A DNA stretch of 58,793 nt from Rhodospirillales bacterium (GTDB lineage: Bacteria > Pseudomonadota > Alphaproteobacteria > Rhodospirillales > JAPHRK01), in contig JAPHRK010000032.1 of assembly GCA_026196105.1 (NCBI GenBank), forward strand, positions 1 to 58,793, written 5' to 3'. How positions within the stretch are numbered: position 1 is the stretch's first letter; every line of letters begins with the position of its first letter. A model generated the notes under the pieces. That model saw nothing but the letters and a program-made list of their open reading frames with translations, was not told the origin of the DNA and did not search any database. Positions 1-58,793 of this stretch are shown here, piece by piece. A program made the translations under genes and the position numbers.

Positions 1-81
1 ATCGCAACACGTTACGACCGATGTGCTCACACCTTCTTCTCCGCAATATGCATTGCTGCAATTGTCATATGGTGGATTTAA
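1..81 (+). CDS. Transposase, IS5 family, C-terminal fragment (cut by window edge)
   Basis: Frame 1 reads IATRYDRCAHTFFSAICIAA, then six more residues and a TAA stop. The pattern I-A-T-R-Y-D followed by a hydrophobic helix ending in aromatic residues is the usual carboxy terminus of IS5-family DDE transposases. Only 26 residues are visible, so no catalytic residue can be checked and the gene's integrity is unknown. The family call rests on recognition of this terminus together with the inverted-repeat-like sequence immediately after the stop. Confidence 0.75.
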   Translation: MATRYDRCAHTFFSAICIAAIVIWWI

Positions 82-96
82 TGAGTCCTGAGCCTA
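1..96 (+). mobile_element. Right end of an IS5-family (IS427-like) insertion sequence
   Basis: The first bases encode the last residues of a transposase (stop at 79-81). They are followed at once by AATGAGTCCTGAGCC, which resembles the terminal inverted repeats I know from IS5/IS427-group elements, and then by CTAG, a target type that group favours. The element's left part lies outside the window, so its length, left repeat and target duplication cannot be seen. The exact right boundary (94 to 96) is inferred. It sits inside the minus-strand NTPase gene to its right and supplies that gene's last codons. Confidence 0.75.
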
Positions 97-1531
97 GATT
101 ATTGAGGTCCCTAGCGACATTGAGATGATCTTTGCCAAAGGCAGCTTCGTCGATGGCAACGGCTTTTTTATATAAAGATTCAGCCTCTAGATTGTCAGCG
201 CGTATAGCTCGATAAAATCCTATTTGGTTAAAAACTCTGGCAACTTTTTCTAAAATCAACTTTTCCTTAGCCCCTCTATCGGCAACAGTGAGGCAGTGAT
301 TTTGTAAGCGGTCATAAATTTCAGCCGTAGTCTTATCATAAGTGTTATGTGGGAATTCTGGTAAGGCTATAGATAAGACATTAGTGGAGAACCCAGCCCA
401 AAACTCCGTTTGTTCTTTATCCAGTCCAAATAAAGTAACCTCTTGGACCAGACGGTGGAGAGATATGTTTTCTTCCCCTTTTTTTCCTTCTTCGCGGCTC
501 ACCAAAGAATAGGACCTCAATACGCGAATCATATCGTTACGGTGGAGGGTATCGCGAAGGGCTTCGTCAAGAGGGGGTGGTAAGTGCTCGGAGTGGTCTT
601 TAATCAGGTCGAGGGGGATATCCTCTGGGGCCATAAAAGCGAGGAAGGTGAGCAAAGCTTTGGCCTCTTCATCTAACTTTTCAACTGAGATTGCCCAAGT
701 TGCGGCGATGGTTTCTTTATATGTGCGGTTTTCAACTTCTTTGCACAGCAGCTCCGCACCCTTTTCAGCGAACAACTCCCGATAGGCAACAAGGCTAATA
801 GCTGACTCTTTGGCGTAAGCACTGGCATGGGCCAGAGCCAGGGGGAGATATCCCAAATCTTCAGCTAAGGCTGCAGCCGTTTTTCGGTCATCTGAACCCG
901 TTACCCTGAGTAAAAAGTCAGTCGCTTCTTTTGGCTTCATCACCTCAATCGGGAAGGGGTGTGCCCCGTCCCAGATTTGGCGGCGGGTGGTGATCAAGAC
1001 ATGCCCATTTCCACCCGGCAGGAAGTCATCCAGGTCTTTAGGGAACTCACCGTTATCAAAGATCAGTAGCCAATCTTGGCGTTGAAACAATTTATTACGA
1101 ACAGTATCGCGCAAAGCAATTTCGTTCTGTCCATCCCCTTCAAGACCCAAGTGGGGCGCTAAAGAGGTATAGTCAGCCAACAAACTCCCCGACTCCTCAG
1201 CCTTGAGCCACCAAATGATTTTGTAATCCTCTCGGTAGCGATAGGCATATTCCAAAGCCAGTTCCGTCTTCCCCACCCCACCGAGCCCAGCAACCGCTTG
1301 AGTTAAGGATGTCGCTTGATTGGATTGCAAGGCATCATGAAGGCTGGTGAGCAGATCATCCCGCCCAGTGAAATCAAAATTACGGCGAGGAAGGTTCCCG
1401 AGGGGAGAGGTGTCGATAATTTTCTTTTTATCGTCATTTTCAGGTTTCTTGGTTGTGAAGTAGATTCCCAAAAGTGTGGCAAACACTCCTGAAATGCCAA
1501 TAAGCCAACCTATTAAAGTATCAAATTCCAC
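65..1531 (-). CDS. NB-ARC/STAND NTPase with N-terminal membrane anchor, TPR end truncated by an IS element
   Basis: This 488-residue protein starts at GTG behind a GGGGAGGGG-rich ribosome site. Residues 6-26 form a membrane segment. The NTPase core shows Walker A GLGGVGKT (82-89), Walker B/kinase-2 WLLIFDN (154-160), the TTRR sensor (181-184) and the GYLPLAL motif (227-233) typical of NB-ARC proteins. A tetratricopeptide region begins near residue 440 but stops after about one repeat (ARDLNNL), whereas relatives usually carry many. The last nine residues are translated from the IS5-type end at 65-94, so the gene has lost its sensor repeats. Such proteins are signal-sensing switches, some in phage defence; the target of this one is unknown. 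Confidence 0.85.
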   Translation of the reverse strand: MEFDTLIGWLIGISGVFATLLGIYFTTKKPENDDKKKIIDTSPLGNLPRRNFDFTGRDDLLTSLHDALQSNQATSLTQAVAGLGGVGKTELALEYAYRYREDYKIIWWLKAEESGSLLADYTSLAPHLGLEGDGQNEIALRDTVRNKLFQRQDWLLIFDNGEFPKDLDDFLPGGNGHVLITTRRQIWDGAHPFPIEVMKPKEATDFLLRVTGSDDRKTAAALAEDLGYLPLALAHASAYAKESAISLVAYRELFAEKGAELLCKEVENRTYKETIAATWAISVEKLDEEAKALLTFLAFMAPEDIPLDLIKDHSEHLPPPLDEALRDTLHRNDMIRVLRSYSLVSREEGKKGEENISLHRLVQEVTLFGLDKEQTEFWAGFSTNVLSIALPEFPHNTYDKTTAEIYDRLQNHCLTVADRGAKEKLILEKVARVFNQIGFYRAIRADNLEAESLYKKAVAIDEAAFGKDHLNVARDLNNLGSGLIKSTI

Positions 1532-1619
1532 AATCCCCTCCCCTTACATTCTCACCACCTTACCGAGAAAACCGTAAGGGCGGCAAGTTACTTTTACCAG
1601 TAAGGGTAAGGTCGCCCTC

Positions 1620-2189
1620 TTAGAGCATCGAGTGGACCCAGACGTTGATGAAGACACCAAGTAGGGTGTCGAAGACGACGATGCCGGTGGCGGTGCCAGG
1701 GGGGACATTCAGCGCAGTGCGGGTGATGAACCAGATGTAAAATAATATTGCGCTGATAATCATCAGAGCTATGAAATTGGCGGCATCTGAGGGGATAAGC
1801 TCTAATTCAGCCAAGATCGCGATAGGCAGATAGAGAAGGTTTTGGATCACTGCCGACCAATTATAAGCGACGATATATTGGACATAATATTCCTGGCGAT
1901 CAAACAGCTTTGAGAGCGAAATCATAATCACCGGGAAAACTGTCCAGGCGATTGAGTAACCAATGGTCTCTATGACGATATAGCGCAGAGGCCCGGCTTC
2001 CATTTCAGGGGAGGAATAGCGGATCAGCAGGACAATGGCATAAAAAGGCGCAATGAAAGCGGCAGCATAAAAAGATTTATAAAAACCTTCTACTGACACA
2101 TCGAAATAGCTCAGGCCCTTGGGGTCAAACCGCGCCATACGGTATGCGCCAAAGATACTCCGAGCTACTTCACTACTTGTTATGCTCAA
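1620..2189 (-). CDS. Conserved multi-pass membrane protein (Yip1-like)
   Basis: This protein has 189 residues and about five hydrophobic segments (roughly 38-58, 72-92, 105-128, 135-155, 160-185), so it is an inner-membrane protein. I do not recognise a catalytic motif; the size and segment layout recall Yip1-domain proteins. The start is a TTG overlapping the dapE stop by four bases (TTGA), implying translational coupling; an ATG 17 codons further in is the alternative. It is the last gene of the dapD-dapE run, but nothing in the sequence ties it to lysine synthesis. Confidence 0.6.
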
Positions 2190-3337
2190 GGCAGGAGGCG
2201 CTCCAGGGTGTGTTTGTAAATTTCGGTCAGGTTGCGGATATCAACGACAGAAACCCGTTCGTCAACTTTGTGGGCCGTTTGGTTGATCATGCCAAACTCA
2301 GCGACCTCGCAGTAATCTTTAATAAACCGCGCATCGGAAGTGCCGCCCGTGGTATCTAAAACCGGGGTGAGCTTTGTTACTTTTTCAACGGCCTCAACCA
2401 GAGCAACACTTAATTTCCCTGGAGGGGTTAGGAAGGATTCGCCGGATATTCTGACATCAAGAAAGTAATCTGTCGAAACAGAGTTAAGCTTCTCTTTGAT
2501 CCAGTGAATAACCTCATCACCTGTATGATGATCATTAAACCTGACATTAAACCGAGCTTCAATCGCGCCAGGAATAAGATTGGTGGTTGGGTTGCCCACA
2601 TCAACGGTAGTTACTTCAAGGGTCGAAGGTTGGAAAAACTCTGAACCGTTATCAAGTAGATTGCTGGTGAGCTGATTGAGCATGCTGATCATGCGCGGCA
2701 CGGGGTTGTCAGCCAGTTGAGGGTAAGCCACATGACCTTGTATCCCCGTCACGGTCAAATGCCCGTTCAGGCTGCCCCGGCGACCAATTTTGATCATGTC
2801 GCCTAGTTTGTCTGGGTTTGTCGGCTCCCCGACAATGCAGCAATCGATTTTTTCGCCTCGAGCGTCTAAATCTTTCAGCATTTTGAGGGTGCCATTAATG
2901 GCAGGGCCTTCTTCATCTCCGGTAATCAGGAAACTAATCGAGCCGCCAAGACGCCCATCGCGTTCAAGCTTGAATTTTGAAACCGCCGCCGCAAAACAGG
3001 CAATAGCGGCTTTCATATCAACCGCCCCGCGCCCATAAACCATGTCATTTTCAACATGAGCGGCGAAGGGATCAAATTGCCAGTCGTTAATATCCCCTGG
3101 GGGCACCACATCCGTATGACCCGCAAAACAAATGTTGGGGCCTTCTGTCCCCAAACGGGCGTAGAGATTATCTACATCCGGGGTACCTTCTTCCGAATAA
3201 GGCATACGTTCACAAACAAAACCCATCTCACTTAAAGCTTTTTCCAGCACCCCAAGCGCCCCGGCGTCAGCAGGTGTGACACTGGGGCGTTGAATAAGAA
3301 GCCTGGTTAACTCAATGGGATCAATGGGCTTTGTCAT
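2186..3337 (-). CDS. dapE: Succinyl-diaminopimelate desuccinylase
   Basis: DapE hydrolyses N-succinyl-LL-2,6-diaminopimelate to LL-diaminopimelate and succinate in the cytoplasm, a late step of lysine and peptidoglycan precursor synthesis. The 383-residue length is normal for this M20-family metallopeptidase. Metal-binding residues are visible: His74 and Asp76 in [10 protein letters not shown], Asp107 in GAVDMK, and the catalytic Glu pair in TGDEEG (140-144). The ATG start lies nine bases after the dapD stop, so dapD and dapE are almost certainly one transcript. The 3' end overlaps the next membrane-protein gene by four bases. Confidence 0.95.
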
Positions 3338-3346
3338 GGTTTGGGC

Positions 3347-4189
3347 TTAATCCCGCAACAGTTCGTTGATGGATGTTTTAGACCGGGTTTTTTCATCAAC
3401 TCGCTTGATAATCACAGCGCAAGACAGGCTCGGGCCAGGGGTACCATCTTTTAAAGGTTTGCCAGGAAGAGAACCAGGAACCACGACGGAGTAAGCCGGA
3501 ACCCGACCATAGAAAATCTCGCCGGTTTCCCGATCAACGATTTTGGTCGATTGGCCAATAAAGACACCCATCGAGAGAACGGAGCCTTCTTCAACGATCA
3601 CGCCTTCGACCACTTCAGAACGCGCACCGATAAAGCAATTATCTTCAATGATCACGGGTTCGGCTTGCAGAGGCTCAAGCACACCACCAATTCCAGCACC
3701 GCCGGAAAGGTGAACGTTTTTGCCGATTTGAGCACAGGAACCAACGGTGGCCCAAGCATCAATCATCGCTCCTTCGGCAACATAGGCCCCGAGATTAACG
3801 AAGCTTGGCATCAAAACCGCACCGGGCGCGATGTAAGCTGAATGGCGAACTGTACAATTAGGCACAGCTCTAAAACCAGCGGCGCTAAAGTGGCTCTCGT
3901 CCCAGCCTTCAAATTTTGAAGGAACTTTGTCCCACCAGGTGCTTTTCCCAGGGCCGCCATATATGACGCTCATGCCGTTGATACGGAAAGAGAGAAGAAC
4001 GGCTTTTTTGAGCCATTGATTTACAATCCAGCCATCATCGGTTTTTTCAGCAACCCGCACTCGACCAGCATCGAGAAGGTTCATTGCCGTTTCAATATCT
4101 TCACGTACGGCTTTGTCGCTATCAGGGGTAATGGTATCCCGTTTTTCCCAGGCACCATTAATTTCAGTTTCCAATTCACTATAAGGCAT
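3347..4189 (-). CDS. dapD: 2,3,4,5-tetrahydropyridine-2,6-dicarboxylate N-succinyltransferase
   Basis: DapD transfers succinyl from succinyl-CoA to tetrahydrodipicolinate, committing it to the succinylase branch of lysine/DAP synthesis; family members are trimers. The protein is 280 residues long. A helical N-terminal domain precedes a left-handed beta-helix made of hexapeptide repeats from about residue 105 to 240, seen as recurring I-G-x-x-x and V-x-x-G-A steps (for example [20 protein letters not shown]). It is followed at nine bases by dapE, its pathway partner. A 126-bp gap separates it from the upstream HAD gene and probably holds its promoter. Confidence 0.95.
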
Positions 4190-4315
4190 CGAAATCCGCT
4201 CTTTTCTTTAACATGTTGAAGGTTTGTGTGTGTGAAGGAGAAAATGAGCGAGGCGGGAGGTGCTGTCAATGGGATATTGGGTACAATTCACCAGGCAGTA
4301 AAAATGGTCCTTAAC

Positions 4316-5023
4316 TTACTCTGCAACCGTATCTAGCCAAGCCGTTAAATTATCAGTGCTATAGTCGATATAATCACCTTCAGCACCCTCTCGGCCCCAA
4401 TGAGTGTCTGTTTGTACCCATAAGGTTGTCATACCGAGTTCAGCAGCAGGAACCAGGTTTTTAGCGATATCTTCCACCATAATGGCCTGTTTAGGGTCCA
4501 AATCATGGCGCTGAAGCATCTTATGGTAGGTCTGTAGAGCTGGTTTGGGGATATAATCAGCATTAATAATGTCAAAAATGCCCTCAAAATGATGGGAAAC
4601 CCCTAGTTTCGCCATTACCCGTTCAGCATGACTGGTTGAAGCGTTGGTAAAAATATATTTTTTACCCGGCAATTGTTGAAGAGCCCCTTCCATAACGGGA
4701 TTATCCTCAACCGGGGTTAGGTCAATATCGTGAACGAAGTCCATATAATGGATCGGGTCTACCCCGTGATTATCCATCAAACCACGCATGGTGGTGCCGT
4801 AATCGGCAAAATATTTTTTTTGTAAGCGGTAAGCGTCGTCTTTTTCCATGGATAAATGTTCGGCGACATAATCCCGAATCTTCACATCAACTTGAGCAAA
4901 AAGGTCATTCGCCGCGGGATAGAGAGTATTATCCAGATCAAATATCCAGATTGGCGTGTTTTTGAGGCGATATTTTTCGTCAGTTTTCATCATTTTCATA
5001 TGGTGTGTTGGAAGCCGCTTCAT
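4316..5023 (-). CDS. HAD-family pyrimidine 5'-nucleotidase
   Basis: This 235-residue haloacid dehalogenase-superfamily hydrolase shows motif I DLDNTLYP (about residues 30-37), motif II IFTNAS, and motif III/IV IPKPAL...MVEDIAKNL. The DxDNTLY signature and size match the group annotated as pyrimidine 5'-nucleotidase (yeast Sdt1/Phm8-like). In alphaproteobacteria it commonly sits beside argB or dapD, as here. Several in-frame ATGs cluster at the start (residues 1, 9, 11, 12) with no strong ribosome site to choose between them. The natural substrate is not evident from the sequence. Confidence 0.85.
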   Translation of the reverse strand: MKRLPTHHMKMMKTDEKYRLKNTPIWIFDLDNTLYPAANDLFAQVDVKIRDYVAEHLSMEKDDAYRLQKKYFADYGTTMRGLMDNHGVDPIHYMDFVHDIDLTPVEDNPVMEGALQQLPGKKYIFTNASTSHAERVMAKLGVSHHFEGIFDIINADYIPKPALQTYHKMLQRHDLDPKQAIMVEDIAKNLVPAAELGMTTLWVQTDTHWGREGAEGDYIDYSTDNLTAWLDTVAE

Positions 5024-5164
5024 AACAAGGCTTTATTTTATCTCTTTTGGAACTTTTTATAGTGTCACGGGGTTGAATCTAAGGACAAAATGATCGACCA
5101 TCCCCATGTGTTAAAGTATCCGAGATAAAAATAAGATAACCGTAACAAAAACCCGGAAGGAAAT

Positions 5165-6865
5165 ATGGGCGATAACGCACTCTCTAAAGCTGGGGATATG
5201 AACGACAATAGCTTGCTTTCAGAAGAAAGCCTAATTGCCGCCCATCCCGGAATAGCCATCGCCTTTAATTTTAAGGGGAAAGTTCTTTTTCTCAGTCCCA
5301 AAGCCCGGGATTTGCGAGATGAGCTCGCCTCAGGCGAAGCCAAAGACGTTCAGCAGTTAATCAAAGAGGTTATCAAGAAAAAGAAGACCGTTACCGGGAC
5401 TGTAAGTTTTGTCTACACAGGTAAACAAGCTGAATCCACCCTTGAGATCACTCTGATTCCCTTCCCGGAAAGAGAAACTTTTTTACTCTTCGCCCACGAT
5501 CTCAGCTTAGATCGTAATCTCCGTAACGCTTTGGTCGACTCGCGCCAACGCTATAAAGACCTGGTTGAAATTTCCAGTGATTTTGCTTGGGAGATTGATG
5601 AAACCGGGCATTTCATTTTTGTTTCTCCTCGCGGCGCCCTCGGGTTTCGTGCCGGAGATTTTATTAATCAAAAACCAGCAGATTTCTATCTGAACCATAT
5701 TGAGCCCGAAGAAGCCGAAGCCTTTATCAGCCCTAAATCTGGTCAGCGCGAAGTTTGGGTAAAAAGTGCCAACCGTACCCCTGCTTGCATTGTGGTCTCA
5801 AACCTCCCGATGATTACTCAAGAAGGCACTTGGATCGGGGCTCGGGGTGTCTGCCGTGATGTAACCGAAGATCGTCTTCGTGATTCTGCCCTTGAACGGG
5901 CTTATCAAAGAGAAAAATTGCTCAATCAGATTGTCACGGTTATTCGTGACGAAGTTGAGCCCTTAAATATGTTAAACGTTGCCGCTTCTGCTACAGCCAA
6001 AGGGCTGGAAGGGGTTGGATGCCGTATTTATCGTCATTTTAATTATTGTGGCTTTGATACCGCTGCCGAATATGGCGAGTGTGATGACCCTGTAATTTTA
6101 GAGAATACCTTAACGACATTCTCAGCTGATCATGAATCTGAAGAGGTGGAGCTAGGCTCCATGCGCGTTTTGGCAGCTCCAACTCAGTATAATGGTGAAA
6201 TTAATGGGGCTATTGCTCTGTTTAGGAATGTTTCTGATACCCTCTGGACCGATGATGAAAAGTTATTGCTCATCGATATTGCCAATCAACTGGGCATTGC
6301 CAATGAACAGATTGCCAACCACGAGCATATTCTAAAGCTATCTCGTACGGATTCTCTCACTGGCTTGCTTAATCGTAGAGCCTTTTTTGAAGAAGATGTC
6401 CCAAGGCGGATTCGACGGTTAGAATTTAGCAAGGAACATGCCGCCCTTATTTACATTGATCTTGATAATTTCAAAGCGGTGAATGATGAATTTGGTCACC
6501 AAAGAGGGGACGATGTTTTAATTGCCCTTCGAGATCTACTTTTAGAAACCACTCGCCCTGGAGACGCGATCGCAAGACTTGGTGGTGATGAGTTTGCCGT
6601 TTGGATGGACGGTATGTCTGAAAAGAATGTAAAACCCAGGGTCGATAAAATTTTAGAAGCAGGGCGCACCTTAAAAAAATTATCAGAACACCAAAAACCC
6701 GGTCTTGGTATGTCCATCGGAGTTGCTATATATGATGCAAACTCCGGCGAAACCCTTGATCAGTTGATTGCTCGGGCTGACGGAGCAATGTATGAAGTTA
6801 AGAAAAATGAAAAAGGCAATTTTGCCATCGCACAATCTCCTGGAACGACCTTAAGTGAGGTATAG
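5165..6865 (+). CDS. Diguanylate cyclase with PAS and GAF-like sensor domains
   Basis: This 566-residue soluble signalling protein reads, in order: an N-terminal PAS-like segment (about 25-115), a PAS domain (130-235) ending in the GVCRDVTEDR linker typical of PAS/PAC, a GAF-like domain (245-385), and a GGDEF domain (392-555). The active site is intact (GGDEF at 473-477). An inhibitory I-site RPGD stands five residues before it (464-467), so it should make c-di-GMP from GTP and be product-inhibited. No membrane segment is seen. The ATG follows a GGAAGGA ribosome site. A DUF2336 gene follows 32 bases downstream, probably in the same transcript. Confidence 0.92.
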   Translation: MGDNALSKAGDMNDNSLLSEESLIAAHPGIAIAFNFKGKVLFLSPKARDLRDELASGEAKDVQQLIKEVIKKKKTVTGTVSFVYTGKQAESTLEITLIPFPERETFLLFAHDLSLDRNLRNALVDSRQRYKDLVEISSDFAWEIDETGHFIFVSPRGALGFRAGDFINQKPADFYLNHIEPEEAEAFISPKSGQREVWVKSANRTPACIVVSNLPMITQEGTWIGARGVCRDVTEDRLRDSALERAYQREKLLNQIVTVIRDEVEPLNMLNVAASATAKGLEGVGCRIYRHFNYCGFDTAAEYGECDDPVILENTLTTFSADHESEEVELGSMRVLAAPTQYNGEINGAIALFRNVSDTLWTDDEKLLLIDIANQLGIANEQIANHEHILKLSRTDSLTGLLNRRAFFEEDVPRRIRRLEFSKEHAALIYIDLDNFKAVNDEFGHQRGDDVLIALRDLLLETTRPGDAIARLGGDEFAVWMDGMSEKNVKPRVDKILEAGRTLKKLSEHQKPGLGMSIGVAIYDANSGETLDQLIARADGAMYEVKKNEKGNFAIAQSPGTTLSEV

Positions 6866-6897
6866 TTCCGTGCGAAAGGTGAATAAGGGAAAAAACC

Positions 6898-8190
6898 ATG
6901 GCTGATAAAAATAATATAGGCCCGGAGATCCTCGAAAAAGGGGAGGCAATCCCTTACGAGGTTGCCCGTGAACTCGTCCAACATGACGACCCTGAAGTCC
7001 GGCGAAGATTGGCAGCTCGTGTTGATATTAGCGCAGAAATTCTCTACTTCCTGGCGGAAGATCCGTCTCCTGTTGTGCGCCGGGAAATTGCTTCAAATAC
7101 AGCCGCTCCACATCAAGCTGACCTTTTATTGCTCCGTGATGCTGATGAAGAAGTTCGCCAAGATTTAGCCCGTAAAATTGCCAAACTTGCCCCTGAGCTC
7201 GATGCCGACGGTGTCGATCACATGCGTCAAGCCACGACGGAAGCCCTAGAACAGCTCGCTCGTGACCAAATGACACGGGTTCGGCAAATCCTTTCAGAAA
7301 CCCTGAAAGATGTCGCCAATGCACCACCTGAAGTGATTAACCGCTTGGCTCGAGATGTTGAGCTTGCTGTTGCTGGCCCCGTTTTAGAATTCTCCCCGGT
7401 CTTAACTGATCGTGATTTACTGGCAATCATTGAAAGCAATCCGGTCAATGGGTCGCTGAGCGCCATGGCCCGTCGCTCGCAGGTGGCTGAGTCTGTATCC
7501 ACAGCTATTGCTGATTCTGATGACGAACAAGCCATTACAGAACTACTTTCTAACTCTAGTGCCCAAATCCGCGAAGAAACCCTGGATATGCTTATTGACC
7601 GGGCACCCGAAGTTGAGGCCTGGCACCAGCCGTTGGTCCAACGCCCCACTCTTTCAAATACCGCCGCTGTTCGTTTGGCAGGTTTTGTTGCTGACACCTT
7701 GCTTAAAGTATTGGAAGTACGAGAAGATTTAGACCCTGAAACCGCTATTGCCGTTAAACAAGAGGTTCATCGTCGCATTGAAGGTGGGTCTTCCATTGAC
7801 GATTTAGATATTGGGCTTGAAACCGAACTTGAGGAAGAAACTCCTCACGATGTGGCCCTTCGTCTCCATAGAACAGGAGAACTAACGGAAGAATTAGTTG
7901 CTGCAGCTGTTAAGAAAGAAAATCGGCGTTATGTTATTGCCTATATAGCTGCAGCGGCTGAAATGCCTCTTGAGGCCGTCCAAAAAGCTTTTGCTATGCA
8001 AAGCATCAAGGGAATTGTTGCCTTGGTTTGGAAAGCTGAATTTACCATGGCTTTAGCAAGTGAAATCCAAAAAATCATTGCCAAAGTCCCGGAAAGCAAG
8101 GTGATGCAGCCAGATGAAGATGGCGGCTACCCCTTAAGCGAAGACGACCTAAGCTGGCAAATTGATCTCTTTGATGGTTTTGACGGCTAA
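6898..8190 (+). CDS. DUF2336 domain protein, HEAT-like repeats
   Basis: This 430-residue acidic, helical protein has an N-terminal half made of HEAT/armadillo-like repeats. The units run DDPEVRRRLAARV, then DPSPVVRREIASN, then DADEEVRQDLARK at about 35-residue spacing. This matches the DUF2336 family, frequent in Rhodospirillales and of unknown function. No catalytic motif, signal peptide or membrane segment is apparent. It lies 32 bp downstream of a diguanylate cyclase on the same strand, so a scaffolding or response role in that signalling pathway is a reasonable inference but unproven. Confidence 0.8.
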   Translation: MADKNNIGPEILEKGEAIPYEVARELVQHDDPEVRRRLAARVDISAEILYFLAEDPSPVVRREIASNTAAPHQADLLLLRDADEEVRQDLARKIAKLAPELDADGVDHMRQATTEALEQLARDQMTRVRQILSETLKDVANAPPEVINRLARDVELAVAGPVLEFSPVLTDRDLLAIIESNPVNGSLSAMARRSQVAESVSTAIADSDDEQAITELLSNSSAQIREETLDMLIDRAPEVEAWHQPLVQRPTLSNTAAVRLAGFVADTLLKVLEVREDLDPETAIAVKQEVHRRIEGGSSIDDLDIGLETELEEETPHDVALRLHRTGELTEELVAAAVKKENRRYVIAYIAAAAEMPLEAVQKAFAMQSIKGIVALVWKAEFTMALASEIQKIIAKVPESKVMQPDEDGGYPLSEDDLSWQIDLFDGFDG

Positions 8191-8196
8191 ATAAGG

Positions 8197-9105
8197 CTAC
8201 TTGCCTTTAATCAAAGTCCCGGCACCGTGTTCGGTAAAGATTTCGAGCAAGACTGCGTGGGGGACACGACCATCGAGAATAACCGCACCACCGACCCCTT
8301 CTTCAACCGCTTTAAGGCAAGTCTCAACCTTGGGGATCATGCCACCGTTTATGGTACCATCGTCAATAAGGGCCTGGGCATCTTTAGCCAACATATCTTT
8401 AATAAAGCCCCCATTGCCATCTTTAACCCCATCAACATCGGTTAACATAAGCAAGCGTTTTGCATCCATTGCCCCAGCAATGGCACCAGCAGCTGTATCA
8501 GCATTGATATTATAGGTTTCCCCATCCCGGCCCATACCAATCGGTGCAATTACTGGAATAACATCGGTTTTCAAGAACGTATCGAGCACGTGGGGGTTAA
8601 TTTCTGCTGGTTCCCCGACAAAACCCAAATCCAGAAATTTCTCAATATTAGAATCTGGGTCTTTCTTTTTACGGTGGAGTTTTTCTGCAACGATCAAATG
8701 ACCGTCTTTGCCCGATAAACCAGCCGCAAAGCCACCCGCTTCGTTAATTGCAGAGACAATTTGCTTATTTATGGCGCCGGATAGAACCATTTCCACCACT
8801 TCTACTGTGGCCTCATCAGTAACCCGCAAGCCGTCAATAAAAGAACTTTGAATTTTAAGGCGTTCCAGCATGGCCGCAATTTGAGGGCCGCCACCATGAA
8901 CAACAACAGGGTTCATACCAACTTGTTTGAGCAGCACGATATCACGAGCAAAGAGTTTCGCCAGCTCGTCATTACCCATGGCATGACCGCCGTATTTGAC
9001 GACAATAGTTTGGCCGGAATAGCGCTTCATATAAGGCAGAGCTTCCGACAAAGTTTTCGCCTGAGCGAGCCAATCGTCCTTGGACTTTTCCAATTTGTTC
9101 GTCAT
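8197..9105 (-). CDS. argB: Acetylglutamate kinase
   Basis: ArgB phosphorylates N-acetyl-L-glutamate, the second step of arginine synthesis. The protein has 302 residues, usual for the family. Amino-acid-kinase signatures are present: the ATP-binding lysine in VVKYGGHAM (about residue 38), the VVHGGGPQI loop (about 68-76), and [15 protein letters not shown] near residue 200. It is the last gene of the minus-strand rpmH-to-argB run, 37 bases after engB, and converges on the plus-strand DUF2336 gene with only six bases between stops. Confidence 0.96.
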
Positions 9106-9142
9106 TTTTTTAACTCTTTGAAGAATTTTTTATTTCTAGAAC

Positions 9143-9787
9143 TTAACGGGGAAGGGCAAGTTCCGCAAGTTGGGCGCGAACGAGGGAGAGGCCCGTGCCC
9201 TTTTCTGAGCTCGTACAAATAATCTCAGGGTGAACCGCAATTCGGCCTTCTAAATCTTTGTAGGTTTTTTTGATCATTTTTTCTAAGGCAGATTTGGAAA
9301 TTTTATCAGCTTTGGTTAAAATCACCTGATAGACCACAGCGGCACTATCAAGCATTTGCATCACTTCTTTATCAACGTTTTTCACCCCGTGCCGAGAATC
9401 AACCAAAAAACATACGCGGCGGAGTTGCTGGCGACCCCTGAGGTAGGTATTGATCAGTTTATGCCACTGCTCAACCACATCGACGGGGGCTTTAGCATAC
9501 CCATGCCCGGGAAGATCAGACAGCATTAAGCGATGGGCCAGCTTGAACATATTAATTTGCTGGGTACGCCCAGGAGTATTAGACGTTTTTGCCAGGGTGG
9601 TCCGGCCTGTCAATGCGTTGATCAGGCTTGATTTCCCAACATTAGAGCGCCCACAAAAGGCGATCTCAGGTAAATTGCTTTCAGGCAATTGACGAAGATG
9701 GGCCACACCGAGCTGGAATTCACATTCCTGGGCAAAGAGCCATCGCCCATATTCCAGGGCTTCTTCGCTCGGTGCGGGGTGTTCCAT
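9143..9787 (-). CDS. engB: Ribosome biogenesis GTP-binding protein EngB/YsxC/YihA
   Basis: This essential small GTPase acts in large-ribosomal-subunit assembly and is linked to cell division. All GTPase motifs are visible in 214 residues: G1 GRSNVGKS (46-53), switch I TPGRTQ (71-76), G3 DLPGHG (91-96), G4 TKAD and G5 TSSEKG near residue 200. It sits one base after the yidC stop in the conserved rpmH-rnpA-yidD-yidC-engB order, so it is probably expressed from the same transcript. Confidence 0.95.
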   Translation of the reverse strand: MEHPAPSEEALEYGRWLFAQECEFQLGVAHLRQLPESNLPEIAFCGRSNVGKSSLINALTGRTTLAKTSNTPGRTQQINMFKLAHRLMLSDLPGHGYAKAPVDVVEQWHKLINTYLRGRQQLRRVCFLVDSRHGVKNVDKEVMQMLDSAAVVYQVILTKADKISKSALEKMIKKTYKDLEGRIAVHPEIICTSSEKGTGLSLVRAQLAELALPR

Positions 9788-9788
9788 C

Positions 9789-11552
9789 TTACGTGACGCC
9801 TTCCTGTCTCATGATCATCTTTTGTTGGATGATTGAGAGGATGTTGTTCCAGGCCCAGTAAATAACCAAACCAGATGGGAAAGTACCAAGCAAGAAGGTA
9901 AAGACGAAAGGAAGCATCATCATAACCCTAGCTTGGATCGGATCAGCAGGCTGAGGGTTGAGTCTTTGCTGTAACCACATGGAAGCACCCATGATCAATG
10001 GCCAAACACCAATCATCAAGAAATCTGGTGGGGTCCAGGGGATCAAACCAAATAGGTTGAAAAGCGAGGTTGGATCAGGAGCGGAAAGATCTTGAATCCA
10101 GCCAAAGAACGGCGCATGGCGCATCTCAATGTTAACAAATAACACCTTATAGAGCGCAAAGAACACCGGAATTTGGATCAGCATGGGCAAACAACCTGCT
10201 GCAGGATTAACCTTTTCCTTCTTATAAAAGGCCATCATTTCCTGATTTAGTCGCGCTTTATCATCACCAAAGCGTTCCCTGAGCTGGATCATCTTAGGCT
10301 GCATTTTCTTCATACGAGCCATGGATTTGTAGGATTTATTGGCCAAGGGAAAGAGCAAAAGTTTGATGAAAACAGTCAGGACCAAAATCGCAACACCCAA
10401 GTTGCCGATATAACCATTAAGCCACAGCAACGCAACAAAGATAGGTTTCGTTAGGAAGTAGAGCCAGCCGAAATCAATGGCGAGATCAAAACGGTCAATT
10501 TTGAGGGTTTCCGTATAAGTATCAATCATCTTCATTTCTTTTGCACCAGCAAAGAAATGAGACGTGTTTATCCCTGTCGCTCCAGGCGCAATGGTTACAC
10601 CTTCACCGAGGTAGTCCACTTGATATTTATCAGCACGATTATCGAGAACATAGTTAAAACGAGAACTGTTTTTAGCTTGTTGATTAGGGATCAGCGCTGC
10701 CAACCAGTATTTATCTGTAATGCCGATCCAGCCACCGATACTTTCTTGCTTAATGGTTCCGGCGTCTTGAAGATCGTCATAATCAACTTCTTCTAGGGTT
10801 TGATTGAAAACCCCGAGCGGACCTTCGTGCAGGATAATAAATCCACTGGTCTCAGGCGTGCTGGTCCGTGACAACAGGCCGTAAGGGTAGAGCGCAACAG
10901 GCTTATCGGTTTTATTGACCACGCTTTGGTCAACGGTAAACATATATTTGTCATCGATGGCAAAGGTACGGGTGAAGATCAGGCCTTCACCATTATCCCA
11001 TGTCATAACCAAAGGCTTTTCAGGGGTTAAGACTTCGCTGGTCGCCTTCCAAAGGGTTTCCCCGGTAGGCACTTTGATCCCTGCAGCACCAGACCAACCA
11101 AATTGAGCAAAATAAGGGTTCGGTCCACCGATAGGAGAGAAGATAGCAATCTCATTGCTTTCTGGGTCCAGGGTTTCGCGATAGTCCGCAAAAGTCACAT
11201 CATCAATGCGCGCACCTTTAAGGGCAATAGAACCATGGATACGCGGAGATTGAATTTTAACCCGATCAACGCTTTTAAGAACCTCTTTCCGATTCTTTTC
11301 AATTTCAATCGCCTTTTCAGCCTGGGAAACAATGCCAGGAACTGTGGGAGCTGTGCTACTTTGGGGCGCTCCAGCGACAGATGGTTGAGGGGCGCCGCTT
11401 TGAGAAGGCGGGGTAACAGCTTGACCATCTTGCTGCACAGTTTCTTGTGGTGGGGGCGGAGGAGGCATAATGCCGCCAACGAGAAATTCCCAACCAAAGA
11501 GGATAACGACAGCCAAAACGATGGCTAAGATGACATTCTTTTGTTCTTCCAT
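9789..11552 (-). CDS. yidC: Membrane protein insertase YidC
   Basis: YidC inserts and folds inner-membrane proteins, alone or with SecYEG. The 587 residues show the Gram-negative plan: an N-terminal membrane helix (about 6-24), a low-complexity Pro/Gln/Ser linker (30-75), a large periplasmic domain (80-360), and a C-terminal insertase core with four or five membrane segments from about 365 onward. The conserved LFPLANKSYKSMARMKKMQP cytoplasmic loop precedes GCLPMLIQIPVFFALYKVLF. It lies nine bases after yidD and one base before engB. Confidence 0.96.
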   Translation of the reverse strand: MEEQKNVILAIVLAVVILFGWEFLVGGIMPPPPPPQETVQQDGQAVTPPSQSGAPQPSVAGAPQSSTAPTVPGIVSQAEKAIEIEKNRKEVLKSVDRVKIQSPRIHGSIALKGARIDDVTFADYRETLDPESNEIAIFSPIGGPNPYFAQFGWSGAAGIKVPTGETLWKATSEVLTPEKPLVMTWDNGEGLIFTRTFAIDDKYMFTVDQSVVNKTDKPVALYPYGLLSRTSTPETSGFIILHEGPLGVFNQTLEEVDYDDLQDAGTIKQESIGGWIGITDKYWLAALIPNQQAKNSSRFNYVLDNRADKYQVDYLGEGVTIAPGATGINTSHFFAGAKEMKMIDTYTETLKIDRFDLAIDFGWLYFLTKPIFVALLWLNGYIGNLGVAILVLTVFIKLLLFPLANKSYKSMARMKKMQPKMIQLRERFGDDKARLNQEMMAFYKKEKVNPAAGCLPMLIQIPVFFALYKVLFVNIEMRHAPFFGWIQDLSAPDPTSLFNLFGLIPWTPPDFLMIGVWPLIMGASMWLQQRLNPQPADPIQARVMMMLPFVFTFLLGTFPSGLVIYWAWNNILSIIQQKMIMRQEGVT

Positions 11553-11561
11553 GAATAACGC

Positions 11562-11861
11562 CTAATGGCCCCCGCAACACTTAGCCGGAACGGTTTCCAG
11601 CTCTTGGGTGTTTTGTTTGGATTCTGTATTTGAAGGATGAAGCTCAGGTACGGGATCGTACCCAGAACCACCCCAAGGGTGGCACCGCCCAATTCTTTTC
11701 AACGCCAACCAGCCGCCTTTTAAAGCGCCGTGACCCTGTAAAGCTTGCATCGCATAAGATGAGCAGGTGGGATGGTATCGACAACTGGCAGGGAAAATCG
11801 GCGATATCACAAGCTGATATCCCCTAACAAGAAGCTGAAGCGCGGTAGAAACCACTTTCAT
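11562..11861 (-). CDS. yidD: Membrane protein insertion efficiency factor YidD
   Basis: This 99-residue YidD protein has the family core: an amphipathic N-terminal helix, then [19 protein letters not shown] with its conserved cysteines, and [24 protein letters not shown]. It acts at the inner face of the membrane to help YidC-dependent insertion. The start overlaps the end of rnpA by four bases (ATGA), implying coupled translation. The C-terminal tail (about residues 75-99) is variable in the family and here ends in a CCGGH cluster. Confidence 0.94.
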
Positions 11862-12337
11862 CGCTTTTCATTTCCCCTATTCTGACTGGTTCCGGCTTTT
11901 TTCTTAGCCGCACCTTGTCTGTTTTTCCCTCCAACCCGTTGCAGTGCCTGCGTTAGGTCTTCCTTCAGCGCATCGAAGGGACGCTCAATGGTTTGGCGAC
12001 GGCCGATAATGACATAGTCACGTCCGGCTTTGCCGTAACTGGGTAGAACCTGTTCCACTACCGCTCGCAAACGTCGCCGCGCCCGATTGCGAGCAACCGC
12101 GTTGCCTACTTTCTTACTGACCGTAAAGCCGATGCGGAAAGGCAGTTCCCCGTCGATGATATTTTGATCAGGGACATCCCCTTGCAAAGTTTTATCTTCG
12201 GGATTTTTCGTCTCTGGTTGAACCCGTATCCGCTCTTGCAGAATCAACCCGGGTGTCACCCATTTTCGGCGTGTCGCGGCCACCTTAAGAAACTCGGGCC
12301 GTTTTTTTAAATGTGGGATCGCCGAAACCATCGCCAC
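11858..12337 (-). CDS. rnpA: Ribonuclease P protein component
   Basis: RnpA binds RNase P RNA and aids 5' processing of tRNA precursors. The RNA-binding signature [14 protein letters not shown] is present near residues 87-100, with [12 protein letters not shown] before it. At 159 residues it is longer than the usual roughly 120. Two extensions explain this: an acidic insertion of about 25 residues (around 38-62) between the first strands, and a basic Lys/Gln-rich tail. The start is a GTG at 12337 or an ATG two codons on. It lies 40 bases after rpmH and overlaps yidD. Confidence 0.93.
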
Positions 12338-12377
12338 TATCTCTTGAGTTTAGTGGTTAAAAGAGTCTGCCCAGCAT

Positions 12378-12512
12378 TTAAGCGGACAGACGCTTTCTAC
12401 CTTTGGCACGACGTGCTGAAAGCACCCGACGGCCACCGACAGTCGCCATACGAGCACGGAAGCCATGCCGACGTTTGCGAACTAATTTACTTGGTTGATA
12501 CGTACGTTTCAC
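12378..12512 (-). CDS. rpmH: 50S ribosomal protein L34
   Basis: This 44-residue, very basic protein reads [20 protein letters not shown] and continues through [20 protein letters not shown] to a TAA stop, a full match to L34. The start codon is GTG at 12510-12512. It heads the conserved rpmH-rnpA-yidD-yidC-engB-argB run, so the 137-bp gap before it (12513-12649) should hold the promoter of the whole group. Confidence 0.97.
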
Positions 12513-12649
12513 TTTTCGTCTCCGGATAAAACGATCTTTTTAGACAAGCCCCGGTGTATACGGATTTGATTCGGGGAAGTCAAAGGGTTTAGCAGGGTTT
12601 TATGAGGAATTCGAGTCTTACCCCTGATTCCGTAAATTTAACTGAAATT

Positions 12650-13300
12650 TCACTGTTTTTGGAGCAGCCCTTCGACATAAGGGAGAATTTTCTTAACGAT
12701 TATAGCGACACCTTCAGCCGTGGGGTGGATTCCATCAGCTTGGTTTAGTTCGGAGTCTGCCGCTACCCCCTCTAGGAAAAAGGGATAAAGAGAGATGTCG
12801 TTCTGTTGAGCTAGGTCTGAATAAATACTATTGAACTCGGTACTATACTCTTTACCCAAGTTCGGCGGCGCGAGCATACCTGTCAACAAAATGGGTATCC
12901 CGTCGTTTTTAATAATATTGATGATAGCATTAAGGTTTAAGCGAGTTTGGGCTGGGTCCAACCCTCGCAAGCCGTCATTGGCACCCAGTTCAATGATCAC
13001 CCCATCAGGCTTATCGGCCATGGCCCAGGTCAGGCGCGACAGGCCCCCTGCTGAGGTATCTCCAGAAACTCCCCCATTAATGATTCTCACATTGTGGCCT
13101 TTGTCTTTAAGGGCATTTTCTAGTTGGGTGGTGAATGAGTACTGTTTTTCAAGGCCATAACCCGCTGTCAAGCTATCTCCAAGGGCAAGAATCTTTATCT
13201 CACCTTCTGCAAATGCCGGAAATGTGAGGGCAAAGAACAAAACCATAGCGACGGTTGCGTTGACAAGTGCCCTCTCTAAACCATATGCCATAGAGGTCAT
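12650..13300 (-). CDS. tesA: Periplasmic GDSL-family arylesterase/acyl-CoA thioesterase I-like
   Basis: This is an SGNH/GDSL hydrolase of the TesA type: block I ILALGDSLTAGYG with the catalytic serine, block III GANDGLRG, and block V DGIHPT with the catalytic histidine. A signal peptide (hydrophobic VAMVLFFALTFPAFA) indicates periplasmic export. I place the start at ATG 13300, giving 216 residues; ATG 13324 with a GGAAG ribosome site is equally defensible. It is divergent from an ABC ATPase/permease pair, the same arrangement as tesA-ybbA-ybbP in E. coli, and the short spacer must carry both promoters. Confidence 0.88.
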   Translation of the reverse strand: MTSMAYGLERALVNATVAMVLFFALTFPAFAEGEIKILALGDSLTAGYGLEKQYSFTTQLENALKDKGHNVRIINGGVSGDTSAGGLSRLTWAMADKPDGVIIELGANDGLRGLDPAQTRLNLNAIINIIKNDGIPILLTGMLAPPNLGKEYSTEFNSIYSDLAQQNDISLYPFFLEGVAADSELNQADGIHPTAEGVAIIVKKILPYVEGLLQKQ

Positions 13301-13339
13301 TTGTTCTCTTATTCTTATTATCATAGGCACTTCCAATTC

Positions 13340-14017
13340 ATGACTCTCAACGATAACAGCGCCGTCGAGCTTAAAGACGTTCACCTTAAGCTGACAAGTG
13401 AGGCCGGTCAGGTCAATATTTTGCGGGGGTTAAACCTGGAAATAAATCGTGGCGAAACTGTGGGCATTGTTGGCCCATCTGGTTCTGGCAAAACCACCAT
13501 GCTCATGATTATCGCAGGGTTAGAGCGCCCAAGCCAAGGCGGTGTAGCCACTGCAGGGATTGCTTTAAATGATTTGGATGAAGACGGTTTAGCCTCCTTT
13601 CGTCGGGATCATGTAGGTATTGTTTTTCAAGACTTTCACCTAATTCCCACGATGACGGCTCTAGAGAACGTCGCTGTGCCCTTAGAGTTTGCAGGCGATA
13701 AGGGAGCTTTTGAAAAAGCCAAAGAACAACTTGAAGCCGTTGGCTTAGGCCATCGCCTCAGCCACTACCCAGGGCAACTTTCTGGCGGTGAGCAACAACG
13801 TGTCGCGTTGGCTCGGGCTTTTGTTACTGAACCCTCCCTGTTGCTCGCTGATGAGCCAACCGGAAATCTGGACGGTGAGACGGGCAAGGCAGTAATGGAA
13901 CTCCTGTTTGATCTTCAGGCACGCAAAAACACGACCTTAATGCTGATCACCCATGACCCAGCCTTAGCAGCCCGTTGCGGACGGGAAATACGCATTGAAG
14001 ACGGTAAAATTGTCTAA
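13340..14017 (+). CDS. ABC transporter ATP-binding protein, LolD/YbbA type
   Basis: This 225-residue ABC ATPase shows Walker [11 protein letters not shown]-loop [17 protein letters not shown], signature [15 protein letters not shown], Walker [13 protein letters not shown] and H-loop LITHD. The [11 protein letters not shown] segment and the size place it in the MacB/LolD/FtsE export group. I chose ATG 13340; a TTG at 13301 with AGAGG before it would extend it by 13 residues. The stop codon is directly followed by the permease ATG. Divergent pairing with a TesA-like gene marks it as the YbbA homologue. Confidence 0.92.
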
Positions 14018-16531
14018 ATGAAGCTTTCATGGACCATAGCTCAGCGTGAACTACGCACCGGACTTAAAGGATTTCGCATTTTCCTGGCCTGCCTGACCCT
14101 AGGCGTGGCAGCAATTGCCGCGATTGGCTCTATGAGCGATGCCATCGAAGGCGGGTTGCTTAGAGATGGCAAAAGCCTCCTTGGGGGAGATATTGATTTA
14201 CGTTTGATGCACAAAGGTGCCAGCGATGAGCAACTAACTTTCTTAAAAGAAAATACCGCTCAACTCTCCGCCACCAATGATATGCGCGCCATGGCCTATG
14301 CTGCCAGTGGCACCCGCCGCCTCGTCGAAATTAAAGCTGTCGATAAACTTTATCCCTTAGTTGGAGCCATGAAACTCGATCCGGCTCTGCCCCTGCACGA
14401 AACCTTGGCCTTAAAAGACGGGTTTCCTGGTGCCGTGGTAGATGCAAATCTTTTGCGGCGCTTAAAACTCAAACTTGGTGACAAGATTCGGGTAGGCGAG
14501 CAAGAGTTTCAAGTAAGAGCCTTTGTGAAAGGTGAACCAGACCGAGTCGCAAGCGTGATGAATTTTGGCCCCCGCATGATGGTCTCTGGCGAATTCCTTA
14601 AAGCAACCGGCTTGTTACAACCCGGAAGCCAAATTCATTATCACTATCGCCTGATGATGAAAGAGGGGGTGAACGCGGCAGATTTTGAAGAAACCCTCAA
14701 GCAAACCTTCCCTGATGCCGGATGGCGGATTCACAAAACTGACAAAGCTGCGCCAGGAATCCAACGTTTTGTCGATAGAATGACCCTCTTTCTCTCATTT
14801 GTTGGCCTAACTGCTCTTTTAGTCGGCGGAATTGGGGTCGGAAATGCCATTGATAGCTATTTAGATCGAAAAACAGCCACCATAGCGACCCTAAAGTGCC
14901 TTGGGGCCGATGCAAAGCTGATCTTTAAGGTCTATTTTCTACAAGTCATGGCTTTGGCTTCCATTGGGGTTACTTTGGGCTTAGCCCTTGGCGCGGCTCT
15001 AACTTTGCTCGGTGGCAAACTGCTTGAAGGGCAGCTCCCCGTTAAACCCGAGATCGCGCTTTACCCTGAACCGCTGATTATCGCCGGGTTGTTTGGTTTA
15101 ATGACGGCTCTGACTTTTGCCCTATGGCCATTGCTTCGTGCTAAACGGATTCCTGCTTCGCAACTCTTTAGGGACCGTATAGACCCTCAACATCATCGTT
15201 TTGATAAAGGTTCTGCCCTGATTATGGCGCTAGCGATCGCTGCCTTGTCATTGATGGCAGTTTTTACCGCCAACGATCGGTACTTTGCTTATTGGTTTGT
15301 CGGAGGGACTGCAACGGCTCTCTTATTATTAAGGGGCGGCGCCTCTTTGCTCATTCGGTCTGCTAAGAAAACTTCCTTCTTTAAACAAGCAGAGTGGCGC
15401 TTAGGCGTGGCAAACCTCCATCGCCCCGGTAATCGTACAGTAAGTGTTGTGCTCTCCTTGGGGTTAGGCCTAGCAGTCCTGGTTGCGGTAGCTTTGATTG
15501 ATGGCAATATTCGCCGCCAAGTAGATGAGCGCCTGCCCGAACAAGCTCCGGCTTTTTTCTTTATTGATATTCAACCTCATCAAACCGAAAAATTTGACTC
15601 ACTCGTGAACGGTATGGCTTCAAGTAAAGGCTATAAGCGGGTTGCGTCTTTGCGGGGTCGAATCGTCCAGATCAACGGTGTCCCTGTCGAGAAAGCGGTC
15701 ATAAACCCTGGCTCTGCCTGGGCTGTACGCGGGGATCGGGCCTTGACCTATTCCGCCCCCTTACCCGACGGGGCTAAAATTTCCAGCGGCGTTTGGTGGC
15801 CTGAAGATTATAAAGGGACCCCCAAAATTTCCTTGGATGACAACCTTGCTAAAGGCTTCGGGGTCGGCCTTGGTGATACTTTAACCGTCAATGTTTTAGG
15901 TAGAAACATAACAGCTGAAATTGCCTCGACCCGTATTATTGATTGGCGCTCACTGCGCTTTGATTTCGCTATTATTTTTGCCCCCGGCACTTTAGAAGGT
16001 GCGCCCCACAGCCATATTGCGGCTCTTGAAGCCCCCGAATCCAAAGAAGACGTTATTGAGAAAACCATTACCGACAGCTTTGCCAATGTCTCCGCTATTC
16101 GAGTTCGAGAAGCGCTTGGGGCGGTACGAGTAATGCTTGAAGGGGTTGGCGCCGCAGTTCAACTCTCCTCCTTAGTGACGCTAGTGGTTGGGGCTTTGGT
16201 TCTGGCCGGAGCCGTGGCTGCTGGACATTCCCGCCGAGTCTATGATGCGGTGGTCTTCAAGGTCTTAGGGGCGGGGCGGAAAAAAGTATTAAGGGCTTAC
16301 CTTATTGAATACGGTATCCTTGGCCTGACAACAGGTGTTCTCTCTGCAATCATAGGTACCGCGACCGCTTGGGCTGTAATGGTGTTTTTGATGGGAAGTG
16401 ACTGGGTTAACTTGCCTTTAGTAACCATCGTAACCGTGCTAGCCTGTATTACGGTTACCGTCGGGGGCGGATTAATTGGAACTTGGCGGGCCTTAGGGCA
16501 AAAAGCCGCCCCTCTCCTTCGCAACGAATAA
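14018..16531 (+). CDS. FtsX-like ABC transporter permease (YbbP type)
   Basis: This 837-residue inner-membrane permease has a first membrane helix at about 20-40, a large extracytoplasmic domain, and two sets of FtsX-type membrane segments (around 255-375 and 680-830). Further helices near 395-450 and 480-500 sit between them. This long two-FtsX-domain plan with a dedicated ATPase is that of YbbA-YbbP. Its ATG abuts the ATPase stop, so the two are co-translated. The substrate is unknown; related systems move lipids or lipoproteins rather than small solutes. Confidence 0.9.
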   Translation: MKLSWTIAQRELRTGLKGFRIFLACLTLGVAAIAAIGSMSDAIEGGLLRDGKSLLGGDIDLRLMHKGASDEQLTFLKENTAQLSATNDMRAMAYAASGTRRLVEIKAVDKLYPLVGAMKLDPALPLHETLALKDGFPGAVVDANLLRRLKLKLGDKIRVGEQEFQVRAFVKGEPDRVASVMNFGPRMMVSGEFLKATGLLQPGSQIHYHYRLMMKEGVNAADFEETLKQTFPDAGWRIHKTDKAAPGIQRFVDRMTLFLSFVGLTALLVGGIGVGNAIDSYLDRKTATIATLKCLGADAKLIFKVYFLQVMALASIGVTLGLALGAALTLLGGKLLEGQLPVKPEIALYPEPLIIAGLFGLMTALTFALWPLLRAKRIPASQLFRDRIDPQHHRFDKGSALIMALAIAALSLMAVFTANDRYFAYWFVGGTATALLLLRGGASLLIRSAKKTSFFKQAEWRLGVANLHRPGNRTVSVVLSLGLGLAVLVAVALIDGNIRRQVDERLPEQAPAFFFIDIQPHQTEKFDSLVNGMASSKGYKRVASLRGRIVQINGVPVEKAVINPGSAWAVRGDRALTYSAPLPDGAKISSGVWWPEDYKGTPKISLDDNLAKGFGVGLGDTLTVNVLGRNITAEIASTRIIDWRSLRFDFAIIFAPGTLEGAPHSHIAALEAPESKEDVIEKTITDSFANVSAIRVREALGAVRVMLEGVGAAVQLSSLVTLVVGALVLAGAVAAGHSRRVYDAVVFKVLGAGRKKVLRAYLIEYGILGLTTGVLSAIIGTATAWAVMVFLMGSDWVNLPLVTIVTVLACITVTVGGGLIGTWRALGQKAAPLLRNE

Positions 16532-16575
16532 CACAAGCTGCGCTTGGTTAATCTTTTAAATAGGATTGTCCGCCT

Positions 16576-17901
16576 TTGATTACTAAGGAACGCCTTGCCC
16601 GTATCAACCTAGTTGCTCTGCCTATGGTGGGGGGGATGATCTCGCAGAATCTACTGAATTTAGTAGATACAGCTATGGTTGGACAGTTGGGCTCAGCTTC
16701 CTTAGCGGCGGTAGGAATTGGCGGTTTTGCCTCTTATATGGCGATGTCGGTGATTATCGGGTTGGCCTCAGGGGTCCAGGCCATGGTTGCACGTCGAATT
16801 GGCGAAGAACGCCATAATGAAAGCGCCATCCCTTTGAACGGTGGGCTGTTCCTTGCTCTGATCATCGCTGTTCCTCTGAGCATTACTCTTTATATGTTCA
16901 CACCGGACCTCTTTCCCTTGCTCAATAGTGATGTCGCTGTTCAGGAAGAAGGGATTCCTTATTTTCAGGCCCGAATGATTGGTGTCCTGGCGATAGGAAT
17001 GAATTTTTCTTTTAGGGGATATTTCGCTGGCGTCAGCCAAGCTAAGCTATATTTGCGCACTATAATTATCATGCATTTAGCCAACGTCGTAATTAGTTAC
17101 GTGCTAATTTTTGGCAAGTTTGGCTTTCCAGCTTTAGGTGCTGAAGGGGCCGGGTTAGGGACATCTATTTCTGTCTATCTCGGCACCTTGATTTATTTCA
17201 TTGTTGCTTACCGCACAGGCCGCGAACGAGGGTTCTTCCATCGTATTCCCAGCCGGGAAACCATGGTCACTATGCTCCGCTTAGCTCTGCCTTCAGCCCT
17301 GCAGCAATTCATGTTTGCTGCTGGGCTCACAGCCATGCTGTGGATTATCGGCTTGGTTGGCACCAATGAAGTTGCCGCTTACCATGTCCTGATCACCTTC
17401 CTCTTGGTCGCCCTCCTCCCCGGCATGGGTTTAGGCCTTGCCGCCTTAACTCTCGTGGGGGAAGCATTAGGGCGCAAAGAACCAAATGATGCCATGGAGT
17501 GGGGATGGGATGTCACAAAAGTAGCCTCAATTTCCATGATGTTGATCGGGCTTCCAGGTTTATTTTTCCCAGACTTGCTGTTATCTGGCTTTATCCACGA
17601 CCCAGAAGTATTGGATATTGCCCGTATCCCCCTCCAAATTATGTGTGGCACCATTATCTTTGAAGCCGTTGGCGCTGTTCTAATGAATGCTTTACTCGGC
17701 GCAGGGGCAGCAAAACAGGTGATGATTGTCTCAATCGTCTCCCAATGGGTCTTTGTTCTTCCCATTGCTTATGTGGTTGGCCCTTACTTAGGGGGCGGTC
17801 TTTTCTGGATTTGGCTTGCCTCCGGGATACCAAGAAACCTACAAGCTATTGTCTTTGCCACCATGTGGGCTCGTGGAAAATGGGCCATGATTAAAATATA
17901 A
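16576..17901 (+). CDS. MATE family efflux transporter (NorM/DinF-like)
   Basis: This 441-residue protein has about twelve membrane segments in two homologous halves and the MATE opening LVALPMVGGMISQNLLNLVD followed by TAMVGQLG. MATE proteins export drugs and metabolites using Na+ or H+ gradients. The only sensible start is TTG 16576, because an in-frame stop lies 15 bases upstream. The stop codon falls inside the first copy of a 28-base direct repeat (17886-17944). It lies 44 bases after the FtsX permease, separated by a small CAAGC/GCTTG hairpin. Confidence 0.92.
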   Translation: MITKERLARINLVALPMVGGMISQNLLNLVDTAMVGQLGSASLAAVGIGGFASYMAMSVIIGLASGVQAMVARRIGEERHNESAIPLNGGLFLALIIAVPLSITLYMFTPDLFPLLNSDVAVQEEGIPYFQARMIGVLAIGMNFSFRGYFAGVSQAKLYLRTIIIMHLANVVISYVLIFGKFGFPALGAEGAGLGTSISVYLGTLIYFIVAYRTGRERGFFHRIPSRETMVTMLRLALPSALQQFMFAAGLTAMLWIIGLVGTNEVAAYHVLITFLLVALLPGMGLGLAALTLVGEALGRKEPNDAMEWGWDVTKVASISMMLIGLPGLFFPDLLLSGFIHDPEVLDIARIPLQIMCGTIIFEAVGAVLMNALLGAGAAKQVMIVSIVSQWVFVLPIAYVVGPYLGGGLFWIWLASGIPRNLQAIVFATMWARGKWAMIKI

Positions 17902-17944
17902 GGTTTTTCCTTAGTACATGATTATGGTATAAGGTTTTTCCTTA
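17886..17944 (+). repeat. Tandem 28-bp direct repeat at the end of the MATE gene
   Basis: Two near-identical 28-base units (17886-17913 and 17917-17944) are separated by three bases. They differ only around CATGATTAAAATATAAGG versus CATGATTATGGTATAAGG. Each contains AAGGTTTTTCCTT, a short hairpin. Copy one includes the last codons and TAA stop of the MATE gene; copy two is non-coding, so it looks like a duplication of the gene's tail. Confidence 0.8.
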
Positions 17945-17998
17945 ATATGGTATTTTTTCTGTTTTTATTGCGTGATGCGCAATTCATGCCATATTAAG
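17941..17998 (+). promoter_or_regulatory. Nested stem-loop in the leader of the Bax-inhibitor gene
   Basis: CTTAATATGG (17941-17950) is exactly repeated in inverted form at 17989-17998, and the outer stem extends to 13 pairs with one G-U. Inside it, after a T-rich strand, ATTGCG (17967-17972) pairs with CGCAAT (17978-17983) over a five-base loop. The structure ends 36 bases before the ATG of the next gene and could be a transcript leader element or a binding site. I know no matching RNA family. Confidence 0.55.
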
Positions 17999-18034
17999 CA
18001 GAGTAATTTTGTTAACAATGAAAGGGAAGCACAG

Positions 18035-18751
18035 ATGGCTTTCGGAAATGATCCGCGTTATATGGACACCGCCCAAGCAAATGCGGCGCAAATCGACGTC
18101 GGTCTCCGCCAGTATATGCTGCGGGTATACAACTACATGGCCTCCGGGATCGCCCTCACGGGTATCCTTGCTTATGCAGTCGCCCAGTCACCTGAGTTGA
18201 TGCAAACCATTAATAACACACCGCTTAAATGGGTGGTTATGTTGGCACCGCTTGGTTTTGTTATCTTCTTTAGTGCCCGTCTACACCACATTAAAGCCGG
18301 CACAGCTCAGGCCTTGTTCTGGGTTTTTGCCGGACTGATGGGTGTCTCTCTAGCTAATATTTTCTCTTTTTACACAGGGGAAAGTGTTGCCCGGGTCTTC
18401 TTCATCACAGCTGCCGCTTTTGCTGGTCTGAGTCTTTACGGTTACACCACCAAGAAAGACCTCTCTGGTTTTGGCACCTTCCTGATGATGGGCCTGATCG
18501 GTATCATTATCGCCTCATTGGTCAATATCTTCCTGGAAAGCTCTGCTTTGCAGTTTGTCATCTCCGTGATTGGCGTTCTGGTTTTTGCCGGGCTTACTGC
18601 TTACGATACCCAAAAGATCAAAGCGATCTATCGTGAAGCCGATAGTTATGAAGTTGGCGAAAAGAAATCCATTATGGGCGCTTTGACCCTTTACCTTGAT
18701 TTCATCAACATGTTCCTCATGATGCTGCATCTCTTCGGTAACCGCGAATAG
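18035..18751 (+). CDS. Bax inhibitor-1/YccA family membrane protein
   Basis: This 238-residue protein has seven membrane segments and the family tail GLTAYDTQKIKAIYREADSY followed by ALTLYLDFINMFLMMLHLFG. The aspartates of the BI-1 pH/calcium sensor are present. Bacterial members include YccA, which modulates the FtsH protease, and YetJ, a calcium-leak protein; which role applies here is not shown. I chose ATG 18035 because AGGGAAG stands six bases upstream. A strong intrinsic terminator follows at 18773. Confidence 0.92.
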   Translation: MAFGNDPRYMDTAQANAAQIDVGLRQYMLRVYNYMASGIALTGILAYAVAQSPELMQTINNTPLKWVVMLAPLGFVIFFSARLHHIKAGTAQALFWVFAGLMGVSLANIFSFYTGESVARVFFITAAAFAGLSLYGYTTKKDLSGFGTFLMMGLIGIIIASLVNIFLESSALQFVISVIGVLVFAGLTAYDTQKIKAIYREADSYEVGEKKSIMGALTLYLDFINMFLMMLHLFGNRE

Positions 18752-18772
18752 GAACTTCGTTCCTTATGAATT

Positions 18773-18812
18773 AAAAAGCCCCGGCTGAATTATTCCGCCG
18801 GGGCTTTTTTTT
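18773..18812 (+). terminator. Rho-independent terminator after the Bax-inhibitor gene
   Basis: AAAAAGCCCCGGC (18773-18785) and GCCGGGGCTTTTT (18797-18809) form a perfect 13-pair stem with an 11-base loop and a T tract. Because both sides are A/T-flanked it could also stop transcription of the convergent CoA-transferase operon. Confidence 0.95.
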
Positions 18813-18843
18813 GTGACTTTGTCATGTCTTTTCGGTACTGGTT

Positions 18844-19593
18844 TTAAACCCCCCAAACTACCTTTGCGAACTTGGGATAAGGGTCTGCGACTTCCTCAGC
18901 GATTTGGCCTCTGAGCAGTTCCAGCAACTCAGGTTCCGGCACAGGTGTTTCCTTTAATCCATCAGCGATGGTGAAATCAAAGCCAGTGTTGTCCTGGATT
19001 TCCTCAAGGGAATGATCCGGATGGATGGTTTCTAAGCAGAAGCCGCCGCGCTTTTTATCAAAAGAGAAATGGCCTAAGCTTGTGACCAAGGCATAAGGAC
19101 CACCAGGACGGTAGACGCCGGGCTCACTTAAGCCTGGGGCACTAATGAAATCAACGGTTTCAACCATGGTACGGCGGGTGTGTTCTTCACGGAATAAAAT
19201 TACCCGAGGGACGACGAAATAGAGGAACCCTGAACCGAAAGAGCCAGACCAACGGGCTTTATGTTGCGGATAATCCCCAACGCCGACCAGATTGATATTT
19301 CCTTTGCCATCAATCTGTCCACCACTAAGGAAAAAAGCACCTATACGGCCTTGAGCGGCACAATCGAAGAGTTCGGTCACCCCGTCATTGAGAAATTGCA
19401 AGTTTTCGCTGAGCAAAATTGTCACCCGGGTCGAGCCACCGGAAAGCTTACGTTGCAAAAGGGCCGCAGAACCGGGAATAGGGGAAGAGACCCCGCAGGC
19501 CACATGCTCAATCCCTTTAAGCAGACGGGAGATCACGCAAATGAGCAGCTCTTCTTGGCTAAAATCGTAATGTGTTTCATTACTCTGCGGCAT
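18844..19593 (-). CDS. CoA-transferase family subunit B (IpdB-like)
   Basis: This 249-residue protein has the class I CoA-transferase beta-subunit fold: LSGGQIDGKGNINLVGVGDY and a conserved glycine-rich segment GSFGSG. The closest type I recognise is IpdB, partner of IpdA in steroid-ring or related ring-opening pathways. Where classical transferases have SENG with the catalytic glutamate, this protein reads SEN-Leu (62-65), so transferase activity should not be assumed. Its first 14 bases overlap the end of the alpha-subunit gene, so the two are translated together. Confidence 0.82.
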   Translation of the reverse strand: MPQSNETHYDFSQEELLICVISRLLKGIEHVACGVSSPIPGSAALLQRKLSGGSTRVTILLSENLQFLNDGVTELFDCAAQGRIGAFFLSGGQIDGKGNINLVGVGDYPQHKARWSGSFGSGFLYFVVPRVILFREEHTRRTMVETVDFISAPGLSEPGVYRPGGPYALVTSLGHFSFDKKRGGFCLETIHPDHSLEEIQDNTGFDFTIADGLKETPVPEPELLELLRGQIAEEVADPYPKFAKVVWGV

Positions 19594-20407
19594 TACGATT
19601 TTCCATGGTTACGTTGGAAGCCATGTATTCAGCAAAACCTTCTGGAGTCGCAGCTTGCCGGACATAATTTTCAAGATGAGGCTCATCAATATTGTATTCA
19701 TAAGGCTGACCCAAAGGCCAAGCGCCTTTTTCAACTTCAGCAATCCCTGAGATATAGAGGTTGGGTATCGTCGCAGGGGCTCTGAGCTTATCTTTATACA
19801 AATCATCGTCGATGATTTTCTCAACTGTGACATATGTCTTTTTGGCAGCATGGGCCAAGGTCATAAGCTCCCGTGTACTTCCGACCCACACATTGCCATT
19901 GCGATCAGCCAAAGGCGCATTAAACAAAGCGACATCAGGGACAATTGCTGGAAGCAAGACGATAGGGTCATCTTCTTCACCAAAGGGATTATCAATCACT
20001 TTATAATCGGGGCGATAGCGCAAAAGATCAGAGCCTAAAAGACCGCGCATAGGGATAAAGGGAATGCCTTTTTCACCAGCCTGGAGAGCCGAAATAATCG
20101 CCGGACAAGTGGAATCACGGAGCTCAATTGTGCTTGTCTTGACTGCCCGAACAAAGCAAGGAGCTTGACCTTGCTCATCCATGGTCACCCCAGCACTCTC
20201 CATAATCGACACACACCCTGCCCCGATCAGCATTTCAGCTTGGAAGCCCGATGTGGGTGCAGCTATCAGATGAAGATTACGACGACCTTGGCTAATCAAA
20301 GCCCGTGTTACCGCCATAGCCACCCCAGAACGAGAGGCAGGAATTGCTATTTGTGCACCATCAGGAATAGCCTGAGCAATGCTCTCAGCATCTGGATAAA
20401 TGATCAT
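19580..20407 (-). CDS. CoA-transferase family subunit A (IpdA-like)
   Basis: This 275-residue alpha subunit of a class I CoA-transferase-like heterodimer shows IPDGAQIAIPASRSGVAMAV at the N-terminus and VPDVALFNAPLADRNGNVWV (residues about 148-167), the conserved D-x-A-x-x-N-A core. It lies upstream of and overlaps the beta-subunit gene by 14 bases. The start has a GGAG ribosome site eight bases upstream and a TATAAT-like box about 40 bases further up. No other ring-degradation gene is adjacent, so the substrate remains open. Confidence 0.82.
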   Translation of the reverse strand: MIIYPDAESIAQAIPDGAQIAIPASRSGVAMAVTRALISQGRRNLHLIAAPTSGFQAEMLIGAGCVSIMESAGVTMDEQGQAPCFVRAVKTSTIELRDSTCPAIISALQAGEKGIPFIPMRGLLGSDLLRYRPDYKVIDNPFGEEDDPIVLLPAIVPDVALFNAPLADRNGNVWVGSTRELMTLAHAAKKTYVTVEKIIDDDLYKDKLRAPATIPNLYISGIAEVEKGAWPLGQPYEYNIDEPHLENYVRQAATPEGFAEYMASNVTMENRNAAE

Positions 20408-20461
20408 AACACAAACTCCGTTTGATTAGTTAGTGTGCGTATTATACGTGCTTTAGGCACA

Positions 20462-21424
20462 TTAAACTAGTTTATCTTTAGGCTCTTGCCCGGCAAAAAA
20501 AGCATCCAGGTTATCAAGAGCGCGAAAGCCCATGGCATTTCGGGTTTCAACAGTGGCACTACCAACGTGGGGCAACAAGAAGGTGTTTGGTAGATCGACA
20601 TAACCTTTATTCAGATTAGGTTCTCCCTCAAAAACATCGAGACCAGCGGCAGCAATCTTGCCTGATTTTAAAGCCACAATCAGAGCTTCATCATCTACCA
20701 CACCCCCCCTTGACGTATTCACCACAATGGCCCCATCAGGCAGCATGCTAATATGCTCTTCATTGAGAAATTTAACCGTTTCAGGGGTTGCTGGACAATG
20801 GAGCGAAAGGAAATCACAAAAGCCTAACAATCCTTGAGGACTATCGTGATAAATCGCCCCTTGTTCTAAATTATCGGGAAGACGGCTGCGATTGTGGTAA
20901 TGGATTGTCATGTCAAAGGCCCGAGCCCTCTTAGCAACCGCTTGACCAATACGCCCCATACCGAAAATACCAAGGCGCTTTCCTGTCACTTCAACTCCAA
21001 GCATATGAGTCGGTTTCCAGCCATCCCACTCGCCAGAACGGGCGTAAGCATTTCCTTCGTGTGCGCGACGCGCTGCCGTTAGCATCAGAAGCAAGGCAAT
21101 ATCAGCCGTGCAGTCGGTGAGCACATCTGGGGTGTTACTGACGACAAGGCTTCGGGTTTTGGCAGCATTGAGATCAATATGTTCATAACCAACAGAAAAA
21201 GTCGCGATCATTTTAATTGTATCTGGCAAGCTATTGATCAGAGTTTCATCAACTTTATCGGTGGGACAGACTAAAATTCCTTCTTTACCAACGGCTTGAG
21301 CCTGTATTTCTCCCGCCGATAAGGGTTTATCACTCAGGTTAACATCAGCCTGATAATCCTTCTCAATTCGCTCTAAAACAGCTTGAGGCAAGCGGCGGGT
21401 CACAAGAAGAGTTGGTTTTGGCAT
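20462..21424 (-). CDS. D-isomer-specific 2-hydroxyacid dehydrogenase (glyoxylate/hydroxypyruvate reductase type)
   Basis: This 320-residue NAD(P)-dependent oxidoreductase has the Rossmann motif LGIFGMGRIGQAVAKRARAF, the catalytic Arg region NTSRGGVVDDEAL, and the Glu/His relay in FEGEPNLN...LPHVGSAT. Family members reduce glyoxylate or hydroxypyruvate, or act on related 2-ketoacids. The exact substrate cannot be read from sequence. It is transcribed alone, with a 145-bp upstream gap shared with the divergent hemerythrin gene. Confidence 0.9.
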   Translation of the reverse strand: MPKPTLLVTRRLPQAVLERIEKDYQADVNLSDKPLSAGEIQAQAVGKEGILVCPTDKVDETLINSLPDTIKMIATFSVGYEHIDLNAAKTRSLVVSNTPDVLTDCTADIALLLMLTAARRAHEGNAYARSGEWDGWKPTHMLGVEVTGKRLGIFGMGRIGQAVAKRARAFDMTIHYHNRSRLPDNLEQGAIYHDSPQGLLGFCDFLSLHCPATPETVKFLNEEHISMLPDGAIVVNTSRGGVVDDEALIVALKSGKIAAAGLDVFEGEPNLNKGYVDLPNTFLLPHVGSATVETRNAMGFRALDNLDAFFAGQEPKDKLV

Positions 21425-21569
21425 TTATGGCTCCAATATTAGCTGTTACCCTAGTTAGCAACAGTCTATTGACCGCCGTCAAGGTATGGGTCACATTCTG
21501 CGCTTAATAAACAACCAAAGGCTAATATATGCCTTGGCCGATTTTTTGATGACGTGAGGAGAAACCCCC

Positions 21570-21968
21570 GTGGCGCTGCTAGAATTTAGAGATGACTTTA
21601 ATACAGGTAACAGCTCCATTGATCACGAGCATAAAGAACTGATCAACTTGATCAATGAGCTCCATGAAAGTCTTCAAAGCAAAGATACCAAAAATGACGT
21701 TGAGGATATCCTCGGTGAACTACACGGTCAGGTGAGCTCTCATTTCGCCTTGGAAGAAAAAGTCATGCGCGACATGAAATACGTCGAAGTCAACGAGCAC
21801 TGCGCCGACCACAACCGCTTACTTGGCGAGATTCTCGACATCGCCGATGCGGTCCATAATGACGAAAATTACGACTATATGCCCCGTCTAGAGCGCGAAG
21901 TCCAATCTTGGTTTGTGAACCATTTCAAAGAAATGGACGCAAGACTTCATGCAGTGCTGAAACATTAG
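21570..21968 (+). CDS. Bacteriohemerythrin
   Basis: This 132-residue single-domain hemerythrin carries the di-iron ligands in order: DHEHKELI (His-20 region), HFALEEKVM, HCADHNRLL and HFKEMDARL, matching the H...HxxxE...HxxxH...HxxxxD pattern. It binds oxygen reversibly and may serve for oxygen supply or sensing in microaerobic cells. The start is a GTG eight bases after AGGAG. It is divergent from the hydroxyacid dehydrogenase and appears monocistronic. Confidence 0.95.
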   Translation: MALLEFRDDFNTGNSSIDHEHKELINLINELHESLQSKDTKNDVEDILGELHGQVSSHFALEEKVMRDMKYVEVNEHCADHNRLLGEILDIADAVHNDENYDYMPRLEREVQSWFVNHFKEMDARLHAVLKH

Positions 21969-21982
21969 TTATCTTAAAGTAA

Positions 21983-22663
21983 CTAGCTCGCTTTTAAAAT
22001 CTCTACCGCGGCGTTGAGTTGGCTCATGCGTTCGTGGCTGCCGTATTCACCGTCAGGGTGGTGAATGGTGGCAAGCATACGAAAGCGGCCTTTGACAATA
22101 TTGAAATCTGGCCGGATCCCCGGAGGAAAACCTAAGACATGGAGCGCGTCTGAGCGGTTACTCACCCCATTGGGCAGGGGATCAAAAGACAAAACAGAAA
22201 CAATGGTTTTCAAACGCTCCATCTCTTCTGCTGCCTGAACCAACGCATGATCAGACTTAATCGCTTGTTGAGCATGGGCTTCAAGGGCTGCTTTTTCTTG
22301 CGCAGGCGTTAAGGGCTTGATGTTGACCTCGCCTGCTTCAACTGCCAAAGCCAAATTCAGCGCTTTTCGGATCATCTGGACGCTAAAGCCTGGAGCCATC
22401 CGAATTTGCAACCGGGGTTTACGTCGCCAAGGGCGTCCTTCTGAAGGACCCGATTTAAGAAAAACCGTTTCACGATCATCGGGCTCTGGCTCACCTGGGT
22501 CGGCGTAGGCATCAATGGTGTAGTAATCCACCACCAGCAAAACAGATCGGGCTAAATCCGCGACATTAACCTTTTTTGCCTTCGCCAAGACACTAACGGC
22601 ATCACGAAATGCGCTTGAACAGGGCACAGTATAGGAATGCTTTACTAACTTCTCGCCGTCCAT
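21983..22663 (-). CDS. J-domain protein with C-terminal DnaJ domain
   Basis: The last 60 or so of 226 residues form a J-domain: ALHVLGFPPGIRPDFNIVKG, then RFRMLATIHHPD with the diagnostic HPD tripeptide, then helix IV MSQLNAAVEILK. The N-terminal 150 residues are unassigned and contain a basic stretch (RPWRRKPRLQIRM). Such proteins stimulate Hsp70 (DnaK) ATPase on specific clients; the client is unknown. A C-terminal J-domain, rather than the usual N-terminal one, resembles the DjlA-like and alphaproteobacterial short forms. Confidence 0.8.
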   Translation of the reverse strand: MDGEKLVKHSYTVPCSSAFRDAVSVLAKAKKVNVADLARSVLLVVDYYTIDAYADPGEPEPDDRETVFLKSGPSEGRPWRRKPRLQIRMAPGFSVQMIRKALNLALAVEAGEVNIKPLTPAQEKAALEAHAQQAIKSDHALVQAAEEMERLKTIVSVLSFDPLPNGVSNRSDALHVLGFPPGIRPDFNIVKGRFRMLATIHHPDGEYGSHERMSQLNAAVEILKAS

Positions 22664-23034
22664 CTTGGCTCATTTACCCGTATTTCTTGCCATGGCAAGG
22701 GGAGCCGAGACTCCCGATTCATACTATAATTGGTGGCAAACCTTGATTATAACACCAAAACCTTCCCCTTGAGACACTTTACGAAAATTTCTTTCGCCGT
22801 CAACTACGATTGTGGGCAGAGACTCATTTAAGAAAATAACCCTTGAATTTGAGGGGCTAAGAGTCCCTCTTTTTTGTTACGCTTTCATAAGAATTTTCAA
22901 AATAGAGCCTCAAAATTCATCCCCGAATCGGGAAATATCTGCGTATGCAGTTATTTTTTTCCTGAGAATTTAGTTGATTCCGCAGTCGAAAGGACCGAGG
23001 GTTTGTCTAGATTAACTCTATATGGAATGAAGCC
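22664..23034. other. 371-bp gene-free interval with an orphan terminator
   Basis: No credible coding frame is present. The interval holds a TATAAT box at 22725-22730 and, about 120 bases on, an intrinsic terminator (22851-22875) with no gene ending before it on that strand. A small RNA is possible. The remaining 160 bases lead to the VOC gene. Confidence 0.6.
22851..22875 (+). terminator. Intrinsic terminator without an upstream gene
   Basis: GAGGGGCT, loop AAG and AGTCCCTC form an eight-pair stem (one G-U) followed by six Ts. The upstream gene on this side is on the opposite strand, so whatever RNA ends here is not a protein gene I can see. Confidence 0.8.
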
Positions 23035-23388
23035 ATGACTATGGAAAACCAAGATCGCACCATAAATTATATTGAGTTCAGTGTTAGTGATATCGCGAGG
23101 TCAAAAAAATTCTATGGCGCAGCATTTGGGTGGACTTTCTCAGATTATGGACCAACCTACTGTGAATTTACGGACGGCCATATGAAAGGGGGGTTTGATT
23201 CAGCAACCCCAGTTCGATCTGGCGGCCCTTTGATTGTTCTTTATGGGGCAGATTTAGAGGCCACCCAAAGGAAAGTCGAAGCCTCAGGCGGGAAAGTTGT
23301 TAAGCCTATTTTTGACTTCCCCGGAGGCCAGCGGTTTCATTTCACCGACCCAGATGGGTATGAACTTGCCGTATGGAGCGAAACCTAA
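23035..23388 (+). CDS. VOC (glyoxalase/bleomycin-resistance fold) family protein
   Basis: This 117-residue single VOC domain reads INYIEFSVSDIARSKKFYGA at the start and FHFTDPDGYELAVWSE at the end, the two ends of the beta-alpha-beta-beta-beta unit. Typical metal ligands of the second half (Glu of YELAVW) are present, but the usual first histidine is replaced in NYIEF. The substrate is unknown. It starts with ATG 23035 after a 160-bp non-coding stretch and converges on the solute-binding-protein gene with three bases between stops. Confidence 0.88.
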   Translation: MTMENQDRTINYIEFSVSDIARSKKFYGAAFGWTFSDYGPTYCEFTDGHMKGGFDSATPVRSGGPLIVLYGADLEATQRKVEASGGKVVKPIFDFPGGQRFHFTDPDGYELAVWSET

Positions 23389-23391
23389 TCA

Positions 23392-24156
23392 TCAATCAAG
23401 GTGAAGTGGTTTCAATATCTGGTCATAAAGCTTCTGATAAGTGCCATCGGCTTTGATCTCTTTAAGAGCCGCGGCGACTTTAGGGGCTAAGTGTTGATGT
23501 TTTTTATGAAGATACATGAACATTTTCATTTCCACCAAGGGCGGCATATGCACCTTTAAATTCTCAACCCCAACCATTTGAGAGACATGGAGCCCTTGCC
23601 AGCGTTCATAAAGGGCAACGTTAATTCTGCCCCGATTAAGCATTTTAAACATTTGTAGCGGGTCACGGAGTTTATCGACCATATTGCTATTTTTGATATT
23701 ATTTTCAAAAATCTTCCAGCCGTTTATATAGGCTACAGATAAGCCGTTTAAATCATCCCAAGTGGTGATGGGGTGAGTATAAGATGTGGTATAGGCAACA
23801 AATTGAGAGTTGATGGTTGTTTCTGGGATTGGGACCAAATTTGGATAATATTTTTCTAAACCTTCAATTCTTAATAGACAGCCATCAACGGCTCCCTGAT
23901 TTGCACTCACTAAAACCCGTTTAGGCGGCAAAACGTCAACGAGAACATCGATCCCAGCCCTTTGAAAAGCTTCTTTGGCGAGACTGTCAAGAAAACCCTG
24001 CTTGGTGTGAGACGACACCAAGGGATAGCTTACACCGGTTGCGATGGTTAAAGGTCTGGCTGTTGCTGAGTTCGGGGGAAGAGCCATCACCCCTAATAAA
24101 ACCAGGCATAGAAGCAACGAAAGGGAGGCAATCTGCCTCACGTCAGTTAACATCAT
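23392..24156 (-). CDS. Periplasmic solute-binding protein family 3 (PAAT type), stand-alone
   Basis: This 254-residue protein has a signal peptide (LSLLLCLVLLGVMALPPNSATA, cleavage near residue 33) and the SBP_bac_3 pattern GFLDSLAKEAFQRAGIDVLV ... GAVDGCLLRIEG ... DLNGLSVAYING ... ADGTYQKLYDQ. Members bind amino acids or similar solutes. No ABC permease or ATPase is nearby, and solitary proteins of this type are common in Rhodospirillales with undefined roles, so transport cannot be assumed. The 90-bp upstream gap is very AT-rich. Confidence 0.85.
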   Translation of the reverse strand: MMLTDVRQIASLSLLLCLVLLGVMALPPNSATARPLTIATGVSYPLVSSHTKQGFLDSLAKEAFQRAGIDVLVDVLPPKRVLVSANQGAVDGCLLRIEGLEKYYPNLVPIPETTINSQFVAYTTSYTHPITTWDDLNGLSVAYINGWKIFENNIKNSNMVDKLRDPLQMFKMLNRGRINVALYERWQGLHVSQMVGVENLKVHMPPLVEMKMFMYLHKKHQHLAPKVAAALKEIKADGTYQKLYDQILKPLHLD

Positions 24157-24246
24157 TCAAATCCCCAACTTAGGTAGTTTTTATTATTATTGCTACCTCT
24201 ATAGGTTGGCCTCATTTATAGCATATTTTTGATTTTTTTTCGCCTG

Positions 24247-25593
24247 TTATTTTCCGGCAACCATCATTTCTTCAAACCGAAGTGTTGGGGCGTTCACCGC
24301 ATATTTGAATTCTAAATCATTCGCAGGCGTTAGGTTCTTGAACATATCAATAAGATTACTGGCAATAGTGAGTTCGCTTACTGGGAAAAGAATTTCGCCA
24401 TTCTCAATCCAGTAACCTGCTGCCCCACGGCTATAATCGCCCGTCACCCCGTTAACTCCCATGCCCATCAGTTCGGTAACATAAAACCCACTCTTAATAT
24501 CAGCTCTTAGTTCTTCTGGGGAAACTGTTCCTGGTTCCATATAGAGGTTGGTCAAAGAAGGAGATGGGGGGCCTCCGGTGCCCCTTGCTGCATGTCCAGT
24601 GGTTTCAAGTTCCAACTGCCGGGCCGAAGCTAAATCAAGCACCCAGGTGGTGAGGTTTCCTTGGTCAATAATATTGGAGCGCTTATTGGCAATGCCTTCC
24701 CCGTCAAAGGGTTTAGATTTCAGGCCCCGTTTGCGGTGCGGATCATCAACAATGGTAATTGAGCTATCAAAAAGTTGCTCCCCCATTTTATCTTTGAGGA
24801 AGCTGCTGCCCCGGGCAATAGAGTTTCCATTAATCGCGCCGCTTAAATGCCCTAAAATCCCTGCAGAAACCCGTGGATCAAAAATGACGGGGACACTGGC
24901 GCTCTCAACCTTGCGAGGGTTGAGCCGTCTTACGGCTTTTTCACCTGCACTACGGCCAATTTCTTCCGGACTTGGCAAATCTTTTTCAAATACCGAAGTA
25001 GCGTAATCATAATCTCGCTCCATGCCGACCCCTTCACCTGCAATCACAGAAGCAGAGATACTGTTTCGAGAAACGCCGTAGCTCTGAGCAAAACCATTTG
25101 TCGCCGCTAAAGCAATTTCTGTTTTGCCCCAGCTGGCTTCTGCGCCTTCAGAATTCGTCACACCATCAACTGCCCGACCTGCTTCTTCCGCTCGCTTTGC
25201 CCAATCAGTTAAGACAGCCTCGCTTGGTTCCCAATCAGTACAAATTTCCAAATCATCGACTGATCCTGTAGTGATTTGTTTAGGGTCAGCAATACCACAG
25301 TAGGGGTCTTCAGGCGCAAGGCGCGCCATCGCAACGGCCCGTTCCGCTAATTCATCTAAAGCCTGAAGAGAATAATCTGAAGAGGAAACCACCGCTTGTT
25401 TTTTGCCGATAAAAACCCGCAACCCAAGATCACCGCCTTCTGAGCGTTCCAAACCCTCAAGTTTACCAAGGCGCTGGGCAACAGAAACAGAAATACCTTT
25501 CACCATCACGGCATCCGCACTTTCGGCACCCTTAGCTTTGGCGAGTTTCAATAAATCATCAAGCAAGGTGAGTTTATTTTGGTCGGTGGTCAT
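24247..25593 (-). CDS. pmbA: TldD/PmbA family protein, PmbA type
   Basis: This 448-residue member of the TldD/PmbA (TldE) family shows the N-terminal pattern GKLEGLERSEGGDLGLRVFI and the C-terminal GMGVNGVTGDYSRGAAGYWI. With TldD it forms a heteromeric protease known from microcin B17 maturation and CcdA degradation in E. coli. TldE carries no HExxH motif, and none is seen here. No TldD gene is in the window. The CcdA-like antitoxin at 42926 is an interesting potential client but the link is only inferred. Confidence 0.92.
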   Translation of the reverse strand: MTTDQNKLTLLDDLLKLAKAKGAESADAVMVKGISVSVAQRLGKLEGLERSEGGDLGLRVFIGKKQAVVSSSDYSLQALDELAERAVAMARLAPEDPYCGIADPKQITTGSVDDLEICTDWEPSEAVLTDWAKRAEEAGRAVDGVTNSEGAEASWGKTEIALAATNGFAQSYGVSRNSISASVIAGEGVGMERDYDYATSVFEKDLPSPEEIGRSAGEKAVRRLNPRKVESASVPVIFDPRVSAGILGHLSGAINGNSIARGSSFLKDKMGEQLFDSSITIVDDPHRKRGLKSKPFDGEGIANKRSNIIDQGNLTTWVLDLASARQLELETTGHAARGTGGPPSPSLTNLYMEPGTVSPEELRADIKSGFYVTELMGMGVNGVTGDYSRGAAGYWIENGEILFPVSELTIASNLIDMFKNLTPANDLEFKYAVNAPTLRFEEMMVAGK

Positions 25594-25746
25594 TAACTAC
25601 TCCGAAGTATTTTTAATTCGTCCTTCCCTTATATGGCATAGGCTCCCGGTGACACCAGAGACAAAGTAAACTTTGAAGAGAATGGCCTTTTTTTCCTGCT
25701 CTCAGGCTTTATGATGAGGTAACTTTAGTAAAGGAAACGATGTTTG

Positions 25747-26157
25747 ATGAAATTTTTCAAATATGGCCTTCTGGCCTTTGGCTTGATTGGTTTGACCCTG
25801 TTAGCTCAACCTGCTCAGGCAGAAACTGACCAGCAAAAGGCGCTAAGCGCTGGTGCCGTTAAAATTTTGGCAGCAGAAATTAATAAGCTTTATTTAGGTC
25901 GTGTGGTTTCAGGCAAAACCCGCAAGGGCTATGCCTACAAAACCCCAATTAAAGCTGATGGTTCTATTGAAGCCAATAAACGCCGAGGCGCCGGTAAGTT
26001 TTTGGTAATTGAAGACCAAGCTTGCATGCAGTTCAAAGGCTTGTGGGATGACAAACCCATGTGCTGGTCCCTCTATCGGGTCAGCAAGGATAAATACCAA
26101 ACCTTCCGCAAAGATGGCAGCTTATCAGCGGATGTTGAGTTTTTGCCTTTGAATTAA
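25747..26157 (+). CDS. Small secreted protein of unknown function
   Basis: This 136-residue protein starts MKFFKYGLLAFGLIGLTLLA and has a likely signal-peptide cleavage after AQA. The mature part (about 112 residues) has two cysteines (in DQACMQF and KPMCWSL) that could form a disulphide, and a repeated basic G-K-T-R-K-G-Y-A-Y stretch. I recognise no family with confidence; the layout resembles DUF995-type periplasmic proteins. The start is ATG 25747, just after an in-frame TTG. It is divergent from pmbA and converges on the zinc-ribbon gene. Confidence 0.7.
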   Translation: MKFFKYGLLAFGLIGLTLLAQPAQAETDQQKALSAGAVKILAAEINKLYLGRVVSGKTRKGYAYKTPIKADGSIEANKRRGAGKFLVIEDQACMQFKGLWDDKPMCWSLYRVSKDKYQTFRKDGSLSADVEFLPLN

Positions 26158-26165
26158 GATAACTT

Positions 26166-26423
26166 TTAAGCGCTTTTAGCAGCAGGGCATCCTGCATCAG
26201 CACATGAATTTGTCGCTGTTGAGCAGGCTGGCCCGTTGCTTTGCCAAGGCTTGCCGACAGTAGAACCAACAGAGGGTGCCATCAGAGCTTTATTAACGCT
26301 CGTGTCACCACAATCAGGGCAGGCCAACTCTCCAGTCTCTTTTTTGCTGTCATAGGACGACATGGTGCTGAACCACTCGTCAAATTGGTGGCCTTCGGTG
26401 CATTGTAGACGATATTTAATCAT
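26166..26423 (-). CDS. DUF1178-like zinc-ribbon protein (short)
   Basis: The 85-residue protein begins MIKYRLQCTEGHQFDEWFST, the signature of the DUF1178 family, followed by a CPDCGD half of a zinc ribbon and SVNKALMAPSV. It ends in a cysteine-rich tail (CSTATNSCADAGCPAA). Family members are usually about 140 residues, so this copy is short in its C-terminal half, or is a FmdB-like relative. The function is unknown. Confidence 0.7.
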   Translation of the reverse strand: MIKYRLQCTEGHQFDEWFSTMSSYDSKKETGELACPDCGDTSVNKALMAPSVGSTVGKPWQSNGPACSTATNSCADAGCPAAKSA

Positions 26424-26497
26424 TTAACTGACGTATCCATGAATATTGTTGGTAATTTAGGCTGCTATATAGCTTTCTAAGGCCTTTGCGTCCAGTT

Positions 26498-27436
26498 TTA
26501 GTCTTTCAACCAGTCATCAATAAGAGCTCTGGCAATAGAAACGGGCCGGGGAAGATAAAGCTTAAGCTCTTTCCTTGCTTCAATTTCTGAGCGCTTAAAC
26601 CAGCGCGCATCGTCCATCTCTTCCTTATTTACATTTAAGGTAATATCTGTAGCAGGTGCGCGCAAACCAACCATAATTGAGGCCGGGAAGGGCCAGGGCT
26701 GGGAGCCACAATAGACAACGTCCTTGGGTTCTACCCTGACACCTGCTTCCTCAAAAACCTCCCGGGCAACAGCTTCTTCCAGGCTCTCCCCTGGTTCAAC
26801 AAAACCTGCCAAAACAGAATACATTCCCCTGGGCCAAACGGCTTGGCGCCCAAGGAGGATCGCTTCTTCTCCATCAACTTCAGCCGTAATCAACATAATC
26901 ACTGCCGGATCAGTCCGTGGGAAACTTTCTTTGCCGCATTCATCACGGCTACATCGCCGCACGTGGCCTGCGTGACTAGACTTGGTTTCAGCACCGCAAC
27001 GACCACAATACATATGGGTCTTGTTCCAGTAAGCCATGCCTTTTGCAAAAGCCAGGCGAGACCCATCCTCAGGAGGGAGTAAGGTGCCAATGGTCCAGAG
27101 ATCATCAAAATGAGCCCCTGAAACCAGTTCTGCCGCCTCGTCCTTGGTCAAAAACGAGACATCAATGGCAAACCAGGCGGTTTCCTGTTCGTCTTCTCCC
27201 AGATAAATCCAATTTGAGTTCCCCTTCATCAGAGGCATTGCTTGATTTGAGGAAAGATATGCTGCCTTCACATCCCGGGTTTCACGTGGGGAGCCAACAA
27301 TCAGGTTTTTTTCCCGCCACACTGGGATAAACTGTGACGTAGGGTGGTCAATTCGTTCCAAAATCCACGGATCGTCTTTGCGTAAATGTGAAACACGATC
27401 GAGGCCGGAATTGGTATAATATAGATTTTTTTTCAT
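26498..27436 (-). CDS. nudC: NAD(+) diphosphatase, NudC type
   Basis: This 312-residue Nudix hydrolase carries a zinc ribbon (CGRCGAETKSS...RCSRDECGK) before the Nudix box GFVEPGESLEEAVAREVFEE-AGV. The downstream SQPWPFPASIMVGL motif (SQPWPFPxS) is diagnostic of NudC. It cleaves NADH to NMNH and AMP and also removes NAD caps from RNA. I start at ATG 27436; a TTG six codons upstream is less likely. It is divergent from a lipoprotein gene, with a perfect palindrome between them. Confidence 0.94.
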   Translation of the reverse strand: MKKNLYYTNSGLDRVSHLRKDDPWILERIDHPTSQFIPVWREKNLIVGSPRETRDVKAAYLSSNQAMPLMKGNSNWIYLGEDEQETAWFAIDVSFLTKDEAAELVSGAHFDDLWTIGTLLPPEDGSRLAFAKGMAYWNKTHMYCGRCGAETKSSHAGHVRRCSRDECGKESFPRTDPAVIMLITAEVDGEEAILLGRQAVWPRGMYSVLAGFVEPGESLEEAVAREVFEEAGVRVEPKDVVYCGSQPWPFPASIMVGLRAPATDITLNVNKEEMDDARWFKRSEIEARKELKLYLPRPVSIARALIDDWLKD

Positions 27437-27481
27437 GAGACTAAAATGACACAAGCTTTTGAAATCACCAAGAGTTCATAG

Positions 27482-27508
27482 AATAAATTCAACAATTGTT
27501 GATTTATT
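27482..27508. promoter_or_regulatory. Palindromic operator candidate between nudC and a lipoprotein gene
   Basis: TCAACAATTGTTGA (27489-27502) is a perfect 14-bp palindrome extended by AATAAAT and TTTATT flanks. It overlaps TTGATT (27499-27504), which with TACACT 16 bases downstream could form a promoter for the lipoprotein gene. The position suggests a repressor site; the protein is unknown. Confidence 0.5.
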
Positions 27509-27564
27509 CACAAACAAAGTTACACTATGGCTTAACTTGCAAGTGTATCTGGGGAGATAAACCC

Positions 27565-28095
27565 GTGAAATTTTTAAAACTCCTGTTGATTCCTATGATG
27601 GGATTAACCTTAGTTGGTTGCGCCTATCAGGATATTGTTCAATCACCTGATCATAAGCTCTTTATGAACCGGACAGTTGCTCCTGAAGGGTCTGCAAAAG
27701 CAGTCGCTGCTGCTGACTGGACAAAAGCTGAAAAAGTGACCATCACATTAGATAAATATGGCTTTAAACCCATGTTTGTTGAGTTGAATGTCGGGCAGCC
27801 TTACATTTTCGTTTTTGAAAATGCTGACAAAGCTCAGCGCTCAGTAGCAGGTGATGAATTCTTTGATACTCTGGCCCTCAAATCTCTATCAGGTAACGAA
27901 TTAGTTGCTCCAAATGCCAGAATACAAAATATTGACCTTGAGGATATGACGACCCGTGAACTCAGAGCCATTCCCCTTGAAAAAGGGCGCTTTGAAATTG
28001 CCGACGGTGGCAAAGGTTTCACAGCTTGGGGTTGGCACCTAAATCCTTTCAAATATATTCTCGGATATCCATCAGGGTTTATGATCGTTCAATAA
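27565..28095 (+). CDS. Lipoprotein with cupredoxin-like domain
   Basis: This 176-residue protein starts at GTG 27565 (GGGGAG eight bases upstream). It has a lipoprotein signal ending in LVGC at the lipobox, so it should be anchored to a membrane by an acylated cysteine. Residues about 50-175 show a cupredoxin-like pattern (YGFKPMFVELNVGQPYIFVF ... YPSGFMIV), but the usual His/Cys copper ligands are not evident. An intrinsic terminator follows at 28127. The function is unknown; an envelope structural or sensing role would fit. Confidence 0.75.
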   Translation: MKFLKLLLIPMMGLTLVGCAYQDIVQSPDHKLFMNRTVAPEGSAKAVAAADWTKAEKVTITLDKYGFKPMFVELNVGQPYIFVFENADKAQRSVAGDEFFDTLALKSLSGNELVAPNARIQNIDLEDMTTRELRAIPLEKGRFEIADGGKGFTAWGWHLNPFKYILGYPSGFMIVQ

Positions 28096-28126
28096 GAACA
28101 TCAATCCACCAGATCACTTAATATTC

Positions 28127-28164
28127 AGGGCAATCGTTTTAAAAATGGTTGCCCTTTAATTTTA
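28127..28164 (+). terminator. Intrinsic terminator after the lipoprotein gene
   Basis: AGGGCAATC (28127-28135) pairs with GGTTGCCCT (28147-28155) over an A/T-rich loop. A T-rich tail (TTAATTTTAT) follows. Confidence 0.75.
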
Positions 28165-28222
28165 TCTGCTTCCCTTCATTTATATGCTTGCACCAAACGG
28201 GCCGCTTTGCTTTATTGCGCTC

Positions 28223-28319
28223 CGAGAGGCTGGTGGTGGACAAACTCCTCGCCAACCCGGTCAGATCCGGAAGGAAGCAGCCGTAACGAGATTTGTTTGG
28301 GTCGTTGTCAGTCTCTCAC
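28223..28319 (+). ncRNA. ffs: Signal recognition particle RNA (4.5S, small type)
   Basis: The conserved SRP apical loop is unmistakable: GGTCAGATCCGGAAGGAAGC at 28259-28278, with asymmetrical loop AGCAGCC after it. The 5' strand GAGAGGCTG (from 28225) pairs with CAGTCTCTC near 28310-28318, closing a rod of about 97 nt. It binds Ffh and guides ribosomes making membrane proteins to FtsY. Its place directly before dnaX-ybaB-recR is typical of alphaproteobacteria. The ends are estimated to within a few bases. Confidence 0.92.
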
Positions 28320-28325
28320 TTTTAT

Positions 28326-28392
28326 GCGTTCAAACGCCACTAAAGGCTTACGCCAAACGATTGGCGGACCGCAGTCGCGGTCTTGAGGGCGC
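28326..28392 (+). repeat. Dispersed double-hairpin repeat, copy 1
   Basis: GCGTTCAAACGCC leads into hairpin one CGCCAAACGATTGGCG (28351-28366). Hairpin two, GACCGCAGTCGCGGTC (28367-28382), directly abuts it. Two further copies lie at 32966 and 45338. This one sits between the SRP RNA gene and dnaX. Confidence 0.85.
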
Positions 28393-28483
28393 TTACTGAA
28401 ATAGTGTTTTCCCCAATAATTTACTTTTTTAGTTCAGGCGCTCCTTTCCCCCAAGGCATTGCCGGGTTATTCTTATGACTATC

Positions 28484-30280
28484 ATGAGCGATCAAGAAAA
28501 CGCACAAGCTGAATATCGGGTTCTGGCCCGGAAGTACCGCCCAACGACTTTTGAGGAACTCATTGGTCAGGAAGCCATGGTGCGTACCCTTACCAATGCT
28601 ATTGATTCTGGTCGTTTGGCTCATGCTTTTGTCATGACCGGGGTGCGCGGGATTGGTAAAACAACCACTGCACGGCTGATTGCGCGTGCGCTCAATTGCA
28701 TCGGAGCTGATGGGCAAGGCGGCGCAACCATTTCCCCTTGTGGCGTTTGTGAGCACTGCAAAGCCATTGCGGAAGATCGTCATGTGGACATCATGGAACT
28801 TGATGCCGCCAGCCGGACTGGGGTTGATGATATTCGGGAAATCATCGAAGGGGTCCGCTATCGACCAACTTCAGCGCGCTATAAAATATATATCATCGAT
28901 GAAGTGCACATGTTGTCTCGTAATGCTTTCAATGCGTTGCTTAAGACTCTTGAAGAGCCACCCGAGCATGTGAAATTTATCTTTGCCACCACTGAAATTC
29001 GCAAAATCCCTATTACGGTACTGTCTCGATGCCAGCGCTTTGATCTGCGCCGGGTTGAGCAAAAAGACCTGATCACTCACTTCGCCGCCATTGCTGAAAA
29101 AGAAAATGCCAAAGTAACTGACGGCGCCCTGGCCATGATATCTCGTGCCGCCGATGGTTCTGTGCGCGATGGTCTTAGTTTACTAGATCAAGCCATTGCC
29201 CATTGCGCCAGCGAAGTGAATGACGAACAAGTACGCGATATGCTGGGCCTTGCAGACCGAGCCCAAACCTTTGATCTTTTAGATAAAGTGTTTAAAGGGG
29301 AAATTGCAGACGCCCTTGATCAGCTGAACGACCAATATAATGCCGGAGCCGATCCGCTAGTCGCCCTGCAAGATATGCTGGAACTCACCCATTGGCTCAC
29401 CCGCCTCAAGGTGTCACCCAAAGCCGCTAATGGAACAGAAGTACCTGAAACTGAACGGGTTCGGGGCATGGAAATGGCTGAAAAACTCCCCATTGCCGCT
29501 CTTACGCGCACTTGGCAAATGTTGCTCAAAGGTATCCAGGAAACCACCCAGGCACCCTCTCCTTTGCAGGCGGCGGAAATGATTTTAGTACGTCTTGCTT
29601 ATGCTGCCGACCTCCCTACGCCAGGGGATGCAGTGAAAATGATCCAGCAAGGGAGCTCCACTCCTCAAACTTCAAACCCTCCGGGTTCTTCTTCAGGGGG
29701 GCACCCTGGTGGCGGTGGTACAACGGCTGTTGCAACACAAGCAGCTCCTATGACGTCACCAGATCACAGCCAACCTCAAGCTATGTTGTCTTCCGCTCCT
29801 CAGCAAGAAACAGCCCCGCATGTTCAGGTCATCCGCCCTGACCCTCAGCGCTATGAAGACGTGGTTTCTTTAACCAATGCACATAATGAACGTATTTTGC
29901 ATGCCAATTTGGTTAGTAACGTTCATCTGGTGTCTTTTGAGCCTGGAAAAATTGAGTTTAACCCTACAGAACATGCCCCAGAAGACTTAGCGGCTCAGTT
30001 AGCCCGGTTTTTAAACACTCATACGGACCGACCTTGGACGGTAACCAAATCCCGTTCTGCTGGTGAAGCAACCCTGCACCAAAAGGCCGATGCACAAAAA
30101 GCTCAGGATAGGGCAGAAGTAGCAGTCACACCTTTGGTTATGGCAATTACAGAAATTTTCCCAGGGGCCACCATTGGTGATATACGCGATCTTGGCCCCA
30201 AAGCGGCTGAAATTCTCGACAACCCTGATGAAGACCCCGAAAACGACCTTAACGACGATCTTGGAGACAACCCCCTATGA
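28484..30280 (+). CDS. dnaX: DNA polymerase III subunits gamma/tau
   Basis: This clamp-loader ATPase organises the replicative polymerase. The 598-residue protein starts YRVLARKYRPTTFEELIGQE and has Walker A GVRGIGKTTTARL, a zinc module (C...CGVCEHC), Walker B IIDEVHML and the sensor SRC motif (SRCQRFDL). The C-terminal third carries a Pro/Ser/Gly-rich linker (about 385-460) and a tau-like domain. ATG 28484 is preferred over the in-frame ATG three codons earlier. Its end overlaps the ybaB start by four bases. Confidence 0.95.
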   Translation: MSDQENAQAEYRVLARKYRPTTFEELIGQEAMVRTLTNAIDSGRLAHAFVMTGVRGIGKTTTARLIARALNCIGADGQGGATISPCGVCEHCKAIAEDRHVDIMELDAASRTGVDDIREIIEGVRYRPTSARYKIYIIDEVHMLSRNAFNALLKTLEEPPEHVKFIFATTEIRKIPITVLSRCQRFDLRRVEQKDLITHFAAIAEKENAKVTDGALAMISRAADGSVRDGLSLLDQAIAHCASEVNDEQVRDMLGLADRAQTFDLLDKVFKGEIADALDQLNDQYNAGADPLVALQDMLELTHWLTRLKVSPKAANGTEVPETERVRGMEMAEKLPIAALTRTWQMLLKGIQETTQAPSPLQAAEMILVRLAYAADLPTPGDAVKMIQQGSSTPQTSNPPGSSSGGHPGGGGTTAVATQAAPMTSPDHSQPQAMLSSAPQQETAPHVQVIRPDPQRYEDVVSLTNAHNERILHANLVSNVHLVSFEPGKIEFNPTEHAPEDLAAQLARFLNTHTDRPWTVTKSRSAGEATLHQKADAQKAQDRAEVAVTPLVMAITEIFPGATIGDIRDLGPKAAEILDNPDEDPENDLNDDLGDNPL

Positions 30281-30600
30281 AGAACCTCGGCAGTATGATG
30301 AAGCAAGCGCAAAAAATGCAGGAGAACATGCAGAAAATGCAGGCTGAGCTTGAGAATATGGAGGTGGATGGTTCCGCCGGAGGAGGTATGGTCAAAGTTA
30401 CTCTCACAGGTAAAGGCCGGGCAACAAACATCAAAATTGACCCCAGCATGATTGGCCCTGACGACGTTGAAATGCTGGAAGACCTTCTTGTGGCTGCCAT
30501 TAATGACGCCAAAGACAAAGCCGAAGTGATGGTCAAAGAGAAAATGAGTGAAATGACCGGTGGTTTGCAGCTTCCCCCTGGAATGGAACTGCCCTTTTAA
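30277..30600 (+). CDS. YbaB/EbfC family nucleoid-associated protein
   Basis: This 107-residue protein has the YbaB signature: an N-terminal Met/Gln-rich helix (MKQAQKMQENMQKMQAELEN), then a GxGxVKVTLTGKGRATNIKIDP sheet and the DVEMLEDLLVAAINDAKDKA helix. Dimers bind DNA with little sequence preference. It overlaps dnaX by an ATGA and precedes recR by 18 bases, the standard dnaX-ybaB-recR operon. Confidence 0.96.
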   Translation: MKNLGSMMKQAQKMQENMQKMQAELENMEVDGSAGGGMVKVTLTGKGRATNIKIDPSMIGPDDVEMLEDLLVAAINDAKDKAEVMVKEKMSEMTGGLQLPPGMELPF

Positions 30601-30618
30601 AGGGGCTTCAAGCCCTAG

Positions 30619-31212
30619 ATGAATAACGATCTCGACAACTTGATCAATCTTCTCTCCAAGCTCCCTGGCTTAGGGCCACGCTCGGCTAAACGGGCGGTAC
30701 TGCACCTGATAAAACGTCGGGAAGGCTTGATGCTCCCCTTAGCTGCTGCCATGGATGCTGCGGCTGAAAATATTAAAACCTGCTCCACCTGCGGCAATGT
30801 AGATGTGCAAGACCCTTGTACTATTTGCATTGACCCACGCCGCGATAATACCACCCTGTGTGTGGTTGAAGATGTTGCTGATTTATGGGCCATGGAGCGG
30901 ACTAAGGCTTTTAAAGGCCGATATCATGTCCTAGGTGGCGTTCTTTCTGCCCTTGATGGCATTGGGCCTGAAGACCTTAACATTCCCAAGCTTGTGAACA
31001 GAGCTACCAACAGCCCCATAACTGAAGTTATCCTCGCCACCGGAGCCACAGTCGATGGGCAAACCACCGCTCATTATATCACCGATCGTCTTGAAGACAG
31101 TGAAATTACCATTTCTGGCCTTGCCCAAGGTATCCCTGTCGGGGGCGAACTTGATTACTTAGACGACGGCACCATTAGTGCCGCTCTCAAAAAACGACGG
31201 CAAATAGAATAG
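30619..31212 (+). CDS. recR: Recombination mediator protein RecR
   Basis: RecR works with RecF/RecO to load RecA at gaps. The 197-residue length is normal. Visible are the helix-hairpin-helix [19 protein letters not shown], a four-cysteine zinc finger ([16 protein letters not shown]), the Toprim domain ([14 protein letters not shown]), and the Walker-B-like C-terminus [20 protein letters not shown]. It is the third gene of the dnaX operon. Confidence 0.96.
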
Positions 31213-31326
31213 GTTTATGATGATTTAATCATATTGCACTGCACAATTTCTTGCTTTGTTGGTTTTTTCCTATATGAACACCGCTTACCTTTTATAAAAT
31301 CCTCCCAAAAATGGATATACATACTC

Positions 31327-32937
31327 GTGATCAAGCCAACGCTTGCAGCTTTTGCTGCTCGGCTTTCTTCTGTTGATTTGAAGAATTCTAATCTCACTAC
31401 ATTTACCCCTGAGCGCATTAAGATCGAAATTCTTTCCGGTCTGACGGTTGCCTTGGCCTTGGTGCCTGAAGCTGTTGCTTTCTCCTTTGTTGCCGGGGTC
31501 CATCCTTTGGTGGGGCTTTATGCCGCTTTTATTGTCGGCTTGATTACAGCTTTGATCGGGGGTCGCCCAGGAATGATCTCTGGCGCAACTGGCGCTTTGG
31601 CCGTGGTTATGGTCGCCTTGGTCGCCAGCCATGGCATTGAGTATCTTTTTGCCACCGTCGTCTTAATGGGTGTTATGCAAATTTTGGCAGGCTTTTTCCA
31701 TCTCGGAAAATTTATTCGCCTCGTTCCTCATTCAGTGATGCTTGGTTTTGTGAACGGTTTGGCGATTGTCATTTTCCTGGCCCAGTTGACACAGTTTCAG
31801 GTCCCTGGGCCGGATGGCGTAAAGGTTTGGATGTCCGGTTGGCCCTTAGCCGACATGTTGGGTTTGGTCGTATTGACCATGGTGGTGATTTGGATCATGC
31901 CCAAGATCACCAAAGCGATTCCCGCCCCTCTCGCCGGAATTGGTGTGGTTGCGGCTATTGTCATTGTCTTTGGCATTGATGTGCCACGCGTCGGTGATCT
32001 CGCTTCCATCAAGGGCGGACTTCCCTTGTTTCATATTCCCGATCTTCCGATAAACCTGGAAACCCTGAAAATTATTTTCCCTTATGCTTTGATCCTTGCC
32101 GCTATTGGCCTGATTGAAAGCTTGCTGACCCTTAACCTTGTTGGCGAAATGACCGGAAAACGCAGCGGGGCTTCTCAAGAGTGCGTTGCCCAAGGGATTG
32201 CCAACACGGTGACAGGATTTTTCGGGGGCATGGGCGGTTGTGCCATGATTGGTCAATCGATGATTAATATTAAATCTGGGGGTCGAACCCGACTTTCCGG
32301 TATTTCCGCTGCTTTGTTCTTGTTGGCCTTCATCTTAGTGGCTTCCAGTATGATAGAACAAATTCCTCTGGCGGCTTTGGTCGGGGTGATGTTCATGGTA
32401 GTGATCGGAACCTTCGCTTGGCAAAGCCTGACTTTTTTACGCCGCATTCCCTTAACTGACGCCCTTGTCATGCTCTTGGTCACTATCGTAACGGTTATGA
32501 GCGATCTCGCCATTGCCGTTGTGGTTGGTGTAATCGTATCCGCTCTGGCTTTTGCTTGGAAAAACGCCACCCATATTCATGCTTCCGTCCATGTTATTGA
32601 TGCCGATACAATGGTTTATCAAATTGAAGGCCCCCTGTTTTTTGGTTCCATTGATGGCTTTTCCAATCTGTTCAGCCCTCATAGTGATCCTGATCTGGTA
32701 ATTGTTGATTTTATGAACAGTCAGGTTGTTGACCAATCTGCTCTTCAGGCAATTGAAGCCCTAGCCTCAAAATACGAACACCATGGTAAAAATCTCCAAC
32801 TGCGTCACTTATCCCATGACTGCCATAAGCTCCTTAATCGGGCCGGTCAGCTTATCGTCGACTCCGATGATGATCCCAGCTATGGCATAGCCGTAGACTA
32901 TTCCATCAAAACCGGCATGTTCGGTGGTGGGCATTAG
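31327..32937 (+). CDS. SulP family anion transporter with STAS domain
   Basis: This protein has about 536 residues: ten to twelve membrane segments (the family opening reads LSGLTVALALVPEAVAFSFV, then SGATGALAVVMVAL) and a C-terminal cytoplasmic STAS domain (from about 420, EGPLFFGSIDGF ... VIVDFMNSQVVDQSALQAIE). SulP proteins carry sulfate, bicarbonate or dicarboxylates; the ion here is not defined. The start is uncertain: GTG 31327 gives a normal N-terminus, while TTG 31234 would add 31 unusual residues. Neither has a clear ribosome site. Confidence 0.88.
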   Translation: MIKPTLAAFAARLSSVDLKNSNLTTFTPERIKIEILSGLTVALALVPEAVAFSFVAGVHPLVGLYAAFIVGLITALIGGRPGMISGATGALAVVMVALVASHGIEYLFATVVLMGVMQILAGFFHLGKFIRLVPHSVMLGFVNGLAIVIFLAQLTQFQVPGPDGVKVWMSGWPLADMLGLVVLTMVVIWIMPKITKAIPAPLAGIGVVAAIVIVFGIDVPRVGDLASIKGGLPLFHIPDLPINLETLKIIFPYALILAAIGLIESLLTLNLVGEMTGKRSGASQECVAQGIANTVTGFFGGMGGCAMIGQSMINIKSGGRTRLSGISAALFLLAFILVASSMIEQIPLAALVGVMFMVVIGTFAWQSLTFLRRIPLTDALVMLLVTIVTVMSDLAIAVVVGVIVSALAFAWKNATHIHASVHVIDADTMVYQIEGPLFFGSIDGFSNLFSPHSDPDLVIVDFMNSQVVDQSALQAIEALASKYEHHGKNLQLRHLSHDCHKLLNRAGQLIVDSDDDPSYGIAVDYSIKTGMFGGGH

Positions 32938-32944
32938 TTTTATA

Positions 32945-32965
32945 GAATTGATCTTTGATCAATTC
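32945..32965. terminator. Perfect 9-bp inverted repeat after SulP, possible terminator
   Basis: GAATTGATC, loop TTT, GATCAATTC. It lies eight bases after the SulP stop, but no T tract follows, so termination is only a possibility. Confidence 0.45.
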
Positions 32966-33021
32966 GCGCTCAAACGCCGCACATGCTCACGCCAAACGTT
33001 TGGCGGGCCACAGTCGTGGCC
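32966..33021 (+). repeat. Dispersed double-hairpin repeat, copy 2
   Basis: GCGCTCAAACGCC leads to CGCCAAACGTTTGGCG (32990-33005), here a full 16-bp palindrome. It is followed directly by GGCCACAGTCGTGGCC (33006-33021). Compared with copy 1 the second stem has paired changes on both strands while the AGTC loop is kept. Confidence 0.85.
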
Positions 33022-33063
33022 TTGTTAACTGCGTTAGACCGAGATTCTGCATCGACTCGTTGC

Positions 33064-33174
33064 TTAAAACGTAAAGTTATAGTCGGTTTTACGATTCATG
33101 CTCCAGAGGGTTACACAAGCACCTAGATAACCAATTAAATTGATCCAAGAAACGGTTTCCATGAACATAACCAT
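33064..33174 (-). pseudogene. Possible 5' remnant of a membrane-protein gene
   Basis: A 36-residue frame (MVMFMETVSWINLIGYLGAC then VTLWSMNRKTDYNFTF) ends in TAA. WINLIGYLGACVTLWSM looks like a first membrane helix of a multi-pass protein, but nothing follows. It may be a decayed gene, a real micro-protein, or chance. Confidence 0.3.
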
Positions 33175-33302
33175 GGCCTTCTACGCTTGGTAACGAATGT
33201 TTTTAATTGTGATTATTTATTCAAAATTTTATCGCAGATTTTGAAAATTAAGAATGGCTTAACTTTTGCATTGATTCCGGTGAACAATAAATTTGGGAGT
33301 TA

Positions 33303-33848
33303 ATGATGGACGTTGAGACAATTTCTGGTGCACTGATTGGCCCGCAAAATTTGGATAATTCCAAAACAGCCTCAGAAACAGAAAATCCTTTTAAGGATTA
33401 CCTCCAGGTTATCACCGAAAGTAAGTCTGCTCAAAACAAAGATCCAAATATGCAGCAAGAAAAAGATAAAGAAGAACTCACTGATTTTGAGTATTTGAAG
33501 AAGTATGGTTTTACGGAATATGCAGAAAAAGTGCGAGAAGAGAAGATAGCCGAAATTCGTGAAAAACTCTTAAAAGCCATGGGGTTAACGGAAGAGTCTT
33601 TAACTGAGTTACCTGCCAGTCAAAGGGCACAAATTGAGAGCCGTATCGCTGAAGAAATTGAACGACGCATGGCGGCAAATTCAGAAGTGAACCAGGATAA
33701 AAGTGCGCTTAACGAAACCCTCGGGGAGTTGCCAACCGTCTTGTCTTCGCGCCCCGGAATCGGCAATGGCGTCGCCCTGATGCAGGCAATTGAACAACAA
33801 GAAATTGCTGAAACTGAATTAATCACCGGAGGAAAAGAGGAAAAATAA
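33303..33848 (+). CDS. Conserved protein of unknown function, charged and helical
   Basis: This protein has 181 residues, or 180 from the second ATG. I do not recognise a named domain. The central part (about 55-120) is a highly charged helix with the memorable core LKKYGFTEYAEKVREEKIAE followed by KLLKAMGLTEESL and an Ala/Glu-rich coil. Both ends look disordered. There is no signal peptide or membrane segment. The central motif appears in hypothetical proteins of Rhodospirillales as I recall them, which suggests a lineage-specific gene rather than a spurious frame. A GGGAG ribosome site precedes it. Confidence 0.75.
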   Translation: MMDVETISGALIGPQNLDNSKTASETENPFKDYLQVITESKSAQNKDPNMQQEKDKEELTDFEYLKKYGFTEYAEKVREEKIAEIREKLLKAMGLTEESLTELPASQRAQIESRIAEEIERRMAANSEVNQDKSALNETLGELPTVLSSRPGIGNGVALMQAIEQQEIAETELITGGKEEK

Positions 33849-33861
33849 GCCCGGCAGTATT

Positions 33862-33895
33862 TGCCTTAGCTAGGACAATTTATACCTAGTTAAGG
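33862..33895. terminator. Bidirectional hairpin between convergent genes
   Basis: GCCTTAGCTAGG (33862-33873) pairs with CCTAGTTAAGGC (33884-33895), a 12-pair stem with one G-U and a ten-base loop. It lies between the convergent unknown gene and rmuC. There is no long T tract. Confidence 0.6.
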
Positions 33896-33898
33896 CCC

Positions 33899-35104
33899 CT
33901 AAACCACATCCAATTGAGGTTTAGGTGGCTCGAGTTCTTCAGCCGGGCTCTCTTCTCCGAGTTCCACATTCCTGATTTTCTCACCCCGACTAATCACTTT
34001 CTTGGTGGAAGTACGGATTTGGTCAACATCCCTTGTAGTTTGATCAAAATGTTTTTGCAGGTTTTCCACCCGCTGGTCTAGCCGACCCACATCATCCATC
34101 ATGGTAGCAACTTCTTTTTGGATAAGCCCAGCTTGCTCGCGCATTTGGGCATCTTTAAGAACCGCTCGAATGGTATTAAGAGTCGCCATCATGGTGGTCG
34201 GTGACACAATCCATACTCGGCGCTTAAAGGATTCTTCTACCACATTACGGAAATTAGCGTGCAGTTCGGCATAAACCGCCTCACTTGGTAAAAACATCAA
34301 GGCTGATTCAGCGGTTTCACCCGTGATGATGTAACGCTCAGCAATATCTTTGACATGTTTAAGGATATCAGCAGAAAAAGCCCGACCAGCTTGAACCTTC
34401 GCAATATCATCTTGGGCTTCCACCAATACCTGATAACTCTCTAAAGGAAATTTTGAATCCACCACAATCGGTCCGGGGGGATTTGGTAAAATCAACAAGC
34501 AGTCAGCCCGTTTGCCATTAGACAAAGTTACCTGGAAATCATAGGCCGACGGGGGAAGGGAATTTTTAACCAGATCATTGAGCTGAATTTCCCCAAAAGC
34601 CCCCCGAGCCTGTTTGTTAGAGAGAATATCCTGCAAGCCCAGAACTTTGCTGGAAAGCTCAGTTAAATTCTTTTGCGCCGTATCAATCACCGCTAAGCGC
34701 TCATGAAGAGCCGACATGGTTTCACTGTTTTTATGGGCCTGTTGATTGAGGTTTTCCCCAAGTCGTTGTGAAAGATGGCTCAAGCGCTCTTCTAATGTTT
34801 TTGAGATCGCTCGTTCCTGCGCCTGAACCCGTTCGGCGGCATGGTGCTGAGCCATAGCTTGGTTATCACTGAGAGTTTTAAGCCGCCCAGCCAGTTCATT
34901 TTGTGAAGTAGCAAACTCATTTTGCGACGCCGCTAAAGCGCGGGTGATTTCAGCCAATCCACGAGTGTTTTCTGAAGCCTCCGCCCGGCCCTTTTCACCC
35001 CGACGATAAATTGCCACCATGAGTATAAAAGCCCCAACACCCAGAACTAACGCCCCAAAAGCCAGCGGATTAGAATTAATTATGTTTACTATCTGTTCTT
35101 GCAT
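33899..35104 (-). CDS. rmuC: DNA recombination protein RmuC
   Basis: This 401-residue protein starts at ATG 35104 (a GTG five codons upstream is possible). It has an N-terminal membrane helix (PLAFGALVLGVGAFILMVAI), a long coiled coil (about 40-170), and the RmuC nuclease-like domain with GAFGEIQLNDLVKNSLPPSA and VDSKFPLESYQ; the latter contains the D-x-K core. RmuC limits inversions at short repeats. In relatives it often follows recR or precedes def; here it is on the opposite strand. Confidence 0.93.
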   Translation of the reverse strand: MQEQIVNIINSNPLAFGALVLGVGAFILMVAIYRRGEKGRAEASENTRGLAEITRALAASQNEFATSQNELAGRLKTLSDNQAMAQHHAAERVQAQERAISKTLEERLSHLSQRLGENLNQQAHKNSETMSALHERLAVIDTAQKNLTELSSKVLGLQDILSNKQARGAFGEIQLNDLVKNSLPPSAYDFQVTLSNGKRADCLLILPNPPGPIVVDSKFPLESYQVLVEAQDDIAKVQAGRAFSADILKHVKDIAERYIITGETAESALMFLPSEAVYAELHANFRNVVEESFKRRVWIVSPTTMMATLNTIRAVLKDAQMREQAGLIQKEVATMMDDVGRLDQRVENLQKHFDQTTRDVDQIRTSTKKVISRGEKIRNVELGEESPAEELEPPKPQLDVV

Positions 35105-35257
35105 AAACCTACTTTGCACGAGGACGTTTCAGAACTCAAGAGACAATTATGGTTCTTGAGCTGTTTGATTAATACTTTGGCCTTAATTTTCAATTGCCTT
35201 GCTACTGCCCTATTTTTTGAACAAATTAACCTTAAGAATAAGATAGAGGAGAGTTTT

Positions 35258-36676
35258 ATGGGTCGGATTTCATTTTTCGCAGCAATTTTTCTAGGCGCAA
35301 CCGGGTTTGGTTTCGCCCATGCAGGTGAAGTAGAAATCCCCGCAAAGGATCGAACCGACCTCGCCATTACCCTTTATAGTAATGGTTTTGCCATGATTGA
35401 TGAAACAAGGTCGCACAGTGTTACCAAAGGGCTAAACACTTTTGCCCTAACAGGAATAGCCAACCAGATCAGCACAGATACTGTCCGCATGGATGCTGGG
35501 GACCTGCAAATTCTCGAGTTTGGTTATGACAAAACGGTTTTGTCTGCCGCCTCTCTTCTAGACCGCTATAAGGGACAAGAGGTTTTTGTTGAATACCGCC
35601 ATGAGTTAAGCGGTGTTTCTGATCGCAAAAAAGCAAAAATCCTAACAACTCGCAACGGGACGGTTTTAGAAATTAACGGTGAAATATACCCTTCTAGCCC
35701 CGGTCACTTTGTTTATCCCAAACTCCCTGATGATTTAAGGGCTGAACCTGCTTTAACTTTGATGGCTCAAGCCAAAGCCGATGGCCCAAGTAAGCTACAG
35801 CTTAGTTACCTGGCCCGAGGTTTTAGCTGGCGGGCAAATTACGTTGCAGTCCTCAACGAAGGTGAAACCGCCCTTGAGCTTACCGGACGGGCCACTTTGA
35901 CAAACTCAGGTGGTATGGATTTAGAAAATGCCGCCATGACTTTAATCGCCGGTAATGTTACGGCCCCTCAAACTGAAAGACGCAACTTCCAAAGAGAAGC
36001 TCCGATGGCGATGATGGCAAAGTCCAGCGATGCCATGGTGGAGAGCGCCCCCCATCGCTCCTTCTCTAATCGTCATCTCTATACCTTGCCAGGCAAAAGG
36101 ACACTGCGTTCTGGGGAAAGTAAGCAAGCAACCTTGTTTAGCACTCCAAAAGTCGCTGTTGAGCGTCGTTTTATTTTCGCAGGTGGGATCATTGGTCGGT
36201 ATCAACAGGGTGAACGCCAGGAAAAAGCTGCTATCCAAATTCGGTTTAAAAACACCAAGAAAGACGGCCTTGGCATCCCTCTGCCCGGTGGAGCGGTGAA
36301 TACTTATAAAAAGGACCAAGGGGGGACTTTGCGATATGTGGGTCAAAATAGCTTAAGTGATATTGCCGTCGATAAAACTGGACAGATAAGTATTGGGAAG
36401 GCCTTTGATATTACGCTGAAGCGTACCCAAACAGAGTTCAAACGTACCGGACCCAAAAACCGAAACTTTGAAAGCGCCTGGAAATTAGAGATCGCTAACG
36501 CCAAAACTGAAGCCATCACCGTGGTGCTTGAAGAACGCATGCATGGTGACTGGAAAATCATCCAATCCAGCCAAGAGGCTGAATCAAAAACATCCCAAAA
36601 AGCCGTTTGGCAAATCAAAGTGCCCGCAAAAGGAACAGCAGCTCTCACCTATCAAGTCGCTGTAACAAACAGGTAA
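35258..36676 (+). CDS. Secreted DUF4139 domain protein
   Basis: This 472-residue protein starts at ATG 35258 because GAGGAGAG stands just upstream and a signal peptide follows (FFAAIFLGATGFGFAHA). The mature protein is beta-rich, with LSYLARGFSWRANYVAVLNE, characteristic of the DUF4139/MuiA group. Ends such as AVWQIKVPAKGTAALTYQVA fit the same family. The function is unknown; it should reside in the periplasm or outer envelope. It is divergent from rmuC across 153 bases. Confidence 0.85.
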   Translation: MGRISFFAAIFLGATGFGFAHAGEVEIPAKDRTDLAITLYSNGFAMIDETRSHSVTKGLNTFALTGIANQISTDTVRMDAGDLQILEFGYDKTVLSAASLLDRYKGQEVFVEYRHELSGVSDRKKAKILTTRNGTVLEINGEIYPSSPGHFVYPKLPDDLRAEPALTLMAQAKADGPSKLQLSYLARGFSWRANYVAVLNEGETALELTGRATLTNSGGMDLENAAMTLIAGNVTAPQTERRNFQREAPMAMMAKSSDAMVESAPHRSFSNRHLYTLPGKRTLRSGESKQATLFSTPKVAVERRFIFAGGIIGRYQQGERQEKAAIQIRFKNTKKDGLGIPLPGGAVNTYKKDQGGTLRYVGQNSLSDIAVDKTGQISIGKAFDITLKRTQTEFKRTGPKNRNFESAWKLEIANAKTEAITVVLEERMHGDWKIIQSSQEAESKTSQKAVWQIKVPAKGTAALTYQVAVTNR

Positions 36677-36721
36677 CCCCAAACTCTGCTTAGAATGTTA
36701 TAAGTGTTTGAGGCTCTAAAC

Positions 36722-36750
36722 TTGACCTTTAACGCTCCTACCCTTATGTG
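36722..36750 (+). promoter_or_regulatory. Candidate sigma-70-type promoter for def-fmt-truA
   Basis: TTGACC (36722-36727), a 17-base spacer and TATGTG (36745-36750) lie 40 bases before the def ATG. The boxes are matched by eye only. Confidence 0.35.
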
Positions 36751-36789
36751 GTGGGGTCTGCCTGTTAATTACGATTTAAGAGACCTCTC

Positions 36790-37305
36790 ATGGCACTATT
36801 GCCCATTTTGACTGCTCCCGATCCACGCTTGAAAAAGAAGAGCTTACCGGTTGAGAAAGTCGACGACGAAATTAAGCAGCTGATGAAAGATATGCTGGAG
36901 ACCATGTACGATGCGCCAGGCATTGGTCTCGCTGCTGCTCAAGTGGGTGTTTTAAAGCGGGTTTTGGTCATTGATATTACCAAAGACGAAGAAAACGAAG
37001 CCGCTCCCTTATGTATGGCAAATCCTGAAATTATTTGGGCGTCAGATGAAAAAACTGTCTATGAAGAAGGGTGCCTGTCCGTCCCAGAACAATTTGCTGA
37101 AGTAAAAAGGCCTGAGAAGGTCAAAGTCCGCTTCATTGATCAGGAAAATGAAATCCGGGAGATAGAAGTAGATGGATTGCTGGCAACTTGTGTTCAACAC
37201 GAGATGGATCACCTCGAAGGGGTACTGTTTGTCGATCATCTTTCCACAGTAAAACGCGGTATGATGTTGCGTAAGGCGAAGAAATCTAAAAAACTCAGCA
37301 TGTAA
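36790..37305 (+). CDS. def: Peptide deformylase
   Basis: This enzyme removes the formyl group from nascent N-formyl-methionyl proteins. The 171-residue protein has all three motifs: [19 protein letters not shown] (metal-binding cysteine) and [12 protein letters not shown] (HExxH). It precedes fmt by ten bases, so the formylating and deformylating enzymes are made from one transcript. Confidence 0.97.
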
Positions 37306-37315
37306 GGATTGTTCC

Positions 37316-38239
37316 ATGTCGGCCCTTCGTATCATCTTTATGGGAACTCCTGATTTTTCCGTTCCTGTTCTCGATGCCTTAATCAAAGCGGGCCATAACG
37401 TGATTTGCGCCTACAGCCAGCCTCCAAAACCTGTGGGACGCGGACATAAAACTCGCCCAACCCCTATTCATGCTTTTGCAGAAGAAAAAGGCATTGAAGT
37501 TCGTCATCCTAAAAGCCTTAAAAGTGATGAGGAAAAACAAGCCTTTATGGATTTGAAGGCTGATATTGCTGTGGTCGTTGCCTATGGCCTGATCCTACCA
37601 AAAGCTATTCTAGAGGCCCCACGGTTGGGCTGCGTTAATATTCACGCCTCCTTACTCCCACGATGGCGCGGAGCCGCCCCAATCCAACGGGCTATACTCG
37701 CAGGTGATTCTGAAAGTGGTGTCACCATCATGCAGATGGATGAAGGCTTAGATACGGGCGATATGCTCATGACTGAAACAGTGCCTTTAACACCCCTCAC
37801 CACAGCCAGCGAACTCCACGATAATTTATCTCAAATCGGGGCTAAGCTTATTATTGAAGCAGTCTCTGGTCTTGATGAAGGCCGATTGATTGGTATGCCT
37901 CAACCTGAAGAAGGTGTAACCTATGCTGCTAAGCTTGAAAAAAATGAAGGTCGCCTGGATTGGTCAAAGCCAGCAATTGAGTTGCAACGCGCCATAAATG
38001 CATTCACCCCCTGGCCGGGAGCGACTTTTGCCTATGGTGACAATCGCATCAAAGTCCTTGAGGCAGAAGTTGTCGACGAAAATGGTACTCCAGGCACGGT
38101 TCTTGATGACACGTTGACAATAGCTTGTGGTGAAAAGAGTCTCAGACCCTTGAGGGTCCAGCGTCCTGGTAAAGGGCCTATGGATACAGAGGCTATGTTG
38201 CGCGGATTTCCCATCGCTCCTGGAACCGTGCTGAGCTAA
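37316..38239 (+). CDS. fmt: Methionyl-tRNA formyltransferase
   Basis: Fmt formylates initiator Met-tRNA using 10-formyltetrahydrofolate. The 307-residue protein opens [19 protein letters not shown] and has the catalytic [20 protein letters not shown] segment (Asn-His-Ser/Asp triad region) and a C-terminal OB-fold domain. The last base of its stop codon is the first of the truA start (TAATG), so the two genes are coupled. Confidence 0.97.
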
Positions 38240-38982
38240 TGCCACGCTATAAAATCACCATCGAATATGACGGCACTGGTTTAGTCGGTTGGCAACGACA
38301 AGATAATGGTTTCTCCGTTCAGCAAGCCTTGGAACAAGCCCTTGCTAAACTCTCACCAAGAGAAGAGCCCCCTGTCGTTTATGGGGCAGGGCGCACGGAT
38401 GCGGGGGTTCATGCCCTCGGGCAAGTAGCCCATTTTGACCTCAAGGGGGACTATACAGCCGATAAAGTTCGTGACGGAATCAATTATCACATCCGTCCTA
38501 ATAAGGTCAGCGTGCTTAAGGCCGAAGTGGTTGATGAGGAATTTAATTCACGCTTTGACGCTAATGAACGGGCCTATCTCTACCGCATTCTGAACCGTCG
38601 CCCTCCAGCACCTCTAAAACAAGGTCAGGTTTGGGAGGTCAAAGTCCCCTTGGATGCCACAGCAATGCACGAAGCGGCTCAGGTTTTGGTGGGCAATCAT
38701 GATTTCACCACCTTCCGCGCTTCTGTTTGTCAGGCCCAATCCCCTGTCAAAACCCTTGATATGATCAATATCACCGAGGAGGGAGAAGAAATCCACGTTC
38801 GGGTTCGAGCTCGGTCCTTCCTCCACCATCAAGTCCGCAATATTGTCGGGACGTTAAAGCTCGTTGGAGAAGGAAACTGGACCAAAGAAGACGTTAAAAA
38901 CGCCCTTGAAGCTAAAAATCGTATCGCTGGGGGTCCCACAGCACCCGCTTATGGGCTATATCTAACAGAAGTGGTGTATTAG
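38239..38982 (+). CDS. truA: tRNA pseudouridine(38-40) synthase
   Basis: TruA makes pseudouridine at positions 38, 39 and 40 of the tRNA anticodon arm. The 247-residue protein shows the catalytic aspartate in GAGRTDAGVHALGQVAHF and the ARSFLHHQVRNIVGTL motif. It overlaps fmt by one base. A short GACACT/AGTGTC hairpin follows the stop. Confidence 0.97.
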   Translation: MPRYKITIEYDGTGLVGWQRQDNGFSVQQALEQALAKLSPREEPPVVYGAGRTDAGVHALGQVAHFDLKGDYTADKVRDGINYHIRPNKVSVLKAEVVDEEFNSRFDANERAYLYRILNRRPPAPLKQGQVWEVKVPLDATAMHEAAQVLVGNHDFTTFRASVCQAQSPVKTLDMINITEEGEEIHVRVRARSFLHHQVRNIVGTLKLVGEGNWTKEDVKNALEAKNRIAGGPTAPAYGLYLTEVVY

Positions 38983-39018
38983 ACACTTAGTGTCATAAAA
39001 TAAAAACAGGAGGCCGGG

Positions 39019-39324
39019 TTGGACAAGATTGGTGAAAATAGTTCAAGCTCTAGCAGTTCAAAAAACCAGATGGAACTTAGCTTAACCCCGTCTAATGAAG
39101 GCAAATCTTATATGGGATATGCCGGGGTTATTTTAGGGGTCATCGGTATTTTCTCCAGCGCCATATTTACAGTTATTGGTCTTGTTTGTGCTGTTATTGC
39201 CCTCTTTATGGGACAATTCTCCCTCGGGGTCATCGGCCTTCTTCTCGCCCTCGCTGGTATTGTCACCTCACCCATTATCATGGGGATGATTGGTTTAAGC
39301 ACCATCTTAGCTTGGTTTACCTAA
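39019..39324 (+). CDS. Small two-helix membrane protein
   Basis: This 101-residue protein has a Ser-rich N-terminal tail (SSSSSSSK) and two to three long membrane segments (about 32-55, 60-78, 80-100), resembling DUF4190-type small membrane proteins. It begins at TTG 39019 with AGGAGG five bases upstream, an unusually strong site for a TTG; ATG 39070 is the alternative. It follows truA by 36 bases and may share its transcript. The function is unknown. Confidence 0.68.
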   Translation: MDKIGENSSSSSSSKNQMELSLTPSNEGKSYMGYAGVILGVIGIFSSAIFTVIGLVCAVIALFMGQFSLGVIGLLLALAGIVTSPIIMGMIGLSTILAWFT

Positions 39325-39331
39325 AAGATTA

Positions 39332-40726
39332 TCACTGAAGATTTGCTTTGTCGGGTTTAAAGCCTTGCCAAGCAAACCAGTAGGCTACGTGACCAGGCAA
39401 CCGTTCCAGGCGTTTGCTGTTTTCACCTATTAAAGCGTCTTCTTCTATTGTCCAAATATGTTCTTTTTCATCTTTGATTTGGTCTGCCGTTACCCCCGCT
39501 TTAAATTCATGCCCTTTTGCTTTGTAAGCCCGAACGGTACGTGTTTTTGCCTCTCCAATCAGCACGACATCTAAATCACCAACTTTATCATTGATGACAG
39601 CCCCTCCTTTAAAGAGCGAAAGAGGCCAAGCTTTTTCGTTTGAATTTGCTTTTTCCCCAACGGTTGCCCGCAAAGCAAAAACATAATCTTTAGGGTTTAA
39701 ACGCTTATTAGTGATGAGGGCAGGGAACATCAGGTCAGGCCCCTCAAAATAATCCCAATAAGGGCTAAGGGTCGTATATTCACGGTTATAGCCCGTATCT
39801 AAGGATAAAACTTTGCTCTCAGGATGGCGCTTTCGCCATTGCTTCCAAATGGTAATGATCACAGGTCGGACTTTTAATTGAATTTTCGAACCAACAAGGG
39901 GCCCAACCACAGGCTTACCCGTAAACTGATTCCATAAAGAGTGGGTTTGTTGATCATACATGAGCTTGTTTGAACGGTATAAAAATCCGGACGAGCCAAA
40001 AATAAGGGGATCTGGCTGAGAGGGTATTTTAGTCTCAAACAAAATGCCTGAACCACACAGCGTACAATAGGCCAACGCCACCGGAACCCCACCGATCACG
40101 TCATTAAACATCTCATGCCAATCCATGATCCGTAAGGGGTAGGCTCTCACATCACCGTTAATGGCAACGCCAAAAACCAGCTCATCATCATTTAGGTAAC
40201 TGGCCTCCTCAGCTTTGATGAGCTTAGGATTGTTAAGAGAGGGAATACCGTCTTTGCGCACACCGCCCCAAGCGATTTCTTCCAGTCGGATTTCATGCTT
40301 GATGCCTGGGCGTAGGAAAAGGCGGAAATTTTCATCAATTTGCGCCATCACATCTGCTTTGACCCGGTCAAAACCTTCAAAGGGTTTTATTTCCGGGTGG
40401 CTCTCAAGCCATAACATCCATTTATGCCAGGAGGGTCCGTACTGATGACCCACTAAGCTGACAAGGGCTTTGTTAACATCTGCATGGGAAGGGACAAAAC
40501 GCAGTGCCTGGATAAGGATAGGTGTAACATCCAAACGCCCTCGAGCCGTCAGAGCCTTTAAAGCTTCCAGCCGCTTTTCCCGATTATTGCCAAATAATTG
40601 TTGGGCAAGATACTGGACAGTCTCAATATCATTGGTTTTTAAATCTGTTTTTTCTTCTGCAAAAGCTATCGACGCAAAAAACCCAAATAAAATCGCTAAT
40701 AGTCCAATACGCCCATAGCTAATCAT
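39332..40726 (-). CDS. Secreted DUF3179 domain protein
   Basis: This protein has 464 residues from ATG 40726, chosen because a signal peptide (GRIGLLAILFGFFASIAFA) follows directly; an open frame extends 91 codons upstream but lacks such features. After a helical N-terminal region come the DUF3179 hallmarks: WHEMFNDVIGGVPVALAYCT, LCGSGILFETK, and HSLWNQFTGKPVVGPL. The conserved cysteines and histidine hint at a metal or cofactor site, but the function is unknown. It is divergent from hslV. Confidence 0.88.
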   Translation of the reverse strand: MISYGRIGLLAILFGFFASIAFAEEKTDLKTNDIETVQYLAQQLFGNNREKRLEALKALTARGRLDVTPILIQALRFVPSHADVNKALVSLVGHQYGPSWHKWMLWLESHPEIKPFEGFDRVKADVMAQIDENFRLFLRPGIKHEIRLEEIAWGGVRKDGIPSLNNPKLIKAEEASYLNDDELVFGVAINGDVRAYPLRIMDWHEMFNDVIGGVPVALAYCTLCGSGILFETKIPSQPDPLIFGSSGFLYRSNKLMYDQQTHSLWNQFTGKPVVGPLVGSKIQLKVRPVIITIWKQWRKRHPESKVLSLDTGYNREYTTLSPYWDYFEGPDLMFPALITNKRLNPKDYVFALRATVGEKANSNEKAWPLSLFKGGAVINDKVGDLDVVLIGEAKTRTVRAYKAKGHEFKAGVTADQIKDEKEHIWTIEEDALIGENSKRLERLPGHVAYWFAWQGFKPDKANLQ

Positions 40727-40848
40727 GTTGATATACCTTCCTTCAGTTGAAGAAAGCATATGCTGATATATAGAAAAAAATAAAATCACTTTCCTGTCAA
40801 AAGACAGTGAACGCGTCATACAAGAACCGACAAACGACAACCTCTCCA

Positions 40849-40876
40849 CTTGACCTGTTAGCAGAACCGGACTAAG
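40849..40876 (+). promoter_or_regulatory. Candidate promoter before hslVU
   Basis: CTTGAC (40849-40854), a 16-base spacer and ACTAAG (40871-40876) lie about 35 bases before the hslV ATG. The CTTGA element would suit a heat-shock sigma-32 promoter, as expected for hslVU, but the downstream box is a weak match. Confidence 0.3.
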
Positions 40877-40909
40877 TGCAGAGCACTCCTTCAATAGACG
40901 CGAGTTATC

Positions 40910-41476
40910 ATGTCTCAAAATCAAAATCCCGGTTGGCGCGGTACAACCATTCTCTCTATCCGCAAAGGCGACAAAGTTGTGATCGCAGGCGATGGGCAAG
41001 TGAGCCTAGGTCAAACAGTGATCAAGGCCAACGCCCATAAGGTGCGCAAACTCGGTGACGGAGCCGTCATTGTTGGATTTGCTGGCGCCACCGCAGATGC
41101 TTTTACTTTGTTTGAACGCCTTGAGGCCAAACTGGAACAACACCCTGGGCAATTGACCCGTGCCTGTGTTGAGCTCGCCAAAGATTGGCGAACTGATCGT
41201 TATTTGCGCAAACTTGAAGCAATGATGGCCGTAGCTGATGACAAAGTTTCCCTTGTTCTCACCGGGACTGGCGATGTTTTAGAGCCTGAAGACGGTATTA
41301 TCGGCATCGGTTCTGGTGGCAACTATGCTTTGGCAGCAGCAAAAGCATTGATTGACCAAGACATGGACATTGTCGATATGGCAAAACGCTCCATGAAAGT
41401 TGCGGCAGACATTTGTGTCTATACCAACGAAAATGTAATTATCGAGACCTTACCAAAAGAAAAATCGGCAAAATAA
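40910..41476 (+). CDS. hslV: ATP-dependent protease subunit HslV
   Basis: HslV is the threonine-protease core of the HslVU (ClpQY) complex. The 188-residue protein has a propeptide ending in GWRGTTILS; cleavage before the TT pair exposes the catalytic threonine. The [15 protein letters not shown] and [14 protein letters not shown] segments are standard. The stop is three bases before the hslU ATG, so the subunits are co-translated. Confidence 0.97.
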
Positions 41477-41478
41477 AC

Positions 41479-42789
41479 ATGACTAATTTCAGCCCCCGTG
41501 AAATCGTTTCCGAACTTGATCGTTATATTGTTGGTCAAGACGACGCCAAACGTGCCGTCGCTATTGCCTTGCGCAACCGCTGGCGCCGCCAACAACTACC
41601 CGATGATCTTAAAGAAGAAGTTTTACCTAAAAACATCTTGATGATTGGCCCTACGGGTGTCGGTAAAACCGAAATCGCCCGTCGTCTAGCAAAACTAGCT
41701 CAGGCCCCCTTCCTCAAAGTGGAAGCGACCAAGTTTACCGAAGTGGGTTATGTGGGCCGCGATGTTGAATCCATCGTTAGAGATTTAGTCGAAGTCGCTA
41801 TTCACCAAACTCGGGAACGGCTGCGCAAACAAGTGACGGCAAAAGCCGAACTTTCTGCTGAAGAGCGGGTGATTGACGCCCTTGTTGGCGATAACGCCTC
41901 TGAAGATACCCGTCAAAAATTCCGCAAATTACTGCGCGAAGGTAAGCTTGACGATAAAGAGATTGAAATTAACGTCTCTGAGTCGGGCGGCAGCGGCATG
42001 CCTTCCTTTGAAATCCCCGGTATGCCCGGGGCTCAAATGGGCATGATTGACCTCACCGACATGCTCGGTAAAACTTTTGGTAACAAAACCAAACCTAAAA
42101 AGGTTAAAGTTTCCGAATCCCACGCCATGCTGATGGATGATGAAAGCGACAAACTGCTTGATGACGACAAAGTGGTGCGCGAAGCCGTGGAAGCCGTGGA
42201 AAATAACGGCATTGTCTTCCTCGACGAGGTCGACAAAATTACTGTCCGCTCTGATCGCAGCGGCAGTGATGTGTCACGAGAAGGGGTACAACGTGATCTG
42301 TTGCCTCTTATTGAAGGCACCACGGTCGCCACCAAGCATGGCACCATTAAAACCGACCATATTTTGTTTATCGCCTCTGGCGCTTTCCATGTGGCCAAGC
42401 CTTCTGATTTGTTGCCAGAACTACAAGGTCGTTTGCCCATCCGGGTTGAGCTCAAAGCCCTGACCCGGGATGATCTGTTGCGCATCCTCACCGAACCTGA
42501 GGCCAACTTGGTCAAACAATCCGTTGCGATGATGGCAACAGAAGATGTCACCTTAGAGTTTGATGAGGGAGCCATCGGCGAAATCGCTGATCTGGCTGAA
42601 GAAATCAACAGCGGCGTTGAAAATATAGGCGCACGACGGCTGCAAACCGTGATGGAAAAGCTCTTAGAAGACATTAGCTTCACCGCCACCGACCGCCCCG
42701 GCGAAACCGTCAAAATCACCTCAGAAGACGTTCGAACAAATGTCGAAGGCCTCGCCAAAAACGCCGATCTAAGTAAGTTTATCCTGTAG
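41479..42789 (+). CDS. hslU: ATP-dependent protease ATPase subunit HslU
   Basis: This 436-residue AAA+ unfoldase for HslV starts [20 protein letters not shown] (ATG 41479, two bases after the hslV stop). It shows Walker [16 protein letters not shown], the pore motif in [14 protein letters not shown], Walker [12 protein letters not shown], and sensor-2 [20 protein letters not shown]. The I-domain lies between. The C-terminus ends LSKFIL, the tail that docks in HslV. Confidence 0.97.
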
Positions 42790-42802
42790 AGAAACTTCGT
42801 TT

Positions 42803-42902
42803 TCCCCTTCCCCTTCTAGGGGGAGCCAGAGGGGGATGTTGGCAGGACATAAATTTACTCTGAATCAGTATCCCACCTAACCTCCCCTAAAAGGGGAGGG
42901 AT
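42803..42902. repeat. Inverted-repeat element (MITE-like) after hslU
   Basis: Two imperfect arms of about 34 bases face each other: 42803-42837 (beginning TCCCCTTCCCCTTCTAGGGG) and 42870-42902 (ending CCCCTAAAAGGGGAGGGAT). Each arm is itself palindromic. The 32-base centre is unique. The right arm could also terminate hslVU transcripts. No transposase is present. Confidence 0.65.
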
Positions 42903-42925
42903 AATTTTTGAGTAGCATAACAACC

Positions 42926-43150
42926 TTAGAATTTCCGATATTCATCTAGATGGAGACAATTTTCCTCAACCCACTTATTGGAACTCTCCAAGGCCGCTGC
43001 ATTTTCTTTACGCCAATACACAGGTTTTGTTTGAATAGCCACTTCAGGCAAGCGAGAGCGCTTTGAATAAGAGCCCGTTAATTTCTTAGGACTATCTTGC
43101 GCAATATCAGAAAATTTTTCACTTAGTCTTTTTTTATCTCCATACGACAT
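42926..43150 (-). CDS. CcdA-like antitoxin, orphan
   Basis: This 74-residue protein starts at ATG 43150 with GAGGG five bases upstream. Its last 30 residues (WRKENAAALESSNKWVEEN then CLHLDEYRKF) match the toxin-binding tail of CcdA-family antitoxins. The N-terminal part is basic and Ser-rich and does not show a clear ribbon-helix-helix. A ccdB toxin would be expected to overlap its end; only 136 bases with an inverted-repeat element lie there before the opposing hslU. It is probably a remnant or a stand-alone antitoxin. Confidence 0.65.
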   Translation of the reverse strand: MSYGDKKRLSEKFSDIAQDSPKKLTGSYSKRSRLPEVAIQTKPVYWRKENAAALESSNKWVEENCLHLDEYRKF

Positions 43151-43185
43151 AACAACCCTCAAATGATTTGATTCAGTGCCTTAAT

Positions 43186-43866
43186 CTAACTCCCCCAAAC
43201 CGCGTCCTTAATTTCCCCGACAAACTCAGCATGAGCCGCGAGTTCTTCAGTACTTGGGGCGTGGTGGCGGGGGTCACGGTGAGGTTTGTCGGACTTCTTA
43301 AGCTTTGGGCCACCACCCGCGGTGGTTTTGTCGTTGGCTAAGCTAAGACCGCGTTGACGACCATCGATAAGTTCTAAGTAGACTTGGGCTAGGAGATCGG
43401 CATCAAGTAAAGCGCCGTGGTAAGTCCGGTTGGAATTGTCGATGCCGAATTTATTACACAAGGCATCGAGGTTTACTTTAGTTCCGGGGAATTTGTTACG
43501 TGCAATGCGCACTGTGTCCAAAGACTGTTCCATAGAAAGCTCATCTTTGCCTAGCAAGTTAAGCTCAGCATTAATGAAACCCATATCGAACTCGGCATTA
43601 TGGATAACGAGCGTTGAATCCTGGATAAATTCAAGAAAGGCATCGACAATGCCAGCAAAATTAGGCTCATCGGCGACCTTTTCATTAGTGATGCCGTGGA
43701 CCTTGACCACCTCTTCCGGGATATCGCGCTCAGGGTTAATGTATTGGTGGTAAACTTTACCCGTTGGCATATGATCAATAAGCTCAACACAACCAATTTC
43801 AACAATTCGGTGGCCAGATTTAGGACTTAAACCCGTTGTTTCCGTATCAAGAACGATTTCACGCAC
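43186..43866 (-). CDS. dnaQ: DNA polymerase III subunit epsilon (3'-5' proofreading exonuclease)
   Basis: This 226-residue DEDDh exonuclease shows ExoI VLDTETTGLSP, ExoII HNAEFDMGFINAE and ExoIII YHGALLDADLLAQVY. It proofreads for the replicative polymerase core. Its first eight bases overlap the end of coaE. It ends a five-gene minus-strand run (ppsR-maf-aroE-coaE-dnaQ) that is conserved next to alphaproteobacterial replication origins. Confidence 0.96.
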   Translation of the reverse strand: MREIVLDTETTGLSPKSGHRIVEIGCVELIDHMPTGKVYHQYINPERDIPEEVVKVHGITNEKVADEPNFAGIVDAFLEFIQDSTLVIHNAEFDMGFINAELNLLGKDELSMEQSLDTVRIARNKFPGTKVNLDALCNKFGIDNSNRTYHGALLDADLLAQVYLELIDGRQRGLSLANDKTTAGGGPKLKKSDKPHRDPRHHAPSTEELAAHAEFVGEIKDAVWGS

Positions 43867-44473
43867 TTATTTTTCCTTTTCGAACCATTTTTATGACTTT
43901 TTGTACTTTTTTAAGGGTAAAAGCTTTTCCAAGACTCGTTTTAATAACAATATCTGCGCGCCGCCTCTTGTCCTGATCATCCATTTGCGCACCCCGAATG
44001 GAGGCTAATTTCTCGGCTGTCATGTCTGGGCGTGCCATTACCCGTTGGGTTTGTAAGAATTTTGGCGCCGAGACCACGACTGTCATATCACAATTTAAAT
44101 CCCCACCGGTTTCAAACAACAAAGGAATATCAAGCACCACCATTTTTTGTCCAGCAAGCGCAGCTTGCTTTAAAAATTTTTGTTTCTCTTCCCCAACAAG
44201 CGGATGAACGATGGCCTCTAACTTTTTTAAAGCCTCAACATTGCCAAAAACCATTTTTCCTAAGCGCTGGCGGTTGACAGCGCCTTTTTCAACCACACCA
44301 GGGAAGGCCGCCTCAACGGGAGCAACTGCCTTGCCCCCTTTGGAAAAGAGCTTATGGACGGAAGCATCCGCATCATGAACGGGCACACCAAGACGAGCAA
44401 ACATTTTAGCGGTTTCGCTTTTGCCCATACCAATCGACCCAGTCAGGCCAATGATAGTGAAAGGATATTTCAC
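43859..44473 (-). CDS. coaE: Dephospho-CoA kinase
   Basis: CoaE phosphorylates dephospho-CoA, the last step of coenzyme A synthesis. The 204-residue protein has the P-loop GLTGSIGMGKSETAKMFARL, DADASVHKLF, and VVLDIPLLFETG. It overlaps aroE by four bases upstream and dnaQ by eight downstream. Confidence 0.96.
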   Translation of the reverse strand: MKYPFTIIGLTGSIGMGKSETAKMFARLGVPVHDADASVHKLFSKGGKAVAPVEAAFPGVVEKGAVNRQRLGKMVFGNVEALKKLEAIVHPLVGEEKQKFLKQAALAGQKMVVLDIPLLFETGGDLNCDMTVVVSAPKFLQTQRVMARPDMTAEKLASIRGAQMDDQDKRRRADIVIKTSLGKAFTLKKVQKVIKMVRKGKISA

Positions 44474-45312
44474 ACCAAATCCTTTGTCATAAGGGTCTTG
44501 AGAGCTTCATCAACTTCTGGCTTTTGCCCAAACCAAGCTTCAAACCCTGGTCGAGCCTGATGTAAGAGCATCCCAATCCCCCCGACAACTTCGTTGCCCT
44601 GTTTTTTGGCCTGTTCCAATAGATCGGTCATCAGGGGAGCGTAGACAATATCATTGACCACTGCCTCTTTTGGCAGAGCTGAGAGATCAATTTCAAGAGG
44701 CGATTGCCCTGTCATACCTAAAGTCGAACTATTCACCAGCAGCGCCGCACCTTCAAGGGCTTGGCTTCGCTCTTCCCAATCAACAACGCATACTGCTGAG
44801 CCAAACTCCTCCCTCAAACTCACGGCACGCTGATGCGTGCGATTGGTGAGGCGGACTTCTTTGACGCCATCGTCAATTAAGGCTGCTAAAATAGCCCGTG
44901 CGGCACCACCAGCACCGAGAACAACTGCGGGACCATTGCTTGCATTCCATTGGGGCGCTTCAGATTTGAGGTTTTCGAGGAAACCAAAGCCATCCGTATT
45001 ATGACCAAAGAGGGAACCATCTTCTTGAACAACGACTGTGTTAACCGCCCCAATCCGTTTGGCTCGTTCGCTCAGGTTATCAACGATATTCATGGCCAGT
45101 TCTTTGTGAGGAACCGTAAGGTTACAGCCTTTAAAGCCAAGGGTAGGTAAGGCCCGCAACGCGGGCTCGATATTTTTTGGGTCAACAGCAAGTGGCAAAT
45201 AAGCCCCATCAATGGCGTATTTATCGAGCCAATATCCATGCAATTGCGGCGAGCGGGAATGACTGATGGGCCATCCCATAACCCCTGCTAACTTAGCCTT
45301 GCCGCTAATCAT
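44470..45312 (-). CDS. aroE: Shikimate dehydrogenase
   Basis: AroE reduces 3-dehydroshikimate with NADPH in aromatic amino-acid synthesis. The 280-residue protein shows the substrate site PISHSRSPQLHGYWL, the catalytic lysine in NLTVPHKE, and the NADP motif VLGAGGAARAILAAL followed by TNRTHQRA. Its stop overlaps the coaE start by four bases. The 97-bp gap before maf contains double-hairpin repeat copy 3. Confidence 0.96.
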   Translation of the reverse strand: MISGKAKLAGVMGWPISHSRSPQLHGYWLDKYAIDGAYLPLAVDPKNIEPALRALPTLGFKGCNLTVPHKELAMNIVDNLSERAKRIGAVNTVVVQEDGSLFGHNTDGFGFLENLKSEAPQWNASNGPAVVLGAGGAARAILAALIDDGVKEVRLTNRTHQRAVSLREEFGSAVCVVDWEERSQALEGAALLVNSSTLGMTGQSPLEIDLSALPKEAVVNDIVYAPLMTDLLEQAKKQGNEVVGGIGMLLHQARPGFEAWFGQKPEVDEALKTLMTKDLV

Positions 45313-45337
45313 CGTCTTATCACCCTAGAAACTTTAT

Positions 45338-45398
45338 CCGTTCAAACACCACTTTAGACTTACGCCAAACGATTAGCGGGCCCGCACAGTCGCGGTCC
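45338..45398 (+). repeat. Dispersed double-hairpin repeat, copy 3
   Basis: CCGTTCAAACACC leads to CGCCAAACGATTAGCG (45363-45378, one mispair). The second hairpin is a variant in which GGCCCGC (45379-45385) pairs with GCGGTCC (45392-45398), six of seven pairs. It lies between aroE and maf, pointing opposite to those genes. Confidence 0.75.
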
Positions 45399-45409
45399 TC
45401 TATATTAAG

Positions 45410-46018
45410 TCATTTTTCCAGTATGCCCTGATCTCTCAAAAAGTCCAAGAGAGGGAGCAGAGGAAGCCCAAGGATAGTGAAATAGTCACCTTCAATTTTT
45501 TCGAATAATTGAACCCCGAGTCCTTCAAGGTGATAACCCCCGACGCTGCCCTCAACCAAATAGCCAACGGATTCAACATAATCATCTAAGAACTCATCAC
45601 TAAAATCACGCATGGTCATTTGGGTTGCGTCGCGGTGGGTCCAAACAACTTCGCCATTATAAGCAACACAAAGACCACAGACCAACTGATGTATTTTGCC
45701 GCGCAAGGTTCGGAGTTGCTCACGCAAACCCTCTGGGCTCCCGGGTTTATCAAACCAGTTTTGCTGACAATAGAGAATTTGATCAGCGCCGATCACCATC
45801 ATATCAGGCTTTTTCTTTGACACAGCCACGGCTTTTTCCTGCGCCAAGCGCAGGGCAGCTTCCCCAGCAGTTTTACCCGATGCTTTATACTTTTCCTTGA
45901 CGATAGACTCATCAATATTGGCTGGATCAATGGTGAATGACAGTCCACAACCCAAAAGGAGGCGCGAGCGCGCCTTGCTGGCCGAAGCGAGGACCAGGCC
46001 ATTAGAATTTTGTATCAC
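45410..46018 (-). CDS. maf: Maf-family nucleotide pyrophosphatase
   Basis: Maf proteins hydrolyse non-canonical or excess nucleoside triphosphates to monophosphates. The 202-residue protein opens VLASASKARSRLLLGCGL and has VIGADQILYC and the VGGYHLEGLGVQLFEKIEGD tail. Its start overlaps the ppsR stop by four bases. The gene is a standard neighbour of the alphaproteobacterial origin. Confidence 0.93.
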   Translation of the reverse strand: MIQNSNGLVLASASKARSRLLLGCGLSFTIDPANIDESIVKEKYKASGKTAGEAALRLAQEKAVAVSKKKPDMMVIGADQILYCQQNWFDKPGSPEGLREQLRTLRGKIHQLVCGLCVAYNGEVVWTHRDATQMTMRDFSDEFLDDYVESVGYLVEGSVGGYHLEGLGVQLFEKIEGDYFTILGLPLLPLLDFLRDQGILEK

Positions 46019-46833
46019 GAAATTTGTTCCATACGTTTGGTATAATGCTGAATAATAGCGGCGGCGGTTTCTTCGACAGATTTTCGGGTAACGTCAATAA
46101 CGGGCCATCTATTTTTGGCATACATACGCCGAGCCGCTTTGACCTCTGCAATCACAGTTTCTAGATCTACATAGTCAGTTTCTTCAAATTCATTGAGCAT
46201 GCGCAGTCGATTTCGGCGAATTTGCACCAGACGTTGGGGATCACTGGTTAAGCCAACAATCATGGGCCCATCACTTTTAGTGAGACCGATTGGCAATGGA
46301 CAATCAGGTACCACAGGAATATTGGCTGCTTTGTAACCCCGGTTAGCGAGATAAACACAGACGGGGGTTTTTGAGGTTCTCGACACACCCATAACAACAA
46401 TATCAGCATCTTCAAACGAATTCATGGACTGACCATCATCATGGTTCATCACAAATTGAATCGCCTCAATACGTTTGAAATATTCATCATTCATGGCATG
46501 TTGTAGACCCGGCATGCCCTGAGCTTTAGTGCCCAAATGCCCGGCAAGAGCTGCAATCACGGGGTCAAGAACCGGAATAAAAGGAAGTTTTAAGCGCCGG
46601 CAACCTTCTTCCAGAACTCTGCGGAGTTCTGAATTAACCAAAGTACATAGAACAATTCCTGGAGAAGACTCAATGGATTCAATGACTTTATCCATTTGTG
46701 CTTCAGAGCGAATCAGGGGCCAGGCATGCTCAATAAGCTGCAGGTCCTCAAATTGCACTAGGCATGCTTTCGCCACTGAGATTACGGTCTCTCCCGTAGC
46801 ATCAGATACCAAATGGATATGATGTTCAGTCAT
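46015..46833 (-). CDS. ppsR: Pyruvate, phosphate dikinase regulatory protein (PPDK/PEPS kinase-phosphorylase)
   Basis: This 272-residue DUF299 protein both phosphorylates, with ADP, and dephosphorylates PPDK or PEP synthase. The P-loop-like motif GVSRTSKTPVCVYLANRGYK is intact, with the N-terminal VSDATGETVISVAKA and DVTRKSVEETAAAI near the end. It is first in the leftward run ppsR-maf-aroE-coaE-dnaQ. Its upstream gap is the candidate origin. Confidence 0.95.
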   Translation of the reverse strand: MTEHHIHLVSDATGETVISVAKACLVQFEDLQLIEHAWPLIRSEAQMDKVIESIESSPGIVLCTLVNSELRRVLEEGCRRLKLPFIPVLDPVIAALAGHLGTKAQGMPGLQHAMNDEYFKRIEAIQFVMNHDDGQSMNSFEDADIVVMGVSRTSKTPVCVYLANRGYKAANIPVVPDCPLPIGLTKSDGPMIVGLTSDPQRLVQIRRNRLRMLNEFEETDYVDLETVIAEVKAARRMYAKNRWPVIDVTRKSVEETAAAIIQHYTKRMEQIS

Positions 46834-47306
46834 CTTTTAAGGTCTTTCTTTCCACAATTTAGAGCCCTTTACCCTGTGAGCAAAACGGATGGGGTTGGGG
46901 ATAAGTAAGTTATTTATAAAAAACCAAGATTCAATCACCAGTCTTCAAAATACTCACCGCCAACCACCCTCTTGTTCATGGAGTTCTTCATAACAGGCCA
47001 ATAAGAGGGAAACAAATTCAGATTGGAGTTTTATCCCCTTTATCCCCATTTTAAAAAAACTCCGTTTCCTTGACCTTTTATTTGGTTTTACAGCTTTTGC
47101 GCACATGAGACATAATTTAACCTCAATGACCTCATAAAAACCTGGAAAAGCTGTGGATGAATAGTAATCCCCATAATTCACACGGCCTACAACTACCCCC
47201 TCCTTTCTTTTAAGAAAAAAGAGTTATAGAAGGGGACTGGGAATAACGGTAAAAATCCGTTAGAACCTTGAGCAGTGATCACCCTCTGGTAGGAAAAGTT
47301 TCCACG
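46834..47306. other. Candidate chromosomal replication origin (oriC)
   Basis: A 473-bp interval without genes lies between divergent ppsR and hemE. It holds 9-mers one mismatch from TTATCCACA: TGGGGATAA (46896-46904, reverse), TTATCCCCA (47040-47048) and TGTGGATGA (47152-47160, reverse). Two-mismatch copies are at 46848, 47031, 47165 and 47174. An A/T-rich stretch runs from 47050 to 47140. The origin of Caulobacter and Rickettsia is known to adjoin hemE, and gene strands flip outward here. Confidence 0.6.
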
Positions 47307-48347
47307 ATGAATTCTCAAGACAAACGTTTTCTGAAAGCCTTTCAACAAGTCTCTCAGGACAGACCTCCCTTTTGGCTTATGCGACAAGCAGGTCGGTACC
47401 TTCCAGAATACCGTGAAATTCGTAAAACAGCGAAGAATTTTCTCAATTTTTGCTACACACCCGATCTCGCTGTTGAAGTAACCCTTCAACCATTACGACG
47501 CTACAATTTCGATGCAGCTATCTTATTTTGCGATATCCTGGTTATTCCCGATGCCTTGGGTCAAAAAGTGGAATTCAAAGAAGGGGAAGGGCCTGTTTTA
47601 GAGCCGATTAGGAATCTTAAAGATCTTTCAAAACTTTCCATGGGTGGAATTCACGATCATTTAGCACCAGTTTACGAAACAGTACGTCGGCTTTCAAAAG
47701 AAATACCTGAAGAAACCGCTTTAATCGGTTTTGCTGGAGCTCCCTGGACCGTGGCCACTTACATGGTTGAAGGTCGGGGAGGAACAGATTATTCGACCAC
47801 GAAGGGCTGGGCTTACTCGGCTCCTGATGAGTTTGCGGTTCTAATTGATCTTTTGGTTAAAAGCACCAGTGCATACCTGTTAGCTCAAATTCGTAATGGC
47901 GCAGAAGTTGTTCAGCTTTTTGATACCTGGGCGGGAGTTTTGCCTGAGAGTCAGTTTAAAAAATGGGTAATTGAACCGACCAAAGAAATTGTTGCCAATA
48001 TCAAATCTGAGTTCCCCAATGTGCCTGTAATGGGTTTCCCTAAAGGCGCTGGTGGGCTTTATCTAGATTTTGTCAAAGAAACCGGTGTTGATGGGGTGAG
48101 CCTTGATACCTCAATGCCATTGAGTTGGGCCGCTAAAAACCTCCAGCCTCATTGTTTGGTTCAAGGTAATCTAGATAATCAAATGGTCGTTGCTGGTGGA
48201 AAAACCATGGAAGTTGAGATCAAAAATATTCTCTCAACTTTAGGCGATGGCAAATTTATTTTTAATCTAGGCCATGGAATTGTTCCTCAAACCCCCCCTG
48301 AGCATGTTGGCAAGTTGGCAGAGATTGTTCATGGTTGGAAAAAATAA
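47307..48347 (+). CDS. hemE: Uroporphyrinogen decarboxylase
   Basis: HemE converts uroporphyrinogen III to coproporphyrinogen III in heme synthesis. The 346-residue protein starts at ATG 47307 and carries the family signatures [20 protein letters not shown] and [20 protein letters not shown] 13 codons upstream is open but adds non-conserved residues. It begins the rightward hemE-hemH-hemJ-rho series and borders the candidate origin. Confidence 0.96.
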
Positions 48348-48383
48348 CTCACATGGTGAGTCTTACAAACGGAGTAAGCGGTT

Positions 48384-49424
48384 ATGTCAAAGCGTAAAAT
48401 AGCCGTTGTTCTCTTCAACTTAGGAGGGCCAGATAGCCCGAAAGCTATTCGACCTTTCTTGTTCAACCTGTTTTATGATCCGGCAATTATTAATTTACCA
48501 AATCCTTTTCGTTGGTTTTTGGCGAAATATATTTCCGGCAAACGGGCTCCCATTGCTAAAGAAATTTATGCCCATCTCGGGGGTAAATCTCCTCTTTTGG
48601 AACAAACTGAAGCGCAAGCCAGAGCCTTAGAAAAATCCTTGGAAAGCGAAGGCGAAGTTCGTTGTTTTATTGCCATGCGCTACTGGCATCCTTTCAGTGA
48701 TCAAATATCCATTGAAGTTAAAGATTTTGACCCTGATGAAATCGTGCTTCTTCCCCTTTATCCGCAATATTCAACCACCACGACAAAATCATCTTTTGAT
48801 GAGTGGAAAAGGGTGAGCTTCAATCATGCTCTCGAAAAACCAGAAAAATATTTGAATTGTTATCCTACCGAAGAGGGATTTATTACTGCGCTGGCTGAAA
48901 AAACTAAAACACGTATTTCTGAAGTTGATGGAGAGAATTATCGAATTCTCTTTTCTGCTCATGGGCTCCCAAAAGATATAATCGATAAGGGCGATCCTTA
49001 TCAAATGCATGTTGAAAAAACTTGCCAAGCTCTTGTCGAGAAAATGGCAATTGCTGATTTAGATTGGTCAATTTGTTATCAAAGCCGGGTGGGGCCTAAA
49101 GAGTGGATTGGGCCTTCAACGGATGATGAAATAACCCGTGCTGGAACGGATAAAAAATCAGTTGTCTTAGTCCCAGTCGCTTTTGTTTCTGAGCATTCAG
49201 AGACTTTGGTTGAATTAGATATTGAATATGCTGAGATGGCAAAAAAATGCGGGGTGCCTCAATACTTAAGAGTACCAACTGTTGGTGTTGACCCCGTATT
49301 TATTGAAGGCCTCTCTGGTTTGGTAAAACAATGCCTGACGAGAGATACTAAAACTGGCTGCCATCAAAAAGTTTGCCCTGATGATCAAAAGCGCTGTCCG
49401 ATAAGAAAAAGAGGAATCCACTAA
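48384..49424 (+). CDS. hemH: Ferrochelatase
   Basis: HemH inserts ferrous iron into protoporphyrin IX, the last step of heme synthesis. The 346-residue protein shows NLGGPDSPKAIRPFLFNLF, the catalytic-histidine region RILFSAHGLPKDIID, CYQSRVGPKEWIGP, and VAFVSEHSETLVELDIEY. A Cys-rich C-terminus (CLTRDTKTGCHQKVCPDDQK) recalls iron-sulfur-type ferrochelatases. It is followed by hemJ after one base. Confidence 0.96.
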   Translation: MSKRKIAVVLFNLGGPDSPKAIRPFLFNLFYDPAIINLPNPFRWFLAKYISGKRAPIAKEIYAHLGGKSPLLEQTEAQARALEKSLESEGEVRCFIAMRYWHPFSDQISIEVKDFDPDEIVLLPLYPQYSTTTTKSSFDEWKRVSFNHALEKPEKYLNCYPTEEGFITALAEKTKTRISEVDGENYRILFSAHGLPKDIIDKGDPYQMHVEKTCQALVEKMAIADLDWSICYQSRVGPKEWIGPSTDDEITRAGTDKKSVVLVPVAFVSEHSETLVELDIEYAEMAKKCGVPQYLRVPTVGVDPVFIEGLSGLVKQCLTRDTKTGCHQKVCPDDQKRCPIRKRGIH

Positions 49425-49425
49425 A

Positions 49426-49860
49426 ATGGATGGGAATGCTTATCTCTGGTACAAAGCTCTCCATATTATCAGTGTTATTGCTTGGATGGCAGGCTTACTC
49501 TATCTCCCTCGTTTGTTTGTCTATCATACAGAAGTAGACGTTGGATCAGAGACTTCCGAAAAATTTAAAATTATGGAACGGCGTCTCATTCGTGCCATCA
49601 TGCATCCCGCGGCTATTTCATCGACGATTTTTGGATTTCTTCTGGTTTATGAAATGGATGCCTGGATGGAAGGGTGGTTTCACGCTAAACTTCTTTGCAT
49701 TATTTTTATGTATTTTATGCATTGGCAAATGATGCGTTGGCGGATGGATTTTGCCGAAGATAGAAACTCTCGGTCTCAAAAATTCTACCGGTTTGCCAAT
49801 GAAGGCCCAACCCTCTTGATGATCTTTATTGTCATTATAGTGGTCATAAAACCTTTTTAA
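49426..49860 (+). CDS. hemJ: Protoporphyrinogen IX oxidase HemJ
   Basis: This 144-residue membrane protein has four helices and the HemJ signature LWYKALHIISVIAWMAGLLY with its conserved histidine, then LPRLFVYH. A second conserved HAKLLCIIFMYFMHW segment follows. HemJ oxidises protoporphyrinogen IX in many alphaproteobacteria that lack HemG/HemY. It starts one base after hemH, completing a three-gene heme operon. Confidence 0.94.
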   Translation: MDGNAYLWYKALHIISVIAWMAGLLYLPRLFVYHTEVDVGSETSEKFKIMERRLIRAIMHPAAISSTIFGFLLVYEMDAWMEGWFHAKLLCIIFMYFMHWQMMRWRMDFAEDRNSRSQKFYRFANEGPTLLMIFIVIIVVIKPF

Positions 49861-49924
49861 TTACGTATATAGTTCGTTTTTTGTTGACATAAAGTGATGA
49901 TTACTTCAGCTTAGGCTTACTAAA

Positions 49925-49948
49925 TACCTATCCGCGTACCTATCCGCG
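49925..49948 (+). repeat. Perfect tandem 12-mer in the rho leader
   Basis: TACCTATCCGCG occurs twice head-to-tail, followed by a C-rich, G-poor stretch (CACCTCC...TTTCCC). The region lies about 150 bases before the rho ATG. The C-over-G bias is what a Rho utilisation (rut) site shows. Confidence 0.7.
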
Positions 49949-50092
49949 CACCTCCATTAGAATTTCCCAACGCTTTAAAGATTTTTTATATCAAGTATTA
50001 GCGTCAGAAATATAATTTTATTAATATCTCCAAATTAGCCGGACCCGGCACTTTTTAAATATCCCCCTTTTATCAATCGAGCAAAGACCACA

Positions 50093-51349
50093 ATGAATCT
50101 CAAAGAACTTAAAGCTAAAAGCCCCCAAGAACTTTTGGCTCTCGCTGAAGAACTGGAAATTGAAAACGCCAGTACTCTTCGTAAACAAGATATCATGTTT
50201 GCTATCCTCAAAGCCTCTGCTGAAAATGATGTAGCAATTTTTGGTGATGGGGTTCTTGAAGTTCTCCAAGATGGATTTGGGTTTTTACGCTCACCAGAAG
50301 CTAATTACTTACCAGGGCCTGATGATATTTACGTCAGCCCCAGCCAGGTACGTCGCTTTGGTTTGAGAACTGGTGATACGGTTGAAGGCCAAATTCGGTC
50401 TCCTAAAGATGGGGAACGTTATTTTGCTCTGTTGAGGGTCAACAATATTAACTTTGAAGAACCAGAAGCGGTTCGTCATCGTATTAACTTTGATAACTTA
50501 ACGCCGCTTTATCCTGATGAGCGTTTGATCATGGAAGTTGATGATCCAAAGCGTGAAGACCCAACTCACCGGATTATGGATCTTGTGGCCCCAATCGGAA
50601 AAGGCCAACGGGCTTTGATTGTGGCGCCACCACGCACAGGTAAAACTGTGATGCTGCAAAACATCGCTCAATCTATTAGCGCTAACCATCCAGATGCTTT
50701 CTTAATCGTTCTTCTTATTGATGAACGTCCTGAAGAAGTAACAGATATGGATCGTTCCGTTAAAGGTGAGGTCATCAGCTCCACATTTGATGAGCCTGCA
50801 ACCCGGCACGTCCAGGTTTCAGAAATGGTTATCGAGCGGGCAAAACGCTTGGTTGAACATAAAAGAGATGTGGTGATCTTACTTGATTCTATCACCCGTC
50901 TGGCGCGGGCCTACAACACAGTTGTTCCGTCCTCTGGTAAAGTTCTGACCGGTGGTGTTGACGCCAACGCTCTTCAGCGCCCCAAACGTTTCTTCGGGGC
51001 AGCTCGGAATATTGAAGAAGGGGGCAGCTTAACCATTATTGGTACAGCCCTCGTTGATACGGGCTCTCGTATGGATGAAGTTATTTTCGAAGAGTTTAAA
51101 GGCACAGGTAACTCTGAGCTAATCCTTGATCGTAAGCTTACCGACAAACGTCTGTTCCCAACCATTGATATTACGAAGTCCGGTACCCGGAAAGAAGAAC
51201 TGTTGGTCGACAAAGGCACCCTATCCAAAATGTGGGTCTTACGTCGTATCCTCAACCCAATGGGTGTTGTCGACGGTATGGAATTCCTGCTTAGCAAAAT
51301 GAAGGATTCAAAAAATAATGATGATTTCTTCGATGCGATGAACAGCTAA
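50093..51349 (+). CDS. rho: Transcription termination factor Rho
   Basis: This 418-residue hexameric RNA helicase has an N-terminal helical domain ([20 protein letters not shown]), a cold-shock-like RNA-binding domain ([20 protein letters not shown]), Walker [13 protein letters not shown], Walker [18 protein letters not shown], and the Q/R-loops. It has a 232-bp leader with a C-rich repeat, which would allow the autoregulation known from E. coli rho. A perfect terminator follows. Confidence 0.97.
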
Positions 51350-51386
51350 CCAAACTTCCCAAATTTTGTTTGGAATGTAAGTTAAG

Positions 51387-51426
51387 AAAAAAGCCCTGGT
51401 TCCAGCGATGGTGCTAGGGCTTTTTT
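51387..51426. terminator. Intrinsic terminator after rho, bidirectional
   Basis: AAAAAAGCCCT (51387-51397) and AGGGCTTTTTT (51416-51426) are perfect complements of 11 bases around an 18-base loop. A/T tracts on both sides let it serve rho and the convergent membrane-protein gene. Confidence 0.92.
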
Positions 51427-51430
51427 ATAT

Positions 51431-52069
51431 CTATTCTTGATCTGCCAGAAATGATTTGCCTTTTATGAGCCATGAAAAACTAAAGGCAAAAATGGCAACT
51501 GACTCTAGCCAGAATTTATAAGAGACAAAGAATTCTTCAAAACTTCTAAAGAAGACAGTAATAACAACTATAAGCAAGATAGATGCGATGATTGTAAGAC
51601 CGCAGAATTTATAAATTTGAATCCTTAATTTTGCTTGAGGTGTTAGAGGCTTGGTAGGGTCTGTTTTGGTAAATAAACAATATGAAAAATAGGCCAGAAT
51701 CATAAAGAACAGCCCAGCACAGGTCAGGTGAATATAACCGATTATCGTTTGAAATAGGGTGGCTGACTCAGCGGGAGAAGTAGGAAATACCGCAATACCT
51801 ACGGCAAATAAACAGGCTAGATCACCAGCAATGTCATCTTTCTTTTCATACCCTTTATAAGAAAAAAGAACCAAAGCTAAGGCACACATAGTACCTACAA
51901 ATACATCCCTCATATCTGAGTAGTAATAAGCGCTAATAGAACCTCGGATGGTTTCTTCTTTAAAAATTATTAAAGCGCCAATGGCGAGCGTAAGCGGTAA
52001 GGAGAGACCTAAATAGCCGACTGCTTTTCTTAAAGTTAGATAAGATACCAACCTATTATGATTTTCCAT
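51431..52069 (-). CDS. Multi-pass membrane protein of unknown function
   Basis: This 212-residue protein has about six membrane segments (18-34, 58-72, 81-95, 108-130, 152-172, 188-205). A conserved-looking stretch, ISAYYYSDMRDVFVGTMCAL then ALVLFSYKGYEKKDD, carries a charged patch that may be a ligand site. I recognise it only as an uncharacterised family (DUF998-like in layout). It is likely transcribed alone from a promoter in the AT-rich gap 52070-52185. Confidence 0.75.
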   Translation of the reverse strand: MENHNRLVSYLTLRKAVGYLGLSLPLTLAIGALIIFKEETIRGSISAYYYSDMRDVFVGTMCALALVLFSYKGYEKKDDIAGDLACLFAVGIAVFPTSPAESATLFQTIIGYIHLTCAGLFFMILAYFSYCLFTKTDPTKPLTPQAKLRIQIYKFCGLTIIASILLIVVITVFFRSFEEFFVSYKFWLESVAIFAFSFSWLIKGKSFLADQE

Positions 52070-52185
52070 AAGCTCTACCTCTTAATGTAAAACACATGAG
52101 AAAGTAGTAAGATAATATCAAAAATCAATTAATAAGTATATATAAAGATTAAAATAGTGGTCCTATTCAACCCTAGATGATCAAT

Positions 52186-53163
52186 CTAGGGGATTAAAAT
52201 TGTTGATCCAGTCGTCTTTCTGCCTTCTAAATCTTTATGGGCTTGAGCCGCATCTTTGAGATCGTAACGTTGGTTAATTTCAATTTTAACTTTTCGAGAT
52301 GTCACAACCTCAAAAAGGTCATCAGCTGAAGCGACTAGATCTTCTCGCTTAGCTGTATAAGTCATTAAGGTTGGACGGGTCAGAAAGAGAGACCCTTTTT
52401 GGGCAAGCATACCGACATTGAAATTATCAACTGGACCTGTGGCATTGCCATAACTCACCATGGTTCCAAGTGGTTGAAGGCAGTCTAGCGACCCCTCAAA
52501 GGTATCTTTACCAATTGAATCATAAACAACAGAAACCCCTTGGCCGTCCGTTATCTCTTTTACCCGTTCGGTGAAATTTTCTCTGGTGTAGACAATCGGA
52601 TGATCACAGCCATGCGCTTTAGCAAGTTCTGCCTTTTCGTCTGTACCTACTGTACCGATAACAGTAGCTCCTAACGCCTTGGCCCACTGACAAGCAATCA
52701 AGCCCACACCACCTGCAGCGGCATGAAATAAAATGGTATCTCCAACTTTGACATTATAAGTCCTTCGAAGCAGGTACTCTGTGGTCATGCCTTGAAGCAT
52801 CATCGCTGCAGCTTGATCATCGCTGAGGCTATCAGGAATTTTGACCAACCTGTGCCAGGGGATCAGGCGTTCTTGAGCATAAGCCCCAGGTGGAACACCT
52901 GCATAAGCTACCCGGTCACCGACAGAAAATTGAGGGACAAGAGGACCAATTTCCTCGATAATACCTGCGCCTTCTAATCCTATGATAGCCGGAAAACCCG
53001 CTAAGGGATAAAGACCTGTACGTTGGTAGACATCAATATAATTAAGACCTACCGCCGTTTGTTTAAGTTTGACCTCTCCTTTTCCAGGGGCACCCACAGA
53101 GACATCTTCCCACCTTAGGACGTCGGGGCCTCCGGTCTCGTGGATTTGAATAGCTTTGGTCAT
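52186..53163 (-). CDS. NADPH:quinone oxidoreductase (zeta-crystallin type)
   Basis: This 325-residue medium-chain dehydrogenase lacks the structural zinc cysteines and has GLNYIDVYQRTGLYP, the nucleotide-binding AAGGVGLIACQWAKALGA, and GCDHPIVYTRENF. This is the Qor pattern. It would reduce quinones one electron at a time with NADPH. The neighbour upstream is ogt, 19 bases away on the same strand, so they may be co-transcribed. Confidence 0.93.
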   Translation of the reverse strand: MTKAIQIHETGGPDVLRWEDVSVGAPGKGEVKLKQTAVGLNYIDVYQRTGLYPLAGFPAIIGLEGAGIIEEIGPLVPQFSVGDRVAYAGVPPGAYAQERLIPWHRLVKIPDSLSDDQAAAMMLQGMTTEYLLRRTYNVKVGDTILFHAAAGGVGLIACQWAKALGATVIGTVGTDEKAELAKAHGCDHPIVYTRENFTERVKEITDGQGVSVVYDSIGKDTFEGSLDCLQPLGTMVSYGNATGPVDNFNVGMLAQKGSLFLTRPTLMTYTAKREDLVASADDLFEVVTSRKVKIEINQRYDLKDAAQAHKDLEGRKTTGSTILIP

Positions 53164-53182
53164 TTATCGACTCCTGAAAGAG

Positions 53183-53635
53183 TTAGAGAAGTTTTTTAAT
53201 TTCTATGTTTAAAAGGAATTCTTTTGTTTCTAAACCGGCCCCGCCAGAAAACCCCGTCAGTTTACCATTCGCTCCCGTAACGCGGTGGCAAGGAATAATG
53301 ATAGGGATGGGATTACGCCCACAGGCCCCTCCGACAGCGCGAGGGGCAGACCCTAAGACCTTAGCTATCTGCCCATACGTCATCAATTCCCCAAAAGGAA
53401 TTTTATACATCAAAGCACAAACCCTTTTTTGGAAATCAGACCCTGCTGGGCGAAGGGGGAGATCAAACTTGGTTAACGTCCCATCAAAATAGGCATTAAG
53501 CTGGTTTTTAGCCTCTGTGAGAAGAGGAGTTGCCTCACCAGAGGGTACACGCCCCCATTCAACAACAGTGATGGCCTCGTCCTCTTCAAAGAGGGTTAAA
53601 TCCCCGACGGGGGAGTGCATGGTCATATAGCTCAT
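53183..53635 (-). CDS. ogt: Methylated-DNA-protein-cysteine methyltransferase
   Basis: This suicide repair enzyme removes methyl from O6-methylguanine. The 150-residue protein has the active-site PCHRV motif (IIPCHRVTGANGKLTGFSGG) and the helix-turn-helix region FGELMTYGQIAKVLGSAPRA with its arginine finger. The short N-terminal domain is of the Ogt type. It lies ten bases after the thioredoxin-domain gene. Confidence 0.95.
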   Translation of the reverse strand: MSYMTMHSPVGDLTLFEEDEAITVVEWGRVPSGEATPLLTEAKNQLNAYFDGTLTKFDLPLRPAGSDFQKRVCALMYKIPFGELMTYGQIAKVLGSAPRAVGGACGRNPIPIIIPCHRVTGANGKLTGFSGGAGLETKEFLLNIEIKKLL

Positions 53636-53645
53636 GAGGAGGACT

Positions 53646-55718
53646 TTACAGGGTAGAGAGGGCTTCTTTCAAGCGCTCCTTCTCCGTGATGGGGAGTCCG
53701 CATGTATTACCAGGACAAATGTAGACGGTTGGCTTTTTATTTAATTGTGTTTTACCTGCTGCCGGATGAGTAGAGGGCAGGTTATTTTGCGGCGGTGAAA
53801 AATAAATAATTCGATTGGGGATATCCCAATGGGTTATTTCATTGATTAATTCTTTAGCGCGCTCATCCTCAATTTCTGCAATCACGGCTATGTTGACTGG
53901 GCTGGCTAAAACTTCAAACCCGTTGAGAATAGCACCTTGGTGAATTAAATGCTCAGGCGTATCTGCCACAACTGCTTTTAATATTCCCTCTGCTTTTTCT
54001 TTATACGAAGCATCTCCTGTTAGATGGAACATCTTCGCTAACACCCGTAAGAGGATACCATTACCAGAAGGGACAGCATTATCAGCCGTAGGCTTAGACC
54101 TGGCTATCAGATGAGGGGTGTCTTCAGCAGTCATGAAATAACCACCATTTTTTGAATCCAGATATTGGCTATCGAGAATACTCATCCATTTAACGACTTG
54201 GACTAGATAAGTTTCGTTCCCTGTAAATTCAAACAGGGTTAAAGCTGCGTCACTCATGGCGGCATAATCTTCGAGAACGGCAGGGTGTTGAGCATGGCCA
54301 TCGCACCATGAATGAAATAATCGACCCTCTGGCCCGGTTAAATTTTCGACAATAAAGGAAAAGGCGTTTTCAGATTTTTCTATCCACTCAGGACGATCAA
54401 ATGCTGCTCCGGCTTCTGCGAGAGATGAAATCATCATACCGTTCCAATCGGCAAGAATTTTATCATCACGACTTGGGTGGTTTCTTTTTTCTCGTTCAGC
54501 AAACAACTTTTCCCGTGAAGCTGTGAGTTTGTTCTCCCAATCCTCATCGCCCAGTTCTGCAGTGAGGGAACGATGAAGAATGTTTTTACCTTCCCAATTT
54601 CCCTGTTGGCGAACGTTATAGGCGCGCTTGAAATCGGAACTTTCGTCCCCAAGAATTTTATCTATTTCACTTTCATCCCAGATATAAAACAGCCCTTCTT
54701 CGCCATCACTATCTGCATCAAAGGAACTATAAAACCCGCCACGGTTTTCGCTATCGTCATGCCATAAATCCCTAGAGGCCCAGGTTATGGTTTCTTCTAT
54801 GCGCTTGGCAAAAAGAGGGTCATTGGTTTGTCGCCAAAGGGAAGTTAATAGACCAATGAGGAGGGCATTATCGTAAAGCATTTTTTCAAAGTGAGGGGCG
54901 AGCCATTCATGGTCGGTGCTATAACGAGCAAAGCCTCCACCAAGGTGATCGTATATTCCTCCTTGGCATACCCGGGTCATGGTATGAGTGACAACTCTTT
55001 GGTAGCCTGAAATTCCGGTTCGTTTAAAGGCGCGCCAGAGGACTTCAAAAAAAGTGGGTTGAGGAAATTTAGGGGAACCTTGGGTGCCGCCATTTACTGT
55101 ATCAACATAGCCCAGAGCTTTCTCTGCAGCTTGATCAAGTGAACTTAAAGTAAGAACAGAGCTGTTCTTGGGTTGAGGGGCGACCAAATTTTCTAAAGCT
55201 TTGTGCAAATCTTTAACGTTCTCGAGGATTTTTTCTTTATCAGCATGATATGAATGGGAAACTCCGATGACGACTTCAGGGAAACCAGCCCTGCCATAAT
55301 TTGCCGTAGCCGGGAAATAAGTTCCCCCCCAAAAGGGTTTTCCTTCAGGTGTCAAAAACATGGTCAGGGGCCACCCGCCAGCCTGTCCCGTCGCGGCCAA
55401 GGCTGCCTGATAAATGGCATCAACATCGGGGCGCTCTTCACGATCGACTTTGATATTTATAAAATGCTCGTTCATTAGAGCGGCAATTTCAGGATTCTCA
55501 AAAGACTCATGGGCCATAACATGGCACCAATGACATGCGGCATACCCAATCGATAAGAGGATCGGTTTATCGATCTCTTTTGCTTTATCAAGTGCCTCTG
55601 TTCCCCAGGGCATCCAATGGACCGGGTTATCTTTATGCTGCAAAAGATAGGGACTGGTCTCCTGATCTAATAGGTTCTTTGAAGTCATGATAAATTGTAA
55701 ATCCTCAAGGGAACTCAT
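53646..55718 (-). CDS. Thioredoxin domain-containing protein, DUF255 (YyaL/SSP411 family)
   Basis: This 690-residue protein has an N-terminal thioredoxin-like domain with [15 protein letters not shown] (CxxC active site, about residues 60-75) and [15 protein letters not shown]. It is followed by an alpha/alpha-barrel with glycosidase-like repeats such as [20 protein letters not shown] and [19 protein letters not shown]. The family is conserved from bacteria to mammals but its reaction is unsettled. ATG 55718 is used; a second ATG lies ten codons on. Confidence 0.93.
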
Positions 55719-55828
55719 AAATACTTAAAACAAATGGTGTTGCCTCAATGGGCATACCTCCTTAATTTGGAGAACAACGTAGGAAGTACAAGCACCTATT
55801 TCTATTAATTAACAGGGAGCTATAGATT

Positions 55829-56068
55829 ATGAAAATTACTGTGGATGTAGATTGCACACCTGAAGAAGCCAGAACTTTTTTAGGCCTCCCTGATGTTAAG
55901 ACAATCCAGGATGCCATGATGAAAGAAATGGCTGATAAAGTGAAAGCGAATATGAGCTCGATGGATCCTGAATCCTTGATGAAAATGTGGATGCCAATGG
56001 GTGTTGAAAGCCTAGACCAAATTCAAAAATTCTTCTTCAATCAGTTTAAGATGGGTGAGAAAAAATAA
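55829..56068 (+). CDS. DUF6489 family protein
   Basis: This 79-residue protein, MKITVDVDCTPEEARTFLGL, continues with PDVKTIQDAMMKEM and a Met-rich amphipathic segment (SLMKMWMPMGVESLDQIQKF). It matches a small alphaproteobacterial family often found near phasin genes or tRNA-modification genes. It has an AGGGAG ribosome site. The function is unknown; the Phe/Met-rich tail suggests binding to a hydrophobic surface. The next gene, mnmE, begins 20 bases later. Confidence 0.82.
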   Translation: MKITVDVDCTPEEARTFLGLPDVKTIQDAMMKEMADKVKANMSSMDPESLMKMWMPMGVESLDQIQKFFFNQFKMGEKK

Positions 56069-56088
56069 AAGTCGACGAGGAATAAACG

Positions 56089-57423
56089 GTGGCTTTAACT
56101 GATACAATTTTCGCTCTCGCCAGTGGTCACGGAAAAGCAGGCGTTGCCGTTGTGCGTCTTTCTGGCCCTCTGGCCAAAGGGACCTTTGAGACCTTTACCA
56201 AGATAAAATCACCAGAACCTCGACGTGCCCTTTACGGCAGGATTGTTGACCCAATTACAGGCGAAGCAATTGACGATGGCCTCTTTCTGTATTTCAAATC
56301 CCCCGCTAGCTTTACCGGGGAAGATGTTGTTGAATTCCAAATCCATGGCGGACCATCAGTCACCTCAGGGCTTATTTCTGCCCTTGGTAAAAGAGAAGGA
56401 CTTCGCCTTGCTGAGCCAGGAGAATTCACCCGTCGGGCATTTGAAAATGGCAAGATGGATCTCACAGCAGCAGAAGGATTAGCTGATCTTATTAACGCTG
56501 AAACCGCGGCCCAAAGAAAACAAGCGCAGCGGCAAATGTCAGGAGAGCTTGGCCAGCTTTATGATAACTGGAGAGAAAAACTTAAAAGAGTTTTAGCCCA
56601 CAAAGAAGCCGCCATTGATTTCCCAGAAGAAGATTTACCAGAAGAGATAGAAGTGGCTTTGATGGAGAAAGTGAGCTCTCTCAGAGAAGAAATCGAGAGT
56701 CATCTAGCGGATAACCGCAAGGGTGAACGACTACGTGATGGTATTCGGTTAGCTATTTTAGGTGCGCCAAATGTCGGCAAATCAAGTTTGTTGAATAAGC
56801 TTGCTCAAAGAGAAGCTGCAATCGTTTCTGATATAGCTGGTACAACGCGTGACATCATTGAGGTACATTTAGATTTGGCTGGTTATCCGGTGACCATTTC
56901 AGATACAGCGGGCCTGAGATCAGGGGCAGGGCTTATCGAACAAGAAGGTATAAAAAGAGCTGTGCATGCGGCAGAAGAAGCAGATTTAAAGCTGGTTGTT
57001 TTTGATGGATCCATATGGCCGCAGGGAAGCGAAGAAGGATGGAAGCTTGTTGACGAGAATAGCCTGGTTGTTATCAATAAATGTGATCTTTCAGAACCGA
57101 TTTTAGATAAAGTTTGTGGGCAAAAACCACATTATATATCTGCAAAAGATGATACAGGGCTCGATGCTTTATTAGCTGAACTTGGGGAACAAGTGAGCCT
57201 GCGTTGGCAAGTCCAGGAAACACCATGGATAACAAGAGAGCGACATAGAGAAGCACTCAAAGAATGCCAAGATCATCTACAACGTTTTGCATTGAGCAAA
57301 GAATCAGAACTAGGTGCTGAAGACCTCCGACTTGCGACTCGTTGCTTAGGGAAGATCACGGGTGTCGTAGATGTGGAAGAACTTTTAGATGTTATCTTTA
57401 GGGACTTCTGTATAGGGAAATAG
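56089..57423 (+). CDS. mnmE: tRNA modification GTPase MnmE
   Basis: MnmE with MnmG makes 5-carboxymethylaminomethyl-uridine at tRNA position 34. The 444-residue protein shows the N-terminal folate-binding domain (IFALASGHGKAGVAVVRLSG), G1 GAPNVGKSS, G2/G3 DIAGTTRD and DTAGLR, and the invariant C-terminal CIGK with its cysteine. The start is GTG 56089, eight bases after GAGGAAT. Its partner mnmG follows after 124 bases holding parS. Confidence 0.97.
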   Translation: MALTDTIFALASGHGKAGVAVVRLSGPLAKGTFETFTKIKSPEPRRALYGRIVDPITGEAIDDGLFLYFKSPASFTGEDVVEFQIHGGPSVTSGLISALGKREGLRLAEPGEFTRRAFENGKMDLTAAEGLADLINAETAAQRKQAQRQMSGELGQLYDNWREKLKRVLAHKEAAIDFPEEDLPEEIEVALMEKVSSLREEIESHLADNRKGERLRDGIRLAILGAPNVGKSSLLNKLAQREAAIVSDIAGTTRDIIEVHLDLAGYPVTISDTAGLRSGAGLIEQEGIKRAVHAAEEADLKLVVFDGSIWPQGSEEGWKLVDENSLVVINKCDLSEPILDKVCGQKPHYISAKDDTGLDALLAELGEQVSLRWQVQETPWITRERHREALKECQDHLQRFALSKESELGAEDLRLATRCLGKITGVVDVEELLDVIFRDFCIGK

Positions 57424-57449
57424 CAATACCAATTCCAAACGAAGTTTGA

Positions 57450-57465
57450 TGTTTCACGTGAAACA
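57450..57465. promoter_or_regulatory. parS centromere site (ParB-binding)
   Basis: TGTTTCACGTGAAACA is the exact 16-bp consensus parS, a perfect palindrome. It lies in the mnmE-mnmG gap, upstream of where parA-parB are expected in this gene order. ParB-CTP would load here and spread, and ParA would move the origin region. Confidence 0.95.
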
Positions 57466-57547
57466 TTTTTATCAATTAGGGCAAATAATTCAAAAATGAC
57501 CCTCTCGTGATTTGACACCGTTTAATCCAATCCCTACATTCCGCGCC

Positions 57548-58793
57548 ATGAAGAAATATGATGTTATTGTTGTTGGCGGGGGCCACGCAGGTTGTGAAGC
57601 TGCGGCGGCTTCTGCGCGCATGGGGGCAGACACCCTCCTTGTTACGCAAAAGATCGAAACCATCGGTGAAATGTCCTGTAACCCCGCTATCGGTGGATTG
57701 GCAAAAGGGCACTTAGTTCGAGAAGTCGATGCCCTCGATGGGATTATGGGTCGAGCAATCGATAAGGGCGGCATCCAATTTCGCCTTCTTAATCGTAGTA
57801 AAGGACCTGCTGTCAGAGGGCCTCGGGCCCAGGCCGACCGTAAATTATATCGAGAAGCCATTCAGGAAATTTTAGCTGAGCAAGATAATCTGGAGATTTT
57901 GGCGGCCTCTGTTGAAGATGTTACTCTTGATAAACAAGGTAAGGTTACAGGGGTTGTTATTGCGTCAGGAGAAGAAATTACTTCTGGAGCTGTCATTCTC
58001 ACGACGGGGACTTTTCTTCGTGGTCTCATCCATATTGGGCCAGAACAATATCCTGCAGGCAGAGTAGGTGATGATCCTTCAGTTGGTTTATCCTATACCC
58101 TTAAACGTTTTGGCTTTCGACTAGGGCGCCTCAAAACAGGAACGCCTCCACGCCTTGATGGGCGAACAATTGATTGGGATAATCTTGAGGCGCAAGATGC
58201 TGATGAAGTCCCTGTGCCTTTCTCCTTTTTGACGGATAAGATCACAACACCTCAAATTCAGTGCCATATTACAAAAACAACAGAAGCTTCTCACGAAATT
58301 ATACGAGCGAACTTACACAGAGCGCCAATGTATTCTGGCCAAATAGACTCTGTTGGTCCACGCTATTGCCCATCAATCGAAGATAAAGTTGTTCGATTTG
58401 CTCAAAAAACCTCTCATCAAATCTTTCTGGAACCAGAAGGTTTAGACGATCCCACCGTTTATCCAAACGGTATATCTACATCATTGCCCTTAGATGTTCA
58501 GCTCGCTGTTATCAAGACTATGCCCGGATTGGAGAAAACAAAAATATTCCGGCCTGGTTATGCTATTGAGTATGATTTTGTAGATCCACGGGAATTAGGA
58601 CCAACTTTGCAAACACGCAAAATCCCTGGATTATATTTTGCAGGTCAAATTAACGGTACAACAGGGTATGAAGAAGCTGCGGCTCAAGGATTAATGGCCG
58701 GACTGAATGCGGCGTTGCAGGTTAACAATGGTGAGCCATTCACGCTAGATCGTGCCGATGCCTATATAGGCGTTATGATTGATGACCTCATTA
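57548..58793 (+). CDS. mnmG: tRNA uridine-5-carboxymethylaminomethyl(34) synthesis enzyme MnmG (partial, cut by window end)
   Basis: Only the first 415 residues are in the window. The FAD-binding motif [20 protein letters not shown], the [20 protein letters not shown] signature and [19 protein letters not shown] are characteristic of MnmG (GidA). It uses FAD and folate with MnmE to modify U34 of certain tRNAs. ATG 57548 is a standard MnmG start ([12 protein letters not shown]). The stop lies beyond the end of the window. Confidence 0.97.

Follow-up and report, generated by a model that had tools for sequence, protein, structure and literature searches.

The origins of Caulobacter and Rickettsia are described, in the available text of PMC1914354, as lying between hemE and COG1806. 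According to the accessible parts of PMC4285127 and PMC4468827, the Caulobacter W-boxes (TCCCCA) are very weak DnaA sites, and the portion of PMC8235120 on which we draw identifies C at position 7 as the mark of boxes to which ATP-DnaA binds. The basal unwinding system (BUS) is laid out, in the sections of PMC8287927 and PMC8235120 available, as a box pair, ~4 bp of GC-rich sequence, a trinucleotide array and A/T-rich DNA, in that order. For the Bacillus subtilis DnaA protein, the part of PMC10721633 that deals with reading of the trio assigns the central adenine to Asn187 and the guanine to Arg202 and Glu228, and reports that cytosine can replace the central adenine whereas thymine and guanine cannot.

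The locus described here lies in a window of 58,793 nucleotides, the whole stretch of DNA that was analyzed. This window is a complete contig, one of the 82 that make up the 3.92-Mb genome. Between COG1806, which we take to be ppsR (46015-46833, minus strand, start codon at 46831-46833), and hemE (47307-48347, plus strand, ATG at 47307-47309) is a 473 bp gap bounded exactly by positions 46834 and 47306. The surrounding gene order, with names assigned by frame reading, is hslV, hslU, dnaQ-like, coaE, aroE, maf, ppsR / hemE, hemH, rho (40910-51349). An earlier note on this DNA had proposed a candidate origin in a gene-free interval with an A/T-rich stretch at a strand switch; the interval and the switch stand exactly as claimed, and the GC fraction of the gap is 0.395 compared to 0.466 in the window, against which A/T enrichment was measured. 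Its statement that the Caulobacter and Rickettsia origins adjoin hemE is confirmed by the available text of PMC1914354. Based on this gene context, the conservation of DnaA boxes in relatives and, in the relative G015, a sign change of GC skew at the corresponding gap, we predict that the whole gap is oriC and, as the earlier note had suggested, very probably the chromosomal origin, of the hemE-ppsR (Caulobacter/Rickettsia) type. The host is the sole member of its family both among 40 genomes and among 199, the others shown belonging to the same order, and the prediction thus places an origin in a lineage to which none of the searched genomes is closely related.

The gap contains no exact TTATCCACA but, in agreement with the earlier note, three 9-mers that differ from it by one mismatch; these start at 46896, 47040 and 47152. 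Dinucleotide shuffles of the gap yield 0.14 such boxes by chance, and none of 2000 shuffles reaches three. The left box, TTATCCCCA (46896-46904, minus strand), is of the W type, with C at position 7, and aligns with TTATCCACA in several relatives. The same W-type sequence TTATCCCCA (47040-47048, plus strand) forms the second half of a tandem with a 9-bp period, the first half being TTATCCCCT (47031-47039, plus strand); the head-to-tail arrangement described in the earlier note is thereby confirmed, with the correction that TTATCCCCT carries two mismatches. The third box, TCATCCACA (47152-47160, minus strand), has A at position 7. Weaker boxes also exist, although there are not four of them, as had been counted, but six with two mismatches, starting at 46848, 47031, 47117, 47165, 47174 and 47238. 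Three exact TCCCCA W-boxes are present in the gap. Across the genome, TTATCCCC followed by TTATCC within 12 bp occurs a single time, in this gap, and TNATCCMCA has 309 matches versus 136 for the reversed control, with four matches located within 278 bp in the gap. Two TNATCCMCA boxes in one direction within 25 bp are found only at C24:1023-1070, a cluster that was rejected as an origin as it lies inside an acyltransferase-like coding frame.

Conservation was assessed at two levels. A search of 40 genomes of the order found ppsR in 36, of which 30 (the host and 29 others) were examined and six left out; together with two named loci these give 32 near loci. L032 is a Hyphomonadaceae record from outside the order search, and removal of its duplicate, L033, leaves 31 gaps. 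hemE is divergent from ppsR at all 32 near loci, and the 31 distinct gaps span 330-524 bp. At the class level, ppsR was found in 89 of 142 genomes and 69 further loci were examined, 18, among the most distant, being left out. hemE-ppsR synteny is retained in 64 of the 69, with no hemE in the stretch fetched for the other five. The 31 near gaps contain 72 boxes within one mismatch versus 4.0 in dinucleotide shuffles (maximum 10), and the 64 class-level gaps contain 142 versus 7.0 in shuffles, an enrichment of 18-20 times over chance among gaps some of which share one genus and hence are non-independent. The commonest near-gap boxes are TTATCCCCA (14, with 0.23 expected), TTATCCACA (13) and TCATCCACA (10). 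The tandem at 47031/47040 is clear in 9 of the 31 near gaps, and none of 200 plain shuffles scores as high there, using a template derived from these same sequences. Three blocks emerge when 12 of the 31 gaps are aligned: a box on the left, a C-rich tandem in the middle and, on the right, a module built around ATCCCC.

The earlier note had interpreted the boxes with C at position 7 as low-affinity and lineage-specific. Low affinity agrees, by analogy, with the published accounts of C at position 7 available to us. Lineage specificity does not hold, as TTATCCCCA is found in 12 of the 31 near gaps and 23 times in the 64 class-level gaps, and the TCCCCA W-box is already described in Caulobacter in the text cited above; by this comparison the boxes would fit the weak W-boxes of that organism. 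An altered box specificity of DnaA was considered as the cause of the position-7 C and rejected: the GGRDHTTV motif is identical to that of B. subtilis DnaA, and TTATCCACA is still the commonest box in the class-level gaps (27, compared to 23 for TTATCCCCA). With this domain IV motif intact, a weak affinity of the W-type boxes is more probable than a change in how they are read.

To the right of TCATCCACA, and absent from the earlier note, is a module with the composition TAATCCCCA-TAATTCACA-CGGC-CTACAACTA (47165-47195), followed by 42 bp with an A/T-rich core. Its proximal W-type box, TAATCCCCA (47165-47173, plus strand), is marked by ATCCCC, in which five letters are invariant and one is at least 90% conserved in the 12 aligned gaps. 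The weak box TAATTCACA (47174-47182, plus strand, two mismatches) is attached to it head-to-tail with no space between them. Next come the GC-rich spacer CGGC (47183-47186, plus strand), comparable to the BUS spacer as described in the accessible text of PMC8287927, and the (CHA)3 array CTACAACTA (47187-47195, plus strand), whose complement, 3'-GAT-GTT-GAT-5', is presumably the strand gripped by DnaA. The stretch with the A/T-rich core (47196-47237) is the presumed unwinding element, and between it and hemE is a weak opposing box, TTATTCCCA (47238-47246, minus strand), adjacent to a T-rich strand. The single-strand DNA fold of 47145-47260 has a z of -2.23, with 5 of 200 shuffles as good; in its main stem, the region of the 47152 box is base-paired to TTCACACGGC.

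A scan of 95 gaps for (CNA)3+ arrays on the plus strand detected them in 51 (24/31 near, 27/64 class), always in the half next to hemE and never in the opposite half; the minus-strand counts are 3 and 1. The 44 scanned gaps without such an array include both from the genus of G015 (L023, L024). The longest arrays per gap comprise 204 triplets, with T (89), A (70) or C (45) at the center and G in none, while shorter further arrays hold two G-centered triplets. Starting at the first base of the array, the plus strand has a G fraction of 0.035 over 30 nt and of 0.058 over the 20 nt that follow, versus 0.223 for whole gaps. A triplet rule of "never G at the center" is therefore weakened, by the two G-centered triplets and by the G-poverty of the whole stretch. 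The composite pattern AATCCCCR-N3-4-TTCA-N2-9-(CHA)3, which is too strict to gauge the frequency of the module, matches 13 of 199 genomes of the order, the host included, and its reversed control matches none. The host genome has this strict composite once, at 47166-47195. Nine of the ten matching loci fetched (the host's included) adjoin hemE, L249 being the exception; five of the ten were the host's own or already in the gap set that made the pattern, and four of the five new ones adjoin hemE. One of these four, L251 (G008), comes from a genome in which ppsR was not found. In G020 the composite falls, by coordinates, in its gap.

How the array is used is less certain than where the origin lies. 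Two boxes with no more than two mismatches are located within 16 bp of the array, as in the BUS box criterion, TAATCCCCA 13 bp and TAATTCACA 4 bp before it. The three-trio rule (3'-NAN-5', central A) does not hold at the host array, 3'-GAT-GTT-GAT-5'; it holds at the array in 2 of the 31 near gaps, and in three more elsewhere in the last 40% of the gap (plus-strand boxes). One explanation, a serious one that we rate a little short of probable, keeps the origin in this gap but takes the (CHA)n array for something other than a DnaA-trio, namely a G-poor strand or the site of another protein, or has DnaA open the A/T-rich stretch from the 47238 box. This is consistent with the failure of the trio rule at the array and with a plus strand that is G-poor throughout, beyond the triplet centers. 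It also draws on three minus-strand boxes, at 46896, 47152 and 47238, that fit a loose form of the BUS rule, matches that are prone to chance; for the last, TTATTCCCA, a spacer of 14 is followed by CTCTTTTTT on the minus strand. Judged by sequence, the gap may contain the published module in reverse orientation as well. When whole gaps and both strands are considered, however, the rule is matched in about 9 of 31 shuffled gaps as well as in 22 of 31 real ones. Two further points count against such an explanation. The elements stand in the published BUS order, with a head-to-tail box pair, 4 bp of GC-rich spacer and then, immediately, the array. The three-base period is also specific: ANC, which ranks next in unevenness, is found in 28 gaps versus 6 in the other half, and partly represents the same arrays in another register.

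The region between the array and hemE, here called the tail, was surveyed with patterns chosen after the tails were seen. Opposing TTATCCCCA-like boxes, which would favor opening from the hemE side over a trio at the array, are present in 20 of 63 tails versus 6.3 (near set, 10 of 25 versus 2.7). TAGAAG is found in 12 of 63 versus 1.5, and TTATCCACA itself in 9 versus 6.9 (plain shuffles). A mirrored second opening module that faces the first is conceivable and provides a lead. Separately, AAGATTCT, which contains GANTC, is present in 8 of the 63 relatives' tails versus 0.1 expected.

The alternative in which the array does act as a DnaA-trio is that hemE-type alphaproteobacterial origins use a relaxed trio, 3'-G(A/T/G)T-5', loaded from the W-box/weak-box tandem, and that the DnaA reader has changed as well (Asn187 to Tyr or Phe). 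We propose this relaxed trio only tentatively, as possible rather than likely, and it is weakened because the whole stretch is G-poor. No trio with a free center in alphaproteobacteria was described in the literature searched; the species list in the supplement of PMC8287927 lies outside that literature, and such cases may be in print.

The DnaA protein of the host bears on this proposal. In it, Asn187 is replaced by Tyr (residue 228 of the host protein) and Arg202 by Lys, and Glu183, Lys222, Glu223 and Glu228 are retained (B. subtilis positions). Among 78 alphaproteobacterial DnaA genes, a set made up of the best-scoring search matches and 20 hand-picked genes chosen partly for divergence, the Asn187 position is Tyr in 66, Phe in 4, and His, Arg, Ser and Asn in 2 each. 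Of 56 genomes whose DnaA has Tyr or Phe there, 33 have an array, compared to none of the 5 that have a different residue (one-sided P = 0.0165, uncorrected for relatedness), a hint that the DnaA residue and the array are associated. Of the two genomes with Asn, one has a gap (L147) that reads CTACTACTT after GGCC, as predicted, while the gap of the other (L153) does not. The retained guanine pocket would match the constant G of the array complement and the changed reader its free center, a fit, read from the sequences, that was seen after the fact.

Taken in order, we infer the following binding and opening steps. DnaA would first occupy the better box, TCATCCACA, at 47152, and at high levels of DnaA-ATP the weak position-7-C boxes (46896, 47031/47040 and 47165) would be filled. 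A DnaA filament extending from the head-to-tail pair at 47165-47182 could then cross the 4-bp GC-rich spacer and reach the complement of the CTACAACTA array, a step at which the involvement of DnaA is, in our estimate, about evenly balanced. The A/T-rich stretch at 47196-47237 would subsequently open, followed by loading of the helicase.

As the host genome is in 82 contigs, the skew evidence comes from the relatives G015 and G024 and from the window. G015 consists of one contig of 3.83 Mb, from which 29 stretches of 20 kb were sampled. GC skew is below zero in each of the 17 stretches that lie between 1.52 Mb and the gap (3.422 Mb) and above zero in 11 of the remaining 12, the exception (-0.028) being at 3.52 Mb. 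At finer scale, the skew steps from 0.000 (3.417-3.422 Mb) to +0.103 in the 5 kb after the gap. The sign change in G024 is weak, from -0.008 to +0.030: five stretches before the gap (3.70-3.9045 Mb) range from -0.003 to -0.011 and five after it from +0.007 to +0.032, with an exception at 0.10 Mb (-0.009) and a coarse sample that is mixed in the first half. The cumulative G-C minimum of the window is at 47549. For leading and lagging genes of the window, called by a simple longest-frame rule, the best of 53 GC3 breakpoints is 47050 (P = 0.0025 at that point, 0.055 over all 53), which separates a leading mean GC3 skew of -0.044 (29 genes) from a lagging mean of -0.150 (25 genes).

These data also bear on the location of the origin at dnaA-dnaN, as in many bacteria, with the hemE gap being only a divergent promoter regulated by DnaA. 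The host's dnaA-dnaN gap does carry an exact TTATCCACA and a TTATCCCCA, both on the minus strand, and the gene order there is dnaA-dnaN-recF-gyrB (names by frame reading). However, the corresponding gaps of 26 of 29 relatives have no box at all, and the 30 dnaA-dnaN gaps together contain 5 (0.9 expected), two of them the host's own, versus the 72 in the 31 hemE gaps. Moreover, dnaA in G015 is at C1:1, where the skew is +0.117 in the stretch that starts there and +0.090 in the nearest one sampled before it, ~200 kb away; the sign changes at the hemE gap and not at dnaA. We therefore rejected an origin at dnaA-dnaN, on the boxless gaps of the relatives and the unchanged skew, as very improbable. 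The two boxes in the host's dnaA-dnaN gap (G000:C22:12856-13041, equivalent to L075:4856-5041) perhaps reflect control of dnaN by DnaA.

Least credible of all is that the conserved elements are operators and promoters of hemE and ppsR with no replication role. In favor of this reading, divergently transcribed genes require promoters, DnaA doubles as a transcription factor, and the A/T-rich stretch is ~70-110 bp upstream of the hemE start. Against it, the change of skew seen in G015 and in the window is a signature of replication, and the Caulobacter and Rickettsia origins occupy the same gap.

With the gap taken as the origin, the role of the array has consequences beyond this locus. Should the array serve as the opening element, the central-adenine rule would fail for many alphaproteobacteria, and the weak W-boxes of Caulobacter would gain a role as platform boxes beside the array. 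If the relaxed trio is true, it would join the Caulobacter W-boxes and the BUS in one mechanism, and would provide an example of an origin and its initiator co-evolving.

Comparison with described origins underscores both the shared plan and the differences. By its published description, in the parts available, the Caulobacter crescentus origin (Cori) shares with the host gap the hemE/COG1806 flanks, the weak TCCCCA W-boxes and a box changed at position 2, which is TGATCCACA in Cori and TCATCCACA here. Cori has two G-boxes and five W-boxes, however, whereas this gap has three exact TCCCCA. The regulator GcrA is encoded in the host genome, a further likeness to Caulobacter, and the gap has one GANTC, at 46928. 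It contains no CtrA site of the form TTAA-N7-TTAA, with one half site, TTAACC, at 47117, and no match to a strict E. coli-type IHF consensus, which a weaker site may escape. The Rickettsia prowazekii oriC, as far as the text of PMC1914354 describes it, has the same flanking genes and a similar length (384 bp) but is more A/T-rich (82.6% compared to 60.5% here). The BUS of B. subtilis, compared by the order of elements in the available descriptions and with polarity set aside, has the same box pair in one orientation, ~4 bp GC-rich segment, trinucleotide array and A/T-rich stretch; the central A is constant there and variable here, and the host DnaA has Tyr for Asn187 and Lys for Arg202. Helicobacter pylori oriC2 (ts1-ts2-GC-trio), in the account given in the accessible sections of PMC8235120, likewise has C at position 7 of its first box, a second box that abuts the first, and then a GC-rich spacer and an array. 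Its trios are 5'-CTA-3' with a strictly conserved central T, however, while in the hemE-ppsR gaps the center varies.
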